A program made the position numbers and the translations under genes. From contig NZ_CP053896.1 of the NCBI RefSeq assembly GCF_013255915.1, positions 124,001 to 188,000 of the forward strand: 64,000 bases of DNA, in the 5' to 3' direction. Of the stretch, positions 1 through 64,000 are shown in pieces; position 1 is the first letter of the stretch; each line of letters opens with the position of its first letter. The notes under the pieces were generated by a model. That model had not been told where the DNA came from. It made no database searches and saw only the letters and a program-made list of their open reading frames with translations. The stretch is from Providencia rettgeri (GTDB lineage: Bacteria > Pseudomonadota > Gammaproteobacteria > Enterobacterales > Enterobacteriaceae).

Positions 1-3000
1 GTCTAACGTTTTACTGGTTAATGTGAGGTTTTCACCACTTTGCAATTTACCGTGAGCGTTATTGAGCGCATTCTCAATCGATAACAACAGTTGTTTTTGG
101 CTGTACAGTAAGCCGCCTTGTGAGTTGTCGACATTCGACGCGCTGAGTTCTAATGTGCCGCCAGAGAGTAATTGCCCTTGCTGGTTTTTGACGGATTGCC
201 CCGTGGTAGTGAGGTTTTGACTGGCACTGATTTTGCCTTGAATATTATTGATTTCGTTGGCAACCAACAGTGAGGCTGAGCCACCCGCTTGCAATGTGCC
301 TTGCTGGTTTTCCAGTGCGTTCGCCGTGAGTTCGACATTTTTCTGGCTTTGGATTTCACCGCGTTGGTTATTGAATAACTGAGCCGTGGCCTGCCATGAA
401 TCTAAGCTGCCCATCCAGCCCTGTTGGTTAAGGATATTTTGTGCGTTGAGTGTTTGCGCCTGCTGGCTGAAAATGCGCCCATCGCGGTTATTAATCAGCT
501 GTGCCACTTGAATATCTAAGCGCCCAAGGGCATTGAGTGCCCCTTGCGCGTTATTGACAAGGTTAGCGCTAATCGCGGTATCACCTTGGCTGGTTAAAAT
601 ACCCGCTTGGTTATTAAAATCGCCACTAAGGGCGAAGGATAGCGCATCTTGGCTAAGGATTTGGCCTTTTTGCTGATTACTCAGTTGGTTACCGGTTAAC
701 GCTAATGTGCCACCACTTTGTAGCAAGCCCGCGGTATTATTGAAATGATTACCTTGCCACTGCAATGTTTTACCCGCGCTGACTTTTCCTTGATTATTAT
801 TGAGGTCATTTTGCGTGTTTACGATGAGTTGGTTACCCGATAACAACTGGCCTTGGGCATTATCGATGCTTTGTGCACTGAAGTTCGCCTGTTGTCCTGC
901 TTGAATCGTACCTTGCAGGTTAGCGATATCCCTTTGGGCATCGAGGGTTAATTGATTGCCTGCTTCCAATAACCCAGACTGATTATTCACATCGCCTTGG
1001 CTGGTGAGATCAAGGTTTTGGGTCGCAATCACTTTACCTATTTGGTTATCCAAGTGAGCAGTATGAATATTGACGTTCTGGCTGCTGATTTCGCCTTTGG
1101 CATTATCAATTTGCGCGGTGGTTGTGATATCAAGGGCTTTGCCTGATAGTACTTGTCCGTCACGGTTATCCAATGAAAGGGCAGTGATGAGCGCTTGATT
1201 GCCACTTTGCAGTAAACCTGCTTGGTTGGCGAGTTGCTGACCGATAGACGCGGTTAACGACTCATTGGCAATCACTTTACCTTTGGTGTTGTCGAACGCA
1301 TTTTTTGCTGTGATATCAACACTATTTTCACCAACGACTTGTCCTTGCTGGTTTTTAATATTGCTTGCATTTAGCGTAATCTCTTTGCTGTAAAGTGTTC
1401 CGCTCTGGTTATCGAGGTCAGCAGTTGCATTAAGAACCAGTTGCTCACCAGACAGTATTTTCCCTGTTTGGTTATCAATGCGTTGTGCATCAACCGTGAG
1501 CTGGGTATCACTTTGTAACGTGCCTTGTTGGTTGTTAACCGCATTTTGAGCGGTTAAGGTTAATTTATCACCTGAGCCAATAAACCCGTTGGTGTTATTC
1601 ACTTGCTGGCGAGCGACAATATCGAGGGTCGTCTGGCTAATCAGTTTACCCAGTGCATTATTGAGATTGTCCGTGGTGACAGTGACTTGCTGGCTGTTAA
1701 TCGTCCCGGATTGGTTATTCAGCGATTTGCCTGCTTGCAGGTTGACAGCATTCCCTGCGACAAGGTTACCCGCGCTATTATCAATCTGCTCTTTGGCATT
1801 CAAGGCCAGTTTGGTTTGGCTTTTAATCGTACCCGATTGGTTATCAATCGTATTCGCTGTTAGGCTTAAATCGCCATTCGCCCCGATTTCACCTTGCTGA
1901 TTATTAACGCTATTTTTCACCTGCCAATCTTGTTGGCTCTTGCCTAACGCAACCAGCCGGCCAGCTTGGTTGTTCAATGAGTCGGCATTGAGCATGAGGC
2001 GATTGGCTTCAATCGCACCGCCTTGGTTATTCAGTTGCCCAGAAAGCGCAAATTGGCTCTCATGTTGCCCTATTTGTACCCATGTACCTTTCTGGTTAAA
2101 TAAATTGTTAGCGCTGATGTTCCATTGCGCGGCTTTGACCTGTACTTGCTGTGCGTGAACATCACGCGCACTGTTGAGTTTGACGTTGTTGGCGTCAATT
2201 TTGCCTTGGGTCAGAGCGATATCCCCTTGTTTGGCGGTGAGTGCTAAGTTGGACGCTGCAACTTGCGTCTGGCTTAAATCCAGCGATTGACCTGCCACAG
2301 TGATATTTTGTTGACTTAATAGGGTGCCTCGGGTATTAATTTTTCCGTCGCTGTTTAAGGTGATATTGGCATCTTTAATAATATTGCTTTTGTTGTCACT
2401 GCCCGCGAGTACGTTGCCTTGGCTGTGAATATCGCCTTTCGCATTGATATTGACATCTTTCAGCGCAGCCAGTGTGCCTGTATTGCTCACTGAAGCTGTT
2501 TGGCTTTCAATGTTTAAGTTACCGCCGCTGTGCAACTTGCCTTGGTGGTCGATGGTGTCTTTGGCGGTTAGGGTGATATCGCTGCCTGCTTGGGTGGTCG
2601 CTTGTTGTGATGCGCTGCCCCAACTGAGTTTACCGTTACTGCTAACGGTTAACGCTTTATCCGCTTGGATGTGCCCGCCTTGGTTGCGAACGCCCACACC
2701 TTTTTCGGTGCCCACCATGTGGATATAACCGCTGTACATGCCGCCCATTTGCCCCATGTCGATGGCAAATTCAGGTTGTGCAGTTTGGTTCTCTATCGGG
2801 GTGGCTTTATTGTTAGTATCGACCTTATTTTTACCCGCAACGATGGCAATTTTTTCTTTCGCCCACACGCCGGAGTTGATTTCAACGGCACGGGCGAGCA
2901 AATCCACATATTGGGTATCGTGGCGGCTATCAGCATTCAAGCCACCGCCTTCAACACGGATAACACCGCGCTCCACTTGATATCCCGCAAGGCTACCGTC

Positions 3001-3618
3001 TTGATTAAATTGCGGTTTACCTGTGGTGAGGGTCATGCGGCCAGCGTTAATGGTGCCGCAGCCATTACAAATAATTCCCGATGGGTTAGCGACAATCACT
3101 TGCGCCTTACCACCAGCCACTTCGAGGAAGCCTTTAATTTGGCTCGGGTTATTGCTGTTGACTTCATTTAGGATAACGCGAGCAGGAGCTTTGTTCGGGT
3201 CAAGATTCGGGTTGCCTTGGATCATCCCTGCGGTTTGTGTTGAAGTCATCACCGCCGAGTTATTAAGAATAGCGCCGCGGTTATCGACATCGAATTGTTT
3301 ATATTGGTTATGGGAAATGCCCGAACCATTCGGTGCCGCAATATTGACTTGTGGAATGCCATTTTGCGTATTGATCACATCAGGGCGCTGGTTTTTAGGC
3401 GCATTGTTATCGGCAATGATGCTGCTCGCCATGGCTGAGCCACCCCACAAGGCTAACCACAGCAGCAGCGAGGTGCGGCGCAGAGTGACCCATAGGCGAC
3501 CGCCATTTGAGCCACGCGTTTGGCCTGACTCCGTGCTACAGCTTTTAGCGAGCTCGGATACAACACGTAATTCCCCGTGAGTGCGGCTGAAAATTAAACG
3601 ATAACAATGCTTGTTCAT
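1..3618 (-). CDS. Two-partner secretion exoprotein (filamentous haemagglutinin/CdiA-like), N-terminal part
   Basis: This is a secreted TpsA-type giant protein, exported through the partner encoded just upstream. The frame is open from the ATG at 3618 to the window edge (1206 codons, 3' end missing). Residues 1-26 form an extended signal peptide region (starts MNKHCYRLIFSRTHGE), followed by a hydrophobic signal core at about 51-64 ending in SAMA. The TPS domain carries NPSGIICNGCG at residues 178-188, the cysteine-containing form typical of ShlA/HpmA/CdiA relatives. The rest is a long array of about 20-residue haemagglutinin repeats with a recurring DNxxG-like core, visible as a roughly 60-bp period. 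The C-terminus is outside the window, so adhesin, haemolysin and contact-dependent toxin cannot be told apart. The many plus-strand ORFs here are antisense shadows. Confidence 0.93.
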   Translation of the reverse strand, partial: MNKHCYRLIFSRTHGELRVVSELAKSCSTESGQTRGSNGGRLWVTLRRTSLLLWLALWGGSAMASSIIADNNAPKNQRPDVINTQNGIPQVNIAAPNGSGISHNQYKQFDVDNRGAILNNSAVMTSTQTAGMIQGNPNLDPNKAPARVILNEVNSNNPSQIKGFLEVAGGKAQVIVANPSGIICNGCGTINAGRMTLTTGKPQFNQDGSLAGYQVERGVIRVEGGGLNADSRHDTQYVDLLARAVEINSGVWAKEKIAIVAGKNKVDTNNKATPIENQTAQPEFAIDMGQMGGMYSGYIHMVGTEKGVGVRNQGGHIQADKALTVSSNGKLSWGSASQQATTQAGSDITLTAKDTIDHQGKLHSGGNLNIESQTASVSNTGTLAALKDVNINAKGDIHSQGNVLAGSDNKSNIIKDANITLNSDGKINTRGTLLSQQNITVAGQSLDLSQTQVAASNLALTAKQGDIALTQGKIDANNVKLNSARDVHAQQVQVKAAQWNISANNLFNQKGTWVQIGQHESQFALSGQLNNQGGAIEANRLMLNADSLNNQAGRLVALGKSQQDWQVKNSVNNQQGEIGANGDLSLTANTIDNQSGTIKSQTKLALNAKEQIDNSAGNLVAGNAVNLQAGKSLNNQSGTINSQQVTVTTDNLNNALGKLISQTTLDIVARQQVNNTNGFIGSGDKLTLTAQNAVNNQQGTLQSDTQLTVDAQRIDNQTGKILSGEQLVLNATADLDNQSGTLYSKEITLNASNIKNQQGQVVGENSVDITAKNAFDNTKGKVIANESLTASIGQQLANQAGLLQSGNQALITALSLDNRDGQVLSGKALDITTTAQIDNAKGEISSQNVNIHTAHLDNQIGKVIATQNLDLTSQGDVNNQSGLLEAGNQLTLDAQRDIANLQGTIQAGQQANFSAQSIDNAQGQLLSGNQLIVNTQNDLNNNQGKVSAGKTLQWQGNHFNNTAGLLQSGGTLALTGNQLSNQQKGQILSQDALSFALSGDFNNQAGILTSQGDTAISANLVNNAQGALNALGRLDIQVAQLINNRDGRIFSQQAQTLNAQNILNQQGWMGSLDSWQATAQLFNNQRGEIQSQKNVELTANALENQQGTLQAGGSASLLVANEINNIQGKISASQNLTTTGQSVKNQQGQLLSGGTLELSASNVDNSQGGLLYSQKQLLLSIENALNNAHGKLQSGENLTLTSKTLD

Positions 3619-3696
3619 GATGGTATTCCTTTAAAAACAGTGCAGACACGGGTAAAACTGAAAATGTCTATCGACTATCAAATCAATAAAATGTGA

Positions 3697-5424
3697 TTAA
3701 ATTTCAAGGTTGAGGCTAAAGCCTGCACTTGCCCCAGAGGTTTCAAATTTTTTCGGCTTATATAACGGCACGCCGACAAACAGGTCGTAGCTTAAACGCG
3801 ATGAAATTGAGCCGCGAAGCCCTAATGCGGTCCCCGCTAGCTGGTGCCCCACAAGGTATTTGGTACTTTGGCCTTCAACACGCCCGTAGTCAGCGGCTAA
3901 ATACAGTTCTTGCCCTTGAGAGAAAGCATTCCATGCCAGTTCGTTGCGCCATAACAGGCCTTTTTCACCCGACAGCACTTGCTCACCGTCAAAACCACGG
4001 ACGGTATAACGTCCGCCAATAGACATGCGTTCTTGTGGTGTTAAAGCGTGCTGAGTCCATTGACCCCGTAAAGCGGTATTCCAGCGCCAAGGTTGTTCAC
4101 CCAGCGTGAATGGCTGATTGAAACTGATGTCCCCAAGAAAAATCCACACGCGAGCGCTGCCGCTGTGGGTATCTTCTTCAGGGGCTCGGCGTGCACCGTA
4201 GGCGCCTGTGCCGCGACGCCAGTTAACATTGGCATCGAGTGTGGCATTGCCTAAGAAGCTGCGCTGATTAACACCGACTTCCCACCCCGCGGTACGGCGG
4301 CGCTGCTGCTCAATATCAATATCGTTTACTGAGTTACTAGCCGTTTTTCGGTAGGTGCGCAGGTTAAGGGTGGTTTTGTGGGTTTGGTCGCGAAACAGCA
4401 ACCGTGACACGGTAAATTGTGCGGTATCGCTCTTGCCGCTATAACGCAGCACTTCGTTAGCATTGGGAATATTTTGGTGATAATTATATTCATTGTAATT
4501 GGCGGCAAAGCCCCAATTGCCAACGGGAATAAAGTAGTTCAGGGTATAAGAGTGGTTACCGAAAGGGCCTTTATCAAACAAATCTTTACTGATATTGGCG
4601 TAAAACATGTCGTTTTGGGCAAACGGCGCATCAATGGCTAGCGTCGCAGAGCCTAAATAGCGTCCGGTACTTTTTGACCCGCTATCGTCTAAACCCAAGC
4701 TTAATCGTACAGGGCGTTTTTCTTGCCAACTGACCACTAAGTCGCTGGTGCCGTCAACTGGGCCGGGTTCGATACGAATATCGGCAGTGACATTGGGTAC
4801 ACGTTTAAAGTTTTCCAGCCCTTGCTCAATATCACGTAGATTCAGAATGTCGCCCGAGGAAGCAGGAACGGCATTCCACAAGCGCCCACGCCATGAGGTG
4901 CCTTCATCAAAACGAATGGCGTTAATCCGTCCCGGCTGAAGCGTGAGGACTAACTCACCTTGATTCAAGTCTTGCTCTTGTGCCATCACGCGGGTGGTGA
5001 CATACCCTTTTTCTAAAATGGCATTTTGGACTTTATTGAGGACCAACAAAATCCCTTGGCTACCCAAGCATTGGCCTTTGGCATCGTTAACGGCCTTTAG
5101 CGCCCATTGAAAATCGGCAGCGGATTCACCGTCAAGGCGAATAGTGGAAATGGTAAAACAGGGGTGTTCATTTTGTGGGTAATCGGGCAGTGACAAATCA
5201 GGCTGTTGAATACGCGTATCCACAACGGGGTTGTTTTGCTGTTGTATCATGCGCTCACGTTCTTGCTGACGTTGCTGCTCACGGGCATCGATAGAGAGTG
5301 CTTGGTTGATGGGGTCAGCTAATAAGGGCGCTGACATAAAACATAAGCTTAGCAAACTCCATTTAAAGAAACGGTGTTGCCCGTCAACATGACGACGCAT
5401 AAGGGGTGATGCTTTTTCCTGCAT
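3697..5424 (-). CDS. TpsB/ShlB/FhaC-family outer-membrane transporter
   Basis: This is the outer-membrane secretion and activation partner of the exoprotein encoded 78 bp downstream. The order tpsB-tpsA on one strand is the usual operon order. The protein has an N-terminal signal segment (FFKWSLLSLCFMSAPLLA), a Gln/Arg-rich stretch, a POTRA-type region at about residues 80-150 and a long C-terminal region of beta-barrel character ending in FSLNLEI. The 575-residue length fits the family (about 560). The ATG at 5424 is preferred because AGGC lies 6 nt upstream; an in-frame start at 5448 adds 8 residues but has no ribosome-binding site. It could equally be named CdiB, ShlB or HecB; the exact name depends on the unseen exoprotein C-terminus. 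Confidence 0.93.
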   Translation of the reverse strand: MQEKASPLMRRHVDGQHRFFKWSLLSLCFMSAPLLADPINQALSIDAREQQRQQERERMIQQQNNPVVDTRIQQPDLSLPDYPQNEHPCFTISTIRLDGESAADFQWALKAVNDAKGQCLGSQGILLVLNKVQNAILEKGYVTTRVMAQEQDLNQGELVLTLQPGRINAIRFDEGTSWRGRLWNAVPASSGDILNLRDIEQGLENFKRVPNVTADIRIEPGPVDGTSDLVVSWQEKRPVRLSLGLDDSGSKSTGRYLGSATLAIDAPFAQNDMFYANISKDLFDKGPFGNHSYTLNYFIPVGNWGFAANYNEYNYHQNIPNANEVLRYSGKSDTAQFTVSRLLFRDQTHKTTLNLRTYRKTASNSVNDIDIEQQRRRTAGWEVGVNQRSFLGNATLDANVNWRRGTGAYGARRAPEEDTHSGSARVWIFLGDISFNQPFTLGEQPWRWNTALRGQWTQHALTPQERMSIGGRYTVRGFDGEQVLSGEKGLLWRNELAWNAFSQGQELYLAADYGRVEGQSTKYLVGHQLAGTALGLRGSISSRLSYDLFVGVPLYKPKKFETSGASAGFSLNLEI

Positions 5425-5448
5425 ATTTTTGCCTAATTCATAAATCAA

Positions 5449-6055
5449 TATATGTATTTATCTAACTCAATGAATTAAGGCGGTGCCAGTGATGAAATGT
5501 CGGTTCAGGGCATCCTTGCTAATATGCCCACAAATCCGTTGTGACGCTGATTAGGCGTGAGTTTAAAGTACGGAATTTAGGGAATAGCTGACTTTCATTG
5601 AGAACGTTATCTTAAGTTAAATTTATTGTTAACATTTACATAAATTGACAAGAAGGACAATAAGATGAAATCGCATTTTTTGGTAAATAAAATTTAATAT
5701 GGTGAATAAATGCTTGGGAAGATATTCACCGGAGTATTTGGTTTCATTTGTGAGATTTTTAAGCGTTAAATATTGGTTAACTTTGGTGTAAGTTAAGTTG
5801 AATTAGATGATTACACTATTTTTTTAACTCTGGTCATGATGTCGGTGTAATTAAATGGGTTAGTGTGATGTTTTGTATTTTCTTATTCTACAAGATTAAC
5901 GTGTTTAATACCCAACAGGGTAGAGGTTCTTAAATGTTGTTCACTTTAAAAAGCGATGTTCATTAGTGACATTCTCCGCAGGAATGCACCAAATCCCCTC
6001 ATCACATTTTGGGTAACATTTTTGATTGTTTGTAAAGTATTCACCGACACTGAAC
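5449..6055. other. Non-coding region upstream of the tpsBA pair
   Basis: About 600 bases without a credible gene, AT-rich, between the secretion pair and the mobile-element remnant. It must hold the promoter for the leftward tpsBA operon, but I found no convincing -35/-10 pair with correct spacing. No tRNA or long repeat was seen. Confidence 0.5.
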
Positions 6056-6325
6056 TCAAAACCAATCCGTGACCTTCAAAATCGGGGACGCTGACCGAAC
6101 GTGAGTGTTCAGCCGTTCTTTGTCTTGTAGGCTTTTGCGCTTACTGATGACCAGTGGACAATATTCTGCCGTCCGAGGCTCTGAATGGGTAAGCCATGAC
6201 TCAGTCGGTGTCTTATGCAATGTGACGGGCTCGCCGCAGTGAGAACAGTAATAGTTTTCTCGTGAATAACTTGGTTCCTGAGTGGCTCCCGCGAATCGAT
6301 TGTTTTGTGTTAAGGCGAGAGACAT
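6056..6325 (-). CDS. Small putative zinc-ribbon protein of mobile islands
   Basis: A protein of about 89 residues with YYCSHCGEPVTLH followed by a TH and an EYCPL motif, which can be read as a C-x2-C...H...C metal-binding knuckle. Proteins of this kind commonly sit beside AlpA in P4/CP4-type islands, as here. The ATG at 6325 is used; an upstream TTG at 6370 would add 15 residues, and neither start has a strong ribosome-binding site. The function is unknown; zinc binding is inferred only from the spacing of Cys and His residues. Confidence 0.6.
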   Translation of the reverse strand: MSLALTQNNRFAGATQEPSYSRENYYCSHCGEPVTLHKTPTESWLTHSEPRTAEYCPLVISKRKSLQDKERLNTHVRSASPILKVTDWF

Positions 6326-6615
6326 TTTGATTTCATGTAATTTAAGTATGGGTGCAACCCTTTTGGACAATTAGTATTAAATACCCTGAGTATCTAAAAC
6401 TCAGGGTGGTATCGGTTACTCATCTTTAAAATACGAATGGCGCAGAGCATATGCCTGTATTGGTATTAAAGGAGGTTCGTGTTAAGGCGTACTGAGTCTC
6501 AAAACGCACTCAATCGTGTCCGGTGCGGTTTAAGGGAAGTAGATGGTCAAAGGTTAGGTGTGATGTATAAGATGTGCAGTAATGCGTACGGGTGGTTTAA
6601 GAGCCTAGGGTAACG

Positions 6616-6834
6616 CTAGGCTCCTCTCGATTCATCAATGCGTACTTGTAGCCATTGTACGACTTCACTTTTTAACCAGCGCGACATACGACCAAACTTG
6701 ATTGGTTTTGGGAACTCGCCATCTTGGATCAACTTATAGAACCACTTATCCGTTAACCCAGTTAGTGCAGTGATAAATTTCATGTCAATGAATTGGTCAT
6801 CAAGTAATGCAATATTTTCAGTTTGCGTGCTCAT
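6616..6834 (-). CDS. alpA: AlpA-family excisionase/regulator
   Basis: A 72-residue DNA-binding protein of the AlpA/Cox type. In P4-like elements such proteins activate integrase expression and act in excision. The sequence shows the family pattern FIDMKFITALTGLTDKW, then F-PKPIKFG-R-SRW and a KSEVVQWL helix. The ATG at 6834 is chosen because AGGAG stands 7 nt upstream; a longer reading frame to 6903 has no such signal. It lies downstream of the Gp2-like gene on the same strand. No integrase gene is present in the window, so its usual partner is missing. Confidence 0.88.
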   Translation of the reverse strand: MSTQTENIALLDDQFIDMKFITALTGLTDKWFYKLIQDGEFPKPIKFGRMSRWLKSEVVQWLQVRIDESRGA

Positions 6835-6947
6835 GGTAAAACTCCTGTTTTTAAAGTAGGTAAAAAGCAGGAGCGATATCGAAACGGTTGATGTGGATAT
6901 CACTCCACATCATTAACCAGATGTGTAAAAAATAATTTGGTGACTCG

Positions 6948-8000
6948 TTATTGATGTTTTTTGATGGTTTTCTTCGGTTTGATTTCTCCTCGCCAGAAGG
7001 TGCGTTTGAGTTCAGGCACAGCAAGGCGAACCCATGCATCAGCTTTACATAAATACCTCACCGCATTGAGCAATCCTTTCTTACTCCCCTCATCAGCACG
7101 TTTTAGTAAGCCAATCCCCAGTTCGCGATATCTTTCTTTCTGGTAATTACAGTTAAAGTACAAACCAGCCATGCCTGTAATACGTTCTTGCCAGAGTTCA
7201 CCAATGAGTTTACCCAGAGTGATGTCTCTCCAAACCTTTTGACCGTTAAAGAAAAATAAGGCGTGATAATGGAATCCTTTTTCCATACCGAATTCTAATT
7301 TCAAGATATACCCAACGCAGCATGAAAAGAGTGGGGCGCTATTAATGGCTTTGTACAGGGCTTGACGATGTTGGCGGAGGTGGTGAGCTTTGACTTTATG
7401 ACTAATTCCACTTTTGTAAGATAGATCTACACGCACAACTAACAGTTTGGAGTAACGTTGATATAACGAATCAACATACTTTTGAGCCCGTCGATAGTTT
7501 TTCTGAGCACCTTGCTCGAAAGTACGAATTTGCTTTTTATAGTCAGGGCTTTTTAACGTGCTTTGGAACTCACGGAAGACCTCGTTAAGGCACTGAACGT
7601 GTTCTGGGGTATCCACCAGCCAGTATTTATCGCCTTCTATCAGAATGTCGCTTAGGCGGTATTTGTTAAAAAGAGAGACCAACAACTCAAGAGAGGGGTG
7701 TAAGTGCTGTATTCGAGATTTTTCCATTGATTGAATGTAATTGATGAACTTGAGCGTTTCTAAAAAGAGTTCACCTTTGGGGGATACCGAGGTGAGCTGC
7801 AAGCGTGGGTTATTAGGTGACAAGGGAATGCCTTTGTATAAATCTAATTTATGAGTTAGACGTTTTGAAAGGTGTTTAATATTTCCCATGAGTAGCGAGA
7901 CCAACTCACGCATTGAGTGGTCTCGAGTGAGCGTTAGACGGTCATTTTCAAAAACAGTAGAGAGAACAACTTGATTTAAGTGAAGTGCGCGATTTGTCAT
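6948..8000 (-). CDS. Inovirus Gp2 / YagK-YfjJ family protein
   Basis: A 350-residue protein of the family found in CP4 prophages (YfjJ, YagK) and in inovirus-like elements, where it is thought to be a replication-related protein. The motif HYHAL at residues 244-248 resembles the HUH metal-binding motif of rolling-circle enzymes, followed by an FFFNG strand. The C-terminus (LLNAVRYLCKAD) fits the same family. Together with AlpA downstream it marks a satellite or CP4-like element. Replication activity is inferred from the family, not shown. Confidence 0.8.
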   Translation of the reverse strand: MTNRALHLNQVVLSTVFENDRLTLTRDHSMRELVSLLMGNIKHLSKRLTHKLDLYKGIPLSPNNPRLQLTSVSPKGELFLETLKFINYIQSMEKSRIQHLHPSLELLVSLFNKYRLSDILIEGDKYWLVDTPEHVQCLNEVFREFQSTLKSPDYKKQIRTFEQGAQKNYRRAQKYVDSLYQRYSKLLVVRVDLSYKSGISHKVKAHHLRQHRQALYKAINSAPLFSCCVGYILKLEFGMEKGFHYHALFFFNGQKVWRDITLGKLIGELWQERITGMAGLYFNCNYQKERYRELGIGLLKRADEGSKKGLLNAVRYLCKADAWVRLAVPELKRTFWRGEIKPKKTIKKHQ

Positions 8001-8523
8001 TTTATTTGCCTGTGATCGAATAAAGGTTCGTATAATCAGGCAGAGGAGTTATTTTTAATTTTTTATAGGCCTCGATGTGAATAATGCTGATTTAGGTAAA
8101 AATCAGCATGGAGTTGTATTGCTTATGCGTAATGTTTTTCAGTGACAATTGAGCATGGTTTTACATGTTCTCATTCTTCTGTAGTTAACATGATTGTGAA
8201 TGGGTCAAGATAAACAAGAGACATACTGATTAACTCATTAATAATAAACAATCCTAGAAGCTGAACTCGGGTTTCAATGTTTAATGAATGGTTATGCTTG
8301 GGGTTATCATACCTATTTTTTGATTTTAGGTACTTTTCATATGCTTTAAGTTAGTGCTTTTTTGTTTTAATATATTGAAATTAATAATTTTATAATCAAT
8401 CTGTCTATATGTGTGTAAGACATGAGATATGACATAAAAACAACGTAAATTGTGACGTAATAGAGACTAATTAAAGACAAAATAAGCTACACTATTACTA
8501 CGTAGTTCTTTAGGGGGTGGTTT
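8001..8523. other. Divergent intergenic region
   Basis: About 520 AT-rich bases between the leftward Gp2-like gene and the rightward 306-aa gene. Near the right end is a perfect 10-bp palindrome, ACTACGTAGT (8497-8506), 17 bases before the ATG at 8524 and just upstream of a purine-rich GGGGG ribosome-binding site. It could be an autoregulatory operator. Nothing else distinctive was found. Confidence 0.45.
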
Positions 8524-9444
8524 ATGTCTAATCAAGATAAATACTTAAAAATAAGCAATGACAGAGAACGGTATTTTTATAGTTCTTACATTTCAAAAAC
8601 GTTGAATCTTCCATTAATGAAGGTCCATTCACAAAGTGAAAAAGAGCTTAATCAAGCGATAAAAAATAAGTTGGAAGATACGACAGAGCGTATGCGATTC
8701 ATTCGTGAGGCGAAAGACGAATTTAGTTGTAAAGTTATACAAAATGAAGAATTTGATTGGATTAAATCCAATGAGCGATGTACGTTTTTTATTCTCTATT
8801 ACATCAATCATTATTTAACGAACAAAAAGATTTTTGCTATTAATAACCATCGATATCGAGGCATGCATCGGACATCTGAATATGAGCCTATTGATTACCC
8901 AACTCCATTGGGTGAGTATGAGTATCGTAAGCAAGGTTTATCTCAATCACCCAATAATGCAAAAGATGCATTAAATAATATTATGTATTTTTTTGATTTA
9001 CTGGGTTCTTCAATAGAAAAGAAAAAGGAAGTTCTTACATATTTGAAACGAAAGTGGATGTTAATCAAGGATACAAACTACCTGTCATGGATTGATGAAC
9101 GTAATCCAATGCAGATGAAATGGGCAAAAAATTATATTGCAAGGTCTCGCTTATTTTCTCGATGGTCTCGTTCAGAAGTTTATACATTTGCTAGTGAACG
9201 AGTGCAATTAATGGGGTGTTTTGATGTTAGTTTAGATATATCGGCAGACTCAAAAGAGTTATTAATTATTAAAATGAAAAAGGCGTGGTCACAAGAAAAC
9301 TATCGAACCCAAATCGTGGAAAAGAAAGTGCTGAACACGTATTTAGATAAAGGTGTGAAAGATAAGCTATCGAGATTAGCTAAACAAAATCGAATGAAAA
9401 TTAACGAGTACCTGACGTATCTAATTGAAAAAGAAGATGAATAA
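8524..9444 (+). CDS. Unrecognised 306-aa island protein with a possible ribbon-helix-helix tail
   Basis: I do not recognise this protein. It is rich in Lys, Glu and Tyr, has no signal peptide or membrane segment, and ends in a segment (DKGVKDKLSRLAKQNRMKINEYLTYLIEKE) whose pattern resembles a ribbon-helix-helix dimerisation/DNA-binding unit. The central part is basic and aromatic. A GGGGG Shine-Dalgarno lies 6-7 nt before the ATG. It diverges from the Gp2-like gene, with a small palindrome in its leader, so DNA binding in element maintenance or control is possible but unproven. Confidence 0.75.
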   Translation: MSNQDKYLKISNDRERYFYSSYISKTLNLPLMKVHSQSEKELNQAIKNKLEDTTERMRFIREAKDEFSCKVIQNEEFDWIKSNERCTFFILYYINHYLTNKKIFAINNHRYRGMHRTSEYEPIDYPTPLGEYEYRKQGLSQSPNNAKDALNNIMYFFDLLGSSIEKKKEVLTYLKRKWMLIKDTNYLSWIDERNPMQMKWAKNYIARSRLFSRWSRSEVYTFASERVQLMGCFDVSLDISADSKELLIIKMKKAWSQENYRTQIVEKKVLNTYLDKGVKDKLSRLAKQNRMKINEYLTYLIEKEDE

Positions 9445-9659
9445 ATAAAATTCATTACGATTCAATTTTTTTTCACATATATATCATTTTATGGGTAATG
9501 TAATTATTTGCTATATATCAATATGTTGAGTTGTTTTTGCGACACACCCTGTCATTTCCCTTCATTTCTCTCTCGAAAAAAAGTCAAATAGCCGGACATA
9601 ACCTGTCCGGTAAGGTTGTTATCGTGGTGTTCTCTTTTTCATACTGGGGAATAACACTG

Positions 9660-10388
9660 ATGGCAACTTACCGATTAGATACCGATTTAGCGTTTTTACG
9701 TGAATGCAGCAATGAAGAACTGGGCTTGCTTGTGTCTGTACTGACTCACGACAGCAAAGACGGACAAAAGCGTTGGACTGAAACCTTAACCAGCTCGCCT
9801 GAATATCAACTCTACCATCCAGAGCACCAGCAATATTGGATGTCGATTGCGGCAGAGCTGCAAGCTTTTGGGGCCAACAGCTTAATGAGCTTCGTTCGAG
9901 GCAATAAGGGCGTGTTGTACCGTGAAATCTTACAGGATGTCTGTGACCACCTTGATGTCAATTATCCGAAGGAGGGAAATACCGAAACCTTAGAATTAAA
10001 CTTGTTATTGAAAGTATTAGAAAAAAGCTTAAATGAGCTGACGACTGAAGAGTTGCAAGCCTTCTCCCGTGATATGCAACTTAACCTCACTAACCCGACG
10101 CCCCAGCTGATTTTGATTGCTGTTCAAGCGGCTATCCGTACCTCAGGCATTGCCGCGCTAGAAGTAGCAACACTCTCAGCCATTGGCGTGATTAATGCGC
10201 TAGGTGGGGTTGCCACCCTCGGTACACTCTTTGCCGCACACCGAGCACTTTCCTTGATTGCAGGCCCGATTGGTCTTGCAGTGAGCTCTGCATGGCTTGT
10301 CGCTGACTTAGCAGGACCCGTTTATCGCGTCACCGTCCCCGCCTGCATCATTGTGGCGTACTTACGACAAAAAGCCTTATCGCAATAA
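9660..10388 (+). CDS. YaaW-like (UPF0174) protein
   Basis: A 242-residue protein resembling Escherichia coli YaaW and island-borne relatives. The N-terminus has the family pattern DLAFLRECSNEELGLLVSVL, the middle has IAAELQAFGANS and a YREILQDVC segment, and the C-terminus has Ala/Gly-rich helices before a YRVTVPACI motif that YaaW also has. The ATG at 9660 is chosen because GGGGA lies just upstream; the frame extends further 5' without a better start. Molecular function is unknown for the family. It is followed by the WYL regulator gene 55 bp downstream and may share its transcript. Confidence 0.8.
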   Translation: MATYRLDTDLAFLRECSNEELGLLVSVLTHDSKDGQKRWTETLTSSPEYQLYHPEHQQYWMSIAAELQAFGANSLMSFVRGNKGVLYREILQDVCDHLDVNYPKEGNTETLELNLLLKVLEKSLNELTTEELQAFSRDMQLNLTNPTPQLILIAVQAAIRTSGIAALEVATLSAIGVINALGGVATLGTLFAAHRALSLIAGPIGLAVSSAWLVADLAGPVYRVTVPACIIVAYLRQKALSQ

Positions 10389-10443
10389 GGCCACCACTCC
10401 CATTCTATCCGCTTGCCGGAGCTATTTTAATAAGGACAACATC

Positions 10444-11121
10444 ATGTCGACATCTGTGTCTCGCCATGACCGGCTTGCGTCTCGGTTGGCGTTTATTATC
10501 AGTCAATTATTTCGAGGAGAAACCGTTTATTTATCCGAGTTATCAGAAGAGCTCAATGTCTCGACTCGTACCCTACGGCGTGACTTTAATGAGCGCCTTC
10601 AGTATTTGGACTTGGAATATCACCAAGGTGGCTATCGATTGGCGGCATCACAGCGCCCTTTTCGTACCGATAAGGACATACTGCGCTTTGCGGCTATTAC
10701 GCATATCACCTCACTGTTTCCGGCTTTAGACAGAAAGCTGCTGACGGTTCTGCTCGACCCAACAATTGATTCACCGTTTATTGTTTACCATACCCCACCA
10801 GAACAGCGTCCCTCGTTGTTCGGGGGCTTTTATATCTTGACACAAGCCATTGTAAAACGGCGTTTGCTGCAATTTGCCCACCAAGGAAAAAACATCACGA
10901 ACGTTGCCCCGTATAAGTTGATTTATTACCACGGTCATTGGTATCTCGCTGCCGATATCGCGCAGCACATTCATGTCTTTGATGTGATGGCCTTGCAAGA
11001 TGTGGTCATGACGGCGCGGGGCTTTCGTTATCGTGAAGACCTCAACCAACGGTTATGTGAAGAGGCGTTTATTCAAGCCTTGCCCCATTACCAATATATC
11101 CAATCACTCGTTAAACTATAA
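10444..11121 (+). CDS. WYL-domain transcriptional regulator (YfjR-like)
   Basis: A 225-residue regulator with an N-terminal winged helix (YLSELSEELNVSTRTLRRDF, about residues 27-46) and a C-terminal WYL-type effector domain around HWYLAAD. The layout matches the DeoR/YafY group and YfjR of the CP4-57 prophage. AAGGA lies upstream of the ATG at 10444, so the longer frame starting at 10351, which overlaps the preceding gene, is not used. In CP4 islands such a gene sits with the lipoprotein, antirestriction and DUF932 genes, exactly as here. Its targets are unknown. Confidence 0.85.
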   Translation: MSTSVSRHDRLASRLAFIISQLFRGETVYLSELSEELNVSTRTLRRDFNERLQYLDLEYHQGGYRLAASQRPFRTDKDILRFAAITHITSLFPALDRKLLTVLLDPTIDSPFIVYHTPPEQRPSLFGGFYILTQAIVKRRLLQFAHQGKNITNVAPYKLIYYHGHWYLAADIAQHIHVFDVMALQDVVMTARGFRYREDLNQRLCEEAFIQALPHYQYIQSLVKL

Positions 11122-11130
11122 GGCATTAAG

Positions 11131-12180
11131 ATGAAAGCTATTTTTTATACTGTTTGCATCAGCAGCGCACTTTTGCTGGGATGTGATGATGCAACTTCAA
11201 CTCCTGCTAAGGCTGTTTCCCAAGACATTTTGCGTGTTCAAGGATTGATTTATGATTACGACCGCAGTGTTACGCTCGGTGGTGTACTCAACCACCGTAA
11301 AGATTGCGTTTCACCAACATGGGAAACCTTAACGGATGAACAAGAAAGACCCTTGGTAGTCTATAAGTGTCAGTTAGCTGAAGGGGCATTACAAACCGCC
11401 ATTAACCACGATTTAAATAACTGGTATCAAACGGCAATAGACGGTATGACTAAACTCATACCGCGCTTTGCCAATGCGGAAACACCGAAAACAGATTCAA
11501 CCATTGAGGAGCAGAGGCTTACACAGGTTTTACAGGTCATCACAACACTGTCTCAACAGGACTGGTCACTACTCCGTGGCAATGTTGACCAGCCCTATGC
11601 AATGACGACACCGATTGCATTTAATGCCGGTTATACCCCGTCAGAGGAAGCCGAGCGCCAGCTTAAAGCGTGGAATGCATTAACGGAGACATTGAATGAC
11701 CACGCCCCTGTTGTTGGCTTGTATTTATTGCCGTGGTTAAACCAAACGGAAAATGTCGAGGCAACGCTCCGGAAAAAGGTCTCTGAGCTTCAGCAATACA
11801 ATACCAATGTACTAACACAATTTAAACACCAGCAAAATGAAGGCGTTCAAATCACGGAGCAATACATCACAGACCTAAAACGCGCACAAAAAAATGCGCA
11901 AGACTGGTCAATTACCCAAGTTTTTATTTGGAGCCTCGTTAACTCTGAAAAGCCTGTTCTAACACATGTTCTGTATAACCTAGAGGATAAACAAGGGCAG
12001 GAAGATTTTACCCCTATGATGGAAAAAACATTGAGCCGTTCAGCAAGAACGGATGCCGTCGCATGGGCGTACCAAGGTAAACTTGAAACACCTCAAATTA
12101 TTAAAGGAATAGCAAAAGCGTTATTTTACTACCAAACACAATCCTTTCAAAAACCGGATATCGCCCGATATCAATACTGA
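11131..12180 (+). CDS. Island lipoprotein, function unknown
   Basis: A 349-residue protein with a clear lipoprotein signal (ISSALLLGCDD, lipobox LLGC, Cys at 18), so it should be anchored in the inner or outer membrane facing the periplasm. The mature part has no motif I recognise and is rich in Gln, Thr and Asn with helical character. It begins 9 bases after the WYL regulator stop, indicating co-transcription. E. coli CP4-57 has a lipoprotein gene (yfjS) in the same relative place, but I cannot confirm homology. Confidence 0.75.
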   Translation: MKAIFYTVCISSALLLGCDDATSTPAKAVSQDILRVQGLIYDYDRSVTLGGVLNHRKDCVSPTWETLTDEQERPLVVYKCQLAEGALQTAINHDLNNWYQTAIDGMTKLIPRFANAETPKTDSTIEEQRLTQVLQVITTLSQQDWSLLRGNVDQPYAMTTPIAFNAGYTPSEEAERQLKAWNALTETLNDHAPVVGLYLLPWLNQTENVEATLRKKVSELQQYNTNVLTQFKHQQNEGVQITEQYITDLKRAQKNAQDWSITQVFIWSLVNSEKPVLTHVLYNLEDKQGQEDFTPMMEKTLSRSARTDAVAWAYQGKLETPQIIKGIAKALFYYQTQSFQKPDIARYQY

Positions 12181-12237
12181 GTTTTCACACGCTATTCGGC
12201 GTTCACGTCCAGTGAACGCCTGACTAAAGGGTAATCT

Positions 12238-12456
12238 ATGTCCATTTTTAAACTTATCGCCACCTCTGTGAGCGTTGTGACACTGGTGTCTATCACTTAC
12301 TACACCCAGAAGACGGTCAATAAGCAACTTACGCTTGAAGGTGAGTATACCGACGCGGAAATTCAAGCAGCTCGACTTGGGGCGACGCTTGCTTGCACAA
12401 CCTTATTGGGTGGAGCCATTGAGCGACTGCTTAACGGATTATTTAGCGACAACTAA
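12238..12456 (+). CDS. Small membrane-associated hypothetical protein
   Basis: A 72-residue protein with an N-terminal hydrophobic helix (LIATSVSVVTLVSITYY) and a second apolar stretch around LGATLACTTLLGGAIERLL. It may sit in the inner membrane. It lies between the lipoprotein and antirestriction genes, in the same orientation, and is followed by a terminator-like hairpin. I do not recognise a family. Confidence 0.6.
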   Translation: MSIFKLIATSVSVVTLVSITYYTQKTVNKQLTLEGEYTDAEIQAARLGATLACTTLLGGAIERLLNGLFSDN

Positions 12457-12489
12457 AATTCAACTATTTCAATGTAATAACAGCATAAC

Positions 12490-12515
12490 GGCAGGCCAAC
12501 GGGTCTGCCTTTTTT
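12490..12515 (+). terminator. Rho-independent terminator
   Basis: GGCAG and CTGCC arms enclose a short loop and are followed at once by six T residues. It lies 33 bases after the 72-aa gene and separates the WYL/lipoprotein unit from the antirestriction gene. Confidence 0.75.
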
Positions 12516-12545
12516 ATTTAATCCTATCCACAAAAGGGCTTTCTT

Positions 12546-12962
12546 ATGACACTTGAACCTATCATCGCAACACCCGTTTCCAACCACCAGCGCATGCATT
12601 TTTGGCAAACCTACTTTGGCACCGTTAAAGGCTTCGCCACCTTTGAAGTGGTCATTTTCACTATCATGGGCCAGTTCTGTGAGGAATACACGGGCGGTTA
12701 TTGGGAATACTGTACCTTAACCAATGGAGGTGCGTTTATTTATCCTGATTTGGGCACCGAAAAATTAACACTGTTTAATATGCATAATGGTAATGAAGCG
12801 AAACTCAGCCCTGAAGCTGCTGGTATGGCCGTCTGTTTGATGCTGTATAGCATGTGGTCATTTAGAACTGAAAGTGAATTGCTGGTCGACCGTTTTTATC
12901 AGCTTCGTGACTACGCCATTCAACATCCTGAAAGTTCAGCTATTTTTCATCTTATCGATTAA
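12546..12962 (+). CDS. ArdB/KlcA-family antirestriction protein
   Basis: A 138-residue protein of the ArdB/KlcA/YfjX family, which protects incoming DNA from type I restriction enzymes in the cytoplasm. The family signature is clear: HFWQTYFGT near the start, CEEYTGGYWEYCTLTNGGAF in the middle and SPEAAGMAVCLMLYS. The length agrees with the family (about 140). Its place between island genes and a DUF932 gene matches CP4-type islands and conjugative plasmids. It appears intact. Confidence 0.93.
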   Translation: MTLEPIIATPVSNHQRMHFWQTYFGTVKGFATFEVVIFTIMGQFCEEYTGGYWEYCTLTNGGAFIYPDLGTEKLTLFNMHNGNEAKLSPEAAGMAVCLMLYSMWSFRTESELLVDRFYQLRDYAIQHPESSAIFHLID

Positions 12963-13023
12963 CTGCTTCCTTAATTTATTCTCTTAGTCTTACCTCTCTT
13001 ATTTATTTTCAAGGAAATTTATT

Positions 13024-13860
13024 ATGACTCGTTTAGCTTCCCGTTTTGGTGCAGCGAATAGCATTCGTCGCGACCGCCCGTTAACCACAGAAGAATTATT
13101 CCGTACTGTCCCAAGTGTTTTCTCAGAAGAAAAACACGATTCACGTAGTGAACGGTACACTTACATCCCAACCATTACCTTATTGGATAGTCTTCAAAAA
13201 GAAGGCTTTTATCCGTTCTTTGCTTGCCAGACTCGTGTGCGTGATATTAGCCGTCGAGAACACACCAAGCACATGTTACGGTTACGTCGCCATGATTAAA
13301 TCACAGGGATACAAGTACCTGAAATTATCTTGCTAAATAGCCATGATGGATCAAGCAGTTATCAGATGTTGCCGGGGTTATTTAGAGCTGTATGTCAAAA
13401 TGGTTTAGTTTGTGGAGACACCTTTGGTGAAGTGCGTGTACCGCATAAAGGCGATGTTGTTGGCAAGGTAATTGAAGGGGCTTATGAGGTGTTAAAAACC
13501 TTTGATACTGTGGCAGAAAAGCGTGAACAAATGCAATCTCTCATGTTACCTCCAGCAGCACAGCAAGCCTTAGCACAAGCGGCTTTAACCTACCGCTTTG
13601 GTGATGAACATCAACCTATTACCGAAGAGCAAGTATTGCAGCCTCGTCGCTGGGAGGATAAGAAAGATGATCTTTGGACGGTATATCAACGTTTGCAGGA
13701 AAATTTAATCAAGGGAGGATTATCAGGTAGGAACGCTAAAGGCAAGCGAGCTCGTACTCGTTCTGTGAATGGTATTGATGGCGATATCAAATTGAACAAG
13801 GCGCTGTGGGTCATGACAGAAAAGATGCACGAACATTTTAATGGGAGGCAAACTATTTAA
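13024..13860 (+). pseudogene. DUF932 (YfjQ/YafZ-like) gene interrupted by an in-frame stop
   Basis: The gene would encode a 278-residue DUF932 protein like YfjQ/YafZ of CP4 prophages. Codon 92 is TAA (13297-13299). The reading frame before and after it is the same, and the protein pattern continues without a gap: LRLRRHD, stop, then ITGIQVPEIILLNSHDG. In relatives this position reads Gln (CAA), so one C-to-T change explains the break. AAGGA precedes the ATG at 13024. The 3' part (from about 13330) has no good ribosome-binding site. Function of the family is unknown. The gene looks recently inactivated, since no other lesion is seen. Confidence 0.85.
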
Positions 13861-13952
13861 CAGAAGGGTCATGAGGGGGTATAATTATCTTGTTAACAAC
13901 CCACTCATTAACCCCTTAACTAGATTATTAGTTTAGGTGTGATTTTTGCTTT

Positions 13953-13969
13953 GGGGGTGCATTTGGGGG
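13953..13969. repeat. Paired GGGGG motif, copy 1 (possible integrase arm site)
   Basis: Two G5 runs whose starts are exactly 12 bases apart, followed by TTAATTATTTATCC. Two further copies with the same spacing lie within 570 bases. Confidence 0.55.
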
Positions 13970-14158
13970 TTAATTATTTATCCATATTAATAATTTCTTT
14001 TTAAATCATATTGTTTTTATCTATATGCGACTCCTGTGATCGCCAAACGCAGTTTCTGAATTTCTCCAAAAGTCTATATTTTCCTTTTAAATCAACAAGA
14101 TTAATCACTTAGAAGTCTGTCTGATTCTCCCCTTGTTTACTGGTTTATACCCCTGTTT

Positions 14159-14175
14159 GGGGGCAAAATTGGGGG
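14159..14175. repeat. Paired GGGGG motif, copy 2 (possible integrase arm site)
   Basis: Same G5-N7-G5 structure as copy 1, followed by CATAATTTTTCCC; it immediately precedes the rhuM fragment. Confidence 0.55.
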
Positions 14176-14194
14176 CATAATTTTTCCCTATTTT

Positions 14195-14494
14195 TTGGAT
14201 GCCCCCACAATGAAGCTCAAAGCCAGTCAGTTGGATATGGGCTTAACCAGCTATAAATTTGATGAGGTGCGTAAAACCGATGTCACGATCGCGAAGAACT
14301 ATCTTCGAGAAAATGAACTGAAAGAATTAAACCGTATCGTCAATATGTGGTTAGATTTTGCAGAAGACCAAGCACTGCGTCGTAAGCAAGTTTTTTTACA
14401 GGATTGGGATACAAAGCTGGATCAGTTTTTAAGTTTTAATGACCGTGAAGTTTTGCAATGTGCTGGTGGGATTAGTAAAAAAGCCTACTACTAA
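14195..14494 (+). pseudogene. 3' fragment of a rhuM-family gene
   Basis: The translated 99 residues match the C-terminal part of RhuM-family proteins (about 330 aa): MGLTSYKFDEVRKTDVTIAK, then LKELNRIVNMWLDFAEDQA and WDTKLDQFLSFNDREVL. The N-terminal two-thirds is missing; the sequence just before it is GC-poor island junction DNA with a GGGGG pair. A separate N-terminal piece of a rhuM gene lies at 18401-18517. Any product from the in-frame ATG would be a fragment without known function. Confidence 0.8.
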
Positions 14495-14505
14495 AAAACC
14501 AATCT

Positions 14506-14522
14506 GGGGGTATTAATGGGGG
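14506..14522. repeat. Paired GGGGG motif, copy 3 (possible integrase arm site)
   Basis: Third G5-N7-G5 pair, 11 bases after the rhuM fragment stop, followed by CACTGCTATTTATCC. The TATTTATCCA tail is shared with copy 1. It marks the probable right edge of the decayed island. Confidence 0.55.
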
Positions 14523-14553
14523 CACTGCTATTTATCCAACTCACCAAATGCGA

Positions 14554-15435
14554 CTACTTTGTTCGATACCGTATCGCTTCTACAAAAGCCATAAAAGCGG
14601 GTGAGGACTGTCGACGGTTTGGGTAATACAGGTGAAAACCTTCAAAGTAAGGGCTATAATCGATTAATACAGCCTGTAACTTCCCCTTGGCAATATAAGG
14701 CTCGGCTAAATGTTCTGGAATATAGGCTATTCCCATTCCGTCCAGCGCTGCATTTAACTGGTGCAGTGTACTATTGAAAACGAGTTGCCCATCCACCTTT
14801 ATACTTGTTGTATGATCATTTTGTTTAAATTCCCACGCATAAATAGCCCCCGCAGCACGATGGCGAATATTGATGCATTGATGTTCAGATAAGTCGTTAG
14901 GAAATAAAGGTTTAGGGTGCTGTTTAAAATAGTCCGGTGAAGCGACTGCAATTAAGCGCCAATCTGGCCCAATGCGAACTGCTATCATGTCTTTATTGAT
15001 ATCATCGCCAATTCGAATTCCTGCATCGAAACGTTCTTCAACAATGTTTGTAAAACCATAGTCCACATATATTTCTATTGTGATATCAGGATATTTTTGT
15101 AAAAAACTATTCAATATTGGTCGAATATAAATTTCGATTTGGTCATCGGTACAACTTAAGCGAATAGTCCCTCTAGGGCTGTCTCTTAACTCACTTAATG
15201 CATTAAGTTCAATATCAATCTGTTCAAATAATGGTCGGATGGCATTCATTAGCTGTGCGCCAGCCTCTGTTACTGAAACATTTCGGGTTGTTCTTGCGAG
15301 AAGTCGAATCCCTAAGCGTTCTTCCAAAAGTCGTATTGTATGGCTTAATGCCGAAGGCGTCACACCAAGTCTTGCAGCCGCTTTTGTAAAACTTTGCTCT
15401 TGAGCAACGATAAGAAAAGCGTGCAAGTCATTCAT
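14554..15435 (-). CDS. LysR-family transcriptional regulator
   Basis: A 293-residue LysR regulator with an N-terminal winged helix (SFTKAAARLGVTPSALSHTI) and a C-terminal substrate-binding domain typical of the group that controls divergent transporter or oxidoreductase genes. The ATG at 15435 has AAAGG 5 nt upstream; in-frame ATGs at 15450 and 15447 are possible. It diverges from the MFS exporter gene at 15562 across about 120 bases, the normal arrangement for a LysR protein controlling its neighbour. The ligand is unknown. Confidence 0.92.
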   Translation of the reverse strand: MNDLHAFLIVAQEQSFTKAAARLGVTPSALSHTIRLLEERLGIRLLARTTRNVSVTEAGAQLMNAIRPLFEQIDIELNALSELRDSPRGTIRLSCTDDQIEIYIRPILNSFLQKYPDITIEIYVDYGFTNIVEERFDAGIRIGDDINKDMIAVRIGPDWRLIAVASPDYFKQHPKPLFPNDLSEHQCINIRHRAAGAIYAWEFKQNDHTTSIKVDGQLVFNSTLHQLNAALDGMGIAYIPEHLAEPYIAKGKLQAVLIDYSPYFEGFHLYYPNRRQSSPAFMAFVEAIRYRTK

Positions 15436-15561
15436 TTTACCTTTCATCATTAATGAATTTTTCTCACAAGTTCATGAAGATTATACCCACTAATTAAATT
15501 ATTACCTGTATGCCATGATGATGTCCATTAAATATCGTAGTTACATAGGCGAATATAATTG

Positions 15562-16764
15562 ATGGATAATGCCATTTTTCAAGAGCGAAATTTTCCTGAA
15601 AGAGCGAACTGGAGTGCAGTTTTTGCCATGACGCTATGTGTTTTTGTATTGATAGCCTCAGAATTTATGCCTGTGAGCTTGTTAACACCGTTAGCGCTTG
15701 ATTTTCAGGTGACAGAAGGAATGGCGGGACAAGGTATTACTATCTCAGGAATATTTGCTGTCATAACGAGCTTATTTATTTCTGCACTTACTCATAATTT
15801 AAATCGTAAAACCTTATTGCTAGGGCTTACGGTCTTAATGGGGGCGTCAGGCGCGATGATTGCTTTAGCCACCAATTATTATACTTATATGGTTGGCCGT
15901 GCGCTAATCGGTATTGTTGTTGGCGGTTTTTGGTCTATGTCTGCTGCGATAGCAATGCGCCTTGTGCCGATAGATCAAGTTCCTAAGGCACTGGCTATTT
16001 TCAATAGCGGCAATGCGCTAGCAACTGTCATTGCTGCACCTTTAGGGGCTTATTTGGGCTCAACTATTGGATGGCGAGGGGCATTTTTAGGCTTGGTGCC
16101 TATCGCGATTGCAACTATTGTGTGGTTGTGGGTGAGTTTACCCTCAATGCCAACTGATCCGAACAGTCATCAAAATACGCCTCAGATTTTCAGTATTTTT
16201 AGCTTCTTTAAATATCGCGTTATCACACTGGGTATGCTTGCTATCGGGTTATTTTTTATGGGGCAGTTTACCTTATTTACCTATGTGCGTCCTTTCCTTG
16301 AGACCGTCGTAAAAGTCGATATCTCGATGGTGACATTTAGTTTGTTACTTATTGGTATTACGGGATTTATCGGAACTCTACTGATTAATCGTGTATTAAA
16401 AATAGGGTTCTATCAAACATTAATCGCCATTCCACTATTGATGGCCAGTATTGCGGTATCACTTATTTTCTTTGGCTATTCCAGTCTTACTTCCATCGTA
16501 TTATTGAGTATTTGGGGTTTTATCGCGACTGCGGCGCCTGTTGGTTGGTGGAGCTGGATACCTCGCATATTTTCAAATAACGCAGAAGCCGGAGGAGGAT
16601 TGATGGTTGCTGTGATCCAACTTTCCATTGCCTGCGGCGCTTCGGTGGGAGGCATAATATTTGATTTGATGGGCTATGAAAGTACCTTTGCAATCAGTGC
16701 GTTATTTCTTGTAGTCGCAGCAATACTTGTTCAATGCACAGCAAAGGCTGAAAAGGAAAAATAA
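15562..16764 (+). CDS. MFS exporter of the DHA1 family, NepI-like
   Basis: A 400-residue inner-membrane protein with about 12 hydrophobic helices. It resembles the purine-nucleoside exporter NepI in the N-terminus (NWSAVFAMTLCVFVLIASEF), in PVSLLTPLA and in the motif A-side sequence GGFWSMSAAIAMRLVP. Whether it exports nucleosides or another small molecule cannot be told. The ATG at 15562 and a TTG one codon upstream are both possible. It is followed after 1 base by the cyclophilin-like gene, so the three rightward genes form an operon opposite the LysR gene. Confidence 0.88.
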   Translation: MDNAIFQERNFPERANWSAVFAMTLCVFVLIASEFMPVSLLTPLALDFQVTEGMAGQGITISGIFAVITSLFISALTHNLNRKTLLLGLTVLMGASGAMIALATNYYTYMVGRALIGIVVGGFWSMSAAIAMRLVPIDQVPKALAIFNSGNALATVIAAPLGAYLGSTIGWRGAFLGLVPIAIATIVWLWVSLPSMPTDPNSHQNTPQIFSIFSFFKYRVITLGMLAIGLFFMGQFTLFTYVRPFLETVVKVDISMVTFSLLLIGITGFIGTLLINRVLKIGFYQTLIAIPLLMASIAVSLIFFGYSSLTSIVLLSIWGFIATAAPVGWWSWIPRIFSNNAEAGGGLMVAVIQLSIACGASVGGIIFDLMGYESTFAISALFLVVAAILVQCTAKAEKEK

Positions 16765-16765
16765 T

Positions 16766-17242
16766 ATGTTGAATCTATTATTTAAAAATAGGCTTACCCC
16801 ATTAAATTTTTATTTTCTGTTGGTATTTGCCTGCATCAGCCAGCCATTATTGGCACGTAGTTTACCAATAGAACCTAAAGTGTATTTAATCGAAATTCGT
16901 CTTGATACGCAAATAATCAAGGCAGAATTAAAAGATTCAGAAATGACGCGTGATTTTATCAGTTTATTACCGCTCACTGTTGAGTTAGCAGATTATTCAT
17001 CCACAGAAAAAATCACTTATCTTCCCCGAAAACTACTAACTCATAATTCATCCAGTGGGATCGTGCCAGAGATTGGGGATATTACTTATTATGCCCCTTG
17101 GGGAAATATTGCTATTTTTTATCAACCATTTAGTTACTCCTCAGGGTTATTTAAATTAGGAAAAATAACCGATGGGCTGGAATATTTACAATTTACATCA
17201 CCAAAACAAGCTGTGATAGAGCTTATCCAAAGAAATAACTAA
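16766..17242 (+). CDS. Exported cyclophilin-like-fold protein
   Basis: A 158-residue protein with a signal peptide (FYFLLVFACISQPLLARS) and a mature domain of the cyclophilin-like fold family, recognised by LPLTVELADYSSTEKITYLP and by GDITYYAPWGNIAIFY. It should act in the periplasm. Members of this family are often neighbours of MFS and oxidoreductase genes under LysR control. The biochemical role is unknown; prolyl isomerase activity should not be assumed. It starts 1 base after the MFS stop codon and is followed by the hydrolase 15 bases on. Confidence 0.78.
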   Translation: MLNLLFKNRLTPLNFYFLLVFACISQPLLARSLPIEPKVYLIEIRLDTQIIKAELKDSEMTRDFISLLPLTVELADYSSTEKITYLPRKLLTHNSSSGIVPEIGDITYYAPWGNIAIFYQPFSYSSGLFKLGKITDGLEYLQFTSPKQAVIELIQRNN

Positions 17243-17257
17243 AAGAGGATGCATATT

Positions 17258-18364
17258 ATGAATCATGAACGTAGAGATTTATTGAAATTAACGGGGGCAA
17301 GTATTGCTGTTGCGAGTATGGCATCAATAATGACATCACCAGTATTAGCGCAACCAAATACAAATTTCAGTGAGCTATGGGATAAAACCTTTGTAAAAAG
17401 TGATAAGGTTGAACATAGAAAAGTCACATTCAAAAATCGCTATGGTTTAGCCTTAGTCGGAGATTTATATCAACCTAAACATACTAGTGGGTTATTTGCT
17501 GCGATTGTATTGAGTGGCCCATTTGGCGCAGTAAAAGAGCAGTCTTCGGGGTTGTATGCGCAAACATTAGCAGAGCGTGGTTTTATTACTCTAGCATTTG
17601 ATCCCTCTTTTACTGGAGAAAGTGAGGGTGAGCCTCGAAATGTTGCTTCTGCGGATATCAATACGGAAGACTTTAGTGCTGCTGTCGATTTTTTAGGGCT
17701 ACAGCCAAATGTGGATCGCGAGCGTATTGGTGCGTTAGCTATCTGCGGATTAAGTGGTATGGCTTTAACTGCAGCGAGTAGCGATTCACGTATTAAAGCC
17801 GTAGCAACAGCATCAATGTACGATATGTCTCGCAGTATTAGCCGCGGATACCAAGATAGTTACACCATTGAAGAACGACATAAAGTGATTGATTATCTTA
17901 GCCAGCAGCGCTGGAAAGATGCAAAAAACGGACACTATGCTTTAGGTTACCATGAGGTGCCATTCGATGAAGATGGCAATATTATCGAGGGACAACGTGT
18001 TTTACCGGAGACTCTGCCAGAGAATGCACCGCCTGTATTAGCCGCATTTTTTGATTATTACCGTACTCCTCGAGGTTTTCATCCCCGTTCAATTAATTCA
18101 ACAACCGCGTGGACAGCAACAACGCCTATATCTTTTTTTAATTTTCCTATGCATACCAATATTGAAATGATATCACCAAGACCAATTTTGCTGATTGCAG
18201 GGGAAAATGCACATTCTCGTTATTATTCTGAAGATGTGTACAAAGTAGCTTCAGATCCTAAAGAACTCTTGATTATTCCAAATGCTGATCATGTTGATTT
18301 ATATGATAATCTAAGCAAGATCCCTTTCGATAAACTGACAGTTTTCTTTCAACAGAATTTATAA
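17258..18364 (+). CDS. Tat-exported alpha/beta hydrolase
   Basis: A 368-residue hydrolase with a twin-arginine signal (HERRDLLKLTGASIAVASM) ending in VLAQ, so it is probably exported folded to the periplasm. The nucleophile-elbow region reads AICGLSG, with a Cys or Ser as candidate nucleophile as in dienelactone-hydrolase relatives, and a C-terminal ADH supplies the likely catalytic His. The ATG at 17258 has AGAGGA at ideal spacing; the ATG at 17249 lies too close to it. It closes the LysR-controlled operon. The substrate is unknown. Confidence 0.85.
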   Translation: MNHERRDLLKLTGASIAVASMASIMTSPVLAQPNTNFSELWDKTFVKSDKVEHRKVTFKNRYGLALVGDLYQPKHTSGLFAAIVLSGPFGAVKEQSSGLYAQTLAERGFITLAFDPSFTGESEGEPRNVASADINTEDFSAAVDFLGLQPNVDRERIGALAICGLSGMALTAASSDSRIKAVATASMYDMSRSISRGYQDSYTIEERHKVIDYLSQQRWKDAKNGHYALGYHEVPFDEDGNIIEGQRVLPETLPENAPPVLAAFFDYYRTPRGFHPRSINSTTAWTATTPISFFNFPMHTNIEMISPRPILLIAGENAHSRYYSEDVYKVASDPKELLIIPNADHVDLYDNLSKIPFDKLTVFFQQNL

Positions 18365-18372
18365 ATATAGTT

Positions 18373-18401
18373 GCACATTATTTTTTAGTAAAATAATGTG
18401 C
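18373..18401 (+). terminator. Strong hairpin after the hydrolase operon
   Basis: A perfect 12-bp inverted repeat (GCACATTATTTT / AAAATAATGTGC) with a 5-base loop lies 9 bases after the hydrolase stop. The following T-tract is poor, so it may terminate weakly or protect the 3' end. Confidence 0.6.
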
Positions 18402-18517
18402 TTGCTGTCAGTTACTGCGTTCCATCTGTTGGTGGCACTCAATTTCGCCAGTAGGCAACGCAAACGCTAGAACGGTATCTGATCAAAGGGTTTGTGATGG
18501 ATGATGAGCGGCTGAAT
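18401..18517 (+). pseudogene. Decayed N-terminal fragment of a rhuM-family gene
   Basis: Frame 1 from 18401 gives LAVSYCVPSVGGTQFRQ, then TAG at 18452-18454, then ATQTLERYLIKGFVMDDERLN. RhuM proteins have the same stretch as AVGYRVRS-RGTQFRQWATQ...YLIKGFVMDDERLK. The TAG replaces the Trp codon, and several Arg codons are changed. There is no start codon and similarity stops after 18517. It is a dead fragment. It lies 3.9 kb from the C-terminal rhuM fragment at 14195-14494, on the same strand. Confidence 0.8.
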
Positions 18518-18609
18518 TACTTACTAGCGGTTCATAACTATAAAAAGTGTATTAAGAACCTCCCAGTATTTGTTGGGCATTACAGATTTTAGTTGGGTTG
18601 ACTTTCTAA

Positions 18610-18972
18610 CTAGAAATCAGCCTTAGAAAAACCGGTCATAACATCCAGCTCCATTTCGCGGCCTAATGCCGTCATTGGATGGACAATGGTCAAGCCCCGC
18701 ACGGATTTTTTCAGCTTGCCAAGGTCGGCTTGTTCTTTCTTAGTGATGGGACGCTTGAACGGCATATCTACTAGTTTTTGCGCTTCTTTGCTTAGTTTTT
18801 TGTTACGCACCGCCTTCAGACGAGCGATTTCAATTTCCAGTGTCGCTTTTTCTTTCTCTAGTTCTGCGTGTTTTTCTACTTCACTCGTCAGTTGCATACT
18901 TGCCATCTGGCGACGAATAAGATCTAAACGGTCGCTAAGAAGCTTAATTTGTGCTTTTTCGATTTCTTTCAT
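18610..18972 (-). CDS. yibL: YibL, ribosome-associated protein
   Basis: A 120-residue protein that matches E. coli YibL along its whole length: [17 protein letters not shown] at the start, an Ala/Glu/Lys coiled-coil middle with [23 protein letters not shown], and the end [19 protein letters not shown]. YibL is reported to associate with ribosomes in enterobacteria. The ATG at 18972 gives the normal family length; the longer open frame to 19086 is not supported. It is a core gene next to an accessory region. Confidence 0.95.
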
Positions 18973-19310
18973 TATATTAATTAACCGTGAATAAATTTCT
19001 TGCCGGCAAGTATACACTATTCTAGATAAGGGGGGAAAAGGGATACAGGCTAATACCCATGTGAGGCTACCTTTATTGTCCATCATTCATGGAATGAAAA
19101 CAACATAACTACCTTATAAATCAATTTCCATTCAACTATTCATCATATTTCGTCTTTTGTATCCTAGTAACATCATGATTAAGTTGTTGCATTTCGGTAT
19201 CATCACTGACCTTTCTGACATATTATATTTAATTTTCTGAAAAATTATTATTTTTAGTTGATTTATCGTTGGTATATAGCGAAATATAATGAGGTATAGA
19301 TGAGATCATA

Positions 19311-19868
19311 ATGACTAAACGTAAATTTATTACACGTACAGAAGTTAATTCTTTATTGGATGCTACAAAGCAAGGTCGCTATCCTAATCGAGACTATTGC
19401 TTGTTATTAATGAGCTTTTTGCATGGATTAAGAGTTAGTGAGCTCACTCATATCACAATGTCTGATATTGATTTGGTGCAGAAAGTGATATTTATTAGGA
19501 GACTAAAAGGAGGGCTGTCTACCGTACAGCCTATAATTCCCGAAGAGTTTAATGCGATTGAAAAATGGTTAGTTGAAAGAGATTCTTGGAAAACAGCAGG
19601 GTCAGATTGTTTATTTATTTCACAAAAGGGAAGCCAAATTTCTCGTTATCAAATTTATCGCTTATTTGAGCAGTATGGCAAAATAGCAGGGCTTCCTGTA
19701 AAGCTTCATCCTCATATGCTAAGGCATGCATGCGGTTATGCTTTAGCTGATTTGGGTAGGGACACTCGATTAATCCAAGACTATTTAGGGCATCGAAATA
19801 TCGCCCATACTGTAATTTATACTGCTAGTAATGAAAAAAGATTTAGTGGTATTTGGTCGAATCAATAA
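19311..19868 (+). CDS. mrpI: Fimbrial tyrosine recombinase (MrpI/FimB family)
   Basis: A 185-residue site-specific recombinase of the short FimB/FimE/MrpI type, which inverts a promoter segment to switch fimbriae on and off. The catalytic residues are visible: Arg in FLHGLRVSELTHI, HMLRH with His and Arg, GH in YLGHRNIAHT and the nucleophile Tyr in HTVIYTAS. It is located directly upstream of a 312-bp segment bounded by inverted repeats and then a fimbrial operon in the same orientation, as mrpI is in Proteus mirabilis. It is not an island integrase. Confidence 0.95.
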   Translation: MTKRKFITRTEVNSLLDATKQGRYPNRDYCLLLMSFLHGLRVSELTHITMSDIDLVQKVIFIRRLKGGLSTVQPIIPEEFNAIEKWLVERDSWKTAGSDCLFISQKGSQISRYQIYRLFEQYGKIAGLPVKLHPHMLRHACGYALADLGRDTRLIQDYLGHRNIAHTVIYTASNEKRFSGIWSNQ

Positions 19869-19931
19869 GTAATTTAATGAGTTGTGTCAATATAAAGCTA
19901 GCACTAAACATAATAATATGAACTAAACACC

Positions 19932-19983
19932 AAGAATACCTCAGTTATTTAGGTAATTGATTTTATAAAACTGAGGTATTCTT
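19932..19983 (+). terminator. Inverted repeat downstream of the recombinase gene
   Basis: A perfect 15-bp inverted repeat (19932-19946 and 19969-19983, outer part AAGAATACCTCAG / CTGAGGTATTCTT) with a 22-base loop. There is no strong T-tract. It may end mrpI transcription or stop leftward transcripts from the invertible promoter. Confidence 0.45.
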
Positions 19984-20410
19984 ATGCATATTAAGGGTAG
20001 TAATTATTTTTAAAGCCATAAACAACATACTCAAGTAATTTATTTTCCAGCCTTTAAAAATAAGATTAGTTTATAATTTTATTTATTCTTTTTTTTTGAA
20101 TCATCATAATTTAATTACTCCAATTGCGAGTATAGGTGGTTCGCTTTCTCAGTTAACTAATTATTATCATATTTCAATCATTTTTTTTACAGTAATAGTC
20201 TATTTTTGACTATCAAATAAAGTTATTCTGTGAAAGGTCACCATATAAGTGAAATCATTTAGATGATAAGTTCATATTTTTGGTTTTTGTGAGTTAAAAA
20301 CATCTTATTGATGATTTAAAACACATTAATTTAATATACAATAAAAAAATTAATTAATTATCAATAATAATCAATCGGATAAAATAAAATATCTATAAAA
20401 ATCAATTCGT

Positions 20411-20722
20411 AACGCAACATAATAAATCAAAATGTTCAAATTACCTAATAAGTATAATTATCAGACTAACTAAAATCAAATAGCATAAAACTCTGTTGCG
20501 GCAATGCATTTTAGAGGTAATTATCAATTAATGTAAAAATTTGTCATTAACAACAAAAAGTTATCTTTCATGATTTTTTTTGTAATAAAACTCGCCAGTT
20601 AAATCATCTGACTTTTCTAGTTTAAGGTATAAATTAAAGATTTTAATTCTGACGATTCTTATATATAAAACAATTTACCTAAAACTCATTTAACGCAACA
20701 TTTTGATTTATTTTGTTGCGTT
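20411..20722. promoter_or_regulatory. Predicted invertible promoter element of the fimbrial operon
   Basis: Two 26-bp inverted repeats, 20411-20436 and 20697-20722, agree at 25 of 26 positions (core of the left copy AATAAATCAAAATGTT). They enclose 260 bp between a MrpI-type recombinase and the fimbrial genes. The size and place match the fim/mrp switch type. A strong promoter (20451-20479) lies inside near the left repeat and points left. A hairpin at the right repeat exists only in this orientation. The assembled state is therefore predicted to be OFF. Confidence 0.85.
20451..20479 (-). promoter_or_regulatory. Sigma-70 promoter inside the invertible element, pointing away from the operon
   Basis: On the minus strand: -35 TTGATT (20474-20479), 17-bp spacer, -10 TATACT (20451-20456). 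It is the best promoter found in the element. Inversion would place it next to the right repeat, reading toward the MrpJ-like gene and the major subunit gene. Confidence 0.75.
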
Positions 20723-20728
20723 TTTTTT
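20692..20728 (+). terminator. Orientation-dependent intrinsic terminator at the right switch boundary
   Basis: Perfect 9-bp stem AACGCAACA (20692-20700) / TGTTGCGTT (20714-20722), 13-base loop, then six more T residues. Five bases of the left arm lie inside the invertible segment and four lie in the repeat, so inversion would break this stem and rebuild it at the left repeat facing the other way. Confidence 0.65.
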
Positions 20729-20809
20729 GCATTTCAAAAAATAAATTGTTCACTTTATGAGTGGTTCTGATTGTTTTGCCTCATTACACAAGGCTTTAAT
20801 TGGTGAGAT

Positions 20810-21199
20810 ATGAAAAGTAATAAATTAAAGACCAGTATAGATAGCTTTCAGAAAATACTAACTGAACAAATTGGCATGGAATTATCGCATCTTAGAAAAG
20901 AGAAAGGACTTAGTGGTAGTGATCTAGCTAAAAAATTAAAGATATCACAACAACAAATATCTCGTTATGAAAGAGGAATATGTAGCATTAACTGTGGAAT
21001 GCTATTTTCAATTTTATTTTATCTAGAAATTAGCCCGAGTGCATTTTTTGAAAGTGTATCATTGAAAATAAATGAAAAAAATCCTAGTGCTAATTCATTT
21101 ATTCATAATAGTGAATGTTTATCCGATGAAAAGGATAACTACCATTATATTTTTAATCGACAAACAGAAATTATTTTAAATTCTTTATACAGCAAATAG
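20810..21199 (+). CDS. MrpJ-like XRE-family regulator
   Basis: A 129-residue protein with a Cro/CI-type helix-turn-helix (LRKEKGLSGSDLAKKLKISQ, then QQISRYERG) at about residues 30-60 and a short C-terminal tail. It resembles MrpJ-type fimbria-linked regulators of Proteeae, which repress motility when fimbriae are made. Here the gene is the first one downstream of the invertible element, not the last of the operon as mrpJ is in P. mirabilis, so it should switch together with the fimbriae. The motility role is inferred from the family. Confidence 0.82.
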   Translation: MKSNKLKTSIDSFQKILTEQIGMELSHLRKEKGLSGSDLAKKLKISQQQISRYERGICSINCGMLFSILFYLEISPSAFFESVSLKINEKNPSANSFIHNSECLSDEKDNYHYIFNRQTEIILNSLYSK

Positions 21200-21281
21200 T
21201 TATTTTAAAAATAATAAATTCTAACTATGCCCTACATCATGTTGGGTAATCATCACGTTGTTATATATAAATGAGGTTCAA

Positions 21282-21845
21282 ATGAAAAAAGTATTTTTAG
21301 CCGCACTAGTTTCTGCCGCTATTGCATCTCCAGCACTTGCTGATCAAGGGCATGGTAAAGTCACATTTAAAGGTGAAATCATCGATGCACCTTGCTCAAT
21401 TAGTTCAGATTCTATTGACCAAACAGTATGGTTAGGCCAAATCGCTAACTCTGTTTTAGCGAATGGCGGTACTTCTAGCGCGAAGCAATTCAATATTGAA
21501 TTGGAAGACTGTGTATTCCCGAAAGATACAAATGATAAAGTGTACAACGATAAAGTGAGTATCACATTCTCTGGTTCTAGCGCTGCTTTCAATTCTAAAT
21601 TACTCGGTGTAACAGGCTTAGATGCAACAGACCCAACTATTGCTGGCAACGTGGGTATTCAATTAACGGATACTAATGGCGCAGCGTTAGATATGGGAGT
21701 TGCAACAGCTCAAGAACATCAATTACAAGCGGGTGATAATACATTACGTTATAGCGCTTATGTACAAGGTGCAAACGTTGCGGTTGATAAAATTCCATTA
21801 GGTAAATTCGAAGGCGTAACTAACTTTACCTTAACTTATAACTAA
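21282..21845 (+). CDS. mrpA: Major fimbrial subunit (MrpA-like)
   Basis: A 187-residue pilin of the type 1/MR/P group, exported and assembled by the chaperone-usher pathway. The signal peptide MKKVFLAALVSAAIASPALA is clear. The mature protein has the paired cysteines of pilins (APCSIS and LEDCVF) and ends in FTLTYN with the penultimate Tyr used for chaperone binding. GAGG stands 6 nt before the ATG at 21282. It is the first structural gene after the switch and the MrpJ-like regulator. Confidence 0.94.
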   Translation: MKKVFLAALVSAAIASPALADQGHGKVTFKGEIIDAPCSISSDSIDQTVWLGQIANSVLANGGTSSAKQFNIELEDCVFPKDTNDKVYNDKVSITFSGSSAAFNSKLLGVTGLDATDPTIAGNVGIQLTDTNGAALDMGVATAQEHQLQAGDNTLRYSAYVQGANVAVDKIPLGKFEGVTNFTLTYN

Positions 21846-21911
21846 TTGATTAGTTTAAGAGGAATACCTTTGTGTTCCTCTATTAATCACCAAATTAAGT
21901 CAGAGGTTAAA

Positions 21912-22457
21912 GTGAAAGGATTTATCTATTTGCGAAGCAAAGTATCTTCCCTATTTCTTCTAACATTATTTCTTTCGCCACAAATGGCTGCATCATCTCA
22001 TGGATGGGGTAAAGTCACGATGAATGGCGAAATAGTCGATACTGCCTGCGCAATAGATATTGGGTCTAGGGATCAGACCATTAATATGGGGGTACTTCCA
22101 ACAAGCTATATTCGTGAAGTTGGGAAAGGCCCCATAAAAGAATTCAATATTAAGCTCATTGATTGTCGTTGGGAAAAATATTCGAAAGATAATAACGAAT
22201 GGAATTCACTCGAAGTCACTTTTGATGGTCCATCAGAAGGTGATTTTTTCACACTCTCGGGTGAAGCAAAAGGAGTGCAATTGGCATTGTATGATATATC
22301 GGGATATTCCATTACACCAGGAAAGCCATTACCTGCATTAGGAATTACGCCAGGGACAATGATCCTTAAATATCAAATGCAATTAGTCACCAATTATCAT
22401 CCTGTTAAAGCGGGTAATTACCAAACCTTATTAAGGTTCAAGGTCGATTATTATTAA
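21912..22457 (+). CDS. Minor fimbrial subunit (MrpB-like)
   Basis: A 181-residue pilin-like protein with a GTG start at 21912 (AGAGG five bases upstream) and a signal peptide ending QMAASS. The mature part starts like the major subunit (GWGKVTMNGEIVDTACAID), has the second Cys in LIDCRW and ends in FKVDYY. Its place between major subunit and usher matches mrpB, a probable assembly terminator or anchor. The upstream in-frame ATG at 21846 would remove the signal-peptide character and is not used. Confidence 0.87.
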   Translation: MKGFIYLRSKVSSLFLLTLFLSPQMAASSHGWGKVTMNGEIVDTACAIDIGSRDQTINMGVLPTSYIREVGKGPIKEFNIKLIDCRWEKYSKDNNEWNSLEVTFDGPSEGDFFTLSGEAKGVQLALYDISGYSITPGKPLPALGITPGTMILKYQMQLVTNYHPVKAGNYQTLLRFKVDYY

Positions 22458-22486
22458 TTCTAAGAAATTATATTGGTGTTTTAGGG

Positions 22487-25018
22487 ATGTTTTTTATGTT
22501 TTTTAAACAACACAAAATAAATATAATAACGACAACGATAATGATTACATTTGGGTCATTATCCGCTCAGTTATACGCTGCCGATACCATACAATTTAAT
22601 ACGGCATTATTTGATTTAGAAGACAAAAAAAACATTGATGTTAAGCAATTCTCACGTGCAGGCTATATTATGCCTGGTATTTATCCCCTCAAAGTACAAG
22701 TAAATAAAGAAACTTTACCCGAGCAACGTTTTTCATTCTATGCGCCAGAAAACGACCCTGAAGATAGCCTCGTTTGTATCACACCAGAACAAGTCCAGCA
22801 GCTAGGACTAACAGCCAGTTCGTTGAAGCAAATTACGTGGTGGCATAATAATGAGTGTCTTGATTTACGCAGTTTGCCCGGCTTTCAAGCACGGGGGGAT
22901 TTATCTGACTCAACGTTGTATCTGAGTATACCTCAAGCCTACCTTGAATATAGAACAGCTAACTGGGATCCGCCTTCTCTGTGGGATGAAGGAATTTCAG
23001 GGGTTATTTTAGACTACAATATAAACGCAAGAGCGAATAAGCCTCATGATAATAATAGCAACTATAATGTGACAGCAAATGGTGTCGCAGGTGTGAACCT
23101 TGGTGCATGGCGCTTTAGGGGAGATTGGCAGGGGCGTGCTCAACGAGAAACTGGCTCGGATAGTAAAAATGAGCATGACTTTCAATGGAGCCGACTATAC
23201 GCCTATAAAGCGTTAACCAGCATTAAAGCGAAATTGACCTTGGGCGAGGACTATTTTAACACTGATTTATTCGATAGTTTTCGATTTACAGGTGTTGGCT
23301 TACGCTCTGATATCTTAATGTTACCACCTAATTTACGTGGGTATGCACCTGAAATAACGGGTGTTGCGACGACAAATGCGACGGTGATTGTTAGCCAACA
23401 AGGGCGGATTATTTATCAAGAACAAGTCGCTGCGGGTCCTTTCCGTATCCAAAATTTAAGTGATGCGACGACGGGAAAACTGGATGTCCGAATCGAAGAG
23501 CAGGATGGTTCAGTTCAAGAATATCAGGTTGAAACAGCCAATATCCCTTATTTAACTCGACCAGGTAGTATTCGATATAAATTAGCGATGGGTCGCCCAA
23601 CGGATATGGATCATCATGTTAATGGAGATACATTTGCGAGTGGTGAAATGTCGTGGGGTGTCACTAATGGTTGGTCATTGCTTGCAGGCTCATTAAATAG
23701 TCAAGACTATAATGCATTCAACGTGGGTGTCGGTCGTGACTTATTGGCATTTGGTGCCTTATCTTTCGATATTACGCATTCTATTGCAAATATTCCTAAT
23801 GATAAAAAACTCACAGGTAATTCTTATCGAATAAACTATTCAAAACGTTTTGATGACTATGATAGCCAAGTACAGTTCGCAGGTTACCGATTCTCAGAAC
23901 GCAGTTTTATGACTGTAACCGATTTTTTAACGGCTAAAGACTCAGGTGAGCGTCAAGGTAGTAATAAAGAAATGTATGTGATTTCTTTAAATAAAAACTT
24001 TAGGGAATCGAGAATTACAGCTTATTTAAACTACTCGCACCAAACCTATTGGGATAAGCCAGAAAGTAATCGCTACAATTTAATGGTGACAAAAACCTTA
24101 GATTGGGGAAGCCTGAAGAATATTAATATTTCGTTATCGGCCTATCGCAATAAATATAACGAAACAAATGATGATGGCCTGTATATTTCAGCTTCAATGC
24201 CTTGGGGAAATGGTGCAAATATTGGCTATTCATTACAAGCAACACGGGATGATACCGTTAATCGAGCAACCTATTATGACAAATTGTCAGATAGAACCAA
24301 TTATCAAGTCAGTGCAGGCTCGACCAACAAAGGTGGAACCGCAAGTACCTATATTACCCATTATGGTGATAATACTAAGTTAACTGCGAATGCCAGCTAT
24401 ATTCATAATAATTACACGTCATTTGGGGTAGGGGCACAAGGCGGATTTACCATGACTTTAAATGGTGCGGATGCTCATCGAGTTTCAAATATTGGCGGAA
24501 CTCGTTTGCTGATCGACACTGATGGTGTGGCTAAAATTCCCGTATCAGACCGAGGGATCCCTATTGCATCAAATGCATTTGGTAAAGTGATTGTCCCTGA
24601 CTTAAATAGCTACTACCGCAGTAAAGTTAAAGTCGATTTAAATGCATTACCGAATAATGCCGAAGTAACGGATTCTATTGTTCAAGCGACATTAACAGAA
24701 GGCGCGATTGGCTATCGCAAATTTAATGTACTGTCTGGTGAAAAGATGATGCTTTCAATGCGTATGTCTGACGGTTCTGCACCGCCATTTGGTGCCCAGA
24801 TCACGAATCTGAAAGGAAAAGAAACGGGAATAGTTACTGATAATGGATATGCCTATGTTAGTGGTATCAACCCAAATGAAGTCATGATTATTCATTGGGG
24901 TGGGGAAGCACAATGTGAAATTAATTTTCCTGAAAACTTAGAAACAATTAACCAAGGATTATTCATTCCTTGTAAACCATTATCAAATAAACGTAATGAA
25001 GCAGATAATAATCTGTAA
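22487..25018 (+). CDS. mrpC: Fimbrial outer-membrane usher (MrpC/FimD-like)
   Basis: An 843-residue usher that forms the outer-membrane pore and assembles the fimbria. A signal peptide (ends LSAQLYA) is followed by the periplasmic N-domain FNTALFDLEDKKNIDVKQF, the SLWDEGISGVILDYNINA region that begins the barrel, the plug and barrel (about 140-660) and C-terminal domains with PPFGAQI. The length is normal for the family. ATGs at 22487 and 22496 are both possible starts. The gene is intact. Confidence 0.96.
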   Translation: MFFMFFKQHKINIITTTIMITFGSLSAQLYAADTIQFNTALFDLEDKKNIDVKQFSRAGYIMPGIYPLKVQVNKETLPEQRFSFYAPENDPEDSLVCITPEQVQQLGLTASSLKQITWWHNNECLDLRSLPGFQARGDLSDSTLYLSIPQAYLEYRTANWDPPSLWDEGISGVILDYNINARANKPHDNNSNYNVTANGVAGVNLGAWRFRGDWQGRAQRETGSDSKNEHDFQWSRLYAYKALTSIKAKLTLGEDYFNTDLFDSFRFTGVGLRSDILMLPPNLRGYAPEITGVATTNATVIVSQQGRIIYQEQVAAGPFRIQNLSDATTGKLDVRIEEQDGSVQEYQVETANIPYLTRPGSIRYKLAMGRPTDMDHHVNGDTFASGEMSWGVTNGWSLLAGSLNSQDYNAFNVGVGRDLLAFGALSFDITHSIANIPNDKKLTGNSYRINYSKRFDDYDSQVQFAGYRFSERSFMTVTDFLTAKDSGERQGSNKEMYVISLNKNFRESRITAYLNYSHQTYWDKPESNRYNLMVTKTLDWGSLKNINISLSAYRNKYNETNDDGLYISASMPWGNGANIGYSLQATRDDTVNRATYYDKLSDRTNYQVSAGSTNKGGTASTYITHYGDNTKLTANASYIHNNYTSFGVGAQGGFTMTLNGADAHRVSNIGGTRLLIDTDGVAKIPVSDRGIPIASNAFGKVIVPDLNSYYRSKVKVDLNALPNNAEVTDSIVQATLTEGAIGYRKFNVLSGEKMMLSMRMSDGSAPPFGAQITNLKGKETGIVTDNGYAYVSGINPNEVMIIHWGGEAQCEINFPENLETINQGLFIPCKPLSNKRNEADNNL

Positions 25019-25031
25019 ATGAGTGATTGCT

Positions 25032-25781
25032 ATGAAAAAATTAACTAATTTATATATCAGTACTATTTTATTAAGCAGTTTAGTTAGCGGAAGCGCATTC
25101 TCGGCAATTGCTTTAGATAGAACCCGAGTTATTTTTAATGGTGATCAAAAAAGCGTTTCAATTACTATTACTAATAAAAATAACCAGCTACCTTATTTGG
25201 CCCAAGGGTGGGTTGAAAATATTCAAGGGGTAAAAATTACTTCACCGTTTGCTGTATTACCTCCGGTGCAGAGAGTTGAACCCGAAAAATCAAGCCAAGT
25301 CCGTATTGAGGCGCTTCCTGAAATTAGTCAGTTACCTCAGGATAGAGAAAGTGTTTATTACTTTAATTTAAGGGAGATCCCGCCAAAAAGTGATAAACCG
25401 AATGTTTTGCAATTAGCGTTACAGAGCAAAATTAAATTATTTTATCGTCCTAAAAGTATCATGCTAAGCGAAACAGAAATGCTGAATAACCCTTGGCAAG
25501 AAAAAACACAGCTTATTAAGCAAGGTGACCAATATATCATTAAAAACCCAACTCCCTTTTATATCACGATTATTGGTGCGGCTGAGCGAAAAAATTCACC
25601 CGTAAATCAGAATTTTAAGGCAGTTATGGTTGCACCATTTAGTGAAGAAAAATTAGGAGTTCCAAGTTCTACTGTGGGGGCAAATCCGGTATTGACCTAT
25701 ATAAATGACTATGGTGGCCGGCCAAAACTTCAATTTAAATGTCAAGCAAATACATGTCAGGTTGTTCCTGAAAGTAAATAG
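25032..25781 (+). CDS. mrpD: Periplasmic fimbrial chaperone (MrpD-like)
   Basis: A 249-residue PapD-type chaperone that carries subunits to the usher in the periplasm. The signal peptide ends SGSAFSA, followed by the first strand ALDRTRVIFNG. Chaperone marks are NLREIPPK, the edge strand LQLALQSKIKLFYRP and NPTPFYITI. It begins 14 bases after the usher stop. An in-frame GTG at 25023 is a weaker alternative start. Confidence 0.95.
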   Translation: MKKLTNLYISTILLSSLVSGSAFSAIALDRTRVIFNGDQKSVSITITNKNNQLPYLAQGWVENIQGVKITSPFAVLPPVQRVEPEKSSQVRIEALPEISQLPQDRESVYYFNLREIPPKSDKPNVLQLALQSKIKLFYRPKSIMLSETEMLNNPWQEKTQLIKQGDQYIIKNPTPFYITIIGAAERKNSPVNQNFKAVMVAPFSEEKLGVPSSTVGANPVLTYINDYGGRPKLQFKCQANTCQVVPESK

Positions 25782-25789
25782 AGAGGAAA

Positions 25790-26407
25790 ATGATGATTAA
25801 TCAAAAAAGCTTTTCCTTACTCTTTGGATTATCTCTCATATTTCATTCAGCTGTGATATATGCGGCATCAAATAATGCCTTTTATAACACAACAGGTAAT
25901 TGGGATGTTGAAGGTGCAAATGGTAAAATTTTCGTTTATGGCTCATTAACGGAGAGTGCATGCCATTTATCGATGGATTCTGCATTTCAATCCGTTGATT
26001 TAGGAAATATTGAAACTGCATCATTAAAAACAATTGGCGCCCAAGGCCACAAGACGCCGGTAAACATCGAGTTATTGGATTGTATCGAAACCCCAACGGT
26101 TTTGAGAAACAATAAATCCGGTAATGTCACATGGAGTCTTTCTCAGCCAGGTATGAAAATTAGGTTTATCACGCCAGTTGTCCCTTTTAGGCCGAACATA
26201 GCGAGAGTTGAAGGTGTGAATGGGCTTGGATTGCAGATAACTAATCCTAAAGGAAAAGAAATTGCTTTTGGTGAGTATAGTGAACCTGAGCTTATTTCTA
26301 CGGGGCAAAATATTTTAACTTATTATGTAGCTCCCGTAAGAATTGCAGAGAAGTTACAGGCTGGAGCTTATCGAAGTGTTATTTCTTTTCAAATAACGTA
26401 TGAATAA
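25790..26407 (+). CDS. Minor fimbrial subunit (MrpE-like)
   Basis: A 205-residue secreted pilin-like protein with a signal peptide (LLFGLSLIFHSAVIYAAS), pilin cysteines in TESACHLS and LLDCIE, and the terminal strand YRSVISFQITYE. GAGAGGAAA precedes the ATG at 25790. By position it corresponds to mrpE, a minor or tip-fibrillum subunit. The exact place in the fimbria is inferred from gene order. Confidence 0.87.
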   Translation: MMINQKSFSLLFGLSLIFHSAVIYAASNNAFYNTTGNWDVEGANGKIFVYGSLTESACHLSMDSAFQSVDLGNIETASLKTIGAQGHKTPVNIELLDCIETPTVLRNNKSGNVTWSLSQPGMKIRFITPVVPFRPNIARVEGVNGLGLQITNPKGKEIAFGEYSEPELISTGQNILTYYVAPVRIAEKLQAGAYRSVISFQITYE

Positions 26408-26446
26408 TCTTAATAGATTGTCTGATATAGCATTGAAGGTATTTAT

Positions 26447-27013
26447 ATGAATAACTTAAATTTCAATTTTTATAAATTTAAAAAAATAATACTCTCCATG
26501 CTATTAAGTTTGTTATTTTTTTCGTTACAGAGTCATGCAAAAAATGGTCAAATTGGTGAAATTAAGATACGAGGCCAACTTGTCGCTGAAGCTTGTACAG
26601 TAAGGCCCGGTGATGAAAATATCATTGTGGACTTTGGTACTATCGTTAATAAGTACCTCTATATTAATCAAAAAACGCCAATTGAAAATTTTAATATTCA
26701 TTTAGATGACTGTGATAATAGTATCTTTAGAACGGTGACCGTTAAGTTTACAGGAAACGAAAATATCAATTTACCAGGCCTTCTTGCATTAGATTCTGGC
26801 AGCATGGCTTCGGGCATCGGAATTGAAATCTTAGAATATAGCGGTAAAAAAATTCCCATTAATAGTACGACGCCTGCATACAATTTAGAGAATGGTACAA
26901 ATATTTTAAGTTTTAATGCGAATGTGCAAGGGGAACCCGATGCAATAAAAAATAAAAGTATTGCGTTTGGCCATTTTACTGCAACCGCTATTTTTAGTTT
27001 AATTTATGATTAA
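26447..27013 (+). CDS. Minor fimbrial subunit (MrpF-like)
   Basis: A 188-residue pilin-like protein with a signal peptide ending LFFSLQSHAKN, Cys in AEACTVRPGD and LDDCDN and the end FTATAIFSLIYD. It matches the short subunits near the tip genes in MR/P-type operons. Its reading frame touches the following adhesin frame, and the genes are probably translationally coupled. Confidence 0.88.
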   Translation: MNNLNFNFYKFKKIILSMLLSLLFFSLQSHAKNGQIGEIKIRGQLVAEACTVRPGDENIIVDFGTIVNKYLYINQKTPIENFNIHLDDCDNSIFRTVTVKFTGNENINLPGLLALDSGSMASGIGIEILEYSGKKIPINSTTPAYNLENGTNILSFNANVQGEPDAIKNKSIAFGHFTATAIFSLIYD

Positions 27014-27026
27014 GGTATCAGTAACA

Positions 27027-28028
27027 ATGAAGATATTAATATTACTTCTCTCAACCTTATTATTTTCCCCAACTATTTTTGCGTTCCAGTGTAAAACTAA
27101 TGGAGGGCAGGAAGTTGGTGGGGGAACACAAAGTATTTATGATGTTCCTCTCGATAATGATATTTTTGCTGTACCAAATCGTATAAATGAATTTGCGGAT
27201 GTGAGTGATTTTATGACCTGCCGTAATGAAGCCCCCAGTGCTTATGTTGATTATTTAAATGTGACTGGTGCTGACCTTGGTCCAACATTTAAGAATAACC
27301 CAGAATTAAAAGCGGGTGTGGTCGTGCGTGGCGCTTATTATTTAGCACCATTTAGTGGTAAAGAAATTCAAGTATTTCGTTTAACTACAGCTAGTGAACC
27401 TTTACAAATTAAATTATATTTGCAGGTAAATGTTAAACCAACGCCATCAGTCTTGGTAAGAAAAGGCGATTTGCTGATGACATTAGATCTCCATAAATAT
27501 GCGACATTTGTAAATAGTAATCAGCATATTGACCATGCTTATTTTAAATGGAATTTCTATGCAGGTAATGACGTAGTTGTTGGAACGGGTACGTGTGATA
27601 TCAATGATAACCAAATCATCATTGTTGATTTTGAAACAGTAAATGCATCGGGTATTTCAACGGTGGGAAGTGCAAGCCGTTTTCAACGTAACGCAGAAAT
27701 CACTTATAGTTGTGAAGATAATAACCTGACGGCGCCAATAAAGATGATTATTAGCGGAGAAACTTCGACTTTCTCATCTGATGCTTTACTTGTTAGAACA
27801 GGAGATATTGGTAGTCAAGGTTCTATTATGTCTGGATTAGGTGTTGAGGTTTATCATCAAGGGCAAAGAATTTCCCCTATGAATGGGCATTTCGATTCAA
27901 AAATAGAAAATGGGCATGGTAGAGATACATTAATGTTCACGCTAGTTAAAAAACCTAATTTATCGCCAAATGAATTGATAGAAGGCCAGTTTAGTTCAGC
28001 AGCTACCATTATTATGTCCACTCCGTAG
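27027..28028 (+). CDS. Two-domain fimbrial tip adhesin
   Basis: A 333-residue secreted protein (signal MKILILLLSTLLFSPTIFA) with an N-terminal lectin-like domain of about 170 residues (FQCKTNGGQ, DFMTCRNEAPSAYVDYLN) and a C-terminal pilin-like domain starting about KWNFYAG with Cys in TGTCDIND and ITYSCED. This is the FimH-type arrangement. An upstream ATG at 27006 overlaps the previous gene; 27027 gives the better signal peptide. It takes the mrpH position at the operon end. Receptor specificity is unknown. Confidence 0.88.
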   Translation: MKILILLLSTLLFSPTIFAFQCKTNGGQEVGGGTQSIYDVPLDNDIFAVPNRINEFADVSDFMTCRNEAPSAYVDYLNVTGADLGPTFKNNPELKAGVVVRGAYYLAPFSGKEIQVFRLTTASEPLQIKLYLQVNVKPTPSVLVRKGDLLMTLDLHKYATFVNSNQHIDHAYFKWNFYAGNDVVVGTGTCDINDNQIIIVDFETVNASGISTVGSASRFQRNAEITYSCEDNNLTAPIKMIISGETSTFSSDALLVRTGDIGSQGSIMSGLGVEVYHQGQRISPMNGHFDSKIENGHGRDTLMFTLVKKPNLSPNELIEGQFSSAATIIMSTP

Positions 28029-28324
28029 CTATTGAAATAGAGAGGTTTTTATATGGATGAAAGCCTCCATTTTTTTCTCGTCAGCTCTCTATGGTTACTG
28101 AGCAAATCGTGTTTATAACAAAATCACAATATATCGATGATTTTTTATAAACATATTTTGGATTAGACAAAATAAGTTAAACACACCAAATTTTGAATTA
28201 TCATCGGTATCATCTTTTCTTAAATAACATCACATAATTTCTACATCTATAAAGCTCAAAGCCTATCAGGTCTCAGTAGCTACAGGTATAATCACATAAT
28301 TATCCGATAGATTTAGAGGCGAAG
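28029..28324. other. Intergenic region after the fimbrial operon
   Basis: About 300 bases between the adhesin and yaiL. A short hairpin with a T-tract lies near the left end and an AT-rich yaiL leader near the right. No gene seen. Confidence 0.5.
28053..28076 (+). terminator. Probable terminator of the fimbrial operon
   Basis: ATGGA (28053-28057) pairs with TCCAT (28066-28070) across an 8-base loop and is followed by six more T residues. The stem is short, so confidence is moderate. Confidence 0.5.
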
Positions 28325-28864
28325 ATGGCGAAACTCACCTTACAAGAGCAAATGCTAAAAGCAGGATTAGTTACTAGTAAGAAAATGGCAAAAGTGCAAA
28401 GAACGGCTAAAAAATCACGTGTTCAGGCGCGTGAAGCAAGGGAAGCCGTAGAAGAAAATAAAAAAGCACAGCTTGAGCGTGACAAACAATTGAGTGAGCA
28501 GCATAAACAAATGGTGCAATCCAAAGAGTTTAAAGCGCAAGTTAAACAACTTATTGAAATGAATAAAGTTGATATTTCAAAGGGAGATATTAGTTTTAAT
28601 TTCACAGATAACAACGTTATCAAGCAAGTTGTTGTAGACAAAATAACACAAACGCAACTGATCAGTGGGCGTCTGGCGATTGCACGTTTAACGATTGATA
28701 ACAGTGATGTTAACGAGTATGTGATTATTCCAGCAAGCGTAGCGGATAAAATAACGCAAAGAGATGCGGATAGTATCGTACTCAACAATGCACTTAGCCA
28801 AGAAGAACAGGATGAAGATGACCCGTATGCGGACTTTAAGATCCCTGACGACCTGATGTGGTAA
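28325..28864 (+). CDS. yaiL: YaiL, DUF2058 protein
   Basis: A 179-residue protein that matches E. coli YaiL almost throughout: KLTLQEQMLKAGLVTSKK, a basic helical middle (KKSRVQAREAREAVEENKK), ISFNFTDNNVIK and the acidic end DEDDPYADFKIPDDLMW. The family is annotated as nucleoid or polynucleotide-associated, but its exact role is not settled. A core gene; it converges with the pseudouridine synthase gene. Confidence 0.95.
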   Translation: MAKLTLQEQMLKAGLVTSKKMAKVQRTAKKSRVQAREAREAVEENKKAQLERDKQLSEQHKQMVQSKEFKAQVKQLIEMNKVDISKGDISFNFTDNNVIKQVVVDKITQTQLISGRLAIARLTIDNSDVNEYVIIPASVADKITQRDADSIVLNNALSQEEQDEDDPYADFKIPDDLMW

Positions 28865-28896
28865 TACTCGTCAAATTTTAAGTCGTAGCTTTGGCG

Positions 28897-29595
28897 TTAA
28901 AACGGGCTGGCGCTAAACATTTTAAAGTTCTTCTGACTCGCAGGGTGAACAAAATGCAATTCGCTAGCGTGCAAAAGTAAACGTGGAGTCTGCTCAGTCC
29001 CTTGTAATAATCGCCCACCATATAGATCGCAACCTAAGATTGGGTGACCTAATTTTTGGCAGTGGATGCGTAACTGGTGGGTGCGCCCTGTCTCAGGGGT
29101 TAATTGGACACGGGTTACAGGTAACGATATCCCATTTTCTACAGGGTGATACAGACGCTCTATTACTTGATAGTGGGAGCGGGCAGGTTTGCCATTCACC
29201 TCGCAAAGCGACATGCGGGGAAACTGTGCAGGGTCTTTTGCTATTGCCGCATCAATGACCCCCTCATCATTAGCTAAGTGGCCACAAAGTAGAGCTTGGT
29301 ATATTTTAATGATGGAGCGTTGGCTAAATTGCTGGCTTAGAGCTGCATTGATGGCTTTATTGCGAGCAACCACCATTAACCCAGATGTGCCAAAATCGAG
29401 ACGGTGAACAAGAGTACAGTCTGGGAATATTTGTACTAATCGGTGATGGACGGAGTCTAAGTTTTGTGGGTTTTTTCCAGAAAGGCTGAGTAGGCCACTT
29501 GGCTTATTAATAAGAACTAGATGCTCATCCTGATAGATAATTTCTATCTCATCGTGACAGGGCGGGGCAATAAAGGTGTCGATGATTTCAGTCAT
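28897..29595 (-). CDS. RluA-family pseudouridine synthase
   Basis: A 232-residue RNA-modifying enzyme. The catalytic Asp lies in HRLDFGTSGLMVVA, the standard motif II, and the substrate-fold motif TPETGRTHQLRIHC with LGHPILGC is present. It resembles RluA/TruC relatives but the motif HRLDFGTSG and overall pattern differ from canonical RluA (HRLDMATSG), so the RNA target is not assigned. The ATG at 29595 has GGAAAGG upstream. An extra 13 residues from 29634 are not supported. Confidence 0.9.
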   Translation of the reverse strand: MTEIIDTFIAPPCHDEIEIIYQDEHLVLINKPSGLLSLSGKNPQNLDSVHHRLVQIFPDCTLVHRLDFGTSGLMVVARNKAINAALSQQFSQRSIIKIYQALLCGHLANDEGVIDAAIAKDPAQFPRMSLCEVNGKPARSHYQVIERLYHPVENGISLPVTRVQLTPETGRTHQLRIHCQKLGHPILGCDLYGGRLLQGTEQTPRLLLHASELHFVHPASQKNFKMFSASPF

Positions 29596-29777
29596 TAGCC
29601 TTTCCAGCAAAAAATGGTGGTTGATAATAACCAATTTTTAGTAGGTAGGCGAACGCTGTCACTTGCATCACGTAAATTTATCACTCAGACTAAAAGCAAA
29701 GCCGTAGTCTGCACACGCATTGTGCTCTATACTGCGTGTTGTAAAAACTGAGTCAATAAAAGATTAATTAGGCGGTA

Positions 29778-30260
29778 ATGGCAATGAATGGAACGATCAC
29801 AACATGGTTCGAAGATAAAGGTTTTGGATTTATCAAAGATGAGAATGGCGATAACCGTTATTTTCATGTGGTTAAGGTTGCCAACCCAGATTTGATTAAA
29901 AAAAATGCTGCAGTCACTTTCGAACCGACGACAAATAATAAAGGGTTATCTGCTTTTGCGGTCAAAGTCATACCTGAAAGTAAATATATTTATATCGCAG
30001 GAGAACGGATTAAGATTACATCAATTAAATCCTATCGTGTTTATTCAGTAGAAGTACCTGCAGATACGCGTATCGATAAAGAAAATACCGTGTTATCAAT
30101 TGGCGCATTAATGAATAGTATCAAACCAAAACCAGATAAACCTGGCCAAATGCGTTCATTGAAAAAATTAGAAATTAGTACGTTACATGGGACATCATTA
30201 ACATTTTCGGAAGATGAAATTGATATCGATGAAGCTGTGAAACAACTTAAGTTTAAGTGA
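29778..30260 (+). CDS. Cold-shock-domain protein with a C-terminal extension
   Basis: A 160-residue protein with an N-terminal cold-shock domain (NGTITTWFEDKGFGFIKDENG, then YFHV) that should bind single-stranded RNA or DNA, and a C-terminal 90 residues without a motif I recognise. The RNP1-like KGFGFI is clear, but the usual RNP2 VFVH is replaced by YFHV. Start at 29778 or two codons later (29784). It is a single-gene unit, with a strong terminator following. The function is inferred only from the domain. Confidence 0.85.
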   Translation: MAMNGTITTWFEDKGFGFIKDENGDNRYFHVVKVANPDLIKKNAAVTFEPTTNNKGLSAFAVKVIPESKYIYIAGERIKITSIKSYRVYSVEVPADTRIDKENTVLSIGALMNSIKPKPDKPGQMRSLKKLEISTLHGTSLTFSEDEIDIDEAVKQLKFK

Positions 30261-30270
30261 TTTCTTGTCC

Positions 30271-30303
30271 AGTAAACAGCGCCACTCTTGAGTGCTGTTT
30301 ACT
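30271..30303 (+). terminator. Rho-independent terminator after the cold-shock-domain gene
   Basis: AGTAAACAG and CTGTTTACT arms plus inner CACTC/GAGTG form a long stem with a 3-base bulge and a 2-base apex; T-rich sequence follows. Confidence 0.75.
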
Positions 30304-30370
30304 TGTTTATTACTTTATTCTTATACAATAGAGTCACTTGAAAGCTAGCTAGGCTCATCGGGGAGGGGAT

Positions 30371-31111
30371 ATGTTAGATTTCTTAAAAAATTACGATAAT
30401 TTAACCATTAGCGAAAAAAAAGTCTTAAAATACCTGACTGATAATATTACAGATATCCCTTACTTAAATATTAATGAACTAGTTGCTAAAACCTTTGTTT
30501 CTAAAACAGTTATTATTAATTTGTCGCAAAAATTAGGGTTTAGTGGATTTAAAGAACTTAAGTTTCAGATTAATAATTATATTTTAACAAAAAATAAAAC
30601 TGAAAAAATCACACCTTCGTCTTATAAAAAACAACTTGAAAAAAATATTAATAAAAGTTTTACATTAATTAACGAAGAGCAAATTAGCGATTGCGCTAAA
30701 ATACTACATAAATCGAGAAATATTTTTATTGTTGCCAGAGGGACAAGTAAGGCTGTTGGCTATTATCTTGAACACTTACTATTTGCGTTAGGTTTACACT
30801 GTTTTTTCATTAATGACTACAATTTATCTGATTCTTTCACTCGATTAGTCAGCAAAGATGACACCGTCATTTTTATCTCACTATCAGGGGGAACCAAAAA
30901 AATTATTGAAACAGCAAAAATTGTGCAATTAAAAGGGGCAAATATCATTAGTATGACCGCCTTTAATACTAATGAACTAACTACTTATACTGATAACACT
31001 CTGTTTTGTTTTGCCGATAACTTTGATACTAAAAGAGATGACACAAAATCCAGAATTGGCTTTTTTATTTTAGTTGATTTACTTATCAATGAATTAGAAA
31101 ATCTACTTTAA
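30371..31111 (+). CDS. RpiR/MurR-family regulator with SIS domain
   Basis: A 246-residue transcription factor with an N-terminal RpiR helix-turn-helix (VAKTFVSKTVIINLSQKLGF) and a C-terminal sugar-phosphate (SIS) domain with the patterns IFIVARGTSKAVG and VIFISLSGGTKKIIETA. Such proteins sense a phosphosugar and control its uptake operon. It lies directly upstream of a PTS permease and a lyase in the same direction, with a palindrome between regulator and permease that is its probable operator. Confidence 0.9.
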   Translation: MLDFLKNYDNLTISEKKVLKYLTDNITDIPYLNINELVAKTFVSKTVIINLSQKLGFSGFKELKFQINNYILTKNKTEKITPSSYKKQLEKNINKSFTLINEEQISDCAKILHKSRNIFIVARGTSKAVGYYLEHLLFALGLHCFFINDYNLSDSFTRLVSKDDTVIFISLSGGTKKIIETAKIVQLKGANIISMTAFNTNELTTYTDNTLFCFADNFDTKRDDTKSRIGFFILVDLLINELENLL

Positions 31112-31184
31112 ATTTTCTTTTTTATTTTCTAAGAAAACTTCACTCGTCTTTCATTCTTGTCTTTGGTAGATAGTTTTTATTAAT

Positions 31185-31218
31185 ATGACCTAGGTCATTA
31201 GTTATGACCTAAGATAAC
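31185..31218. promoter_or_regulatory. Probable operator of the RpiR regulator
   Basis: A perfect 14-bp palindrome ATGACCTAGGTCAT (31185-31198) followed at 31204 by a partial copy ATGACCTAAGATAAC. It lies about 100 bases before the PTS gene start. Two spaced half-symmetric sites fit binding of a dimeric SIS-type regulator. Confidence 0.65.
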
Positions 31219-31304
31219 TTTTAAAACCGTGACATCATTTCTTTTATAACTCCCCCAAGCTAGTATGCCTTTAATTCTAATAATAGAAGTCATAAGGAAA
31301 CAGT

Positions 31305-32861
31305 ATGGCCAGAAAAAAGTTTGGTGAATCTATTCAACGCTTTGGGAGAACATTACTCCTTCCAATAGGTGTTTTAGCACCTATTGGTATGATATTGGGT
31401 ATCAGTGGTGCATTAGTGCAAACTTATATGATTGCACGTTTTCCTTTTCTCGGAAATGAAACGGTTAATGCATTACTTGTCAGCATTCGTTCAATCGCGG
31501 GTGTTATTTTTGATAATATTCCCCTACTGTTTGCTATGGGGGTGGCCTATGGTATGAGCCATCGAGATAAGGGGATCGCCGTCTTTGCATCGGTTGTCGG
31601 CTACTTATCGCTGATCATCACCATGAATATTTGGCTAGTGCTTACTGGTAAGCTTGCAGACCCTGCAATGATGGGGCAAGTAGGGCAAATTAAAGTTCTT
31701 GGTATACAAACTTTAAATATCAGTGCCGCAGGAGGGATTATTACTGGTTTGATTGCCGCTTGGGCGACTGATAAGTTCTATAACCTTGAATTGCCAACCG
31801 CATTTGCTTTCTTTTCTGGTAAAAAATCCGTTTCTATTATTATGATCGGTTTAATGATTGGAGTGGGTGCGTTATTACCGTTTATTTGGGAAGTATTAGT
31901 CCAAGGTTTGATGAAACTCTCTGCGGTATTTTTAAGTCCTGTAGGGCCATTTTTTACCGCGGGTGGTGAACGTTTATTTATTCCATTTGGTTTACACCAT
32001 GTATGGAACGTTTTATTTAGATTTACTGAGGCGGGTGGTACTTATGTTATTGACGGACAAACCTTTGTTGGTGTTGTTCCTGCATTAACTGAGGTGCTAT
32101 TTAACCAAGGCCCAGATAGTGAATATTGGTCGATGATGCCAAGTTTGACTCGCTTTATGGCGCAGCAACAAATGCTAGTCACACTATTCCTATTCCCTGC
32201 AATTGCTCTTGCTATTTACAAAACATCGAAGAAAGAAAACCGCGCAGAAGTGAAATCCATGCTGGTTACCATGGTATTAACAGCCATGCTTGGTAACGTC
32301 ACGGAGCCACTCGAATTTACCTTCGTATTTATTGCGCCATTATTGTACTTAATTTACGCCATTATTGTCGGTATCGGTGCGGTGTTGCTTTCATTGGCTG
32401 AGGTCGGTATCGGTTATATTCGTGGAACCGTCTTTGATTTTACTATTTTTGGTCTACTGTACGAACACACTAACTGGATCTTCTTGGTTATTATCGGTAG
32501 CTGTTTAGCCGTCGTCACTTACTTTATTTTCTACTGGGCAATTATTAAATTTGATATTAAAACTCCTGGTCGTGAAGAATCGAGTAATCTGAAAAATACC
32601 TTAATTAAAGAAAAACGATATGGCGAAATCGCAGAAATTTTAATCCAAGCATTAGGTGGAAAACAAAATATTCGTAACGTAGATAACTGTATTACTCGTA
32701 TGCGTATTGATGTTGGAGAAGTTAACCAAATTGATAAAGATTTAATGTTGGAATCAGGATGTACCGCATTCTTCTTTCCATCGGCAAACCACGTCCATGT
32801 TGTATATGGACCTAAGGTTGAGTTTGTTCGCAATGCTGTTGATGAAGCAATGAAGAAATAA
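31305..32861 (+). CDS. PTS permease, EIICB of the glucose/MalX/MurP family
   Basis: A 518-residue inner-membrane sugar permease: EIIC first (about 1-420, many transmembrane helices, PFGLHHVWNV and GNVTEPLEFTF are family marks), then EIIB with the phosphorylated Cys in NVDNCITRMRIDV. No EIIA domain is present, so it probably takes phosphate from EIIA-Glc (Crr), as MurP and MalX do. AAGGAAAC precedes the ATG. It forms an operon with the lyase 14 bases downstream. The sugar is unknown. Confidence 0.92.
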   Translation: MARKKFGESIQRFGRTLLLPIGVLAPIGMILGISGALVQTYMIARFPFLGNETVNALLVSIRSIAGVIFDNIPLLFAMGVAYGMSHRDKGIAVFASVVGYLSLIITMNIWLVLTGKLADPAMMGQVGQIKVLGIQTLNISAAGGIITGLIAAWATDKFYNLELPTAFAFFSGKKSVSIIMIGLMIGVGALLPFIWEVLVQGLMKLSAVFLSPVGPFFTAGGERLFIPFGLHHVWNVLFRFTEAGGTYVIDGQTFVGVVPALTEVLFNQGPDSEYWSMMPSLTRFMAQQQMLVTLFLFPAIALAIYKTSKKENRAEVKSMLVTMVLTAMLGNVTEPLEFTFVFIAPLLYLIYAIIVGIGAVLLSLAEVGIGYIRGTVFDFTIFGLLYEHTNWIFLVIIGSCLAVVTYFIFYWAIIKFDIKTPGREESSNLKNTLIKEKRYGEIAEILIQALGGKQNIRNVDNCITRMRIDVGEVNQIDKDLMLESGCTAFFFPSANHVHVVYGPKVEFVRNAVDEAMKK

Positions 32862-32875
32862 AGAAAGGATACGAA

Positions 32876-34246
32876 ATGAGAGCATTATACGATTCTAAAA
32901 GTAAAACTATTGATGACCGTGGAATTAAAGACTTATTGTCTGATGAAGCAAAATATTCTACTTGGTTAATGTTTGAATCCATGCTGGCCCAAGCCCAAGC
33001 GGAACTGGGATTTATTCCACAATCAGCGGCAGATGAAATTAAAGAAAAGGCTGTTATCGAAAATATCGATTTTGAAGAAATGAGCCGTATTTACCAAAAA
33101 ATAGGCCATGGCTTTGTACCTTTCTTGAAAGTTTTATTGAATGCTTGCTCTGAGGAAAGTGGTAAATATATCCATTATGGAATTACCACGCAAAATATTC
33201 AGCAAAGTTCACAGCTCTATATGATGAAAACCGTACATCATAAATTTATGTTGTTACTCGGTGAAATCATCGAAAACTTAGCAGATTTGGCCGAAAGAAC
33301 CAAACATATGGTGATGCCGGGAAGAACTCATGGACGTCATGCGATCCCTATCACCTATGGCTATAAAGTTTCGGTATGGATCAGCGATTTTATTGATTGC
33401 TACCAACGTATGAAAGAGTGTGAAAAACGGGTTTTCACTATCATGATGGGTGGTGCTGTTGGTGCATTTAACTCAATGCCTGATGTTGGTATGGCGGTAC
33501 AAAAACGTGTCGCTGAGTTGGTGGGTATGGAAGCCATGGAAGTACCATCCAGAAACTTAAGTACGCATAAGCTTGAATATATGGCAAATTTAGCGTTAAT
33601 GGCCAATATTTGTCATAAAATCGGTGAAGAAGTTTATAGCACAACGTTAGAAGAAATTGCAGAGGTTTCTGAAGGGTTTACTAAAGGAACAGTGGGCAGT
33701 AGTACTATGCCGCATAAAATAAACCCAAAACTTGCTAAGGGAATTATTGCTAACTCACAGAAATTATATTCTTTACCAAGTGTTGGTATGTATTCTGCGG
33801 TAAGGCCTTATGAAGGTGATAGTAGTTCTTATATGTTATTTGATGGGTTAATCGAAGAAGCTTTGGAATTGACCACGGAAATTTTACTAAGAACTGAAGA
33901 GCTTTCTAGGACGATTGTGCCACATGAAGAGAGAATGCTTCATAATGTTTTGAGAAACAAAGGGCTGGATAATACTGAGTATGTCATGATGAAGATGGCG
34001 GAAAAATTAGGCAAAGATAAAGCTCACTCCCTTCTGTATGAAGAAGCAATTAAAACTGCGGCGGATGGGGAAGATTTCTATACTAATTTAACCAAAAATA
34101 GTGTGATATCAGCAGCATTCAGTAATGAAGAAATTAAAGCAATGCTTGACCCGAGATCTTATATCGGGTTATCCGTTGAAATTGCAGAAAAAGAAGCAAA
34201 ACGTGGATTAGTCGTTTCACAAGAAATTAAACAACAGTACAAATAG
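32876..34246 (+). CDS. Adenylosuccinate-lyase/aspartase-superfamily lyase
   Basis: A 456-residue enzyme of the fumarase/aspartase/PurB superfamily, which eliminates fumarate from N- or O-substituted succinates. The signature loop TVGSSTMPHKINPK is intact, with GRTHGRHAIPITYGYK carrying the conserved His and HYGITTQNIQQSS the third conserved region. It is not the housekeeping purB: it sits behind a PTS permease and an RpiR regulator. The operon therefore suggests catabolism of a phosphorylated sugar carrying a succinyl or aspartyl group; this is inference. Confidence 0.88.
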   Translation: MRALYDSKSKTIDDRGIKDLLSDEAKYSTWLMFESMLAQAQAELGFIPQSAADEIKEKAVIENIDFEEMSRIYQKIGHGFVPFLKVLLNACSEESGKYIHYGITTQNIQQSSQLYMMKTVHHKFMLLLGEIIENLADLAERTKHMVMPGRTHGRHAIPITYGYKVSVWISDFIDCYQRMKECEKRVFTIMMGGAVGAFNSMPDVGMAVQKRVAELVGMEAMEVPSRNLSTHKLEYMANLALMANICHKIGEEVYSTTLEEIAEVSEGFTKGTVGSSTMPHKINPKLAKGIIANSQKLYSLPSVGMYSAVRPYEGDSSSYMLFDGLIEEALELTTEILLRTEELSRTIVPHEERMLHNVLRNKGLDNTEYVMMKMAEKLGKDKAHSLLYEEAIKTAADGEDFYTNLTKNSVISAAFSNEEIKAMLDPRSYIGLSVEIAEKEAKRGLVVSQEIKQQYK

Positions 34247-34279
34247 TATTTTTAGTATTTACTAAAAATTATTTTAAAT

Positions 34280-34310
34280 AAGGGGCTGTCTATTATATAG
34301 ATAGCCCCTT
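34280..34310. terminator. Bidirectional terminator between lyase and ytfE
   Basis: AAGGGGCTGTCTA and TAGATAGCCCCTT pair at 12 of 13 positions with a 5-base loop. A-rich sequence on the left and T-rich sequence on the right suit termination for both convergent units. Confidence 0.82.
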
Positions 34311-34316
34311 ACTTAT

Positions 34317-34979
34317 TTATTCGCCAGCGAGTGCTCTTGGGAATAATAAGTTATTTTCTAGGTTAATGTGATTCATTAAATCATCAATCAGTTCATTGAT
34401 GCCATTATACAACACACGCCAGGTAGTACAGGCTTCTGGTGGCGGTGTGACATTATTGGTAATATCTTTAATTGCTTCTAAGATATCACTAGCATCATCA
34501 TGTTCTTGTTCCATGACACTAATTGGACCTGCTGCGTTTCTGCCCATTCCGTTTTTTATCATAGGGAATAAAACGCGTTCTTCTTTCATCATATGGCTAG
34601 CTAGTTCTTCCAGTAATGCTTCTAAGTATTTTGATAAACCTTTTGGCACGCTTGGCTTATTTATATGAACGCGTTCAACTTTTTGTGCCTGTAGTATTAG
34701 TTCAGGTAATTGTTCTCTGTGCCTATCATGATAGCGAACAATGATAAAATCGATAATCTCACTGAGTGGGGCTTTGCGCCAATCCTGTTCTAACGTTTCT
34801 GTGGCTAATTTAGCTAATTGGCTTTCTAATAGGTCAATATCTAACTTTAATTTTTCTGCGCTGCGACTCAGCGTCTGTTTGCCACCACAACAGTAATCCA
34901 TATTATATTGGCGAAATAAAGAAGAAGCTCTAGGAATGGATAATGCGAGCTGTCCGAGTGTTTTATCTCTAAATTGCAT
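34317..34979 (-). CDS. ytfE: YtfE/RIC iron-sulfur-cluster repair protein
   Basis: A 220-residue di-iron protein that repairs iron-sulfur clusters after nitric-oxide or oxidative damage. It shows the N-terminal domain with [10 protein letters not shown] and the haemerythrin-like domain with [30 protein letters not shown] and [14 protein letters not shown]. The length equals E. coli YtfE. AGGA precedes the ATG at 34979. It follows norV by 53 bp on the same strand, so both are probably induced together by NorR under nitric oxide. Confidence 0.96.
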
Positions 34980-35032
34980 ATGAGGTATCCTTTAAAAAAT
35001 CATAAAATTCTGATGCTACTTTGTTATTTAAT

Positions 35033-36235
35033 TTATGCAGGTAATGCCCATTGGCGAGCAATATTACGCCCATACTCACGGCAGTCATCTAATGTTTTTG
35101 TGTCTGGTTTCCATTTTGCTTTTAAAGATAATGCGGTATCAAAACCGGCATCCATCAAACGTGTTTGAACACGGTCAACGGCGCCGCCATTCCAACCAAA
35201 ACTACCGAAAGCAGCGGCTTTTTTATTTAAAAAACGTAAGCCTGTAATTTCTTCAAGCATACCTGCTATTTTAGGCATCATGACATTATTCATGGTTGAG
35301 GTACCGACCAGTGCCGCTTTGGAGCGAAAAACATGAGTAATAATGTCGTTTTTATCACTGCGTGCAACGTTAAATATTTTAACCGCAACATTAGGGTCGG
35401 CTTCATTGATGCCTTGAGCGATTGCATCCGCCATTAAACGAGTATTATTTGACATGGTATCGTAGAAAATAGTGATACGATCTTCTTGATAATCTGCTGC
35501 CCATTTCAAATACAATTCAATGATTTGATTTGGATTATCACGCCATACTACTCCGTGAGATGTCGCTATCATATCGACAGGTAGATTGAAGCCTAAAATT
35601 TCATTTATTTTTGGCGTCACTAAGCGGCTAAATGGAGTAAGAATATTGGCGTAGTAACGCTGGCACTGTTCGAATAATTCATTTTGGTCGACTTCGTCAT
35701 TAAATAATCGCTCATCACAATAGTGCTGCCCGAAAGCATCATTACTAAAAAGTACGGCATCTTCAGTAAAATAAGTCATCATGCTGTCAGGCCAATGTAG
35801 CATTGGAGTCTCAATGAAAATCAATTGTTTATTGTTACCTATATCGAGCGTGTCACCTGTTTTAACGATTTTGAAATTCCATTCAGGATGATGGTGATGA
35901 CCATTTATTGAATCAATGGCATTGGCTGTGCAATAGATCGGGGTATTAGGAATAAAGCTCATTAATTCGGTTAATGCACCTGCGTGATCTTCTTCTGCAT
36001 GGTTAATGACGATGTAGTCAATATCATTTAAATCAATTTGCGAGCGCAAATTTTGAACAAACTCACGGCTAAATTTATGATCGACAGTATCAATAAGAAC
36101 ATTTTTTTCTTCGCGGATTAAATAGCTATTATAACTACTTCCCTTTAATGTTTTGTATTCGGTTCCATGAAAATCACGTACTTCCCAATCACGCTGACCT
36201 ACCCAATGGATGTTATTTTTTACATGAATCGCCAT
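35033..36235 (-). CDS. norV: NorV-like flavodiiron nitric-oxide reductase lacking the rubredoxin domain
   Basis: A 400-residue anaerobic NO reductase with a metallo-beta-lactamase-like di-iron domain ([40 protein letters not shown]) and a flavodoxin domain ([20 protein letters not shown]). E. coli NorV has about 479 residues with a C-terminal rubredoxin domain; here the protein stops just after the flavodoxin domain (RQWALPA). Only 53 bp separate the stop from ytfE, so no frameshifted rubredoxin is hidden there, and norW is absent. Electrons must come from another partner. Control by NorR is likely. Confidence 0.93.
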
Positions 36236-36276
36236 ATTAATTTTGTCCTGTAGCTTTTAGAGTATAAGAAGACATA

Positions 36277-36292
36277 ATCAATATTCATGCCA
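36277..36292 (-). promoter_or_regulatory. Sigma-54 promoter of norV
   Basis: On the minus strand TGGCAT-N5-TTGAT, with the GG and TG elements spaced as in sigma-54 promoters, 42 bases upstream of the norV start. Its pairing with NorR sites and a divergent norR is the known norVW arrangement. Confidence 0.82.
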
Positions 36293-36345
36293 ATATTTAA
36301 CATTTTGATTTTTAACTAAATTAAAATGATTTGTTTTAGTTTATA

Positions 36346-36401
36346 GTCAAAATGACTATGTTAAGTGTTGTCATTATGACTATAATTGTTGTCAAATTGA
36401 C
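36346..36401. promoter_or_regulatory. Three NorR enhancer sites
   Basis: GTCAAAATGAC (36346-36356), GTCATTATGAC (36370-36380) and GTCAAATTGAC (36391-36401) all match GTCA-N3-TGAC. E. coli also has three such sites between norR and norV. Confidence 0.9.
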
Positions 36402-36416
36402 AATGGGGAATGAATC

Positions 36417-37931
36417 ATGGGTTTTTCTGTCGAGGCACTGGCAAAGATTGCAATCGAATTACAAAGTGGTATGGAGCATTCAGATCGATTTCAGCGTTTG
36501 ATTACCACGTTAAGGCAATCATTAAAGTGTGATGCATGTGCGTTATTACGTTATGAATCAGGCCAATTTATTCCTTTAGCAATCGATGGGTTAATGGCTG
36601 ATGTTTTAGGTCGTCGATTCTTTTTGTCAGGGCACCCTCGGCTAGAAGCAATTGCAAGAGCCGGTGATGTAGTGCGTTTTCCTGCTGATAGCCAGCTCCC
36701 TGACCCATATGATGGGTTAATTCCTCATCATCAACACCTAAAAGTTCATGCTTGTGTCGGCTTACCCTTGTATGCGGGGCAAAATCTTATTGGTGCATTA
36801 ACATTAGATGGTATGGAACCTGATCAATTCGATGCATTTAGCAATGAGTCACTGAGGTTAATTGCCGCGTTAGCTGCGGGAGCACTAAATAATGCATTAC
36901 TTATTGAACAGCTTGAAAAGCAAAATATATTACCGAATAAACCCATAATATTTAAACCTTCTGGAGAAACCGAGATTATTGGTTTATCTCTTCGTATGCA
37001 ACAATTAAAAAAGGAAATTGATATTGTTGCAGCGTCTGAATTAAATGTTCTGGTCGGCGGAGAAACGGGAACAGGAAAAGAGCTAGTCGTTAAATCTATC
37101 CATGAAAAATCCCTTCGAGCAGATCACCCTCTTATTTATTTAAACTGTGCTGCGCTGCCTGAGAGTGTGGCGGAAAGTGAATTATTCGGTCATGTTAAAG
37201 GTGCCTTTACTGGGGCAATTAGCCACCGTAGTGGTAAATTCGAAATGGCGGATAATGGTACCTTATTTTTAGATGAAATAGGGGAGCTTTCATTAGCGTT
37301 ACAGGCTAAATTACTGCGAGTATTGCAATATGGCGATATTCAACGTGTTGGTGATGACCGTAGTTTACGCGTTAATGTTCGTATATTGGCGGCAACTAAC
37401 CGTGATCTACGCGAAGAAGTGTTAGAAGGTCGGTTTAGGGCCGATTTATTTCATCGTTTAAGTGTATTTCCGCTATTTGTTCCCCCATTAAAGGAACGTG
37501 GCGAAGATATTATTTTATTAGCGGGGTTCTTCTGTGAACAATATCGTCAGCGTTTTGGCTTATCCAGTGTGGTACTGAGTCCTTCATTACAACGGTATTT
37601 ACTCAATTATTCATGGCCAGGTAATGTACGTGAATTGGAACATGCGATTCATCGTGCCGTTGTTCTTGCTCGAGCTTCAAGTGATACTGATGAAATTATC
37701 TTACAGCCTCAATATTTTACCTTTGATAATAATAAGTATGAGTTTACAGAAACATCACAGAAAGTCTTACCACTAACTAAAAATTTACGTGAGGTAACGG
37801 ATGATTTTCAGCGTAAAGTCATTTCACAAGTATTAGAACAAAGCCATTATAATTGGTCTGCATGTGCCAGAGAATTGTCTGTCGATATCGCTAATTTACA
37901 TCGATTAGCTAAACGACTAGGTCTGAAATAA
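36417..37931 (+). CDS. norR: NorR, nitric-oxide-responsive sigma-54 activator
   Basis: A 504-residue regulator with an N-terminal GAF domain that senses NO through a non-haem iron ([20 protein letters not shown]), a central AAA+ domain (Walker [20 protein letters not shown] sigma-54 contact, [12 protein letters not shown]) and a C-terminal Fis-type helix-turn-helix ([20 protein letters not shown]). GGGGA lies before the ATG at 36417. It is divergent from norV-ytfE, with the binding sites and the sigma-54 promoter between. Confidence 0.96.
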
Positions 37932-37981
37932 AGTATTAATGCCTGTTTTAGTCGGGGTACTTATAAGAACTTATTTTATTA

Positions 37982-39802
37982 TTAGCAATATTCTTTTTCC
38001 ATATAGTGTTTTACATATTTCTTAAGTTGTTCAAGTTCATTATTATCATGTTCGTTACGCTGTAAATGCTGAAATAGTGTGGAAATTTTCTTTAAGTCAA
38101 AGCGATTTTGTTGAATGCGTTTTTCAAGCGCAATAAGGGCTCTTTTCTTTGATGCGTGGTGCGCAAATTGCTTATGCAAAATAAGTAGATACAACCAAAT
38201 ACTTTGTCGAGTTATAAAAAAATCAAATATAGGCGGGTGAGGAAGATTTGCTTTTTTTGCTAGCAATAATCCACTAAATAAACGGTGCATGAATTGGGAT
38301 GTGGAAGGCTTATTGCCCTGAATTAGAGCCGTTACTCCTTGTTTAAATTGCTGCTCAGAGAGATAGATTAATTGCTGGTAACGCTTGGTCGGGTTGGTTG
38401 GATAAATCCATGCGAAAGCAGCCATTGCAACTAATGGGCCTGAAACTATCGCAATGGCATTACCGATACTTTGAGGGAGTGAAAGAGAAAAAGGATAGCT
38501 CGGTTGGAGCAAAATTAAAGAAACCATAATGTAATCAAAAGCAATTAAAATTAGGCGGTTATGGGAAAAAATGATAACGCCACTAATAATCACTGGAATA
38601 ATGAAAAAGGTCATCTGCCATGATGAAGAGGCAAAAGGCCATAAGTACCATGTGCAGATTAACGCTGTAATAGCGCCAAACAATTGCCCAGTAAAAATAT
38701 TTTTCATAAACCTAGCGGGGTAATCGAGGGATGCGAATAGAGCCAACATCACTGAAAGACCGAGAGTAAGATAAGCCAGTACTTGCCACTGTGTCCACAA
38801 CCATAACAAACCAACTGCAGCGATAGTCATAAAAGAACGAGCAAAGGCGTGCCACGCTGAAATTTTATCTTGATGAAGCTTCAGTTTATCCACTTTTTCA
38901 AAGTGTTTCGCTGATTTACCAAAAATAGCATAGTAAAGTGGGATCAATAGTGTTTTCAGTACTCCAGCGGGGCATAATGATAAAATATGTTTCCATTGAG
39001 TCTCAGTTGGCTCTAGTGCAGGAAAATAAAAAGGTGCAATAGATTGATATTTATCTAAGTGTAATAATATTTGGCTTTGAAACATGAGTTTTTGACGTGC
39101 TTTAGCAACTTGTTTGCGGTGATAACGCCAGCCAATACGATGAGTCTCTAAAATTTCGTCATAGCTAGCCATGGTTTGCCAAAGATAGTCGATATCGTGT
39201 TGCTTAATTGGGTGCTTTTTCTCAAGTGAGTCATGTAGTATTTGGAAGAATAGTGTATCAATTTGATTTTTAAGGGTAATGATATTATCTTGTTCACGCT
39301 TAGGGGTAAAAAGGAAATTGAATACTACCGCTGAAAGCACGCCAACCAAAATGGTCCATAGCCGATCCCAAGCGACTATAAATAAGTTATCAGTAATATG
39401 AACGCTCAACATACTCACCATCACGGCGGAGTAACCTGCTAAAAATGTGCCATAAGCGACAAAGCCCTTTTGTAATTGGCCGATACCACTGCAAATGCCT
39501 AACCAACTCGCTAGCCCAATAATGAAAAGTAACGGGTGAATAAGGTGAAGCTGAATTAAGACGACACCGGCAAGCACACCACAAACTGTTCCAGCAAAAC
39601 GCCACCAACTTTTTTCCAGTAAATTTTCGCGCCAAGGTTGCGCTGAAGCCCAGACGGTCATGGCTGCCCATTGGGGGTGAACTAACTCTAAATATTGAGC
39701 AATAAAGAGCGCAGCAATTGATGCACAAGCGGTAATGGCGGCAAAACGAAAGCGTGCTGGGTTGAATCCCAATGAATTCAGTAAAGTTATTATTTTTGAC
39801 AT
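37982..39802 (-). CDS. FUSC-family inner-membrane exporter
   Basis: A 606-residue membrane protein with two blocks of transmembrane helices (about 20-165 and 330-480) separated and followed by cytoplasmic helical regions, the layout of the FUSC/AaeB/YccS group of aromatic-acid or drug efflux proteins. The pattern VHPQWAAMTVWASAQPW and ENLLEKSWWRFAGTVCG near the N-terminus is typical. It diverges from a MarR regulator with two palindromes between, so it is probably repressed by that protein and induced by a small aromatic ligand. No partner membrane-fusion protein gene is adjacent. Confidence 0.88.
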   Translation of the reverse strand: MSKIITLLNSLGFNPARFRFAAITACASIAALFIAQYLELVHPQWAAMTVWASAQPWRENLLEKSWWRFAGTVCGVLAGVVLIQLHLIHPLLFIIGLASWLGICSGIGQLQKGFVAYGTFLAGYSAVMVSMLSVHITDNLFIVAWDRLWTILVGVLSAVVFNFLFTPKREQDNIITLKNQIDTLFFQILHDSLEKKHPIKQHDIDYLWQTMASYDEILETHRIGWRYHRKQVAKARQKLMFQSQILLHLDKYQSIAPFYFPALEPTETQWKHILSLCPAGVLKTLLIPLYYAIFGKSAKHFEKVDKLKLHQDKISAWHAFARSFMTIAAVGLLWLWTQWQVLAYLTLGLSVMLALFASLDYPARFMKNIFTGQLFGAITALICTWYLWPFASSSWQMTFFIIPVIISGVIIFSHNRLILIAFDYIMVSLILLQPSYPFSLSLPQSIGNAIAIVSGPLVAMAAFAWIYPTNPTKRYQQLIYLSEQQFKQGVTALIQGNKPSTSQFMHRLFSGLLLAKKANLPHPPIFDFFITRQSIWLYLLILHKQFAHHASKKRALIALEKRIQQNRFDLKKISTLFQHLQRNEHDNNELEQLKKYVKHYMEKEYC

Positions 39803-39838
39803 AGAATATGAGTAAATTTGGGGTGTTAAAAAAGTATT

Positions 39839-39857
39839 TAGTTGATAATATCAACTA
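39839..39857. promoter_or_regulatory. MarR operator 1
   Basis: Perfect palindrome TAGTTGATAATATCAACTA with one central base, between the FUSC and MarR genes. Confidence 0.8.
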
Positions 39858-39883
39858 AAATCAGCGTGATTATTAACTAATTG

Positions 39884-39898
39884 GTTGATAAAATCAAC
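39884..39898. promoter_or_regulatory. MarR operator 2
   Basis: GTTGATAAAATCAAC repeats the half-sites of operator 1; it lies 12 bases before the MarR start codon, and autorepression is likely. Confidence 0.78.
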
Positions 39899-39910
39899 TA
39901 AAGAGGGATT

Positions 39911-40372
39911 ATGCGTACAGAACAGGCTCGAGTATTTGGAGTGATTAGTCGAGCAGCTCACCATTATATGAAATGGATGGGAGAGCCTTATGGTATCAAT
40001 GCAATTGAGTGTTTGATGATTTTACATATTCATCAATATGATGCATCAACCCTAGAGCAGATTACGAAAGCGATGGTTGTGGATAAATCAGTGACGACTC
40101 GAGGTGTGAGCAAATTTTTAGCTAAGGGGTGGGTTGCTAAAACGAATAGCTTAGTCGATAAACGGGTTTACCATGTTTCGTTGACAGCGCTCGGCAAAAC
40201 GATTGTGAATGAGTTAAATTTTAAACTAGATAAATGGAATGATTATTTAGCGGCGGATTTGCCAGAACAAGAGGCTGATCAGCTATTTAGTGCACTAGAA
40301 AGCTTAGCGAAACGAGCTATTGAAAGCTCGGCGGCAGATTTTCCGAGTTTATTAGAAAAACCAAATGAGTGA
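39911..40372 (+). CDS. MarR-family transcriptional regulator
   Basis: A 153-residue winged-helix regulator. The recognition region (TLEQITKAMVVDKSVTTRGV) and the wing with DKRVYHVSLTALGK are typical MarR. It should bind the two palindromes just upstream and control itself and the divergent FUSC exporter. AGAGGG precedes the ATG. The ligand is not known. Confidence 0.92.
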   Translation: MRTEQARVFGVISRAAHHYMKWMGEPYGINAIECLMILHIHQYDASTLEQITKAMVVDKSVTTRGVSKFLAKGWVAKTNSLVDKRVYHVSLTALGKTIVNELNFKLDKWNDYLAADLPEQEADQLFSALESLAKRAIESSAADFPSLLEKPNE

Positions 40373-40489
40373 GGCTCAATAACCAACCTAGCAATGTTAT
40401 GTATTTAGGGCTGGTTTGAGAGCGGGTTATGTAATTCTTCATTAAGAGGAGGAGAATTCTTTAAATTTATTTTGGCGAAATGAACGTTG

Positions 40490-40936
40490 TTATTGCGAAA
40501 TAGCGGTCATAGGAAGTAATACTACTTCAGACATATTCTCAGGTATTGGGCTTAGTTTATTACTCATCATGATTAATTCGCCATCTTTTTCAATTCTTGC
40601 ACTCATTCCTAAGGTATACCGTTTGGATTGAAATTCTTCAGGAAGAGCGACTGTAAATGCGATACTACGTCCTGCACTTTTTGTTTTTAAACTGTAATCC
40701 AGATTAGACTTTGCGTTGTTTTCATTTTGTTGTATTGAGGTCAATGACAGTGTAATTGTGGAATTTTCGGGAATATCATAAGAGTGGGAATAAATATTAC
40801 CATTAATATTATAAGCGGGAGTATGAGTAAAATAACTCATTAAAGTACTATTACAAGCAGATAGCATGAAGGTTATAAAAAGTATAAATAATAAAAAAAA
40901 GTATTTCTTTGAAAAATTTGGGTTAATATTTAGCAT
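40490..40936 (-). CDS. YscW/YbaY-type lipoprotein, probable T3SS pilotin
   Basis: A 148-residue lipoprotein with the lipobox LSAC in FITFMLSACNS. The mature part (INGNIYSHSYDIPENSTITLSL, then FTVALPEEF, YTLGMSARIEKDGELIMMSN) has the beta-rich pattern shared by YbaY and the Ysc pilotin YscW. Located at the end of the prg/org block of the T3SS island, it is a good candidate for the pilotin that guides the secretin InvG to the outer membrane. SPI-1 uses the unrelated InvH for this job, and no InvH-like gene is seen here. Confidence 0.78.
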   Translation of the reverse strand: MLNINPNFSKKYFFLLFILFITFMLSACNSTLMSYFTHTPAYNINGNIYSHSYDIPENSTITLSLTSIQQNENNAKSNLDYSLKTKSAGRSIAFTVALPEEFQSKRYTLGMSARIEKDGELIMMSNKLSPIPENMSEVVLLPMTAISQ

Positions 40937-40962
40937 TAAATTTTCTCTTTGATGAAATCTGG

Positions 40963-41421
40963 TTATAGTGATGAACGAATAAACATTCTCTGCAGAAAAT
41001 ATCGTATATAGGTGTAAAGGCTTTTTTTTGTGTCATATTTTGAGAGTGTTGGCATTTCTGATTTCTCTCCTGTATATAAAATACCAATTCGAGGTAAGGT
41101 CATAATTAAATTTTCATCGAGATCGACTTTTTTAAAGGATTGTCGTAATTGCCTGACTAGCTTGTAATAACTACTTTCAGTTACGATAGTGCCTCTTTTT
41201 TCCCAAATTTCATACATAACTTCTCTTTTACTATTTGTTTTTATTAATAATAATTTAAGTAGACATGATTCATTTTCGGAAAGATTAACGACATTTTTTT
41301 CACGGGAAAGAGTGCGTTTGAGTGGGTCATAGACGACATTCCCAGATAAGAGGATCATTGATTCTTTTTCATTATAGTCAATGTTATCCATAAGGTTTTG
41401 TGCTGTAGGTAAATCGGTCAT
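40963..41421 (-). CDS. OmpR/ToxR-type winged-helix regulator of the T3SS island
   Basis: A 152-residue protein with a winged-helix domain of the OmpR/ToxR/HilA kind: GNVVYDPLKRTLSREKNVVNL, then LSENESCLLKLLL and the recognition helix region SSYYKLVRQLRQSF with the wing IMTLPRIGILYTG. It has no receiver domain and no clear membrane helix; the C-terminal tail is short and basic. By position it may do what HilA does for SPI-1, but HilA is far larger. Its targets are unknown. Confidence 0.8.
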   Translation of the reverse strand: MTDLPTAQNLMDNIDYNEKESMILLSGNVVYDPLKRTLSREKNVVNLSENESCLLKLLLIKTNSKREVMYEIWEKRGTIVTESSYYKLVRQLRQSFKKVDLDENLIMTLPRIGILYTGEKSEMPTLSKYDTKKSLYTYIRYFLQRMFIRSSL

Positions 41422-41617
41422 AATTTATATCTGTCCTGATCATTTATGAATATATTTCAATACAAAAAACGAGACTAGATAAGATGTTATAAAAAATAAA
41501 ATCGCTTTTTGATATTGAGCTAATGTGTTTTGATAAAGTGAATTTAAACGATATTCAGAGGTTGTATATATCAATTTTTATTTAAATTTTTTATGTTTTT
41601 TATATTTTTATAAATAA

Positions 41618-41654
41618 ATAGGCTTAGGGTATTAAAAAAATACACTAAACCTAT
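41618..41654 (-). terminator. Hairpin after orgC
   Basis: Arms 41618-41631 and 41641-41654 pair at 12 of 14 positions. Reading leftward the loop and flank are T-rich. It lies 56 bases beyond the orgC stop and would separate prg/org from the regulator gene. Confidence 0.55.
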
Positions 41655-41709
41655 AAATATTAGTCGATAGATAATAAATTCAATATGAGGGTAATAGAGG
41701 CAATTAATG

Positions 41710-42189
41710 CTAGATTACTAGTTCATCATCCTCATCGTCGCTACCCTCTAAATTAATATTAGTCATATTATGACGAAGTTGGTTGCTAAGAGGGGCGCTC
41801 ATCAAACTGATAGACATATAATGGTTGAGTGAGCGATTAAATTTTTTATTTAGTGATACTAGCTCTGGGTCATTTGATGATTGTAATGCTTGGCTAACGC
41901 CGGCGATAAAGTTTTGTTTTTCATCTTTACCCAATGCAATCATAGTTTTAAATACATGAGAGAAGAATATTTTGTCATCTCCCTTTGATTTAAGCTCATC
42001 AATAAAGTTGTTAACTTTATTTTTTTCTATAGGGGATAAATCTATTTTTTCGCTGTATTGATACTTATTTGTGGTCTCCATATTTTTCTCCTGCCATATT
42101 GAGGTCTTTTTACTTTGAATATTTTCTGTATGAATTTGAGAACCGTTATATTGAGGATTGATAACCTTATTTTGTAGATTAGTCTGCAT
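41710..42189 (-). CDS. orgC: OrgC-like T3SS protein
   Basis: A 159-residue protein at the end of the prgHIJK-orgAB operon, overlapping orgB by 11 bases. Its size, hydrophilic N-terminus, helical centre (NNFIDELKSKGDDKIFFSHVF) and very acidic tail (EGSDDEDDELVI) fit OrgC, a secreted protein that promotes needle assembly in SPI-1. Sequence conservation is low in this family, and the call rests mainly on position. Confidence 0.7.
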   Translation of the reverse strand: MQTNLQNKVINPQYNGSQIHTENIQSKKTSIWQEKNMETTNKYQYSEKIDLSPIEKNKVNNFIDELKSKGDDKIFFSHVFKTMIALGKDEKQNFIAGVSQALQSSNDPELVSLNKKFNRSLNHYMSISLMSAPLSNQLRHNMTNINLEGSDDEDDELVI

Positions 42190-42829
42190 ATTTGTGTTCT
42201 TCCGGTATTGAATTTATTGTTGTTATCAAGTTTTGATAGGCATTTTTATGCATTTTTAAAATTTGGCATTGTGTCGGAACAGAAAATACATGAGGAAAAA
42301 TATTTTTAGAGGCAATGACAGGGGAAAAGTAGGTGATTCTATTATCGACTTCTAAGGCAATTGTATTATCAGCTGTGGTTGAAAACTTCATATCTGAACC
42401 ACCTATCGTAATACGAGTTTGCATTTTTTCAGGTAAGTGTAATGTTGTATTGGTTGTTTTTGCACATTGCCTCTCAAAATAGGTTGCAACCGTCTCTTGT
42501 AGATGGTTATCACCAAAAATGTCATTCAATATTTTCATCAGCTGTTCTTTGCTTTGACTGATATTTTCTTGGTATTGAATTTCACTGGTTTCTACCGCAT
42601 GAATAAAATCAGTTAATAATTGTTTAATTCCATCGTTATAGCCTTGTTGATAAGCTGTTTGGTAGATAGTTTCTTGCTGTTGTTTTGCTTGTTTGTATAG
42701 CTCACTCGCCTTTTTTTGAGCTTGTTGAGTGATAATTGTGTGGTATCTATCGGCACTCAATGCTTGGTATTTGATCAAAACTTTTTCAGACATCGTCTGT
42801 TTAACATTTGGGGGGGTTTTCTCTGACAT
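42179..42829 (-). CDS. orgB: OrgB/SctL, T3SS stator protein
   Basis: A 216-residue cytoplasmic protein of the SctL/FliH type, which links the ATPase InvC to the sorting platform. It has a long helical N-terminal half rich in Ala, Gln and Lys (AQKKASELYKQAKQQQETIY) and a compact C-terminal half (RITIGGSDMKF). The ATG at 42829 is used; a TTG at 42847 is possible. It overlaps orgA, as in SPI-1. Confidence 0.85.
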   Translation of the reverse strand: MSEKTPPNVKQTMSEKVLIKYQALSADRYHTIITQQAQKKASELYKQAKQQQETIYQTAYQQGYNDGIKQLLTDFIHAVETSEIQYQENISQSKEQLMKILNDIFGDNHLQETVATYFERQCAKTTNTTLHLPEKMQTRITIGGSDMKFSTTADNTIALEVDNRITYFSPVIASKNIFPHVFSVPTQCQILKMHKNAYQNLITTINSIPEEHKYAD

Positions 42830-43361
42830 ATCGACATGTTTCTTCAATAGTATTCCAAGGTAGCATCGTTTTTACGGATGACGGTATAAGTTGCTGAGTT
42901 TCAAGACTAAACATATATTTAGCTCGAAGAGTGTAAGCGGTGCCAAAAGGGGTTAAACACATCAATAATTGTTGTGCTCCAAGGGCAGTTAATACCTGTG
43001 GTGAAGTAGTGGGTTGATTTTCTGACTGCCAAAGTGGGCGACTTAGGCGTGTATGTAATACACGGTATTTGGAAAGTTCAACCCACCAAGGGAGCGGTTT
43101 GGCGTGTAACAAAACCCCTAAGCCTAACGCTACCTCCGGTAGTAAAGCCCAATGTTCAGATAATACTTTTGGCAATAAGGGAGTTTTCTCATTGGGTAAA
43201 GGCAATGAGTATTGATGAATCAATTGCTGATTGTGTTTACGTTGCAGTAAAGGTGGAAAGTCGTTATATCCGACCCCATTAAATTCACTATGGAAATAGC
43301 AACCTGGCGCGAGTAAAATATTCCCTTGTTCAATTAGTAGGTTAGCCAGCGTTGCCATCAA
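42801..43361 (-). CDS. orgA: OrgA/SctK, T3SS sorting-platform protein
   Basis: A 186-residue cytoplasmic protein in the orgA position, after prgK and overlapping it by 20 bases. SctK proteins connect the inner ring to the SpaO pods. Recognisable points are an N-terminal hydrophobic stretch, the LLPEVALGLGVLLHAKPLPWW block and the Trp-rich middle. The length is close to SPI-1 OrgA (199). Confidence 0.85.
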   Translation of the reverse strand: MMATLANLLIEQGNILLAPGCYFHSEFNGVGYNDFPPLLQRKHNQQLIHQYSLPLPNEKTPLLPKVLSEHWALLPEVALGLGVLLHAKPLPWWVELSKYRVLHTRLSRPLWQSENQPTTSPQVLTALGAQQLLMCLTPFGTAYTLRAKYMFSLETQQLIPSSVKTMLPWNTIEETCRYVRENPPKC

Positions 43362-44088
43362 CAGGTTTCTCCATCAGATGAGTTGCTGATTTTTTGTTAC
43401 TTAGCTGGCGCCACAGTAATAGTAAAATAGTAAATAGAATGATAATTGCTGCGATAATTGAGCTGATTATAATTGGATTGAATGTATTTTCTGGTTCAGA
43501 TTTAATTTGGTATTGTAATGGTGGCCGGTTGACGACGACTGAGACATTATCGTAATTTGCTTCAGCAAAACTGTTCGTTAGAAACAGTTTAATTTTATGC
43601 ATCATCATCTGAGGATCTTCACTTCCGGAATAAGTAACTAAGCTAGACACATTTTGTATTTGCTTGGTCGGATTATTGCCATTTAATGGGTAGCTGACAT
43701 GCACTCGAGCATTAATAATGTCGGGGATGGTGAGCAGTGATTGTTCAAGCCGTTGTTCGATTAAAGAAAGTAAACGGGTACGTTCTGCTTGTGGTGATGC
43801 GACCAAAGAATCTCCAGGGAATGCTTGAATAATTTCTATTGGCTCTTTTGATGGTAAGTTATATTGGCGCAATAAATCTACCGCGATAACAAAATCACTA
43901 GGTTGAACACGAATGGAATCCCCGTTTTTATTATCTTGTTTGCGCGTAGCCTCAACACCATGCTCTTGCAGTATGGCCAACACTTCATTACTTTGCCTTT
44001 GGCTTAACTGATTGAGTAATAATTGGTTATCACAGGCCGCTAAGAAGCTAATAAATCCAATCAAGATAAACTTCTTTAAAATATTCAT
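43342..44088 (-). CDS. prgK: PrgK/SctJ, inner-ring lipoprotein
   Basis: A 248-residue lipoprotein that forms the inner membrane ring of the injectisome. The lipobox is LAAC with Cys 19; the mature protein shows the YscJ/FliF fold marks (LSQRQSNEVLAILQEHGVEA, VDLLRQYNLPSKE, RVHVSYPLNG) and a C-terminal transmembrane helix (IIISSIIAAIIILFTILLLL) near residue 210. It starts 3 bases after prgJ. Confidence 0.95.
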   Translation of the reverse strand: MNILKKFILIGFISFLAACDNQLLLNQLSQRQSNEVLAILQEHGVEATRKQDNKNGDSIRVQPSDFVIAVDLLRQYNLPSKEPIEIIQAFPGDSLVASPQAERTRLLSLIEQRLEQSLLTIPDIINARVHVSYPLNGNNPTKQIQNVSSLVTYSGSEDPQMMMHKIKLFLTNSFAEANYDNVSVVVNRPPLQYQIKSEPENTFNPIIISSIIAAIIILFTILLLLWRQLSNKKSATHLMEKPVDGNAG

Positions 44089-44091
44089 GGT

Positions 44092-44388
44092 TTACTGTGC
44101 TTTTAAGACGGCATCAATTGCAGAGACGCTTTTATGTGTCAATGTGCTAATCATATTCATTGTCAGGCTATAATTGCCGACACGATTTTGAAATTGCAGT
44201 AGTTGGGTTGGGTTACTTGGGTCAATATTATTGACATTCTCAGTTAAGGCTTTCCGTTCTTGACTGACAGTTGCTGTGTATTCAGCAAATAGCTTTTTGA
44301 CCTTGTCTTCAATCGGAAGAGATGGTGAGAGAACTGATGTGGTCTCTGTTGGGGCAGTGAGTAGTAAATGTGGTGTAATAGCTAACAT
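44092..44388 (-). CDS. prgJ: PrgJ/SctI, inner rod protein
   Basis: A 98-residue protein that forms the inner rod connecting export gate and needle. The C-terminal helix (LLQFQNRVGNYSLTMNMISTLTHKSVSAIDAVLKAQ region) is characteristic of PrgJ/MxiI. The length agrees with SPI-1 PrgJ (101). It lies between prgI and prgK. Confidence 0.9.
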   Translation of the reverse strand: MLAITPHLLLTAPTETTSVLSPSLPIEDKVKKLFAEYTATVSQERKALTENVNNIDPSNPTQLLQFQNRVGNYSLTMNMISTLTHKSVSAIDAVLKAQ

Positions 44389-44441
44389 AAATAATTATCC
44401 TAAATAAAATAGAGCATTATAATTAATAATGCTCTTTAAAA

Positions 44442-44762
44442 TTAAACGTTACGAATAATGGCTTGGTCAGTATCTTTAATGGATTTCATAAAATTACTCT
44501 GCAATTGGCGTGCCATATTATAGTTACCACTCATAGCGGTGATTTTTGCCAACACTAGTGGGTTATCGACTTCTAAATTGGTGCTAGCAAGTAAGGTGTT
44601 TAATTCATCGCCAAATTTTGTAGCTTTAGCACTAATACTTGCCGAGGTACGATAGATCATACCCAGATCATTTTTACCTGTTCCTTCGGTTTCTAATTTA
44701 GAGCTGCCCCAACGGCCACTAGTATCTAAACCTGATATAACATCTGTACTTGAGTCTGCCAT
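44442..44762 (-). CDS. prgI: PrgI/SctF, needle subunit with an N-terminal extension
   Basis: A 106-residue needle protein. The C-terminal part has the needle signature (NPLVLAKITAMSGNYNMARQ, then IKDTDQAIIRNV) that packs in the needle. SPI-1 PrgI is 80 residues, so about 26 residues are extra at the N-terminus (ADSSTDVISGLDTSGRW). The long start is supported by AGAGGA 7 nt upstream; starting at the inner Met of GMIYRTS would give about 72 residues without a good ribosome-binding site. Confidence 0.92.
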   Translation of the reverse strand: MADSSTDVISGLDTSGRWGSSKLETEGTGKNDLGMIYRTSASISAKATKFGDELNTLLASTNLEVDNPLVLAKITAMSGNYNMARQLQSNFMKSIKDTDQAIIRNV

Positions 44763-44807
44763 TTTTTTTCCTCTTTATTTAAAATCATATTAATTAAATT
44801 TTTTAAG

Positions 44808-46016
44808 TTAAAAACTGATTGAATTAAAAAACCAATGGTTATTACCTAATAGAATATAACCATTTGCATTGGTGACAAATGATTTTCCTTCGAGCTTGTT
44901 ATTTGCAAGGGAAATAGAAAATTGAATGTGATTTTCCCCCCATTGTTTGTAAAATGAATTTGTGAAATTAATTAGTGAAGCCGTCTGGTCGTCATTTAAG
45001 CTGTCTTTTATTATAAATATGACTTTATTACCTTTAGTAATTTTACGCCATTGAACATTACTTTCTGTCAATCCTAGCTCTGCTTTTTGTAATAACTCAC
45101 CAAAATTAACTTTTTTTATTTCACTCGAAATATAACAACTGAAATAGCTAGATAATATTTTATCTATTTTGTTTTTTACATTAATGGATGTTTTGTCATC
45201 TATCGCTGTTATTTTTGGGTTACATGTGTTGCTAAGCTCTATCTTTAATGTATCTGGAAATACGTCAATAATCTTATTTTCAATTTCATTTTCGAGTTTA
45301 TTTATTATTTTAATTGAAAATTTTTCATTATATTTAGCTTTGACTAGGCGTTGCATACTCCAGTCGGCATCTCTTTGGGTTTTAACTAAAATGAGGCTTT
45401 CGTCATTTGCACTTTGAGTTACAGTAATAGGGTCGTGGTTGCCTTGAAGTATGTGTTCTAGTGTTTTTACTTTTTTCTCAGCACTTTGTTCTGGAATATA
45501 CTGGAAAGTAACGTAAGTAATAAATATTGAAAATAAAGTAAAGAAAAAGACCAGCATAGTTTGTTTATTAAAAATACTTGGTTTTTCCTTGGTTGACTTT
45601 TTTATTTTAGCTTTAAAGGCAGGTAACGGGTTTTCCATTTCCGAGCTCAATGCGTCTTCAAACGTTTGGGCGCTTTGCCAATCAGTATCTTGCATTTTTA
45701 TTGCGATAGGAAATATATCAGCCAAAAGCAATTGCTGAAGAACGATAGGAATTTCAGTACTTAGTCCACTATCATTTAGTCGAATTGCCAAACCACTTTC
45801 AGTTGATTGACTTGCCGTAACAATTGAAAACTCACATGCAATACCATTACTAGGGATCTGGTAAGTTGTAAACCCATCATCATTGATGTCAGTTTTGTAA
45901 TCTAAGCCGTTACCAATGATAATAAGATTATTATCTGTATTAACCATTAATTCTTGGCCAGTCATTGGGCCACTAGCAATTTTTATTATGCATGTTTGGC
46001 TATTTGTGTTACTCAT
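44808..46016 (-). CDS. prgH: PrgH/SctD, inner-ring protein
   Basis: A 402-residue protein of the outer part of the inner membrane ring. It has an N-terminal cytoplasmic FHA-like domain, one transmembrane helix (MLVFFFTLFSIFITYVTF, about residue 160) and periplasmic ring-building domains. The length is close to SPI-1 PrgH (392). It is the first gene of the leftward operon, facing invF across 227 bases. Confidence 0.92.
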   Translation of the reverse strand: MSNTNSQTCIIKIASGPMTGQELMVNTDNNLIIIGNGLDYKTDINDDGFTTYQIPSNGIACEFSIVTASQSTESGLAIRLNDSGLSTEIPIVLQQLLLADIFPIAIKMQDTDWQSAQTFEDALSSEMENPLPAFKAKIKKSTKEKPSIFNKQTMLVFFFTLFSIFITYVTFQYIPEQSAEKKVKTLEHILQGNHDPITVTQSANDESLILVKTQRDADWSMQRLVKAKYNEKFSIKIINKLENEIENKIIDVFPDTLKIELSNTCNPKITAIDDKTSINVKNKIDKILSSYFSCYISSEIKKVNFGELLQKAELGLTESNVQWRKITKGNKVIFIIKDSLNDDQTASLINFTNSFYKQWGENHIQFSISLANNKLEGKSFVTNANGYILLGNNHWFFNSISF

Positions 46017-46243
46017 AAAAATAATCTCATGGAATTAATTTCATTTTAGTTATGTATTATTGGGGCTCGTTATTGGCTGAAAGTAAAACAAGAAATATTT
46101 TTTTTGTCAGTTGAATTGTTCTTATTCATTTTTACTTTTAATTTGGAATGGAAAGTGTGAAGGATTCCAGAGTATTCCCTTGAGGATTTTTCATCTATCG
46201 CTCATTCTGTATACACGTAAATTACGTTAATAAGGCCTATAAA
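46017..46243. promoter_or_regulatory. Divergent promoter region of the two T3SS operons
   Basis: It must contain the promoters of prgH (leftward) and invF (rightward). A 13-bp palindrome ACGTAAATTACGT (46215-46227) lies 16 bases before the invF ATG and may be a regulator site. No clear sigma-70 pair was identified. Confidence 0.55.
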
Positions 46244-47023
46244 ATGTCAAACAAAGATATTGCTACATTATTAGAAAGTAGGGGCTGTTGCTTTTCTTTG
46301 CAGGATAAATTGGTCTTGGCTATACCTAATAAGAATTTAACGCCTTTTTCTTATAAATCTCTATATTCAAATTTAAATATTTCGATAGAAAGTCAGGCTA
46401 TATTTATTTGCCAAGAAAATGAATGGGAGTCGATAGATAAATCAAACTGGAATTTATATTCAATGGATTTATCAGAATTAGTTGAAATTTTAGCAGTTAT
46501 TGACACCGCGACAGGGCAAGCATTTCTCGCTAAAAAAGAGAAAAAAAATATCGATGAAAATAGTCAAAGCGAATTTATTGTATTGGTTGAAAAATTCCCA
46601 TTAACTATTTCGATTAAAAATATAGTGATTGATTTAATTATTAGAAATCATCCTATATTTGATAGTTGGTGCGAAGTATTAAGGCGATATGAAGCCTACG
46701 GTATGATGCGATTCATTCTTACTTCAGCTCAAGATGATAAGAATGCCAATATTAATCAGCTATGTGCACGTTATGGTATATCAGCTTCTTATTTTAGGCA
46801 GCTTTATCGAGAAAACTTTAATAAAACGGCAAAACGAAAAATTATGAGTGTGCGTATGGCTAATGCCATTCTACAGCTAATTGAAAGTGATGATTCAATA
46901 TTAGATGTAGGTCTGGAAGCGGGTTATTGTTCAGCATCTCATTTTACTAATGATATTAAAAAAGAGTTAGGCCTAACGCCATCAGAAATTAGGCATATTG
47001 GAGCAACACTATATGAGCAGTAA
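46244..47023 (+). CDS. invF: InvF-like AraC-family activator of T3SS genes
   Basis: A 259-residue AraC-type activator with two helix-turn-helix motifs at the C-terminus (NINQLCARYGISASYFRQLY and SILDVGLEAGYCSASHFTND). In SPI-1, InvF together with SicA activates sicA-sip and effector genes; SicA is also encoded here. AAGG precedes the ATG. It is the first gene of the rightward operon, overlapping invG. Confidence 0.92.
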   Translation: MSNKDIATLLESRGCCFSLQDKLVLAIPNKNLTPFSYKSLYSNLNISIESQAIFICQENEWESIDKSNWNLYSMDLSELVEILAVIDTATGQAFLAKKEKKNIDENSQSEFIVLVEKFPLTISIKNIVIDLIIRNHPIFDSWCEVLRRYEAYGMMRFILTSAQDDKNANINQLCARYGISASYFRQLYRENFNKTAKRKIMSVRMANAILQLIESDDSILDVGLEAGYCSASHFTNDIKKELGLTPSEIRHIGATLYEQ

Positions 47024-48716
47024 AAAAAATCGAGTGTTTGGGTTAACACTCTTTTTACTGAGTATGAGTTTTTATTCGGCACAAGCAGAAATTATTGTTG
47101 CAGAGCCCGTTACGCAGTCAAAAAACCACGATACATTCGTCGCAAATAATATTGCGGTGGGTAAGGTGTTTGATGCGGTCGCAGAGCGTCTAAATAAACC
47201 AATTATTCTCAGTAAATTAGCTGCTCAAAAAAAAGTAACCGGTAATTTTAATTTGGCCCATGCAGATGAAATGTTTAAAGCATTATCTCGACGAATTGCG
47301 CTAGTGTGGTACGACGATGGTGCAAGTATTTATGTTTATGATAATAGTGAAATGCGTAGCGAAATTATTCCCACGAATAATGTCAGTAGCAATCAGCTAC
47401 TTAATTATATTCAACGAAATGGCATCTATGATTCACGTTTCCCGGTACGTTCACAAGAGGGGGAAAGACTATTATTTGTCTCTGGCCCGCCTCTATATAT
47501 TGAATTAATTAAAGCGGCTTCTTTATACCTTGCAGAGCAAATTAGGAAAGAGGAATTATCCAGTGGTGAAGTTGCGATTATTCCGTTAAAACACGCCTCA
47601 GTAACAGATAGAAGTTATTCATTACGTGGACAAAATATTACGATCCCAGGTTTGCTGAATGTCATTAATAACCTATTTAAAAATGGCACCACAATCGATG
47701 AAACGTTAATTATTCAACCTCCATCTGTAGCGATTAACTCAACAGGAGATTCAATCGATGAATTAATGGATGCGCCAATTGGGGACTCATCATCTTCTAC
47801 GATTAAGCCCCAGTTGATAACAAGAAAGCCTTCTAACAGTGCTTTTTCTCTAGTGGCGCATCCTGACAGTAATAGTTTGATTGTTAAAGGCAGCCAAGAG
47901 CAAATTCGTTATGTTCGTCAACTTGTGAATACATTGGATATGCGTCGTCGCCAAGTGGAGCTGTCATTATGGATTATCGATATTACTCGTTCTGAATTAG
48001 ATAATTTAGGTGTCAATTGGGAAGTTGGCACATTTAATACGGGAACGGGATCAGTATCTTTTAATCGCAGTACATTATCGAATAGCCAGCAATTTCTATT
48101 ACAGATTGATGCATTGAATAAGACGGGTAATGGGCACATAGTTTCTCGGCCAGTGCTATTAACCCAAGAAAACATTCCCGCTTTATTTGATAACAACACC
48201 AGTTTTTATGCCAAATTACAAGGTGAACGTATTGCGACTCTTGAGCAAGTCACATATGGCACCATGGTGAGCGTGATGCCGCGTATTTCTGCAGGTAATA
48301 ACGTTGAAATGGAAGTCAATATTGAAGATGGTGCAGAAAACCGCGATAGCATGGGTAAAACATCCAGCGTAGAAGGATTACCTGCAGTTAATCGAACCAG
48401 TATTAACACTGTTGCGCGTATTGCAAAAGACAGTAGTTTACTTATTGGTGGGTATACGCGTGAACAATATGTTGAAAATGAAAGCAAAATTCCTTTTTTA
48501 GGCGATCTTCCTTATGTGGGAGGGTTATTTAGCCATTCATCTATGAATCAGCAAAAGATGGTGCGTTTATTTTTAATCCAACCGCGTTTATTGGATGAAA
48601 ATGAAGGTTGGGATGGGCGACAATTTTCCGAAAAAACGCGGATCACTAACCATGACAGTCAGTTACACGGTACGGTTCAATTTCTTCAACAATACATGAG
48701 TGAGTCATGGCAATAA
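47013..48716 (+). CDS. invG: InvG/SctC, outer-membrane secretin
   Basis: A 567-residue secretin that forms the outer-membrane ring. The signal peptide (FGLTLFLLSMSFYSAQAE) is followed by N-domains (VFDAVAERLNKPIILSKLAA) and the secretin domain with RRRQVELSLWIIDI, LPAVNRTSINTVARI and LLIGGYTREQ. The ATG at 47013 lies inside the end of invF; an upstream ATG at 46998 spoils the signal peptide. It should be piloted by the YscW-like lipoprotein. Confidence 0.96.
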   Translation: MSSKKNRVFGLTLFLLSMSFYSAQAEIIVAEPVTQSKNHDTFVANNIAVGKVFDAVAERLNKPIILSKLAAQKKVTGNFNLAHADEMFKALSRRIALVWYDDGASIYVYDNSEMRSEIIPTNNVSSNQLLNYIQRNGIYDSRFPVRSQEGERLLFVSGPPLYIELIKAASLYLAEQIRKEELSSGEVAIIPLKHASVTDRSYSLRGQNITIPGLLNVINNLFKNGTTIDETLIIQPPSVAINSTGDSIDELMDAPIGDSSSSTIKPQLITRKPSNSAFSLVAHPDSNSLIVKGSQEQIRYVRQLVNTLDMRRRQVELSLWIIDITRSELDNLGVNWEVGTFNTGTGSVSFNRSTLSNSQQFLLQIDALNKTGNGHIVSRPVLLTQENIPALFDNNTSFYAKLQGERIATLEQVTYGTMVSVMPRISAGNNVEMEVNIEDGAENRDSMGKTSSVEGLPAVNRTSINTVARIAKDSSLLIGGYTREQYVENESKIPFLGDLPYVGGLFSHSSMNQQKMVRLFLIQPRLLDENEGWDGRQFSEKTRITNHDSQLHGTVQFLQQYMSESWQ

Positions 48717-49807
48717 CACCACTGAGCTTTAATACCCGCTTTTCGGTTAATACTCAAAACAAAAGTCGTGCACCAGTGAGTAGCAGTAGTGACGACTCCG
48801 ATGAAGTTGCTCGTGGCGCAGGTGTCATTGATAGCTCTAGTGAATATGCATCGATGTCGATGCTAGCGGCAAGTCATGTGCGCCGAGGAAGTTCTAAAAA
48901 GGGCAGCGAAGAAGACTGGTTGCAATTTTCTGAACGCATTTTAGATAAAGATGCTGATGACAAAGTGTTACATATAGAAGGGTTGCTTAATAAGCAGTTA
49001 ATGACTCCGAAACAGTTACGAGAATTTTTATTGCAATTTTTTACTGACCCTAGTGACTTATTAATGCTTCTTGCAGCATTACTTAATCGAAAAAAATTAA
49101 AAAAAGAACAAATTGATAACCTTGAAGCTTTAGCCGAATTACTGCAAGCAGAAGACACTGAGCGGAGTGCTCAAGCAGGCATTAATGTTGCACTCATTGC
49201 AAAGGCATTTGCAAAAAAATTACATTTTAGTGCTGGAAATTTACGTACATTATATCGTGAATTTATCAGTTATGACGGGCCGGTTGTTTATTTATATGAA
49301 CAATGGGTTGAGGAAATGGAAATCCAAGAGCGTGAAAATATGATGCGTTATCTTGGTCGGGCGCTTGCTTGTGATTTACAGGCGTTGCCATTAGGCGATC
49401 TAAATATCACTGCGTTCGGTAGTTTTTTTAGTCGTGTTGGCCGGCTCCGAGAATTGCAATCATTAGACTATGTATTTTGTCAGCAATTCTTTCAATCCGG
49501 TTTTTTTCGTCACAATGGAAAATCAAATCAATCAAAGCTTGAAAAAGAGTTAAGCCAATTATTTACCCGAGGGATACGTAATCACGTTGGCTTTGAAGAA
49601 GTGGTCATCACTTTTATTAATAACATATTGAACATAATGAGCTCCGATATTCGAGGTCAATTTTTACAATTACTCTTACTGGCGTTTTCTATCATTCCAG
49701 TTGCTGTATTTCCTTCATTGGAAGCACGAGAGGAACTTATTGATCAATTAAAGAAACTCATGGACCAAGTTATGGTGAAAGAGCAGTTTTTACACCGACA
49801 TTCGTAG
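48707..49807 (+). CDS. invE: InvE/SctW, T3SS gatekeeper
   Basis: A 366-residue cytoplasmic gatekeeper that orders secretion of translocators before effectors. The N-terminal disordered Ser-rich part is followed by helical repeats of the YopN/InvE type (LLNKQLMTPKQLREFLLQFF, EQIDNLEALAELLQAE). It overlaps invG by 10 bases. The length is like InvE (372). Confidence 0.93.
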   Translation: MAITPLSFNTRFSVNTQNKSRAPVSSSSDDSDEVARGAGVIDSSSEYASMSMLAASHVRRGSSKKGSEEDWLQFSERILDKDADDKVLHIEGLLNKQLMTPKQLREFLLQFFTDPSDLLMLLAALLNRKKLKKEQIDNLEALAELLQAEDTERSAQAGINVALIAKAFAKKLHFSAGNLRTLYREFISYDGPVVYLYEQWVEEMEIQERENMMRYLGRALACDLQALPLGDLNITAFGSFFSRVGRLRELQSLDYVFCQQFFQSGFFRHNGKSNQSKLEKELSQLFTRGIRNHVGFEEVVITFINNILNIMSSDIRGQFLQLLLLAFSIIPVAVFPSLEAREELIDQLKKLMDQVMVKEQFLHRHS

Positions 49808-49828
49808 TTTGATAGGAAAAGTAATTTC

Positions 49829-51895
49829 ATGAAAAATATAACCGGATTTTTATTACAAATCCGTAATCGCCCAGAGCTAATGGTATTAGTTATCATGGTT
49901 ATGGTTATTGCGATGTTGATTATTCCATTACCTACAATATTGGTCGATTTATTGATTGGCTTAAATATTATGATCTCAGTACTTATTTTTATGAGCTCTT
50001 TTTATATTACTCGGGTACTGAATTTTCAGTCATTTCCATCTATCTTGCTAATTAGTACGTTATTTCGACTTGCTTTATCAATTAGTACCAGCCGTCTAAT
50101 TTTATTAGAAGCAGATGCAGGGGATATTATCGCAACGTTTGGTGAATTTGTTATTCAAGATAACCTAGTCGTTGGTATGGTGGTATTTGCGATAGTCACC
50201 ATTGTACAGTTTATTGTCATCACTAAAGGTTCTGAACGTATTGCTGAAGTGGCTGCACGCTTTTCCCTTGATGCGATGCCGGGCAAACAAATGAGTATCG
50301 ATGCTGATTTACGTGCGGGGGTGATTGATGAGGCGACAGTTAAAGAGAAGCGTGGCGACCTTGAAAAAGAGAGTCAGTTATTTGGGTCTTTCGATGGTGC
50401 GATGAAATTTATTAAAGGGGATGCGATAGCGGGTATTGTCATCATTTTTGTTAATTTAATTGGCGGGATATCTGTTGGCACAGCTCAACAGGGAATGGAT
50501 GTTTCAACTGCACTAAATACGTTTTCTTTATTAACTATTGGTGATGGTTTAGTCGCCCAAATCCCTGCACTACTCATTTCCATCAGTGCGGGTTTTATTG
50601 TCACTCGAGTAGGCGGTAATGATAAGAACTTAGGTGAAAACATTGTTTCGGAATTATTTGCAAATGATTTTACGATTTTAATCACAGCATTAATTGTACT
50701 TTCAATGGGGTTTTTACCTGGTTTTCCAACGATTATATTTTTACTGTTATCAGGGCTTCTTCTTGGATTATTTGCTTTCCGATATTTTAAAAAACAAAAA
50801 AACAAGCAAAAAATAGTTAAAGGTGAAGCAGAAACGATTAATTCAGATGTGACGGAAGGTGAAACACAAAGAGAAATCAGTGATATTGAAGAAGAATATA
50901 TTCCAGAAACATTACCGATTATCATATCTGTTAACCAGAAATATAAAGAACATTTAGAAGATAATAGATTTTTGTCTAGAATGAAAAAAGATATTTTTAT
51001 TCGATATGGATATAGGATCCCAGATATTGCTGTCAACTACTCACCGATTATTCCTGAAAATAAAATGGTGATACTCATTAATGAAATTAAAGCAGGAGAA
51101 TATGATATCTATTTTCATGGGTATCGTTTACTGACTGTTAATGATGAACCTGAATATTTAGGTATGGAATTAATAAAGTTTACGGATGAATATGGCTCAG
51201 TGAGCACGTGGTTTGAGAAAAATGACTTATCTAGTATTGAACAACTCGGTTTAATGGTTCGTGATGATGTAACAGAAGCGATTGATTGTGCCAGCACCTT
51301 ATTACTGCGATTTATTAATGAATTTTTTGGTATTCAAGAAACGAAAAACTTACTCGATGATCTTGAAAGAAAATACCCTGAATTATTAAAAGAGTGTTAT
51401 AGACATACGACAGTACAAAAAGTCACTGAAGTTTTTCAACGTTTATTAATGGAAAAGATTTCAGTTCGTAATATGAAATTGATTATTGAAACCTTAGTGC
51501 AGTGGGTGCCAAAAGAAAAAGATAGTTTAATGTTAGTTGAGCACGTCAGAAGTTCAATGGTACGTTATATTTCATCCTGTTTCTCTGTGGATGGGCGTTT
51601 GAATGTCCTCATGATTAACTCAGGGCTAGAAGACACGATACGTCAAGGGATTAGGCAGGCTTCCGGTGGAGTGTACTTACATCTTGAACCTGAAAAAACC
51701 AATGAGTTGATACAGGCTGCAGAACTTGCTTTAGAAAATAGTTATTTGTCAGTTAGGGATGTGAATGTTTTAGTACCGGTTGATATTCGTCGTTTTGTCA
51801 AAAAAATCTTAGAAGGCCGCTTTCCAGAGCTAGAAGTGCTTTCTTTTAATGAAGTTTCTGAAATGGTGAAAGTTAATGTGGTTAAAACCATATAA
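49829..51895 (+). CDS. invA: InvA/SctV, major export-gate protein
   Basis: A 688-residue inner-membrane protein of the FlhA/SctV family, the nonameric export gate. The N-terminal half has about eight transmembrane helices with the cytoplasmic loop motif DAMPGKQMSIDADLRAGVID, and the C-terminal half is a cytoplasmic ring (RQASGGVYLHLEP). It is 3 residues longer than Salmonella InvA. Intact. Confidence 0.97.
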   Translation: MKNITGFLLQIRNRPELMVLVIMVMVIAMLIIPLPTILVDLLIGLNIMISVLIFMSSFYITRVLNFQSFPSILLISTLFRLALSISTSRLILLEADAGDIIATFGEFVIQDNLVVGMVVFAIVTIVQFIVITKGSERIAEVAARFSLDAMPGKQMSIDADLRAGVIDEATVKEKRGDLEKESQLFGSFDGAMKFIKGDAIAGIVIIFVNLIGGISVGTAQQGMDVSTALNTFSLLTIGDGLVAQIPALLISISAGFIVTRVGGNDKNLGENIVSELFANDFTILITALIVLSMGFLPGFPTIIFLLLSGLLLGLFAFRYFKKQKNKQKIVKGEAETINSDVTEGETQREISDIEEEYIPETLPIIISVNQKYKEHLEDNRFLSRMKKDIFIRYGYRIPDIAVNYSPIIPENKMVILINEIKAGEYDIYFHGYRLLTVNDEPEYLGMELIKFTDEYGSVSTWFEKNDLSSIEQLGLMVRDDVTEAIDCASTLLLRFINEFFGIQETKNLLDDLERKYPELLKECYRHTTVQKVTEVFQRLLMEKISVRNMKLIIETLVQWVPKEKDSLMLVEHVRSSMVRYISSCFSVDGRLNVLMINSGLEDTIRQGIRQASGGVYLHLEPEKTNELIQAAELALENSYLSVRDVNVLVPVDIRRFVKKILEGRFPELEVLSFNEVSEMVKVNVVKTI

Positions 51896-51992
51896 TCAAA
51901 AAATTGGCTTTATTAACAAATAAAGCGACTGAATTCAATATAATTAAAAATGTTGGATGATATAAAATATATTTAAAATATAAGGAATACCA

Positions 51993-52397
51993 ATGAAATA
52001 TAGATTTATAGAAATGTTAAATGAGTATTTAAATTCTATGGGGCGTAGTGACCTAGTTAACTATCAGCTAGATTGTCATTCTAATATTCAATTTGAAATG
52101 AATGAGTTCTCTGCGATTAATATCGATTTATCAACGAATGATATTATCATTTGGAGTCAATTAGTAGATTGCAATTACAGTCATTTAGAGTTAGTTAGTG
52201 CTCCTTTATTGAAATCATTATTAGAATATGCGCCAAATAATTTTTATCCGGGGCAACCGGCATTGAATCTTGTGGATGATGCCTATGTTCTTTCTGCGGT
52301 TTTAAAAGAATCGGCTTTAAATGATATGCAATTATTTGCAGATAGCTTTGAAGAGTTCTTTGAGCGTGCAAATGAGCTTAGTGCTCAGCTATCGTAA
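51993..52397 (+). CDS. invB: InvB/SctK-type class I effector chaperone (SpaK-like)
   Basis: A 134-residue acidic protein in the invB/spaK place between invA and invC. InvB-type chaperones bind effectors such as SipA and SopE. The patterns FYPGQPALNLVDDAYVLSAV and FADSFEEFFERANEL are typical for the class I chaperone fold. Its cognate effectors are not in the window. Confidence 0.87.
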   Translation: MKYRFIEMLNEYLNSMGRSDLVNYQLDCHSNIQFEMNEFSAINIDLSTNDIIIWSQLVDCNYSHLELVSAPLLKSLLEYAPNNFYPGQPALNLVDDAYVLSAVLKESALNDMQLFADSFEEFFERANELSAQLS

Positions 52398-52403
52398 CCC
52401 ATT

Positions 52404-53696
52404 ATGAAGTTATTCGATTTCTGCGCGCATCCTGCGCGCATTCATGGATGCCTAATAGAAGCACCTTTACACGGTGTTTTTATTGGTGAAATTTGTTTTA
52501 TTGAGCGTTCTCTTATGCAGCCCGACATTATTGCGAAAGCGCAAGTTGTTGGTTTTAAAGAAGGGCTCACAGTATTGAGTTTAATAGGTCGCACACAAGG
52601 TTTAACGCGAGAAGTGGTTATTCGCCCGAGCGGCTATCCATTTGTATTTGAAGTTGGCGAACACTTGGCGGGTAAAATTTTTAATGCGGCAGGTGAACAA
52701 GTTGGTGCGTTGAGTGAAGACCTTACTGAGCCAATGTTGCTCAATACAAAATTATTACGTATTGATAGCCCTCCAGTGAGCGTGACACAAAGGCGACCGG
52801 TTTCTGAGCCGATGGTCACAGGGGTACGTGCAATTGATAGCCTACTAACCTGTGGCTTAGGTCAGCGTATTGGTATTTTTGCCGCCGCAGGTAGTGGTAA
52901 AACTTCATTAATGAACATGATCATCAACCACGCTCATGCGGATATTCATGTCGTTGCTTTAATCGGTGAACGAGGGCGAGAAGTTATTGAATTTATTGAG
53001 GAGTTGAAAGAGTCGCCTCATGCGGCACAGACGATATTAATTTATGCAACTTCAGACAGCCCACCGATTGAGCGGTGTAATGCCGCGTTGCTTGCGACTA
53101 CGATTGCTGAATATTTTCGTGACTGTGGTCGTAATGTATTGCTGTACGTTGATTCCATGACCCGATATGCGAGAGCGTTGCGAGATGTGGCTTTAGCTAC
53201 CGGAGAACTGCCGGCTAGACGCGGTTATCCTGCCTCTGTTTTTGAACAGCTTCCTATGTTGTTGGAGCGTCCAGGGCAATTAAAGCATGGCTCGATTACT
53301 GCTTTTTATACGGTGTTATTAGAAAGTGAAGAAGAGGCTGACCCGATTGGCGATGAGATTCGCTCCATTCTAGATGGTCATATTTATTTAAGCCACAAAT
53401 TAGCGGGACGTGGGCATTACCCAGCGATTGATATCTTACACAGTATTAGCCGCGTATTCCAAAAGGTAACGACTCCAGAGCATCGCCGGTGCGCAATTGA
53501 TCTACGTGACATGATCTCAAGGCTTGAACAAATTCAGCTTTACCTTGAACTCGGTGAATATCAACGAGGTGAAAGCCATGAAAATGATCGAGCTTTAGAT
53601 AAAAAAGAGCAAATTGAAGCTTTCTTAAAACAAGCCATGGATGAGCCAATGAGTTTCGACAATATATTAAGCAATCTCAATGAATTGGCATCTTAA
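52404..53696 (+). CDS. invC: InvC/SctN, T3SS ATPase
   Basis: A 430-residue ATPase that unfolds substrates at the export gate. Walker A is AAAGSGKT at residues 160-167, Walker B LLYVDSMTRYARA, and GERGREVIEFIEEL is also clear. The length matches InvC (431). It overlaps invI by 1 base. Confidence 0.97.
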   Translation: MKLFDFCAHPARIHGCLIEAPLHGVFIGEICFIERSLMQPDIIAKAQVVGFKEGLTVLSLIGRTQGLTREVVIRPSGYPFVFEVGEHLAGKIFNAAGEQVGALSEDLTEPMLLNTKLLRIDSPPVSVTQRRPVSEPMVTGVRAIDSLLTCGLGQRIGIFAAAGSGKTSLMNMIINHAHADIHVVALIGERGREVIEFIEELKESPHAAQTILIYATSDSPPIERCNAALLATTIAEYFRDCGRNVLLYVDSMTRYARALRDVALATGELPARRGYPASVFEQLPMLLERPGQLKHGSITAFYTVLLESEEEADPIGDEIRSILDGHIYLSHKLAGRGHYPAIDILHSISRVFQKVTTPEHRRCAIDLRDMISRLEQIQLYLELGEYQRGESHENDRALDKKEQIEAFLKQAMDEPMSFDNILSNLNELAS

Positions 53697-54151
53697 TGAT
53701 TTCTAACTTGCTGGCTTTAACTGAGAGACGTTTTGACCGGACATTACAAGAACAATCGCAATTAAATTCAATAATAAAGCAACAGCAACAGCAATGCAGG
53801 GATATTCGCCAGCGTATTTTAGTTCTATCAACACAAACTGCATCTTATGAAAAATCAGAAGAATTAAGCCGAACTGCTTTTTGGGAAAGGCAGCGATTAA
53901 AGGCAGCGGTTCTTGCGGAAATAGCTCAACTTGAATTTCAAATAGAAACTCTAGCAGCCGAAATATCAAAAAATAAAATACTACAGTCTGAAATTGCTAA
54001 ACGAATATTCATATTACGTAATAAGTGCGAGAAATTCCGAAATTATCTCAAGCAACAACGTATAGCCAGAAGGTTAAAATCAGAGCTACAGCAACAAAAT
54101 GAAATTGAGGAGTTATTCGTACATGTCAGCAATAAAAATAAGCTCAAATGA
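53696..54151 (+). CDS. invI: InvI/SctO, T3SS central stalk protein
   Basis: A 151-residue coiled-coil protein, Gln/Glu/Lys-rich, of the FliJ/InvI/SpaM type that links ATPase and export gate. Its place between invC and invJ and its helical pattern support the call; the sequence itself is poorly conserved. It overlaps the next gene by 29 bases. Confidence 0.85.
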   Translation: MISNLLALTERRFDRTLQEQSQLNSIIKQQQQQCRDIRQRILVLSTQTASYEKSEELSRTAFWERQRLKAAVLAEIAQLEFQIETLAAEISKNKILQSEIAKRIFILRNKCEKFRNYLKQQRIARRLKSELQQQNEIEELFVHVSNKNKLK

Positions 54152-55883
54152 AAAAGTACCCTGTGTAGCTATCGACAGAGAAGCAATATCATCAACATAT
54201 AACACCACTGAATTTAGCCACCAAAATATAACTCCAAAAATGGCAAAAGTAGTGAATGACAAAAATATGATGCATCTATTCGGCCATAAAAATAAAAGTC
54301 AGCCAAAGGATATATCTGCTTTTCTATCCGTATCCCTTCCTTTTATGCAAAAAATATCGCAATTGAGCGACTTAGCGAAGGGGTTTATTACATGGAAAGA
54401 AAATGTATATATTGGTGAAGGTATCCAAATAGCCGGGGAAAATAAAGAATTAAAGGCCAAAGCGATTGAGCCGCTAATAAATAATTATATATTTACGGAA
54501 AGTTGTATACCTGTTGTTCATCATTTTCAGGATAACTTACCAAAGACTCATCAGGTCAATATTACGAATAAATTGATGGTGGGTAATCAGCCAGATATGA
54601 ATCTATTGGCTGATTTGACGACTACTGGGAAAGTCGAAACCGTCCCTGAATTAATTGAGAATAATGAGAATACTAACTTTATTATTAGCACCCCAGCCGC
54701 TGACCTAGTCGATATACTAAATAAACCGGTCGTTGATAATAATCTGTCAGAGAGTCCGGTTATTCACGTTGAACAAAATATTGCTGACGAAGATGAGATC
54801 CCGTTGTTCAACTCTATGATGACCAGCTTTCCATTACCGAATATCCCACAGCGAGTAAGGGGAAAAGCTAACGATAATTCAGTTCCATACGGGGAAAATA
54901 AACCGCAATTAAGTGAGAAGAATCAGCTCAGTATGGAAGCTCCGTTGGTGAAGTTAGCGCTAAAGAGTACTTTAGAACCGATATCAAAAGAGTTAAAACC
55001 AGAGATTAAAACTGGGCAACAGTATATTAGATCTTCAGTAAAAGCAGAGCTTGAACCCGTTATCCAACGGAAAATAGTTGGACAACAACCCAAGCCAGTT
55101 AAGACTCGACACATTGATTCACTCGATACCATTTTGTTAAATACATATCCACGAAAAAACAACCTAGCAAAAGATGACTCACCAAAAAATACCCCTTCTC
55201 TTCTGGGAATGCAGTTAGCTACCCATCATATGCATGACCAACAGGGCACTAATCAAGGTATTAAAGAAAGCACCTATCAAGGTATTAAAGAGAACACCCA
55301 TCATCATGTTGTTGGGCAGCTTGAACTTGCTTTGACAAAAAATGAGCCACCTACACAGCCAGTTACCTCACTGAAAAATTCTTATCTACATGATAATAAA
55401 AGTATTTTATTATCTGAAAATGAGACGAATAATTTCCCTGATAAAGTGCAAGAGACGACAATTTCTGCACAAATCTCACCTGCAGAAGATATGAGCCCAC
55501 CTAGCAATATGATAGCAACGACTGCGAATGAGGTTATGCGGGTGTCTGTGCCACTACAAGCCACACAGCAAAAGCCAGAGATGCACAAAATGCCAGAGCT
55601 AGTGGAAACCCCCCCATTTTTAGGTGAAAACCAACAGCCGAAAACTGCAGAACGTAGTTTCACTTATACCTTTAACCAGTGGCAAAGTAGCCCATCAGTG
55701 ACGTTTGAATTGGCCTCTAAAGGAGAGTTCGTTGCCTCAACAGCGAGTCCAGAAGTTCAATTGGCATTAAATGAGAATAAGCATTTATTGGCTCATGAAA
55801 CGAGTGTGCATATTCGACGTGAAGATGAACGTCAGCAACATCGAAACCGACAGCAGCATGACCAACAGCAAGAAGAAGATTAA
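54123..55883 (+). CDS. invJ: InvJ/SpaN/SctP, needle-length regulator, unusually long
   Basis: A 586-residue protein in the invJ/spaN place. Such proteins measure the needle and switch substrate class. InvJ has about 336 and SpaN about 292 residues, so this one is far longer, mostly through a low-complexity middle rich in Asn, Lys, Gln and Pro with short repeats (QGIKES, QGIKEN). The C-terminal FTYTFNQWQSSPSVTFEL region resembles the substrate-switch domain. The ATG at 54123 follows GAGGAG; an in-frame ATG at 54099 adds 8 residues. Confidence 0.85.
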   Translation: MSAIKISSNEKVPCVAIDREAISSTYNTTEFSHQNITPKMAKVVNDKNMMHLFGHKNKSQPKDISAFLSVSLPFMQKISQLSDLAKGFITWKENVYIGEGIQIAGENKELKAKAIEPLINNYIFTESCIPVVHHFQDNLPKTHQVNITNKLMVGNQPDMNLLADLTTTGKVETVPELIENNENTNFIISTPAADLVDILNKPVVDNNLSESPVIHVEQNIADEDEIPLFNSMMTSFPLPNIPQRVRGKANDNSVPYGENKPQLSEKNQLSMEAPLVKLALKSTLEPISKELKPEIKTGQQYIRSSVKAELEPVIQRKIVGQQPKPVKTRHIDSLDTILLNTYPRKNNLAKDDSPKNTPSLLGMQLATHHMHDQQGTNQGIKESTYQGIKENTHHHVVGQLELALTKNEPPTQPVTSLKNSYLHDNKSILLSENETNNFPDKVQETTISAQISPAEDMSPPSNMIATTANEVMRVSVPLQATQQKPEMHKMPELVETPPFLGENQQPKTAERSFTYTFNQWQSSPSVTFELASKGEFVASTASPEVQLALNENKHLLAHETSVHIRREDERQQHRNRQQHDQQQEED

Positions 55884-55885
55884 TT

Positions 55886-56818
55886 ATGTTGAAGATTCGA
55901 CGGATCAGCTCTCAAGAAAAACAACTGAAAATTTGGCAGCAATATTATTTAGTTAATCCACAAATAAAGCTAGCTAACCGCAGTATTGGTTATTTTCAAT
56001 TATCACTAGTGAGTGAAACACAGAAAATAAATGCATTCGTTGTTGTTGAAAGTTGGTGTCATTATCGTTGGCCTGAACTGGTTCATTATGCATGGAGTTC
56101 ATTATCAAACAGCCAGCTATGTGAATTGTTTGCTTCTGAATATATTGGAATTACATTTTTCTCCCAGAATTTCCGTTGTGAATCTGTCGAGATAGTTGAT
56201 GATATGCGTATTAATTACCAGCCATGGCTAATTGTTAAAGAAGCTAGCCTCGGGGAAGTATTATTAGCAGAACCAATAGAAAGCCTCGAAAAAAAGCAGG
56301 GAACTAATCAGATATTCGACCATTTAAAACTGCGAGCGGATTGGATATTAGGGTATAGCTATATTAGTGCCAAACTTTTGCAAACTATAGAATTACGTGA
56401 TGTGCTGAGTATCCAACAATTACAGTTAAATATATCTGTGGCAGGACAGGTATTAGCTCGATTTCAAAAGCAAGATGAAGGACTACTTATGATTGAAGAA
56501 TTAGTGGCGCCAGAGAGTGAAGAGGAATTCGTATTTCCTGAAGAAGATGAAATGCAAGAAATTGTACGCCCCTTTAATGTAAAAGAAATGAATATTAAAT
56601 TAACCTTTGTTTTAGGCCATAGTGATATTACTGTCGATGAGCTTTCAAAGATGGAGCCTGGTTATATTTATTCTATTGGTGAAAATAAAGAACGTGAAGT
56701 TAAAGTCTATGCTAATAAGCAATTTATTGCAGAAGGGGAGCTTATTTATATTGGCAATAGTGATGAGTTAGGTTTGGAAATCACACATGTTGTCAGTTTG
56801 GGTGATAAAAGAGTTTAA
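55886..56818 (+). CDS. spaO: SpaO/SctQ, sorting-platform protein
   Basis: A 310-residue cytoplasmic C-ring protein. The C-terminal SPOA domain (EMNIKLTFVLGHSDITVDELSKMEPG) is like FliN, and an earlier SPOA-like stretch is RDVLSIQQLQLNISVAGQ. It starts 2 bases after invJ. A second start inside the gene at 56489 would yield the short form known from Salmonella. Confidence 0.93.
   Translation: MLKIRRISSQEKQLKIWQQYYLVNPQIKLANRSIGYFQLSLVSETQKINAFVVVESWCHYRWPELVHYAWSSLSNSQLCELFASEYIGITFFSQNFRCESVEIVDDMRINYQPWLIVKEASLGEVLLAEPIESLEKKQGTNQIFDHLKLRADWILGYSYISAKLLQTIELRDVLSIQQLQLNISVAGQVLARFQKQDEGLLMIEELVAPESEEEFVFPEEDEMQEIVRPFNVKEMNIKLTFVLGHSDITVDELSKMEPGYIYSIGENKEREVKVYANKQFIAEGELIYIGNSDELGLEITHVVSLGDKRV
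56489..56818 (+). CDS. SpaO-C, internal-start product of spaO
   Basis: AAGGA (56478-56482), then 6 bases, then an in-frame ATG at codon 202 gives a 109-residue protein (begins MIEELVAPESEEE) containing just the C-terminal SPOA domain. Salmonella spaO makes such a short product from about residue 203, and it is part of the sorting platform. Here it is predicted from sequence only. Confidence 0.65.
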   Translation: MIEELVAPESEEEFVFPEEDEMQEIVRPFNVKEMNIKLTFVLGHSDITVDELSKMEPGYIYSIGENKEREVKVYANKQFIAEGELIYIGNSDELGLEITHVVSLGDKRV

Positions 56819-56819
56819 T

Positions 56820-57485
56820 ATGCCAACGATACCTGATGGGATCCCATTATTAGCGATTATCGCATTCTCGACATTATTGCCATTTGTTATTGCTGCAGGC
56901 ACCTGTTATTTAAAAATATCTATTGTATTAATTATGGTACGCAACGCGATGGGCGTTCAACAAGTTCCTTCTACCATGGTATTAAATGGTATTGCATTGT
57001 TACTTTCTATTTTCGTTATGATGCCAGTTTTACAGGATGTGAATAATCATATGCGACAAGAACAGGTTGATTTTAGTAATGTCGAATCAATCGATAATTT
57101 TGTTGAGAATGGGCTAGGGGGATATAAATCGTATTTGAAAAAATATTCAGATCCACAGTTAGTGACGTTCTTTGAATCAATACAACAAGGTCGAAGTGAA
57201 GAGGAAATAACCGCCGATGAAGGTAAAGCTACATTATTTTCTTTATTACCTGCTTATGCATTAAGCGAAATAAAATCAGCTTTTGAAATCGGTTTTTATA
57301 TTTATTTACCTTTTGTTGTAGTTGATTTAGTTATTTCCAGCATTTTATTGGCACTGGGTATGATGATGATGAGCCCAGTAACAATTTCGATTCCTGTTAA
57401 ATTAATTCTATTTGTTGCAATTGATGGCTGGTCACTGATTTCTAAGGGGTTAGTGATGCAATACATTGAATTAGCACAGCATTAA
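56820..57485 (+). CDS. spaP: SpaP/SctR, export-gate protein
   Basis: A 221-residue inner-membrane protein of the FliP family that forms the export-gate entry with SpaQ and SpaR. Characteristic are ISIVLIMVRNAMGVQQVPS and the C-terminal LGMMMMSPVTISIPVKLILF. The ATG at 56820 is 1 base after the spaO stop; the frame extends further back inside spaO but is not used. Confidence 0.95.
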   Translation: MPTIPDGIPLLAIIAFSTLLPFVIAAGTCYLKISIVLIMVRNAMGVQQVPSTMVLNGIALLLSIFVMMPVLQDVNNHMRQEQVDFSNVESIDNFVENGLGGYKSYLKKYSDPQLVTFFESIQQGRSEEEITADEGKATLFSLLPAYALSEIKSAFEIGFYIYLPFVVVDLVISSILLALGMMMMSPVTISIPVKLILFVAIDGWSLISKGLVMQYIELAQH

Positions 57486-57498
57486 AGCGAATGATACT

Positions 57499-57771
57499 AT
57501 GGATCAAATCGTTTATTTAAGTAATAAAACGATGCTATTAATCGTTATATTATCTGCAATACCAGTAATAGTGGCTACTGCAGTAGGATTATTGGTAGGG
57601 TTACTACAAACTGTCACGCAACTTCAAGAGCAAACATTACCTTTTGGTATTAAATTATTAGCTGTTTTTGGCTCACTTTTTATGATCTCTGGTTGGTTAT
57701 CCGATAAGGTAATGAATTTCGCATTAGAAACCTTAAGCGCTGCTATCCCTGCTATTGGGTTATTCGGATGA
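57499..57771 (+). CDS. spaQ: SpaQ/SctS, export-gate protein
   Basis: A 90-residue protein with two transmembrane helices of the FliQ family (LIVILSAIPVIVATAVGLLVG, LLQTVTQLQEQTLPFGIKLL is the conserved link). It overlaps spaR by 4 bases (ATGA). Confidence 0.95.
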   Translation: MDQIVYLSNKTMLLIVILSAIPVIVATAVGLLVGLLQTVTQLQEQTLPFGIKLLAVFGSLFMISGWLSDKVMNFALETLSAAIPAIGLFG

Positions 57772-58562
57772 ATCAGGAAATACTATCGCTGATGTTCTCG
57801 CTCTATTTTATCTTTCAAGAAGGATTGATAAAAATAGCGTTAGCTTGGTTGAGAATTGCACCAGTGATGTTTTTATTACCTTTTTTAAGTAACAAATTAC
57901 TTAATGGTGGGATTATTAAAAACTGTGTGGTGGCTTATATTGCATTAGGTTTATGGCCTTTTTTTTCATCCTATGAAATACAATGGGATGAAATTAATTT
58001 TGTTGATGTATTTATTTATGAAATTTCGATTGGACTCGTATTAGCACTGATATTAGCGCTGCCTTTTATGATAGCCAATATTATTGGCGAATTAATTGAT
58101 GCGCAGCGTGGCGAGACGATTAGTAGTATTGTTGACCCTGCGAGCGGAACCGAGGCTTCGGAGCTTGCTGTATTATTAAGTCATATTACGTGTATGATAT
58201 TCTTAGCACAAAATGGAATGTATCAACTTGCTAATCTATTCGCACAGAGCTATCAGTTATTACCCTTTGCCCATGGATTTGCGTCATTCAATAGCCTTCC
58301 TTTAGGGGAATGGTTAAATAAAATGGTAGTCAATGGAGTTGTTTTAACTGCACCCATATTAGTGACATTATTTATTACAGAGGTTGCCTTAGGGCTATAT
58401 TCCCGTTTTTGCCCTCAATTAAATGCATTTTCATTATCTTTAGCAATAAAATCAATCATCGCTTTCTGTGTTTTTTTACTTTATTTCCATAATGAGGTCC
58501 CAGAGATATTAGTCAATATGATTTCGATTTCACCACTGCGAGACATATTCCTTTCTTCTTGA
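57768..58562 (+). CDS. spaR: SpaR/SctT, export-gate protein
   Basis: A 264-residue FliR-family membrane protein. LIDAQRGETISSIVDPASG is the conserved family loop. The length is as expected. It is translationally coupled to spaQ. Confidence 0.95.
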   Translation: MNQEILSLMFSLYFIFQEGLIKIALAWLRIAPVMFLLPFLSNKLLNGGIIKNCVVAYIALGLWPFFSSYEIQWDEINFVDVFIYEISIGLVLALILALPFMIANIIGELIDAQRGETISSIVDPASGTEASELAVLLSHITCMIFLAQNGMYQLANLFAQSYQLLPFAHGFASFNSLPLGEWLNKMVVNGVVLTAPILVTLFITEVALGLYSRFCPQLNAFSLSLAIKSIIAFCVFLLYFHNEVPEILVNMISISPLRDIFLSS

Positions 58563-58582
58563 TTTTATGGATATAAATAAAT

Positions 58583-59704
58583 ATGGCTGAAAAAACAGAA
58601 AAACCTACTGATAAAAAAATTAGAGATTCAGCTAAAAAAGGGCAAAGTTTTAAGAGTAAAGATAGCGTTGCGGCAATTGTATTAGTCGTAAGTGCATTTG
58701 TTATTGAAGGCGTATCTAGTTTATATGAACTGGGTGGGTTAATGCGAAAAATATTTTTATCCCCAACGGAGATAAAAATTGATGCACTACTTTGGCAATT
58801 CTTCACGATATTTTTAAGTATTGTATTACCTGTTCTATTTACTTGTTTTTTATCCGGTACAATTATTTCTTTATTACAAAGTCGATTTAGATTGGCCAGT
58901 GAAGCAATAAAGCTTGATTTTACTAAATTAAATCCAATTGCAGGATTTAAAAAAATATTTTCATTGAATTCATTGAAAGAGTTAATTAAGGCGATTTTGT
59001 ATTTAATTGTCTTTATTATATCAATATTAGTCTTTTTTATTGTTTGGCGTAAAGATATTTTTATGCTCTACCGAACAATGATTAATGGGATGATTAGCCA
59101 ATGGGTTAGTTTGTGCGTAACATTTATTGTCGTCTTTCTTGCAGTTGCTCTTATTATTATCTTGGTTGATGCAATAGCTGAATTCTTTTTGTATATTAAA
59201 AACTTAAAAATGGAAAAGCAAGAGGTTAAAAAGGAATACAAAGATAATGAAGGTGATCCTCATATCAAAAGTGCACGTCGAGGAATGCATCAGGAATTAT
59301 TGTCTGAAGAGGTTAAATCAAATGTTCGTAATTCAACATTTGTAATGGCAAACCCAACGCATATTGCATTGCTTATTTATTATGATTCGAATATTGCACC
59401 ATTGCCCTTTTTATTCTCTAAAAGTAAAGGCTCACAAGCAAAAGCAATTATTAAATACGCGGAACAACAAGGTGTTCCCGTTATTAGGGATATCGTTTTA
59501 GCAAGGCAAATATGGCGGTCATATAAAAATGATAGTTTTATCGATGAAAAAGGACTAGAGGATGTTATGCAAATAATATCATGGTTAATCCGTATAGAAT
59601 TAGTAAAAATGGGAGTCGATATTGATAAAGCATTAGAAAAAATATCAGAGAACGAGGCATATTCGAAAAATAATAGCGAGCTTAATAATTTGTTTATTAC
59701 TTAA
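58583..59704 (+). CDS. spaS: SpaS/SctU, autocleaving switch protein
   Basis: A 373-residue FlhB-family protein that switches export specificity. N-terminal EKTEKPTDKKIRDSAKKGQ is typical, four transmembrane helices follow, and the autocleavage site NPTH lies at residues 257-260 (MANPTHIALLIYY). The C-terminal tail is somewhat longer than in Salmonella SpaS (356). Confidence 0.96.
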   Translation: MAEKTEKPTDKKIRDSAKKGQSFKSKDSVAAIVLVVSAFVIEGVSSLYELGGLMRKIFLSPTEIKIDALLWQFFTIFLSIVLPVLFTCFLSGTIISLLQSRFRLASEAIKLDFTKLNPIAGFKKIFSLNSLKELIKAILYLIVFIISILVFFIVWRKDIFMLYRTMINGMISQWVSLCVTFIVVFLAVALIIILVDAIAEFFLYIKNLKMEKQEVKKEYKDNEGDPHIKSARRGMHQELLSEEVKSNVRNSTFVMANPTHIALLIYYDSNIAPLPFLFSKSKGSQAKAIIKYAEQQGVPVIRDIVLARQIWRSYKNDSFIDEKGLEDVMQIISWLIRIELVKMGVDIDKALEKISENEAYSKNNSELNNLFIT

Positions 59705-59796
59705 ATCGTTTTTTTAAAGAAAGAATCAAATCGGTTAATTATGATGCAAGCATAAAGTATATGTTATGCATTACATATCAACAATAAGGTAAATAT

Positions 59797-60318
59797 ATGA
59801 ATAATGCGGAAACAGAGAGTTTTCAACAATCTGATATGGAAGAATTACTTGACAATATTACAACTGCACTAATGGATGGTGCAACTTATAAAGATATTCA
59901 CGGGATCCCACAAAGTACAATGGATGGTATTTATTCCTATGCATACGAGTTCTATCAACAAGGTAAATTAAAAGAAGCAGAAACTTTTTTCCGATTTTTA
60001 AGTATTTATGATTTCTATAATACAGATTATGTGATGGGGCTTGCTGCTGTCTATCAATTAACGAAACGATATGACAAGGCAACAGAATTATATGCTCTCG
60101 CATTTGTATTGGCGAAAAATGATTACCGCCCACTATTCCATGCAGGACAGTGCAATTTAATGATGAAAAAAAGCAGTGCCGCAATTCATTGTTTTGAAAG
60201 CGTTGTAAAAAGCAGTACAGATATTGATTTAAAAAATAAATCTCAAGCTTATTTAGCCGCATTAGAAAAAAAACTAGAAAAGACAAATTTAGAAAATAAA
60301 AATCCTAATATAACGTAG
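59797..60318 (+). CDS. sicA: SicA/IpgC, translocator chaperone
   Basis: A 173-residue TPR chaperone for the translocators SipB and SipC, and in SPI-1 co-activator of InvF. TPR units such as YQQGKLKEAETFFRFLSIYD and YFL..RPLFHAGQC are visible. It precedes sipB by 10 bases. Confidence 0.94.
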   Translation: MNNAETESFQQSDMEELLDNITTALMDGATYKDIHGIPQSTMDGIYSYAYEFYQQGKLKEAETFFRFLSIYDFYNTDYVMGLAAVYQLTKRYDKATELYALAFVLAKNDYRPLFHAGQCNLMMKKSSAAIHCFESVVKSSTDIDLKNKSQAYLAALEKKLEKTNLENKNPNIT

Positions 60319-60328
60319 AGGAAATTAT

Positions 60329-62242
60329 ATGGTTCAAATTATCAATTCAAGTAATGAACGAATAAATAATATTCATACATTTCTACAAGGCAGTAATCCT
60401 ATTGGATTAGGGGATGAGTGCATCAAGTCGGTATTAGCTTTAGAAATGGCGTGTGAAGAATTAACGTCAACAGAGCAGATGAAGCGCAGCCGTATTGAAA
60501 ATGCACCACAATTACCTGCACCTAAAAATAATTTATCCGTTATGTTCAAGGCAGCCGCGGCAAAAGAAGAAAAATTATTCCTAAAAGAAGAGGGGTTTAA
60601 TGCGGCTTCAGTACTTGTTGGTAGCCTTACGGCATTACGCCAGTTATTACATGAAGGGAATATTAGTGAGCTAGCTAATCGCCTCCAATTGTTAAATATA
60701 GAATCAAATACACTTCGAGAAAAAGGAAATGATTTATTAAGTTCTTTTACAAGTAATACGGACAAGGCCAGTGCACTTAATAACGAAGCTAATGCTTTAA
60801 TACAAGAGCGTGCCGAAAGTAAAGAGCGTTTAGCGAATCTCAAGTCTTTGAAGGGTGGAAACCAAGAGAAAATTAAGCAGCAAATTAAGGCAGAAAATAC
60901 AAAAATTACAAATTTAGGCACCAAAATCGATAACTTGCTTGAGTCGGCTGGTAATTATGCGAAAAGTGCAGGTGAGGATGCAAAAAAACTCAATCAATTT
61001 GTAGAAACAGCGCCACGACGAGTCGAGATTGATGGTGAAAAATGGGAAAACACGCTGGCACTGCTTACGATGTTAACCGCTCAACTTAAAAAGGCGATGA
61101 ATGAAGATTCGATTCGCAATATGAAAGAGCAAGAAGCCGTGATGGCAACAGTCAATGAAGCTTCTCGCAAAGATTCAGATAAAAAAGCCAAAGAGGCGGA
61201 AGAAGCACAGCGTAAAGCTGATGAAGCGAACAAAGCGGCCTCTTGTGCGAGTAAAATTTTTAGCTATGTGATGCTTGCTGTGTCTGTTGTCGCCACTGTT
61301 GCGACTTTTGGCGCCGCTGCACCACTAACGCTTGCAGTTGCTGCTATCGGTATTGCTATCTCAGTGGCTGATATCGTTTTGGAAGAAACGGGACAAAGTA
61401 GCCTTATGCAGATGCTAGCGGCTGAAATTTCTAGTGTTGTTACCGACATGCTGATGACTTTTGGTGTCTCAGAGGAAAAAGCGAAACAAATTGGCAGTAT
61501 TGTTGGAATGATTTTGGCGGCAATCGCATTTCTAGCGCTTTCATTAGCTTCTATGTCATCTTTTGCGAAAAACATCGGCAATATTGTCAGTAACTCAGTA
61601 AAAACGCTTGCTAAAAACGCAGGAGCATTATTGAAAAGCATTATTAAATCGATGCCAAATAGTTTAATGAATGCCTTAGGTAATATCGCGAATGGAGCCG
61701 GTAAGGTAGGAAAATCGGCGGATAATATGGTGGTACTCACTAAATTTAACAAGTTGGCCGATAGTATTGATGATTTACAGCAAGCAGTAAAAACTACCAC
61801 TAAGGTAGCTAGAAAAGCTGATGACATAAAAGACACCGTGAAAGCGGCCGATAAAGCGGCAGACCAAGCAGACAATATTACGGATATCACCAAAACCTCA
61901 GATAAAGCCGTAAACACGACTAAAACGCAAAGCGTTGCAGTGGCTCGCCTTGAAGTGGGTATGAAGGGGACTGGAGCGACATTGATGGTTGCGAATACGG
62001 CAACAACCGGAGGGCTAAATTTGCATGCCGCGGGGCAAATTCGAGATATGAAAGAAATGCTTGCAGATATGATGCTTAACAGTGAAACCATTCAAGCGTT
62101 GGATGAGTTATTAAAAAATCTTCTGAAGTCCATGTCTCAAAACTATGAGAAATTTGAGGAAATGTTTAGCGGAATGCTGGCGTCATTAAATCAATCAGGT
62201 CAAACGAAAGTCAATATGCTGAAAACAGCCCGCTTTGCATAG
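60329..62242 (+). CDS. sipB: SipB/IpaB, hydrophobic translocator
   Basis: A 637-residue translocator inserted into the host membrane. It has a long coiled-coil N-terminal half (residues about 100-300, AQRKADEANKAASCASK at its end), two hydrophobic membrane segments (IFSYVMLAVSVVATVATFG and IGSIVGMILAAIAFLALSLA) and a helical C-terminus. The family pattern is clear; it is 44 residues longer than Salmonella SipB (593). Intact. Confidence 0.94.
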   Translation: MVQIINSSNERINNIHTFLQGSNPIGLGDECIKSVLALEMACEELTSTEQMKRSRIENAPQLPAPKNNLSVMFKAAAAKEEKLFLKEEGFNAASVLVGSLTALRQLLHEGNISELANRLQLLNIESNTLREKGNDLLSSFTSNTDKASALNNEANALIQERAESKERLANLKSLKGGNQEKIKQQIKAENTKITNLGTKIDNLLESAGNYAKSAGEDAKKLNQFVETAPRRVEIDGEKWENTLALLTMLTAQLKKAMNEDSIRNMKEQEAVMATVNEASRKDSDKKAKEAEEAQRKADEANKAASCASKIFSYVMLAVSVVATVATFGAAAPLTLAVAAIGIAISVADIVLEETGQSSLMQMLAAEISSVVTDMLMTFGVSEEKAKQIGSIVGMILAAIAFLALSLASMSSFAKNIGNIVSNSVKTLAKNAGALLKSIIKSMPNSLMNALGNIANGAGKVGKSADNMVVLTKFNKLADSIDDLQQAVKTTTKVARKADDIKDTVKAADKAADQADNITDITKTSDKAVNTTKTQSVAVARLEVGMKGTGATLMVANTATTGGLNLHAAGQIRDMKEMLADMMLNSETIQALDELLKNLLKSMSQNYEKFEEMFSGMLASLNQSGQTKVNMLKTARFA

Positions 62243-62262
62243 TTAATATAGGAATTTATCAA

Positions 62263-63591
62263 ATGAGTCTTAATATTCAATCAGAATCAAATAAGCCAAT
62301 TTTATTTCATAAGCCTGTCAGTTTTAGTAGCGTTTCCCCGACAATTAACAGTAATACAAAAACAGTAGCCATTCCTTTACTGCAAAGCGTGCATTTAAAT
62401 GATGTGCATGCAATGGCGTCAGGGGCTGAGATGGTGATGGATAAGCCATTATTAAAAATGGTTCAATTTTCAATGCATGATGACCAGATGCTAGCGGACA
62501 TTTCTGCGTTAACGAATTCCGATAAATTAGCCACATTGGATGATCTTCATACTTTTCGAACACTGACACCAGAAAATATTCGACAGGCAATTGGCAAGGT
62601 ATTAGAAGAAGAAAAAAGTCATATTTAACAATTAGTTGGAGATGCTCAGCTTCCAGATGAAGCCGATTTAAAACAAATGTCTCAAGCTGTTCAATTATTG
62701 ATTGCCAGCAGTTTCTTCAAAGATTCGCCTTCTAGGCAGGTTGAAGGTGGTAATAAAGGTCAAGAGCCTATTGATGGCATTAAAAACAACACGTTTGTTG
62801 GAATTATTAGTAATGACTTATTGGTGGAGTTGTCGAAAATTATTCGCAAAGTGATGGCAGAGATAAACATTTCAGATCGTCGTATTAGTGCGGAGTTTCT
62901 GCAATTAAATGCCAAAATGGTACAAGCTTCTGCGGATTCAACGATTCGTGAAGGTAAAGAAACCTTTAAAGGGGCTATGATGGGCTTTTTTACGGCTCTT
63001 GCAATTACAGCTGCAGGCGGAGCCTTCCAAGCAAGAGGGCTGCGCCAGCAACAGCAATCGATAAAACATAACTTGATACCAGGCAATAAAAATATCAGTG
63101 GTGCTAGTAAGTTATCGGGGTTAAATGGAAATACAGAGAGCGTCTCAACGAAGCCGAATACATTGAGTCTGACGGGTAAAGATGGCTCAACAGTGACGCT
63201 GGGTAATCAAGCTTCACAAAGTCAAAAAAACCTTTCAAATCAAAGGATTGAAGAGGCTAGTAAACGTACAAGAGATTTAGGTGCCTCACAGCATGAGAAG
63301 CACGACCAAATCATGAATAAAACTCGTGTGCAAATGGGGGTGGCAGAGCAAGCTTCTCGAATGTCAGACAATGCGGGTCAACTCGCGACGGCGTCAAATC
63401 AAGTCAATGTGAAATCGGCGGAAGCGGATAAAATGATTGAACAATCCGTTGCGGATACTGCACGTTCAGTTTATTCAGATAAAGACAAGCAAATCGATAA
63501 GAGCCAGGACCTTGCGAAACAAATGCAAGAACATTTACGTGAAATTCGTGAAGGTAGCCTAAGAACAATGCAAAGTATGGTGAGAGGCTAA
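62263..63591 (+). pseudogene. sipC: SipC/IpaC translocator gene with an in-frame stop
   Basis: The gene in place and pattern is sipC/ipaC: N-terminal 121 residues, then TAA at 62626-62628 (codon 122), then the same frame continues without loss (QLVGDAQLPDEADLKQMSQ) to a stop at 63591, giving 442 codons in all. The second part holds the central hydrophobic region MMGFFTALAITAAGGAFQARG and the C-terminal coiled coil ending LRTMQSMVRG. A new start inside (ATG at 62677) has no ribosome-binding site. Either the translocator is lost, or a read error or read-through is involved. Confidence 0.85.
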
Positions 63592-63594
63592 AGA

Positions 63595-64000
63595 ATGGAT
63601 ATTACATCTCCTTCTCGTCTAGACAACATTTCTCATTTTTCGCCGCAGGCGACATCAACAGAGCAACCACACCTCCCCCTTTTTGGGGGGGGGATTACTT
63701 TTGATGAGTCACTTATGCCTCACCAACAAGTGCTGGATGTGTTCCGACAAATGCAATATAGCGTACCGGAGGGGATTTATCAGCAACGACCACAAAATGA
63801 TTCCCCTGAAAATATACAGCTTAGGGCAAGAATGTTGGTACGTGAAAATAAGAGCGCAAATGATGCTTATGAGGAGGCTAAAGCATTAAGAGCCACGAGA
63901 AGAACGGAAACTCTCGAAGATGGCCGCTCGCATATTAATAGGCTGACTGGTTTGATTGATAATATTCATGTGAATTATCAAAAAAAATACGGTGAATTAG
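63595..64000 (+). CDS. sipD: SipD/IpaD needle-tip protein, N-terminal part
   Basis: The ATG at 63595 lies 3 bases after the sipC stop, with the frame open to the window end (135 codons, 3' end missing). The visible part is hydrophilic, beginning MDITSPSRLDNISHFSPQA, with a helical segment (NRLTGLIDNIHVNYQKKYGE) like the IpaD/SipD/BipD coiled coil. Position after sipC agrees with sipBCD order. A run of nine G residues encodes Gly31-33. Confidence 0.82.
   Translation, partial: MDITSPSRLDNISHFSPQATSTEQPHLPLFGGGITFDESLMPHQQVLDVFRQMQYSVPEGIYQQRPQNDSPENIQLRARMLVRENKSANDAYEEAKALRATRRTETLEDGRSHINRLTGLIDNIHVNYQKKYGEL
63685..63693 (+). repeat. G9 homopolymer in sipD
   Basis: Nine G residues preceded by CCCCCTTTTT, in the sipD reading frame (codons 31-33). 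Such tracts are prone to slippage by one base, which would put sipD out of frame. Confidence 0.8.

What the first reader, a model, noticed from the sequence alone, without database searches (positions are those of the whole stretch)
20411..20722. Predicted phase-variable fimbrial switch: a 312-bp invertible element
Seen: 26-bp inverted repeats (25 of 26 positions match) 260 bp apart, between a MrpI/FimB-type recombinase and a full MR/P-like operon. Known: MrpI and FimB invert such elements in Proteus and E. coli. Inference: this is the on/off switch for this Providencia-type fimbria.
Basis: partly seen in the sequence, partly recalled or inferred. Interest (0 to 1): 0.8.

Follow-up and report, generated by a model that had tools for sequence, protein, structure and literature searches.

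The report
Invertible on/off switch for fimbriae
Beside a set of fimbria (adhesion hair) genes lies a short DNA segment that a neighbouring enzyme probably flips to turn the genes on or off; it is a new variant of known bacterial switches, and a related genome carries several copies of the same kind of segment.

Summary
Observation confirmed: 26-nt arms (25/26) at 20411-20436 and 20697-20722, 260 bp apart; score 23 versus at most 15 in 200 shuffles. Beside it lie a tyrosine DNA invertase gene and a chaperone-usher operon.
The element is intact beside a close recombinase relative in 8 of the 10 genus genomes that have one; 9 readable copies all lie the same way. A promoter-like pair TTGATT-17-TATACT points away from the operon in 8 of 8 copies and, as TTGATT-16/17-TAAAYT, in 7 of 7 related elements before other regulator-first operons, so the deposited state reads OFF. 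Inversion of this element was never seen; it was in a second switch of the genus and in Photorhabdus.
New: the OFF junction can form a hairpin plus T8 that inversion removes, a possible conditional terminator; but related elements keep the dyad either way. One relative, G019, holds seven such arm pairs, none beside a close MrpI gene: one invertase may set many loci.
'MR/P-like' is partly right: the tip is FimH-like, the recombinase clade sister to MrpI.

The parts
19311..19868 (+). Tyrosine-type DNA invertase gene (185 aa), sister clade to MrpI
   Evidence: PF00589 E 2e-43; NF007370 and NF007371 above cut-off; R41, H135, R138, H161, Y170 present, assigned by position against the FimE residues quoted in PMC9820224, not by an alignment; tree
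20411..20436 (.). Left arm (IRL); its inner half-site lacks the outer extension
20411..20722 (.). Predicted invertible element, 312 bp, 24% G+C
20451..20479 (-). Promoter-like pair TTGATT-17-TATACT pointing at the invertase gene; would face the operon after inversion
   Evidence: listed; both hexamers invariant in 8 of 8 copies; same place in 7 of 7 regulator-linked related elements
20692..20728 (+). Hairpin (9-bp stem, 13-nt loop) over the right arm, then T8 (20721-20728, the first two T pair in the stem); possible conditional terminator
   Evidence: -10.6 kcal/mol, 0 of 200 shuffles as low
20697..20722 (.). Right arm (IRR)
20810..21199 (+). Helix-turn-helix regulator gene, first gene after the switch
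   Evidence: HTH_3 E 2.7e-9; P. mirabilis relatives 24-51%
21282..21845 (+). Major pilin-like gene (ORF listed from 21258; start at 21282 chosen by eye)
   Evidence: PF00419
21912..22457 (+). Second fimbrial subunit-like gene (start chosen by eye; ORF listed from 21846)
   Evidence: no Pfam hit; LpfA model E 1.6e-11, below cut-off
22487..25018 (+). Outer membrane usher gene
   Evidence: PF00577; NF011812 above cut-off
25035..25781 (+). Periplasmic chaperone gene (start chosen by eye; ORF listed from 25023)
   Evidence: PF00345, PF02753
25790..26407 (+). Minor fimbrial subunit gene
   Evidence: PF00419
26447..27013 (+). Minor fimbrial subunit gene
   Evidence: PF00419
27006..28028 (+). Tip adhesin gene, FimH-like
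   Evidence: PF09160 E 5e-11; FimH structures, best E 1.3e-14

Best explanation
A promoter-inversion phase switch. The invertase encoded at 19311-19868 recombines the two arms and flips 20411-20722. In the deposited orientation the conserved promoter-like pair near the left arm points at the invertase gene, so the operon, which starts with a regulator gene, is OFF. After inversion the same promoter would lie just inside the right arm and read into the operon (ON). A possible extra step: in OFF the right junction forms a hairpin with a U-tract that would stop read-through from upstream, and flipping replaces one half of the stem. Shown from sequence: repeats, recombinase family, conservation, promoter-like boxes, orientation-dependent pairing. 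Inferred: that the segment inverts, that this recombinase does it, that the promoter is active, that anything terminates. I put the switch itself at 0.85 and the terminator step at about 0.35; the latter was lowered from 0.45.
For: Repeat far above chance. Invertase family and catalytic residues. Full-length element in 8 of 24 genus genomes, all 8 among the 10 with a recombinase of at least 85% identity, element length 312-313 bp in all 8. Arms related to those of divergent mrpI elements in Proteus, Morganella and Photorhabdus. Both promoter hexamers invariant in 8 of 8 while 148 of 261 inner columns are invariant; the box pair recurs at the same distance from the arm in 7 of 7 related elements beside regulator genes and in 0 of 2 others, against 0.8% of random AT-rich 75-mers. 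Related switches do invert: a second switch of the genus in G011 against four others, and 3 of 13 Photorhabdus elements.
Against: The opposite orientation of this element was seen in 0 of 9 readable copies. The window holds no more promoter-like sites than shuffles do (11 against a mean of 14.3). No read or transcript data. The plasmid, IMG/VR and genome searches gave no inverted copy.
Confidence: 0.83

Rival explanations
1. A plain promoter-inversion switch: the dyad at the right junction is only a pair of recombinase half-sites and stops no transcription; the T-run is AT-rich background.
For: Related elements in G019, G013 and G001 keep nearly the same pairing after in-silico inversion (8-9 pairs against 7-9 in the 7 beside regulator genes) and have at most 3 T after the 31-mer, so the dyad looks like a property of the recombination site. 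A T-run of at least 5 follows the stem in only 5 of 8 Providencia copies; 65 of 934 8-mers of this intergenic stretch hold at least 6 T. The loop of 13 nt is long; the terminator scan (loop limit 8) found none.
Against: In the window's group the inner half at the left arm is degenerate in 8 of 8 copies, so the dyad is orientation-dependent there (-10.2 or -9.7 against about -0.2 kcal/mol); pairing covaries across 13 distinct OFF sites (88.0% of cells paired) and not across 10 inverted ones (56.7%); Morganella elements combine it with a T-run in 3 of 4.
Confidence: 0.5
2. A locked or decayed element that no longer inverts: arms and promoter are remnants, always OFF in this group.
For: One orientation in 9 of 9 readable copies; a single mismatch in the arms; the P. 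alcalifaciens copy is interrupted and its operon incomplete.
Against: Arms are kept while the interior falls to 72.5% identity; recombinase open and 94-100% identical in the 8 genomes; P. mirabilis strains H110 and H63 also lie one way, in the form I read as OFF, and their mrp switch is known to flip (PMC9820224, passages).
Confidence: 0.1
3. Not a recombination element: a chance or structural repeat, for example a terminator pair between two transcription units.
For: The right arm does sit in a hairpin followed by a T-run.
Against: Arms of 26 nt at 260 bp beside an invertase gene, related to mrp arms, spacing kept within 1 bp in 8 genomes.
Confidence: 0.03

Closest known systems
MR/P (mrp) switch of Proteus mirabilis: MrpI and a 252-bp invertible element
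   Same: Related recombinase (62% identity), arms with a related 21-nt core, an invertible promoter in front of a chaperone-usher operon with a related usher (51%).
   Different: There mrpI is divergent from the operon, the regulator mrpJ is the last gene, the tip is MrpH (PMC7444556, passages); here the recombinase gene is codirectional, a regulator gene is first and the tip is FimH-like. The recombinase clades are sisters, and other Providencia have a separate MrpI-clade gene.
fim switch (fimS, FimB/FimE) of Escherichia coli
   Same: Recombinase gene upstream and codirectional, promoter in an element of about 312-314 bp, FimH-like adhesin.
   Different: fimS has 9-bp repeats and two recombinases (PMC9820224, passages); here one recombinase gene and 26-bp arms of the mrp type.
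cwpV switch of Clostridioides difficile
   Same: Inversion is proposed to build or remove an intrinsic terminator at the repeat junction (9-bp stem, four G-C pairs, poly-U in OFF; PMC2784873, passages).
   Different: There the promoter is outside the element and the terminator alone is the switch; other gene context.
Fimbrial invertible segment of Providencia stuartii (PMC5903667, section 13)
   Same: Same genus, near a fimbrial locus.
   Different: 844 bp with 14-bp imperfect repeats and a recombinase gene inside.
mad switch of Photorhabdus luminescens
   Same: Short promoter-bearing fimbrial element (named in PMC5903667); Photorhabdus elements of the mrp type were compared here.
   Different: Divergent recombinase gene; I did not test whether the fetched loci are the mad locus itself.

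Membership tests
Fimbrial promoter-inversion switches with a tyrosine recombinase (fim/mrp kind) | Inverted repeats of mrp or fim type flanking a short segment upstream of a fimbrial operon | tested here: met
Fimbrial promoter-inversion switches with a tyrosine recombinase (fim/mrp kind) | FimB/FimE/MrpI-type recombinase with R-H-R-Y residues | tested here: met
Fimbrial promoter-inversion switches with a tyrosine recombinase (fim/mrp kind) | Promoter inside the segment | tested here: inconclusive
   Promoter-like boxes conserved; activity not testable here
Fimbrial promoter-inversion switches with a tyrosine recombinase (fim/mrp kind) | Both orientations occur | tested here: inconclusive
   0 of 9 readable copies inverted; inversions seen only in other switches
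MR/P (mrp) proper | Recombinase gene divergent from the operon | tested here: not met
MR/P (mrp) proper | Recombinase in the MrpI clade | tested here: not met
   Sister clade, both sides supported (99/95 and 97/84)
MR/P (mrp) proper | Tip adhesin of the MrpH type | tested here: not met
   FimH-like by Pfam and PDB sequence search; not compared directly with MrpH
Conditional intrinsic terminator (cwpV kind) | Stem and U-tract in one orientation only | tested here: met
   -10.6 against -2.6 kcal/mol; loop 13 nt, longer than the 3-10 nt in the criteria quoted in PMC2784873
Conditional intrinsic terminator (cwpV kind) | Transcription actually stops there | not testable with these tools
   Needs a reporter or RNA 3' ends

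The most novel reading that the evidence does not exclude
The window's switch belongs to a dispersed family of switches that one invertase can set in trans. G019, a genome of the same genus, carries seven inverted arm pairs of this site family; five are directly followed by a regulator gene of the same kind and two lie at non-fimbrial loci, and the only close MrpI relative found stands alone more than 100 kb away. A single recombinase would then set many loci at once. In the window's own branch the site has in addition become a double lock: the flip both turns the promoter away and builds an intrinsic terminator from the recombination site.
Probability: 0.4. Interest if true: 0.65.

Novelty: new variant of a known kind. 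Interest (0 to 1): 0.48.

Why it matters
Two open points become testable. First, how an OFF operon is protected from read-through when the recombinase gene lies just upstream in the same direction: a terminator made from the recombination site would answer it and carry a principle proposed for one C. difficile switch over to fimbrial switches. Second, whether one MrpI-type invertase can set the phase of several operons: the arms found far from any close recombinase gene in G019, G013 and G001 suggest it. If neither holds, this is an ordinary new member of a well-known kind of switch.

Tried and rejected
Search for the inverted form of this element: 24 genus genomes, IMG/VR by arm pattern (0 stretches), plasmid records (no record covers 80% of the query; the best, pR33-1, matches at 87% only from about the first pilin gene on and has other genes upstream). 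None gave it.

'MR/P proper' was rejected on gene order, tree and tip adhesin. That promoter-like sites in general mean anything here was rejected: their number does not exceed shuffles, so only the conserved pair was kept. A first look only downstream of the recombinase missed the Proteus, Photorhabdus and Morganella elements; looking on both sides found them. In one search, 29 of 79 loci have a repeat of score 17 or more; of the 21 loci of the Xenorhabdus clade only L087 (20) and L103 (15) reach 15. Four of the 29 outside the groups named (L087, L125, L127, L136) were scored but not used further.

The general claim that only the OFF junction keeps the dyad was rejected for the wider family: 7 related elements keep it either way. 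I lowered the terminator odds for that reason.

Rows left out: identical rows, L085 (an N in the site), and the P. mirabilis sites (the OFF stem pairs 8 of 9, then TCTAAC). Three Photorhabdus rows were entered in the inferred OFF form. Proteus L076 goes the other way (OFF -2.0, inverted -3.9). In alignment A1 the pair of columns 4 and 28 is unpaired in 7 of 13 rows.

Paper searches. In one search only 20 of 40 papers were listed. No listed title describes a terminator in an MrpI-type switch; I read passages of PMC2784873, PMC9820224, PMC7444556 and PMC5903667 and section 13 of the last, nothing else.

Full report
OBSERVATION. The inverted repeat is real and as described: 20411-20436 and 20697-20722, 26 nt, 25 of 26 paired, 260 nt apart, ranked first in the region. 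It scores 23 in my scan; the best of 200 shuffled 2.2-kb stretches scores 15. The 21-nt core occurs without mismatch only at these two places in the genome.

SETTING. The gene at 19311-19868 is a tyrosine-type DNA invertase. Downstream lie a helix-turn-helix regulator, a pilin, a second subunit, an usher, a chaperone, two minor subunits and a FimH-like adhesin. G060, a genome of the same species, lacks the module: window 17200-19049 and 28193-29700 match there at 98-99% with 81 bp between, so about 9.1 kb is accessory.

CONSERVATION. 24 genus genomes were searched. 17 of 24 have a recombinase match at E 1e-40 or better and 10 have one of at least 85% identity. The full-length element is found in 8 of 24, all among those 10. 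Of the other two, P. alcalifaciens BIGb0506 has the left arm and the adjoining 23 bp or so and then an insert that I take for an IS by eye (not searched), with the regulator, pilin, usher and chaperone not found at that locus; P. burhodogranariea has 333 N beginning where the left arm would start (such runs can be assembly gaps or masking). The 9 readable copies lie the same way relative to the recombinase gene.

SITE TYPE. Elements with related arms lie upstream of divergent mrpI-type genes in Proteus, Morganella and Photorhabdus. The core AACAAAATAAATCAAAATGTT agrees with the Proteus L070 core at 18 of 21 positions. In a tree of 85 recombinases the window's clade (7 rows, all of this genus) is sister to 52 rows with the Proteus, Morganella, Photorhabdus and Xenorhabdus genes and a second set of Providencia genes. 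So this is a parallel system, not MrpI itself.

ORIENTATION. The pair TTGATT-17-TATACT on the minus strand near the left arm is invariant in 8 of 8 copies. In the 7 related elements beside regulator genes a pair TTGATT-16/17-TAAAYT lies at the same distance from the operon-distal arm, pointing the same way; 0.8% of random AT-rich 75-mers hold such a pair. It faces away from the operon, so I call the deposited state OFF. The plain promoter scan shows no excess over shuffles.

CONTROLS FOR INVERSION. The comparison can detect inversion. In a second switch of the genus (recombinase at G000:C1:4136704-4137252; arms 26 of 26, 289 bp) the copy of G011 (L059) is inverted relative to L060, L054, L020 and L058; of 13 Photorhabdus elements 3 are inverted relative to the reference; 5 Proteus and 4 Morganella elements lie one way, two of the latter judged on about 100 bp. 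So one orientation in 9 copies neither proves nor excludes switching.

CONDITIONAL HAIRPIN. Five inner bases (20692-20696) extend the right junction to a 9-bp stem with a 13-nt loop and T8. It folds at -10.6 kcal/mol (z -3.65, 0 of 200 shuffles as low); the junction inverted in silico folds at -2.6 (176 of 200 as low). In 8 of 8 copies the OFF junction pairs at 9 (7 copies) or 8 (one) positions and the inverted one at 5-6. At least 5 contiguous T follow the 31-mer in 5 of 8 Providencia, 3 of 4 Morganella, 0 of 5 Proteus and 0 of 13 Photorhabdus elements. Over 13 distinct OFF sites of four genera 88.0% of cells pair and the covariation score exceeds all 500 shuffles; over 10 distinct inverted sites 56.7% pair and 425 of 500 shuffles score as high. 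These shuffles ignore relatedness. Chance pairing of the four extension bases is 0.0008 at local composition. Against it: the 7 related elements described next keep 7-9 pairs after inversion and have no long T-run, so the dyad as such is probably a recombination-site feature, and only the window's branch and Morganella combine its one-sidedness with a T-run. The precedent is cwpV of C. difficile (PMC2784873, passages).

A DISPERSED FAMILY. In G013 an arm pair (39 nt, 95%, 257 bp apart) stands before a regulator, pilin and usher, about 575 kb from the window-type recombinase of that genome (positions). In G001 a pair stands before a regulator and an operon with a 74% pilin and a 66% usher, 26 kb from the nearest close recombinase. 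G019 has 16 distinct places matching the site pattern (control pattern 1 forward and 1 reverse; the other 23 genomes have at most 7 strand matches each): seven inverted pairs and two single places. Five pairs are beside a regulator gene and two (595 kb and 685 kb) are not; the latter lie near a permease, cupin and sugar-kinase-like gene, and a decarboxylase. The only close recombinase of G019 (65%, 183 aa) stands alone at 1.784 Mb, with no arms in 11 kb around it. A more distant integrase-like frame of 217 aa lies about 1.6 kb from one element, so other recombinases are not excluded. Interiors of some G019 elements are related and all lie the same way over their long matches.

LIMITS. The genus name rests on named relatives, nearest P. 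rettgeri RB151 with 97% recombinase identity.

Noticed in passing
L161-L166 (G019:C1 541, 595, 685, 1199, 1238, 1913 and 1917 kb): Seven inverted arm pairs of the same site family in one genome, five beside a regulator gene and two at non-fimbrial loci, with the only close MrpI relative standing alone elsewhere.
   Followed up: partly
L168 (G013:C1:3851767-3852091) and L170 (G001:C1:3803505-3803827): Arm pairs of this type before regulator-first fimbrial operons without a close recombinase gene beside them.
   Followed up: partly
L060 (G000:C1:4136704-4137252 and the 380 bp after it): A second switch in the window's genome: 50% identical recombinase, arms 26 of 26, 289 bp apart; the copy in G011 (L059) is inverted.
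   Followed up: partly
window 19050-28192: About 9.1 kb with invertase, switch and operon is absent from G060 of the same species, where 81 bp lie between the flanks.
   Followed up: partly
window 27006-28028: The tip adhesin is FimH-like, so a mannose-type ligand is possible although the usher is closest to MR/P.
   Followed up: partly
window 19931-19983: A long hairpin (-21.4 kcal/mol for 19929-19990) just after the invertase gene, perhaps its terminator.
   Followed up: no
L010/L064 and L078: N runs of 333 and 321 bases sit at the switch in P. burhodogranariea and at the mrp switch in P. mirabilis ATCC 29906; mixed orientations could break assemblies there, but masking is not excluded.
   Followed up: no
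L065/L009 (P. alcalifaciens BIGb0506): The element is interrupted by an insert and the regulator, pilin, usher and chaperone genes are not found at this locus.
   Followed up: no
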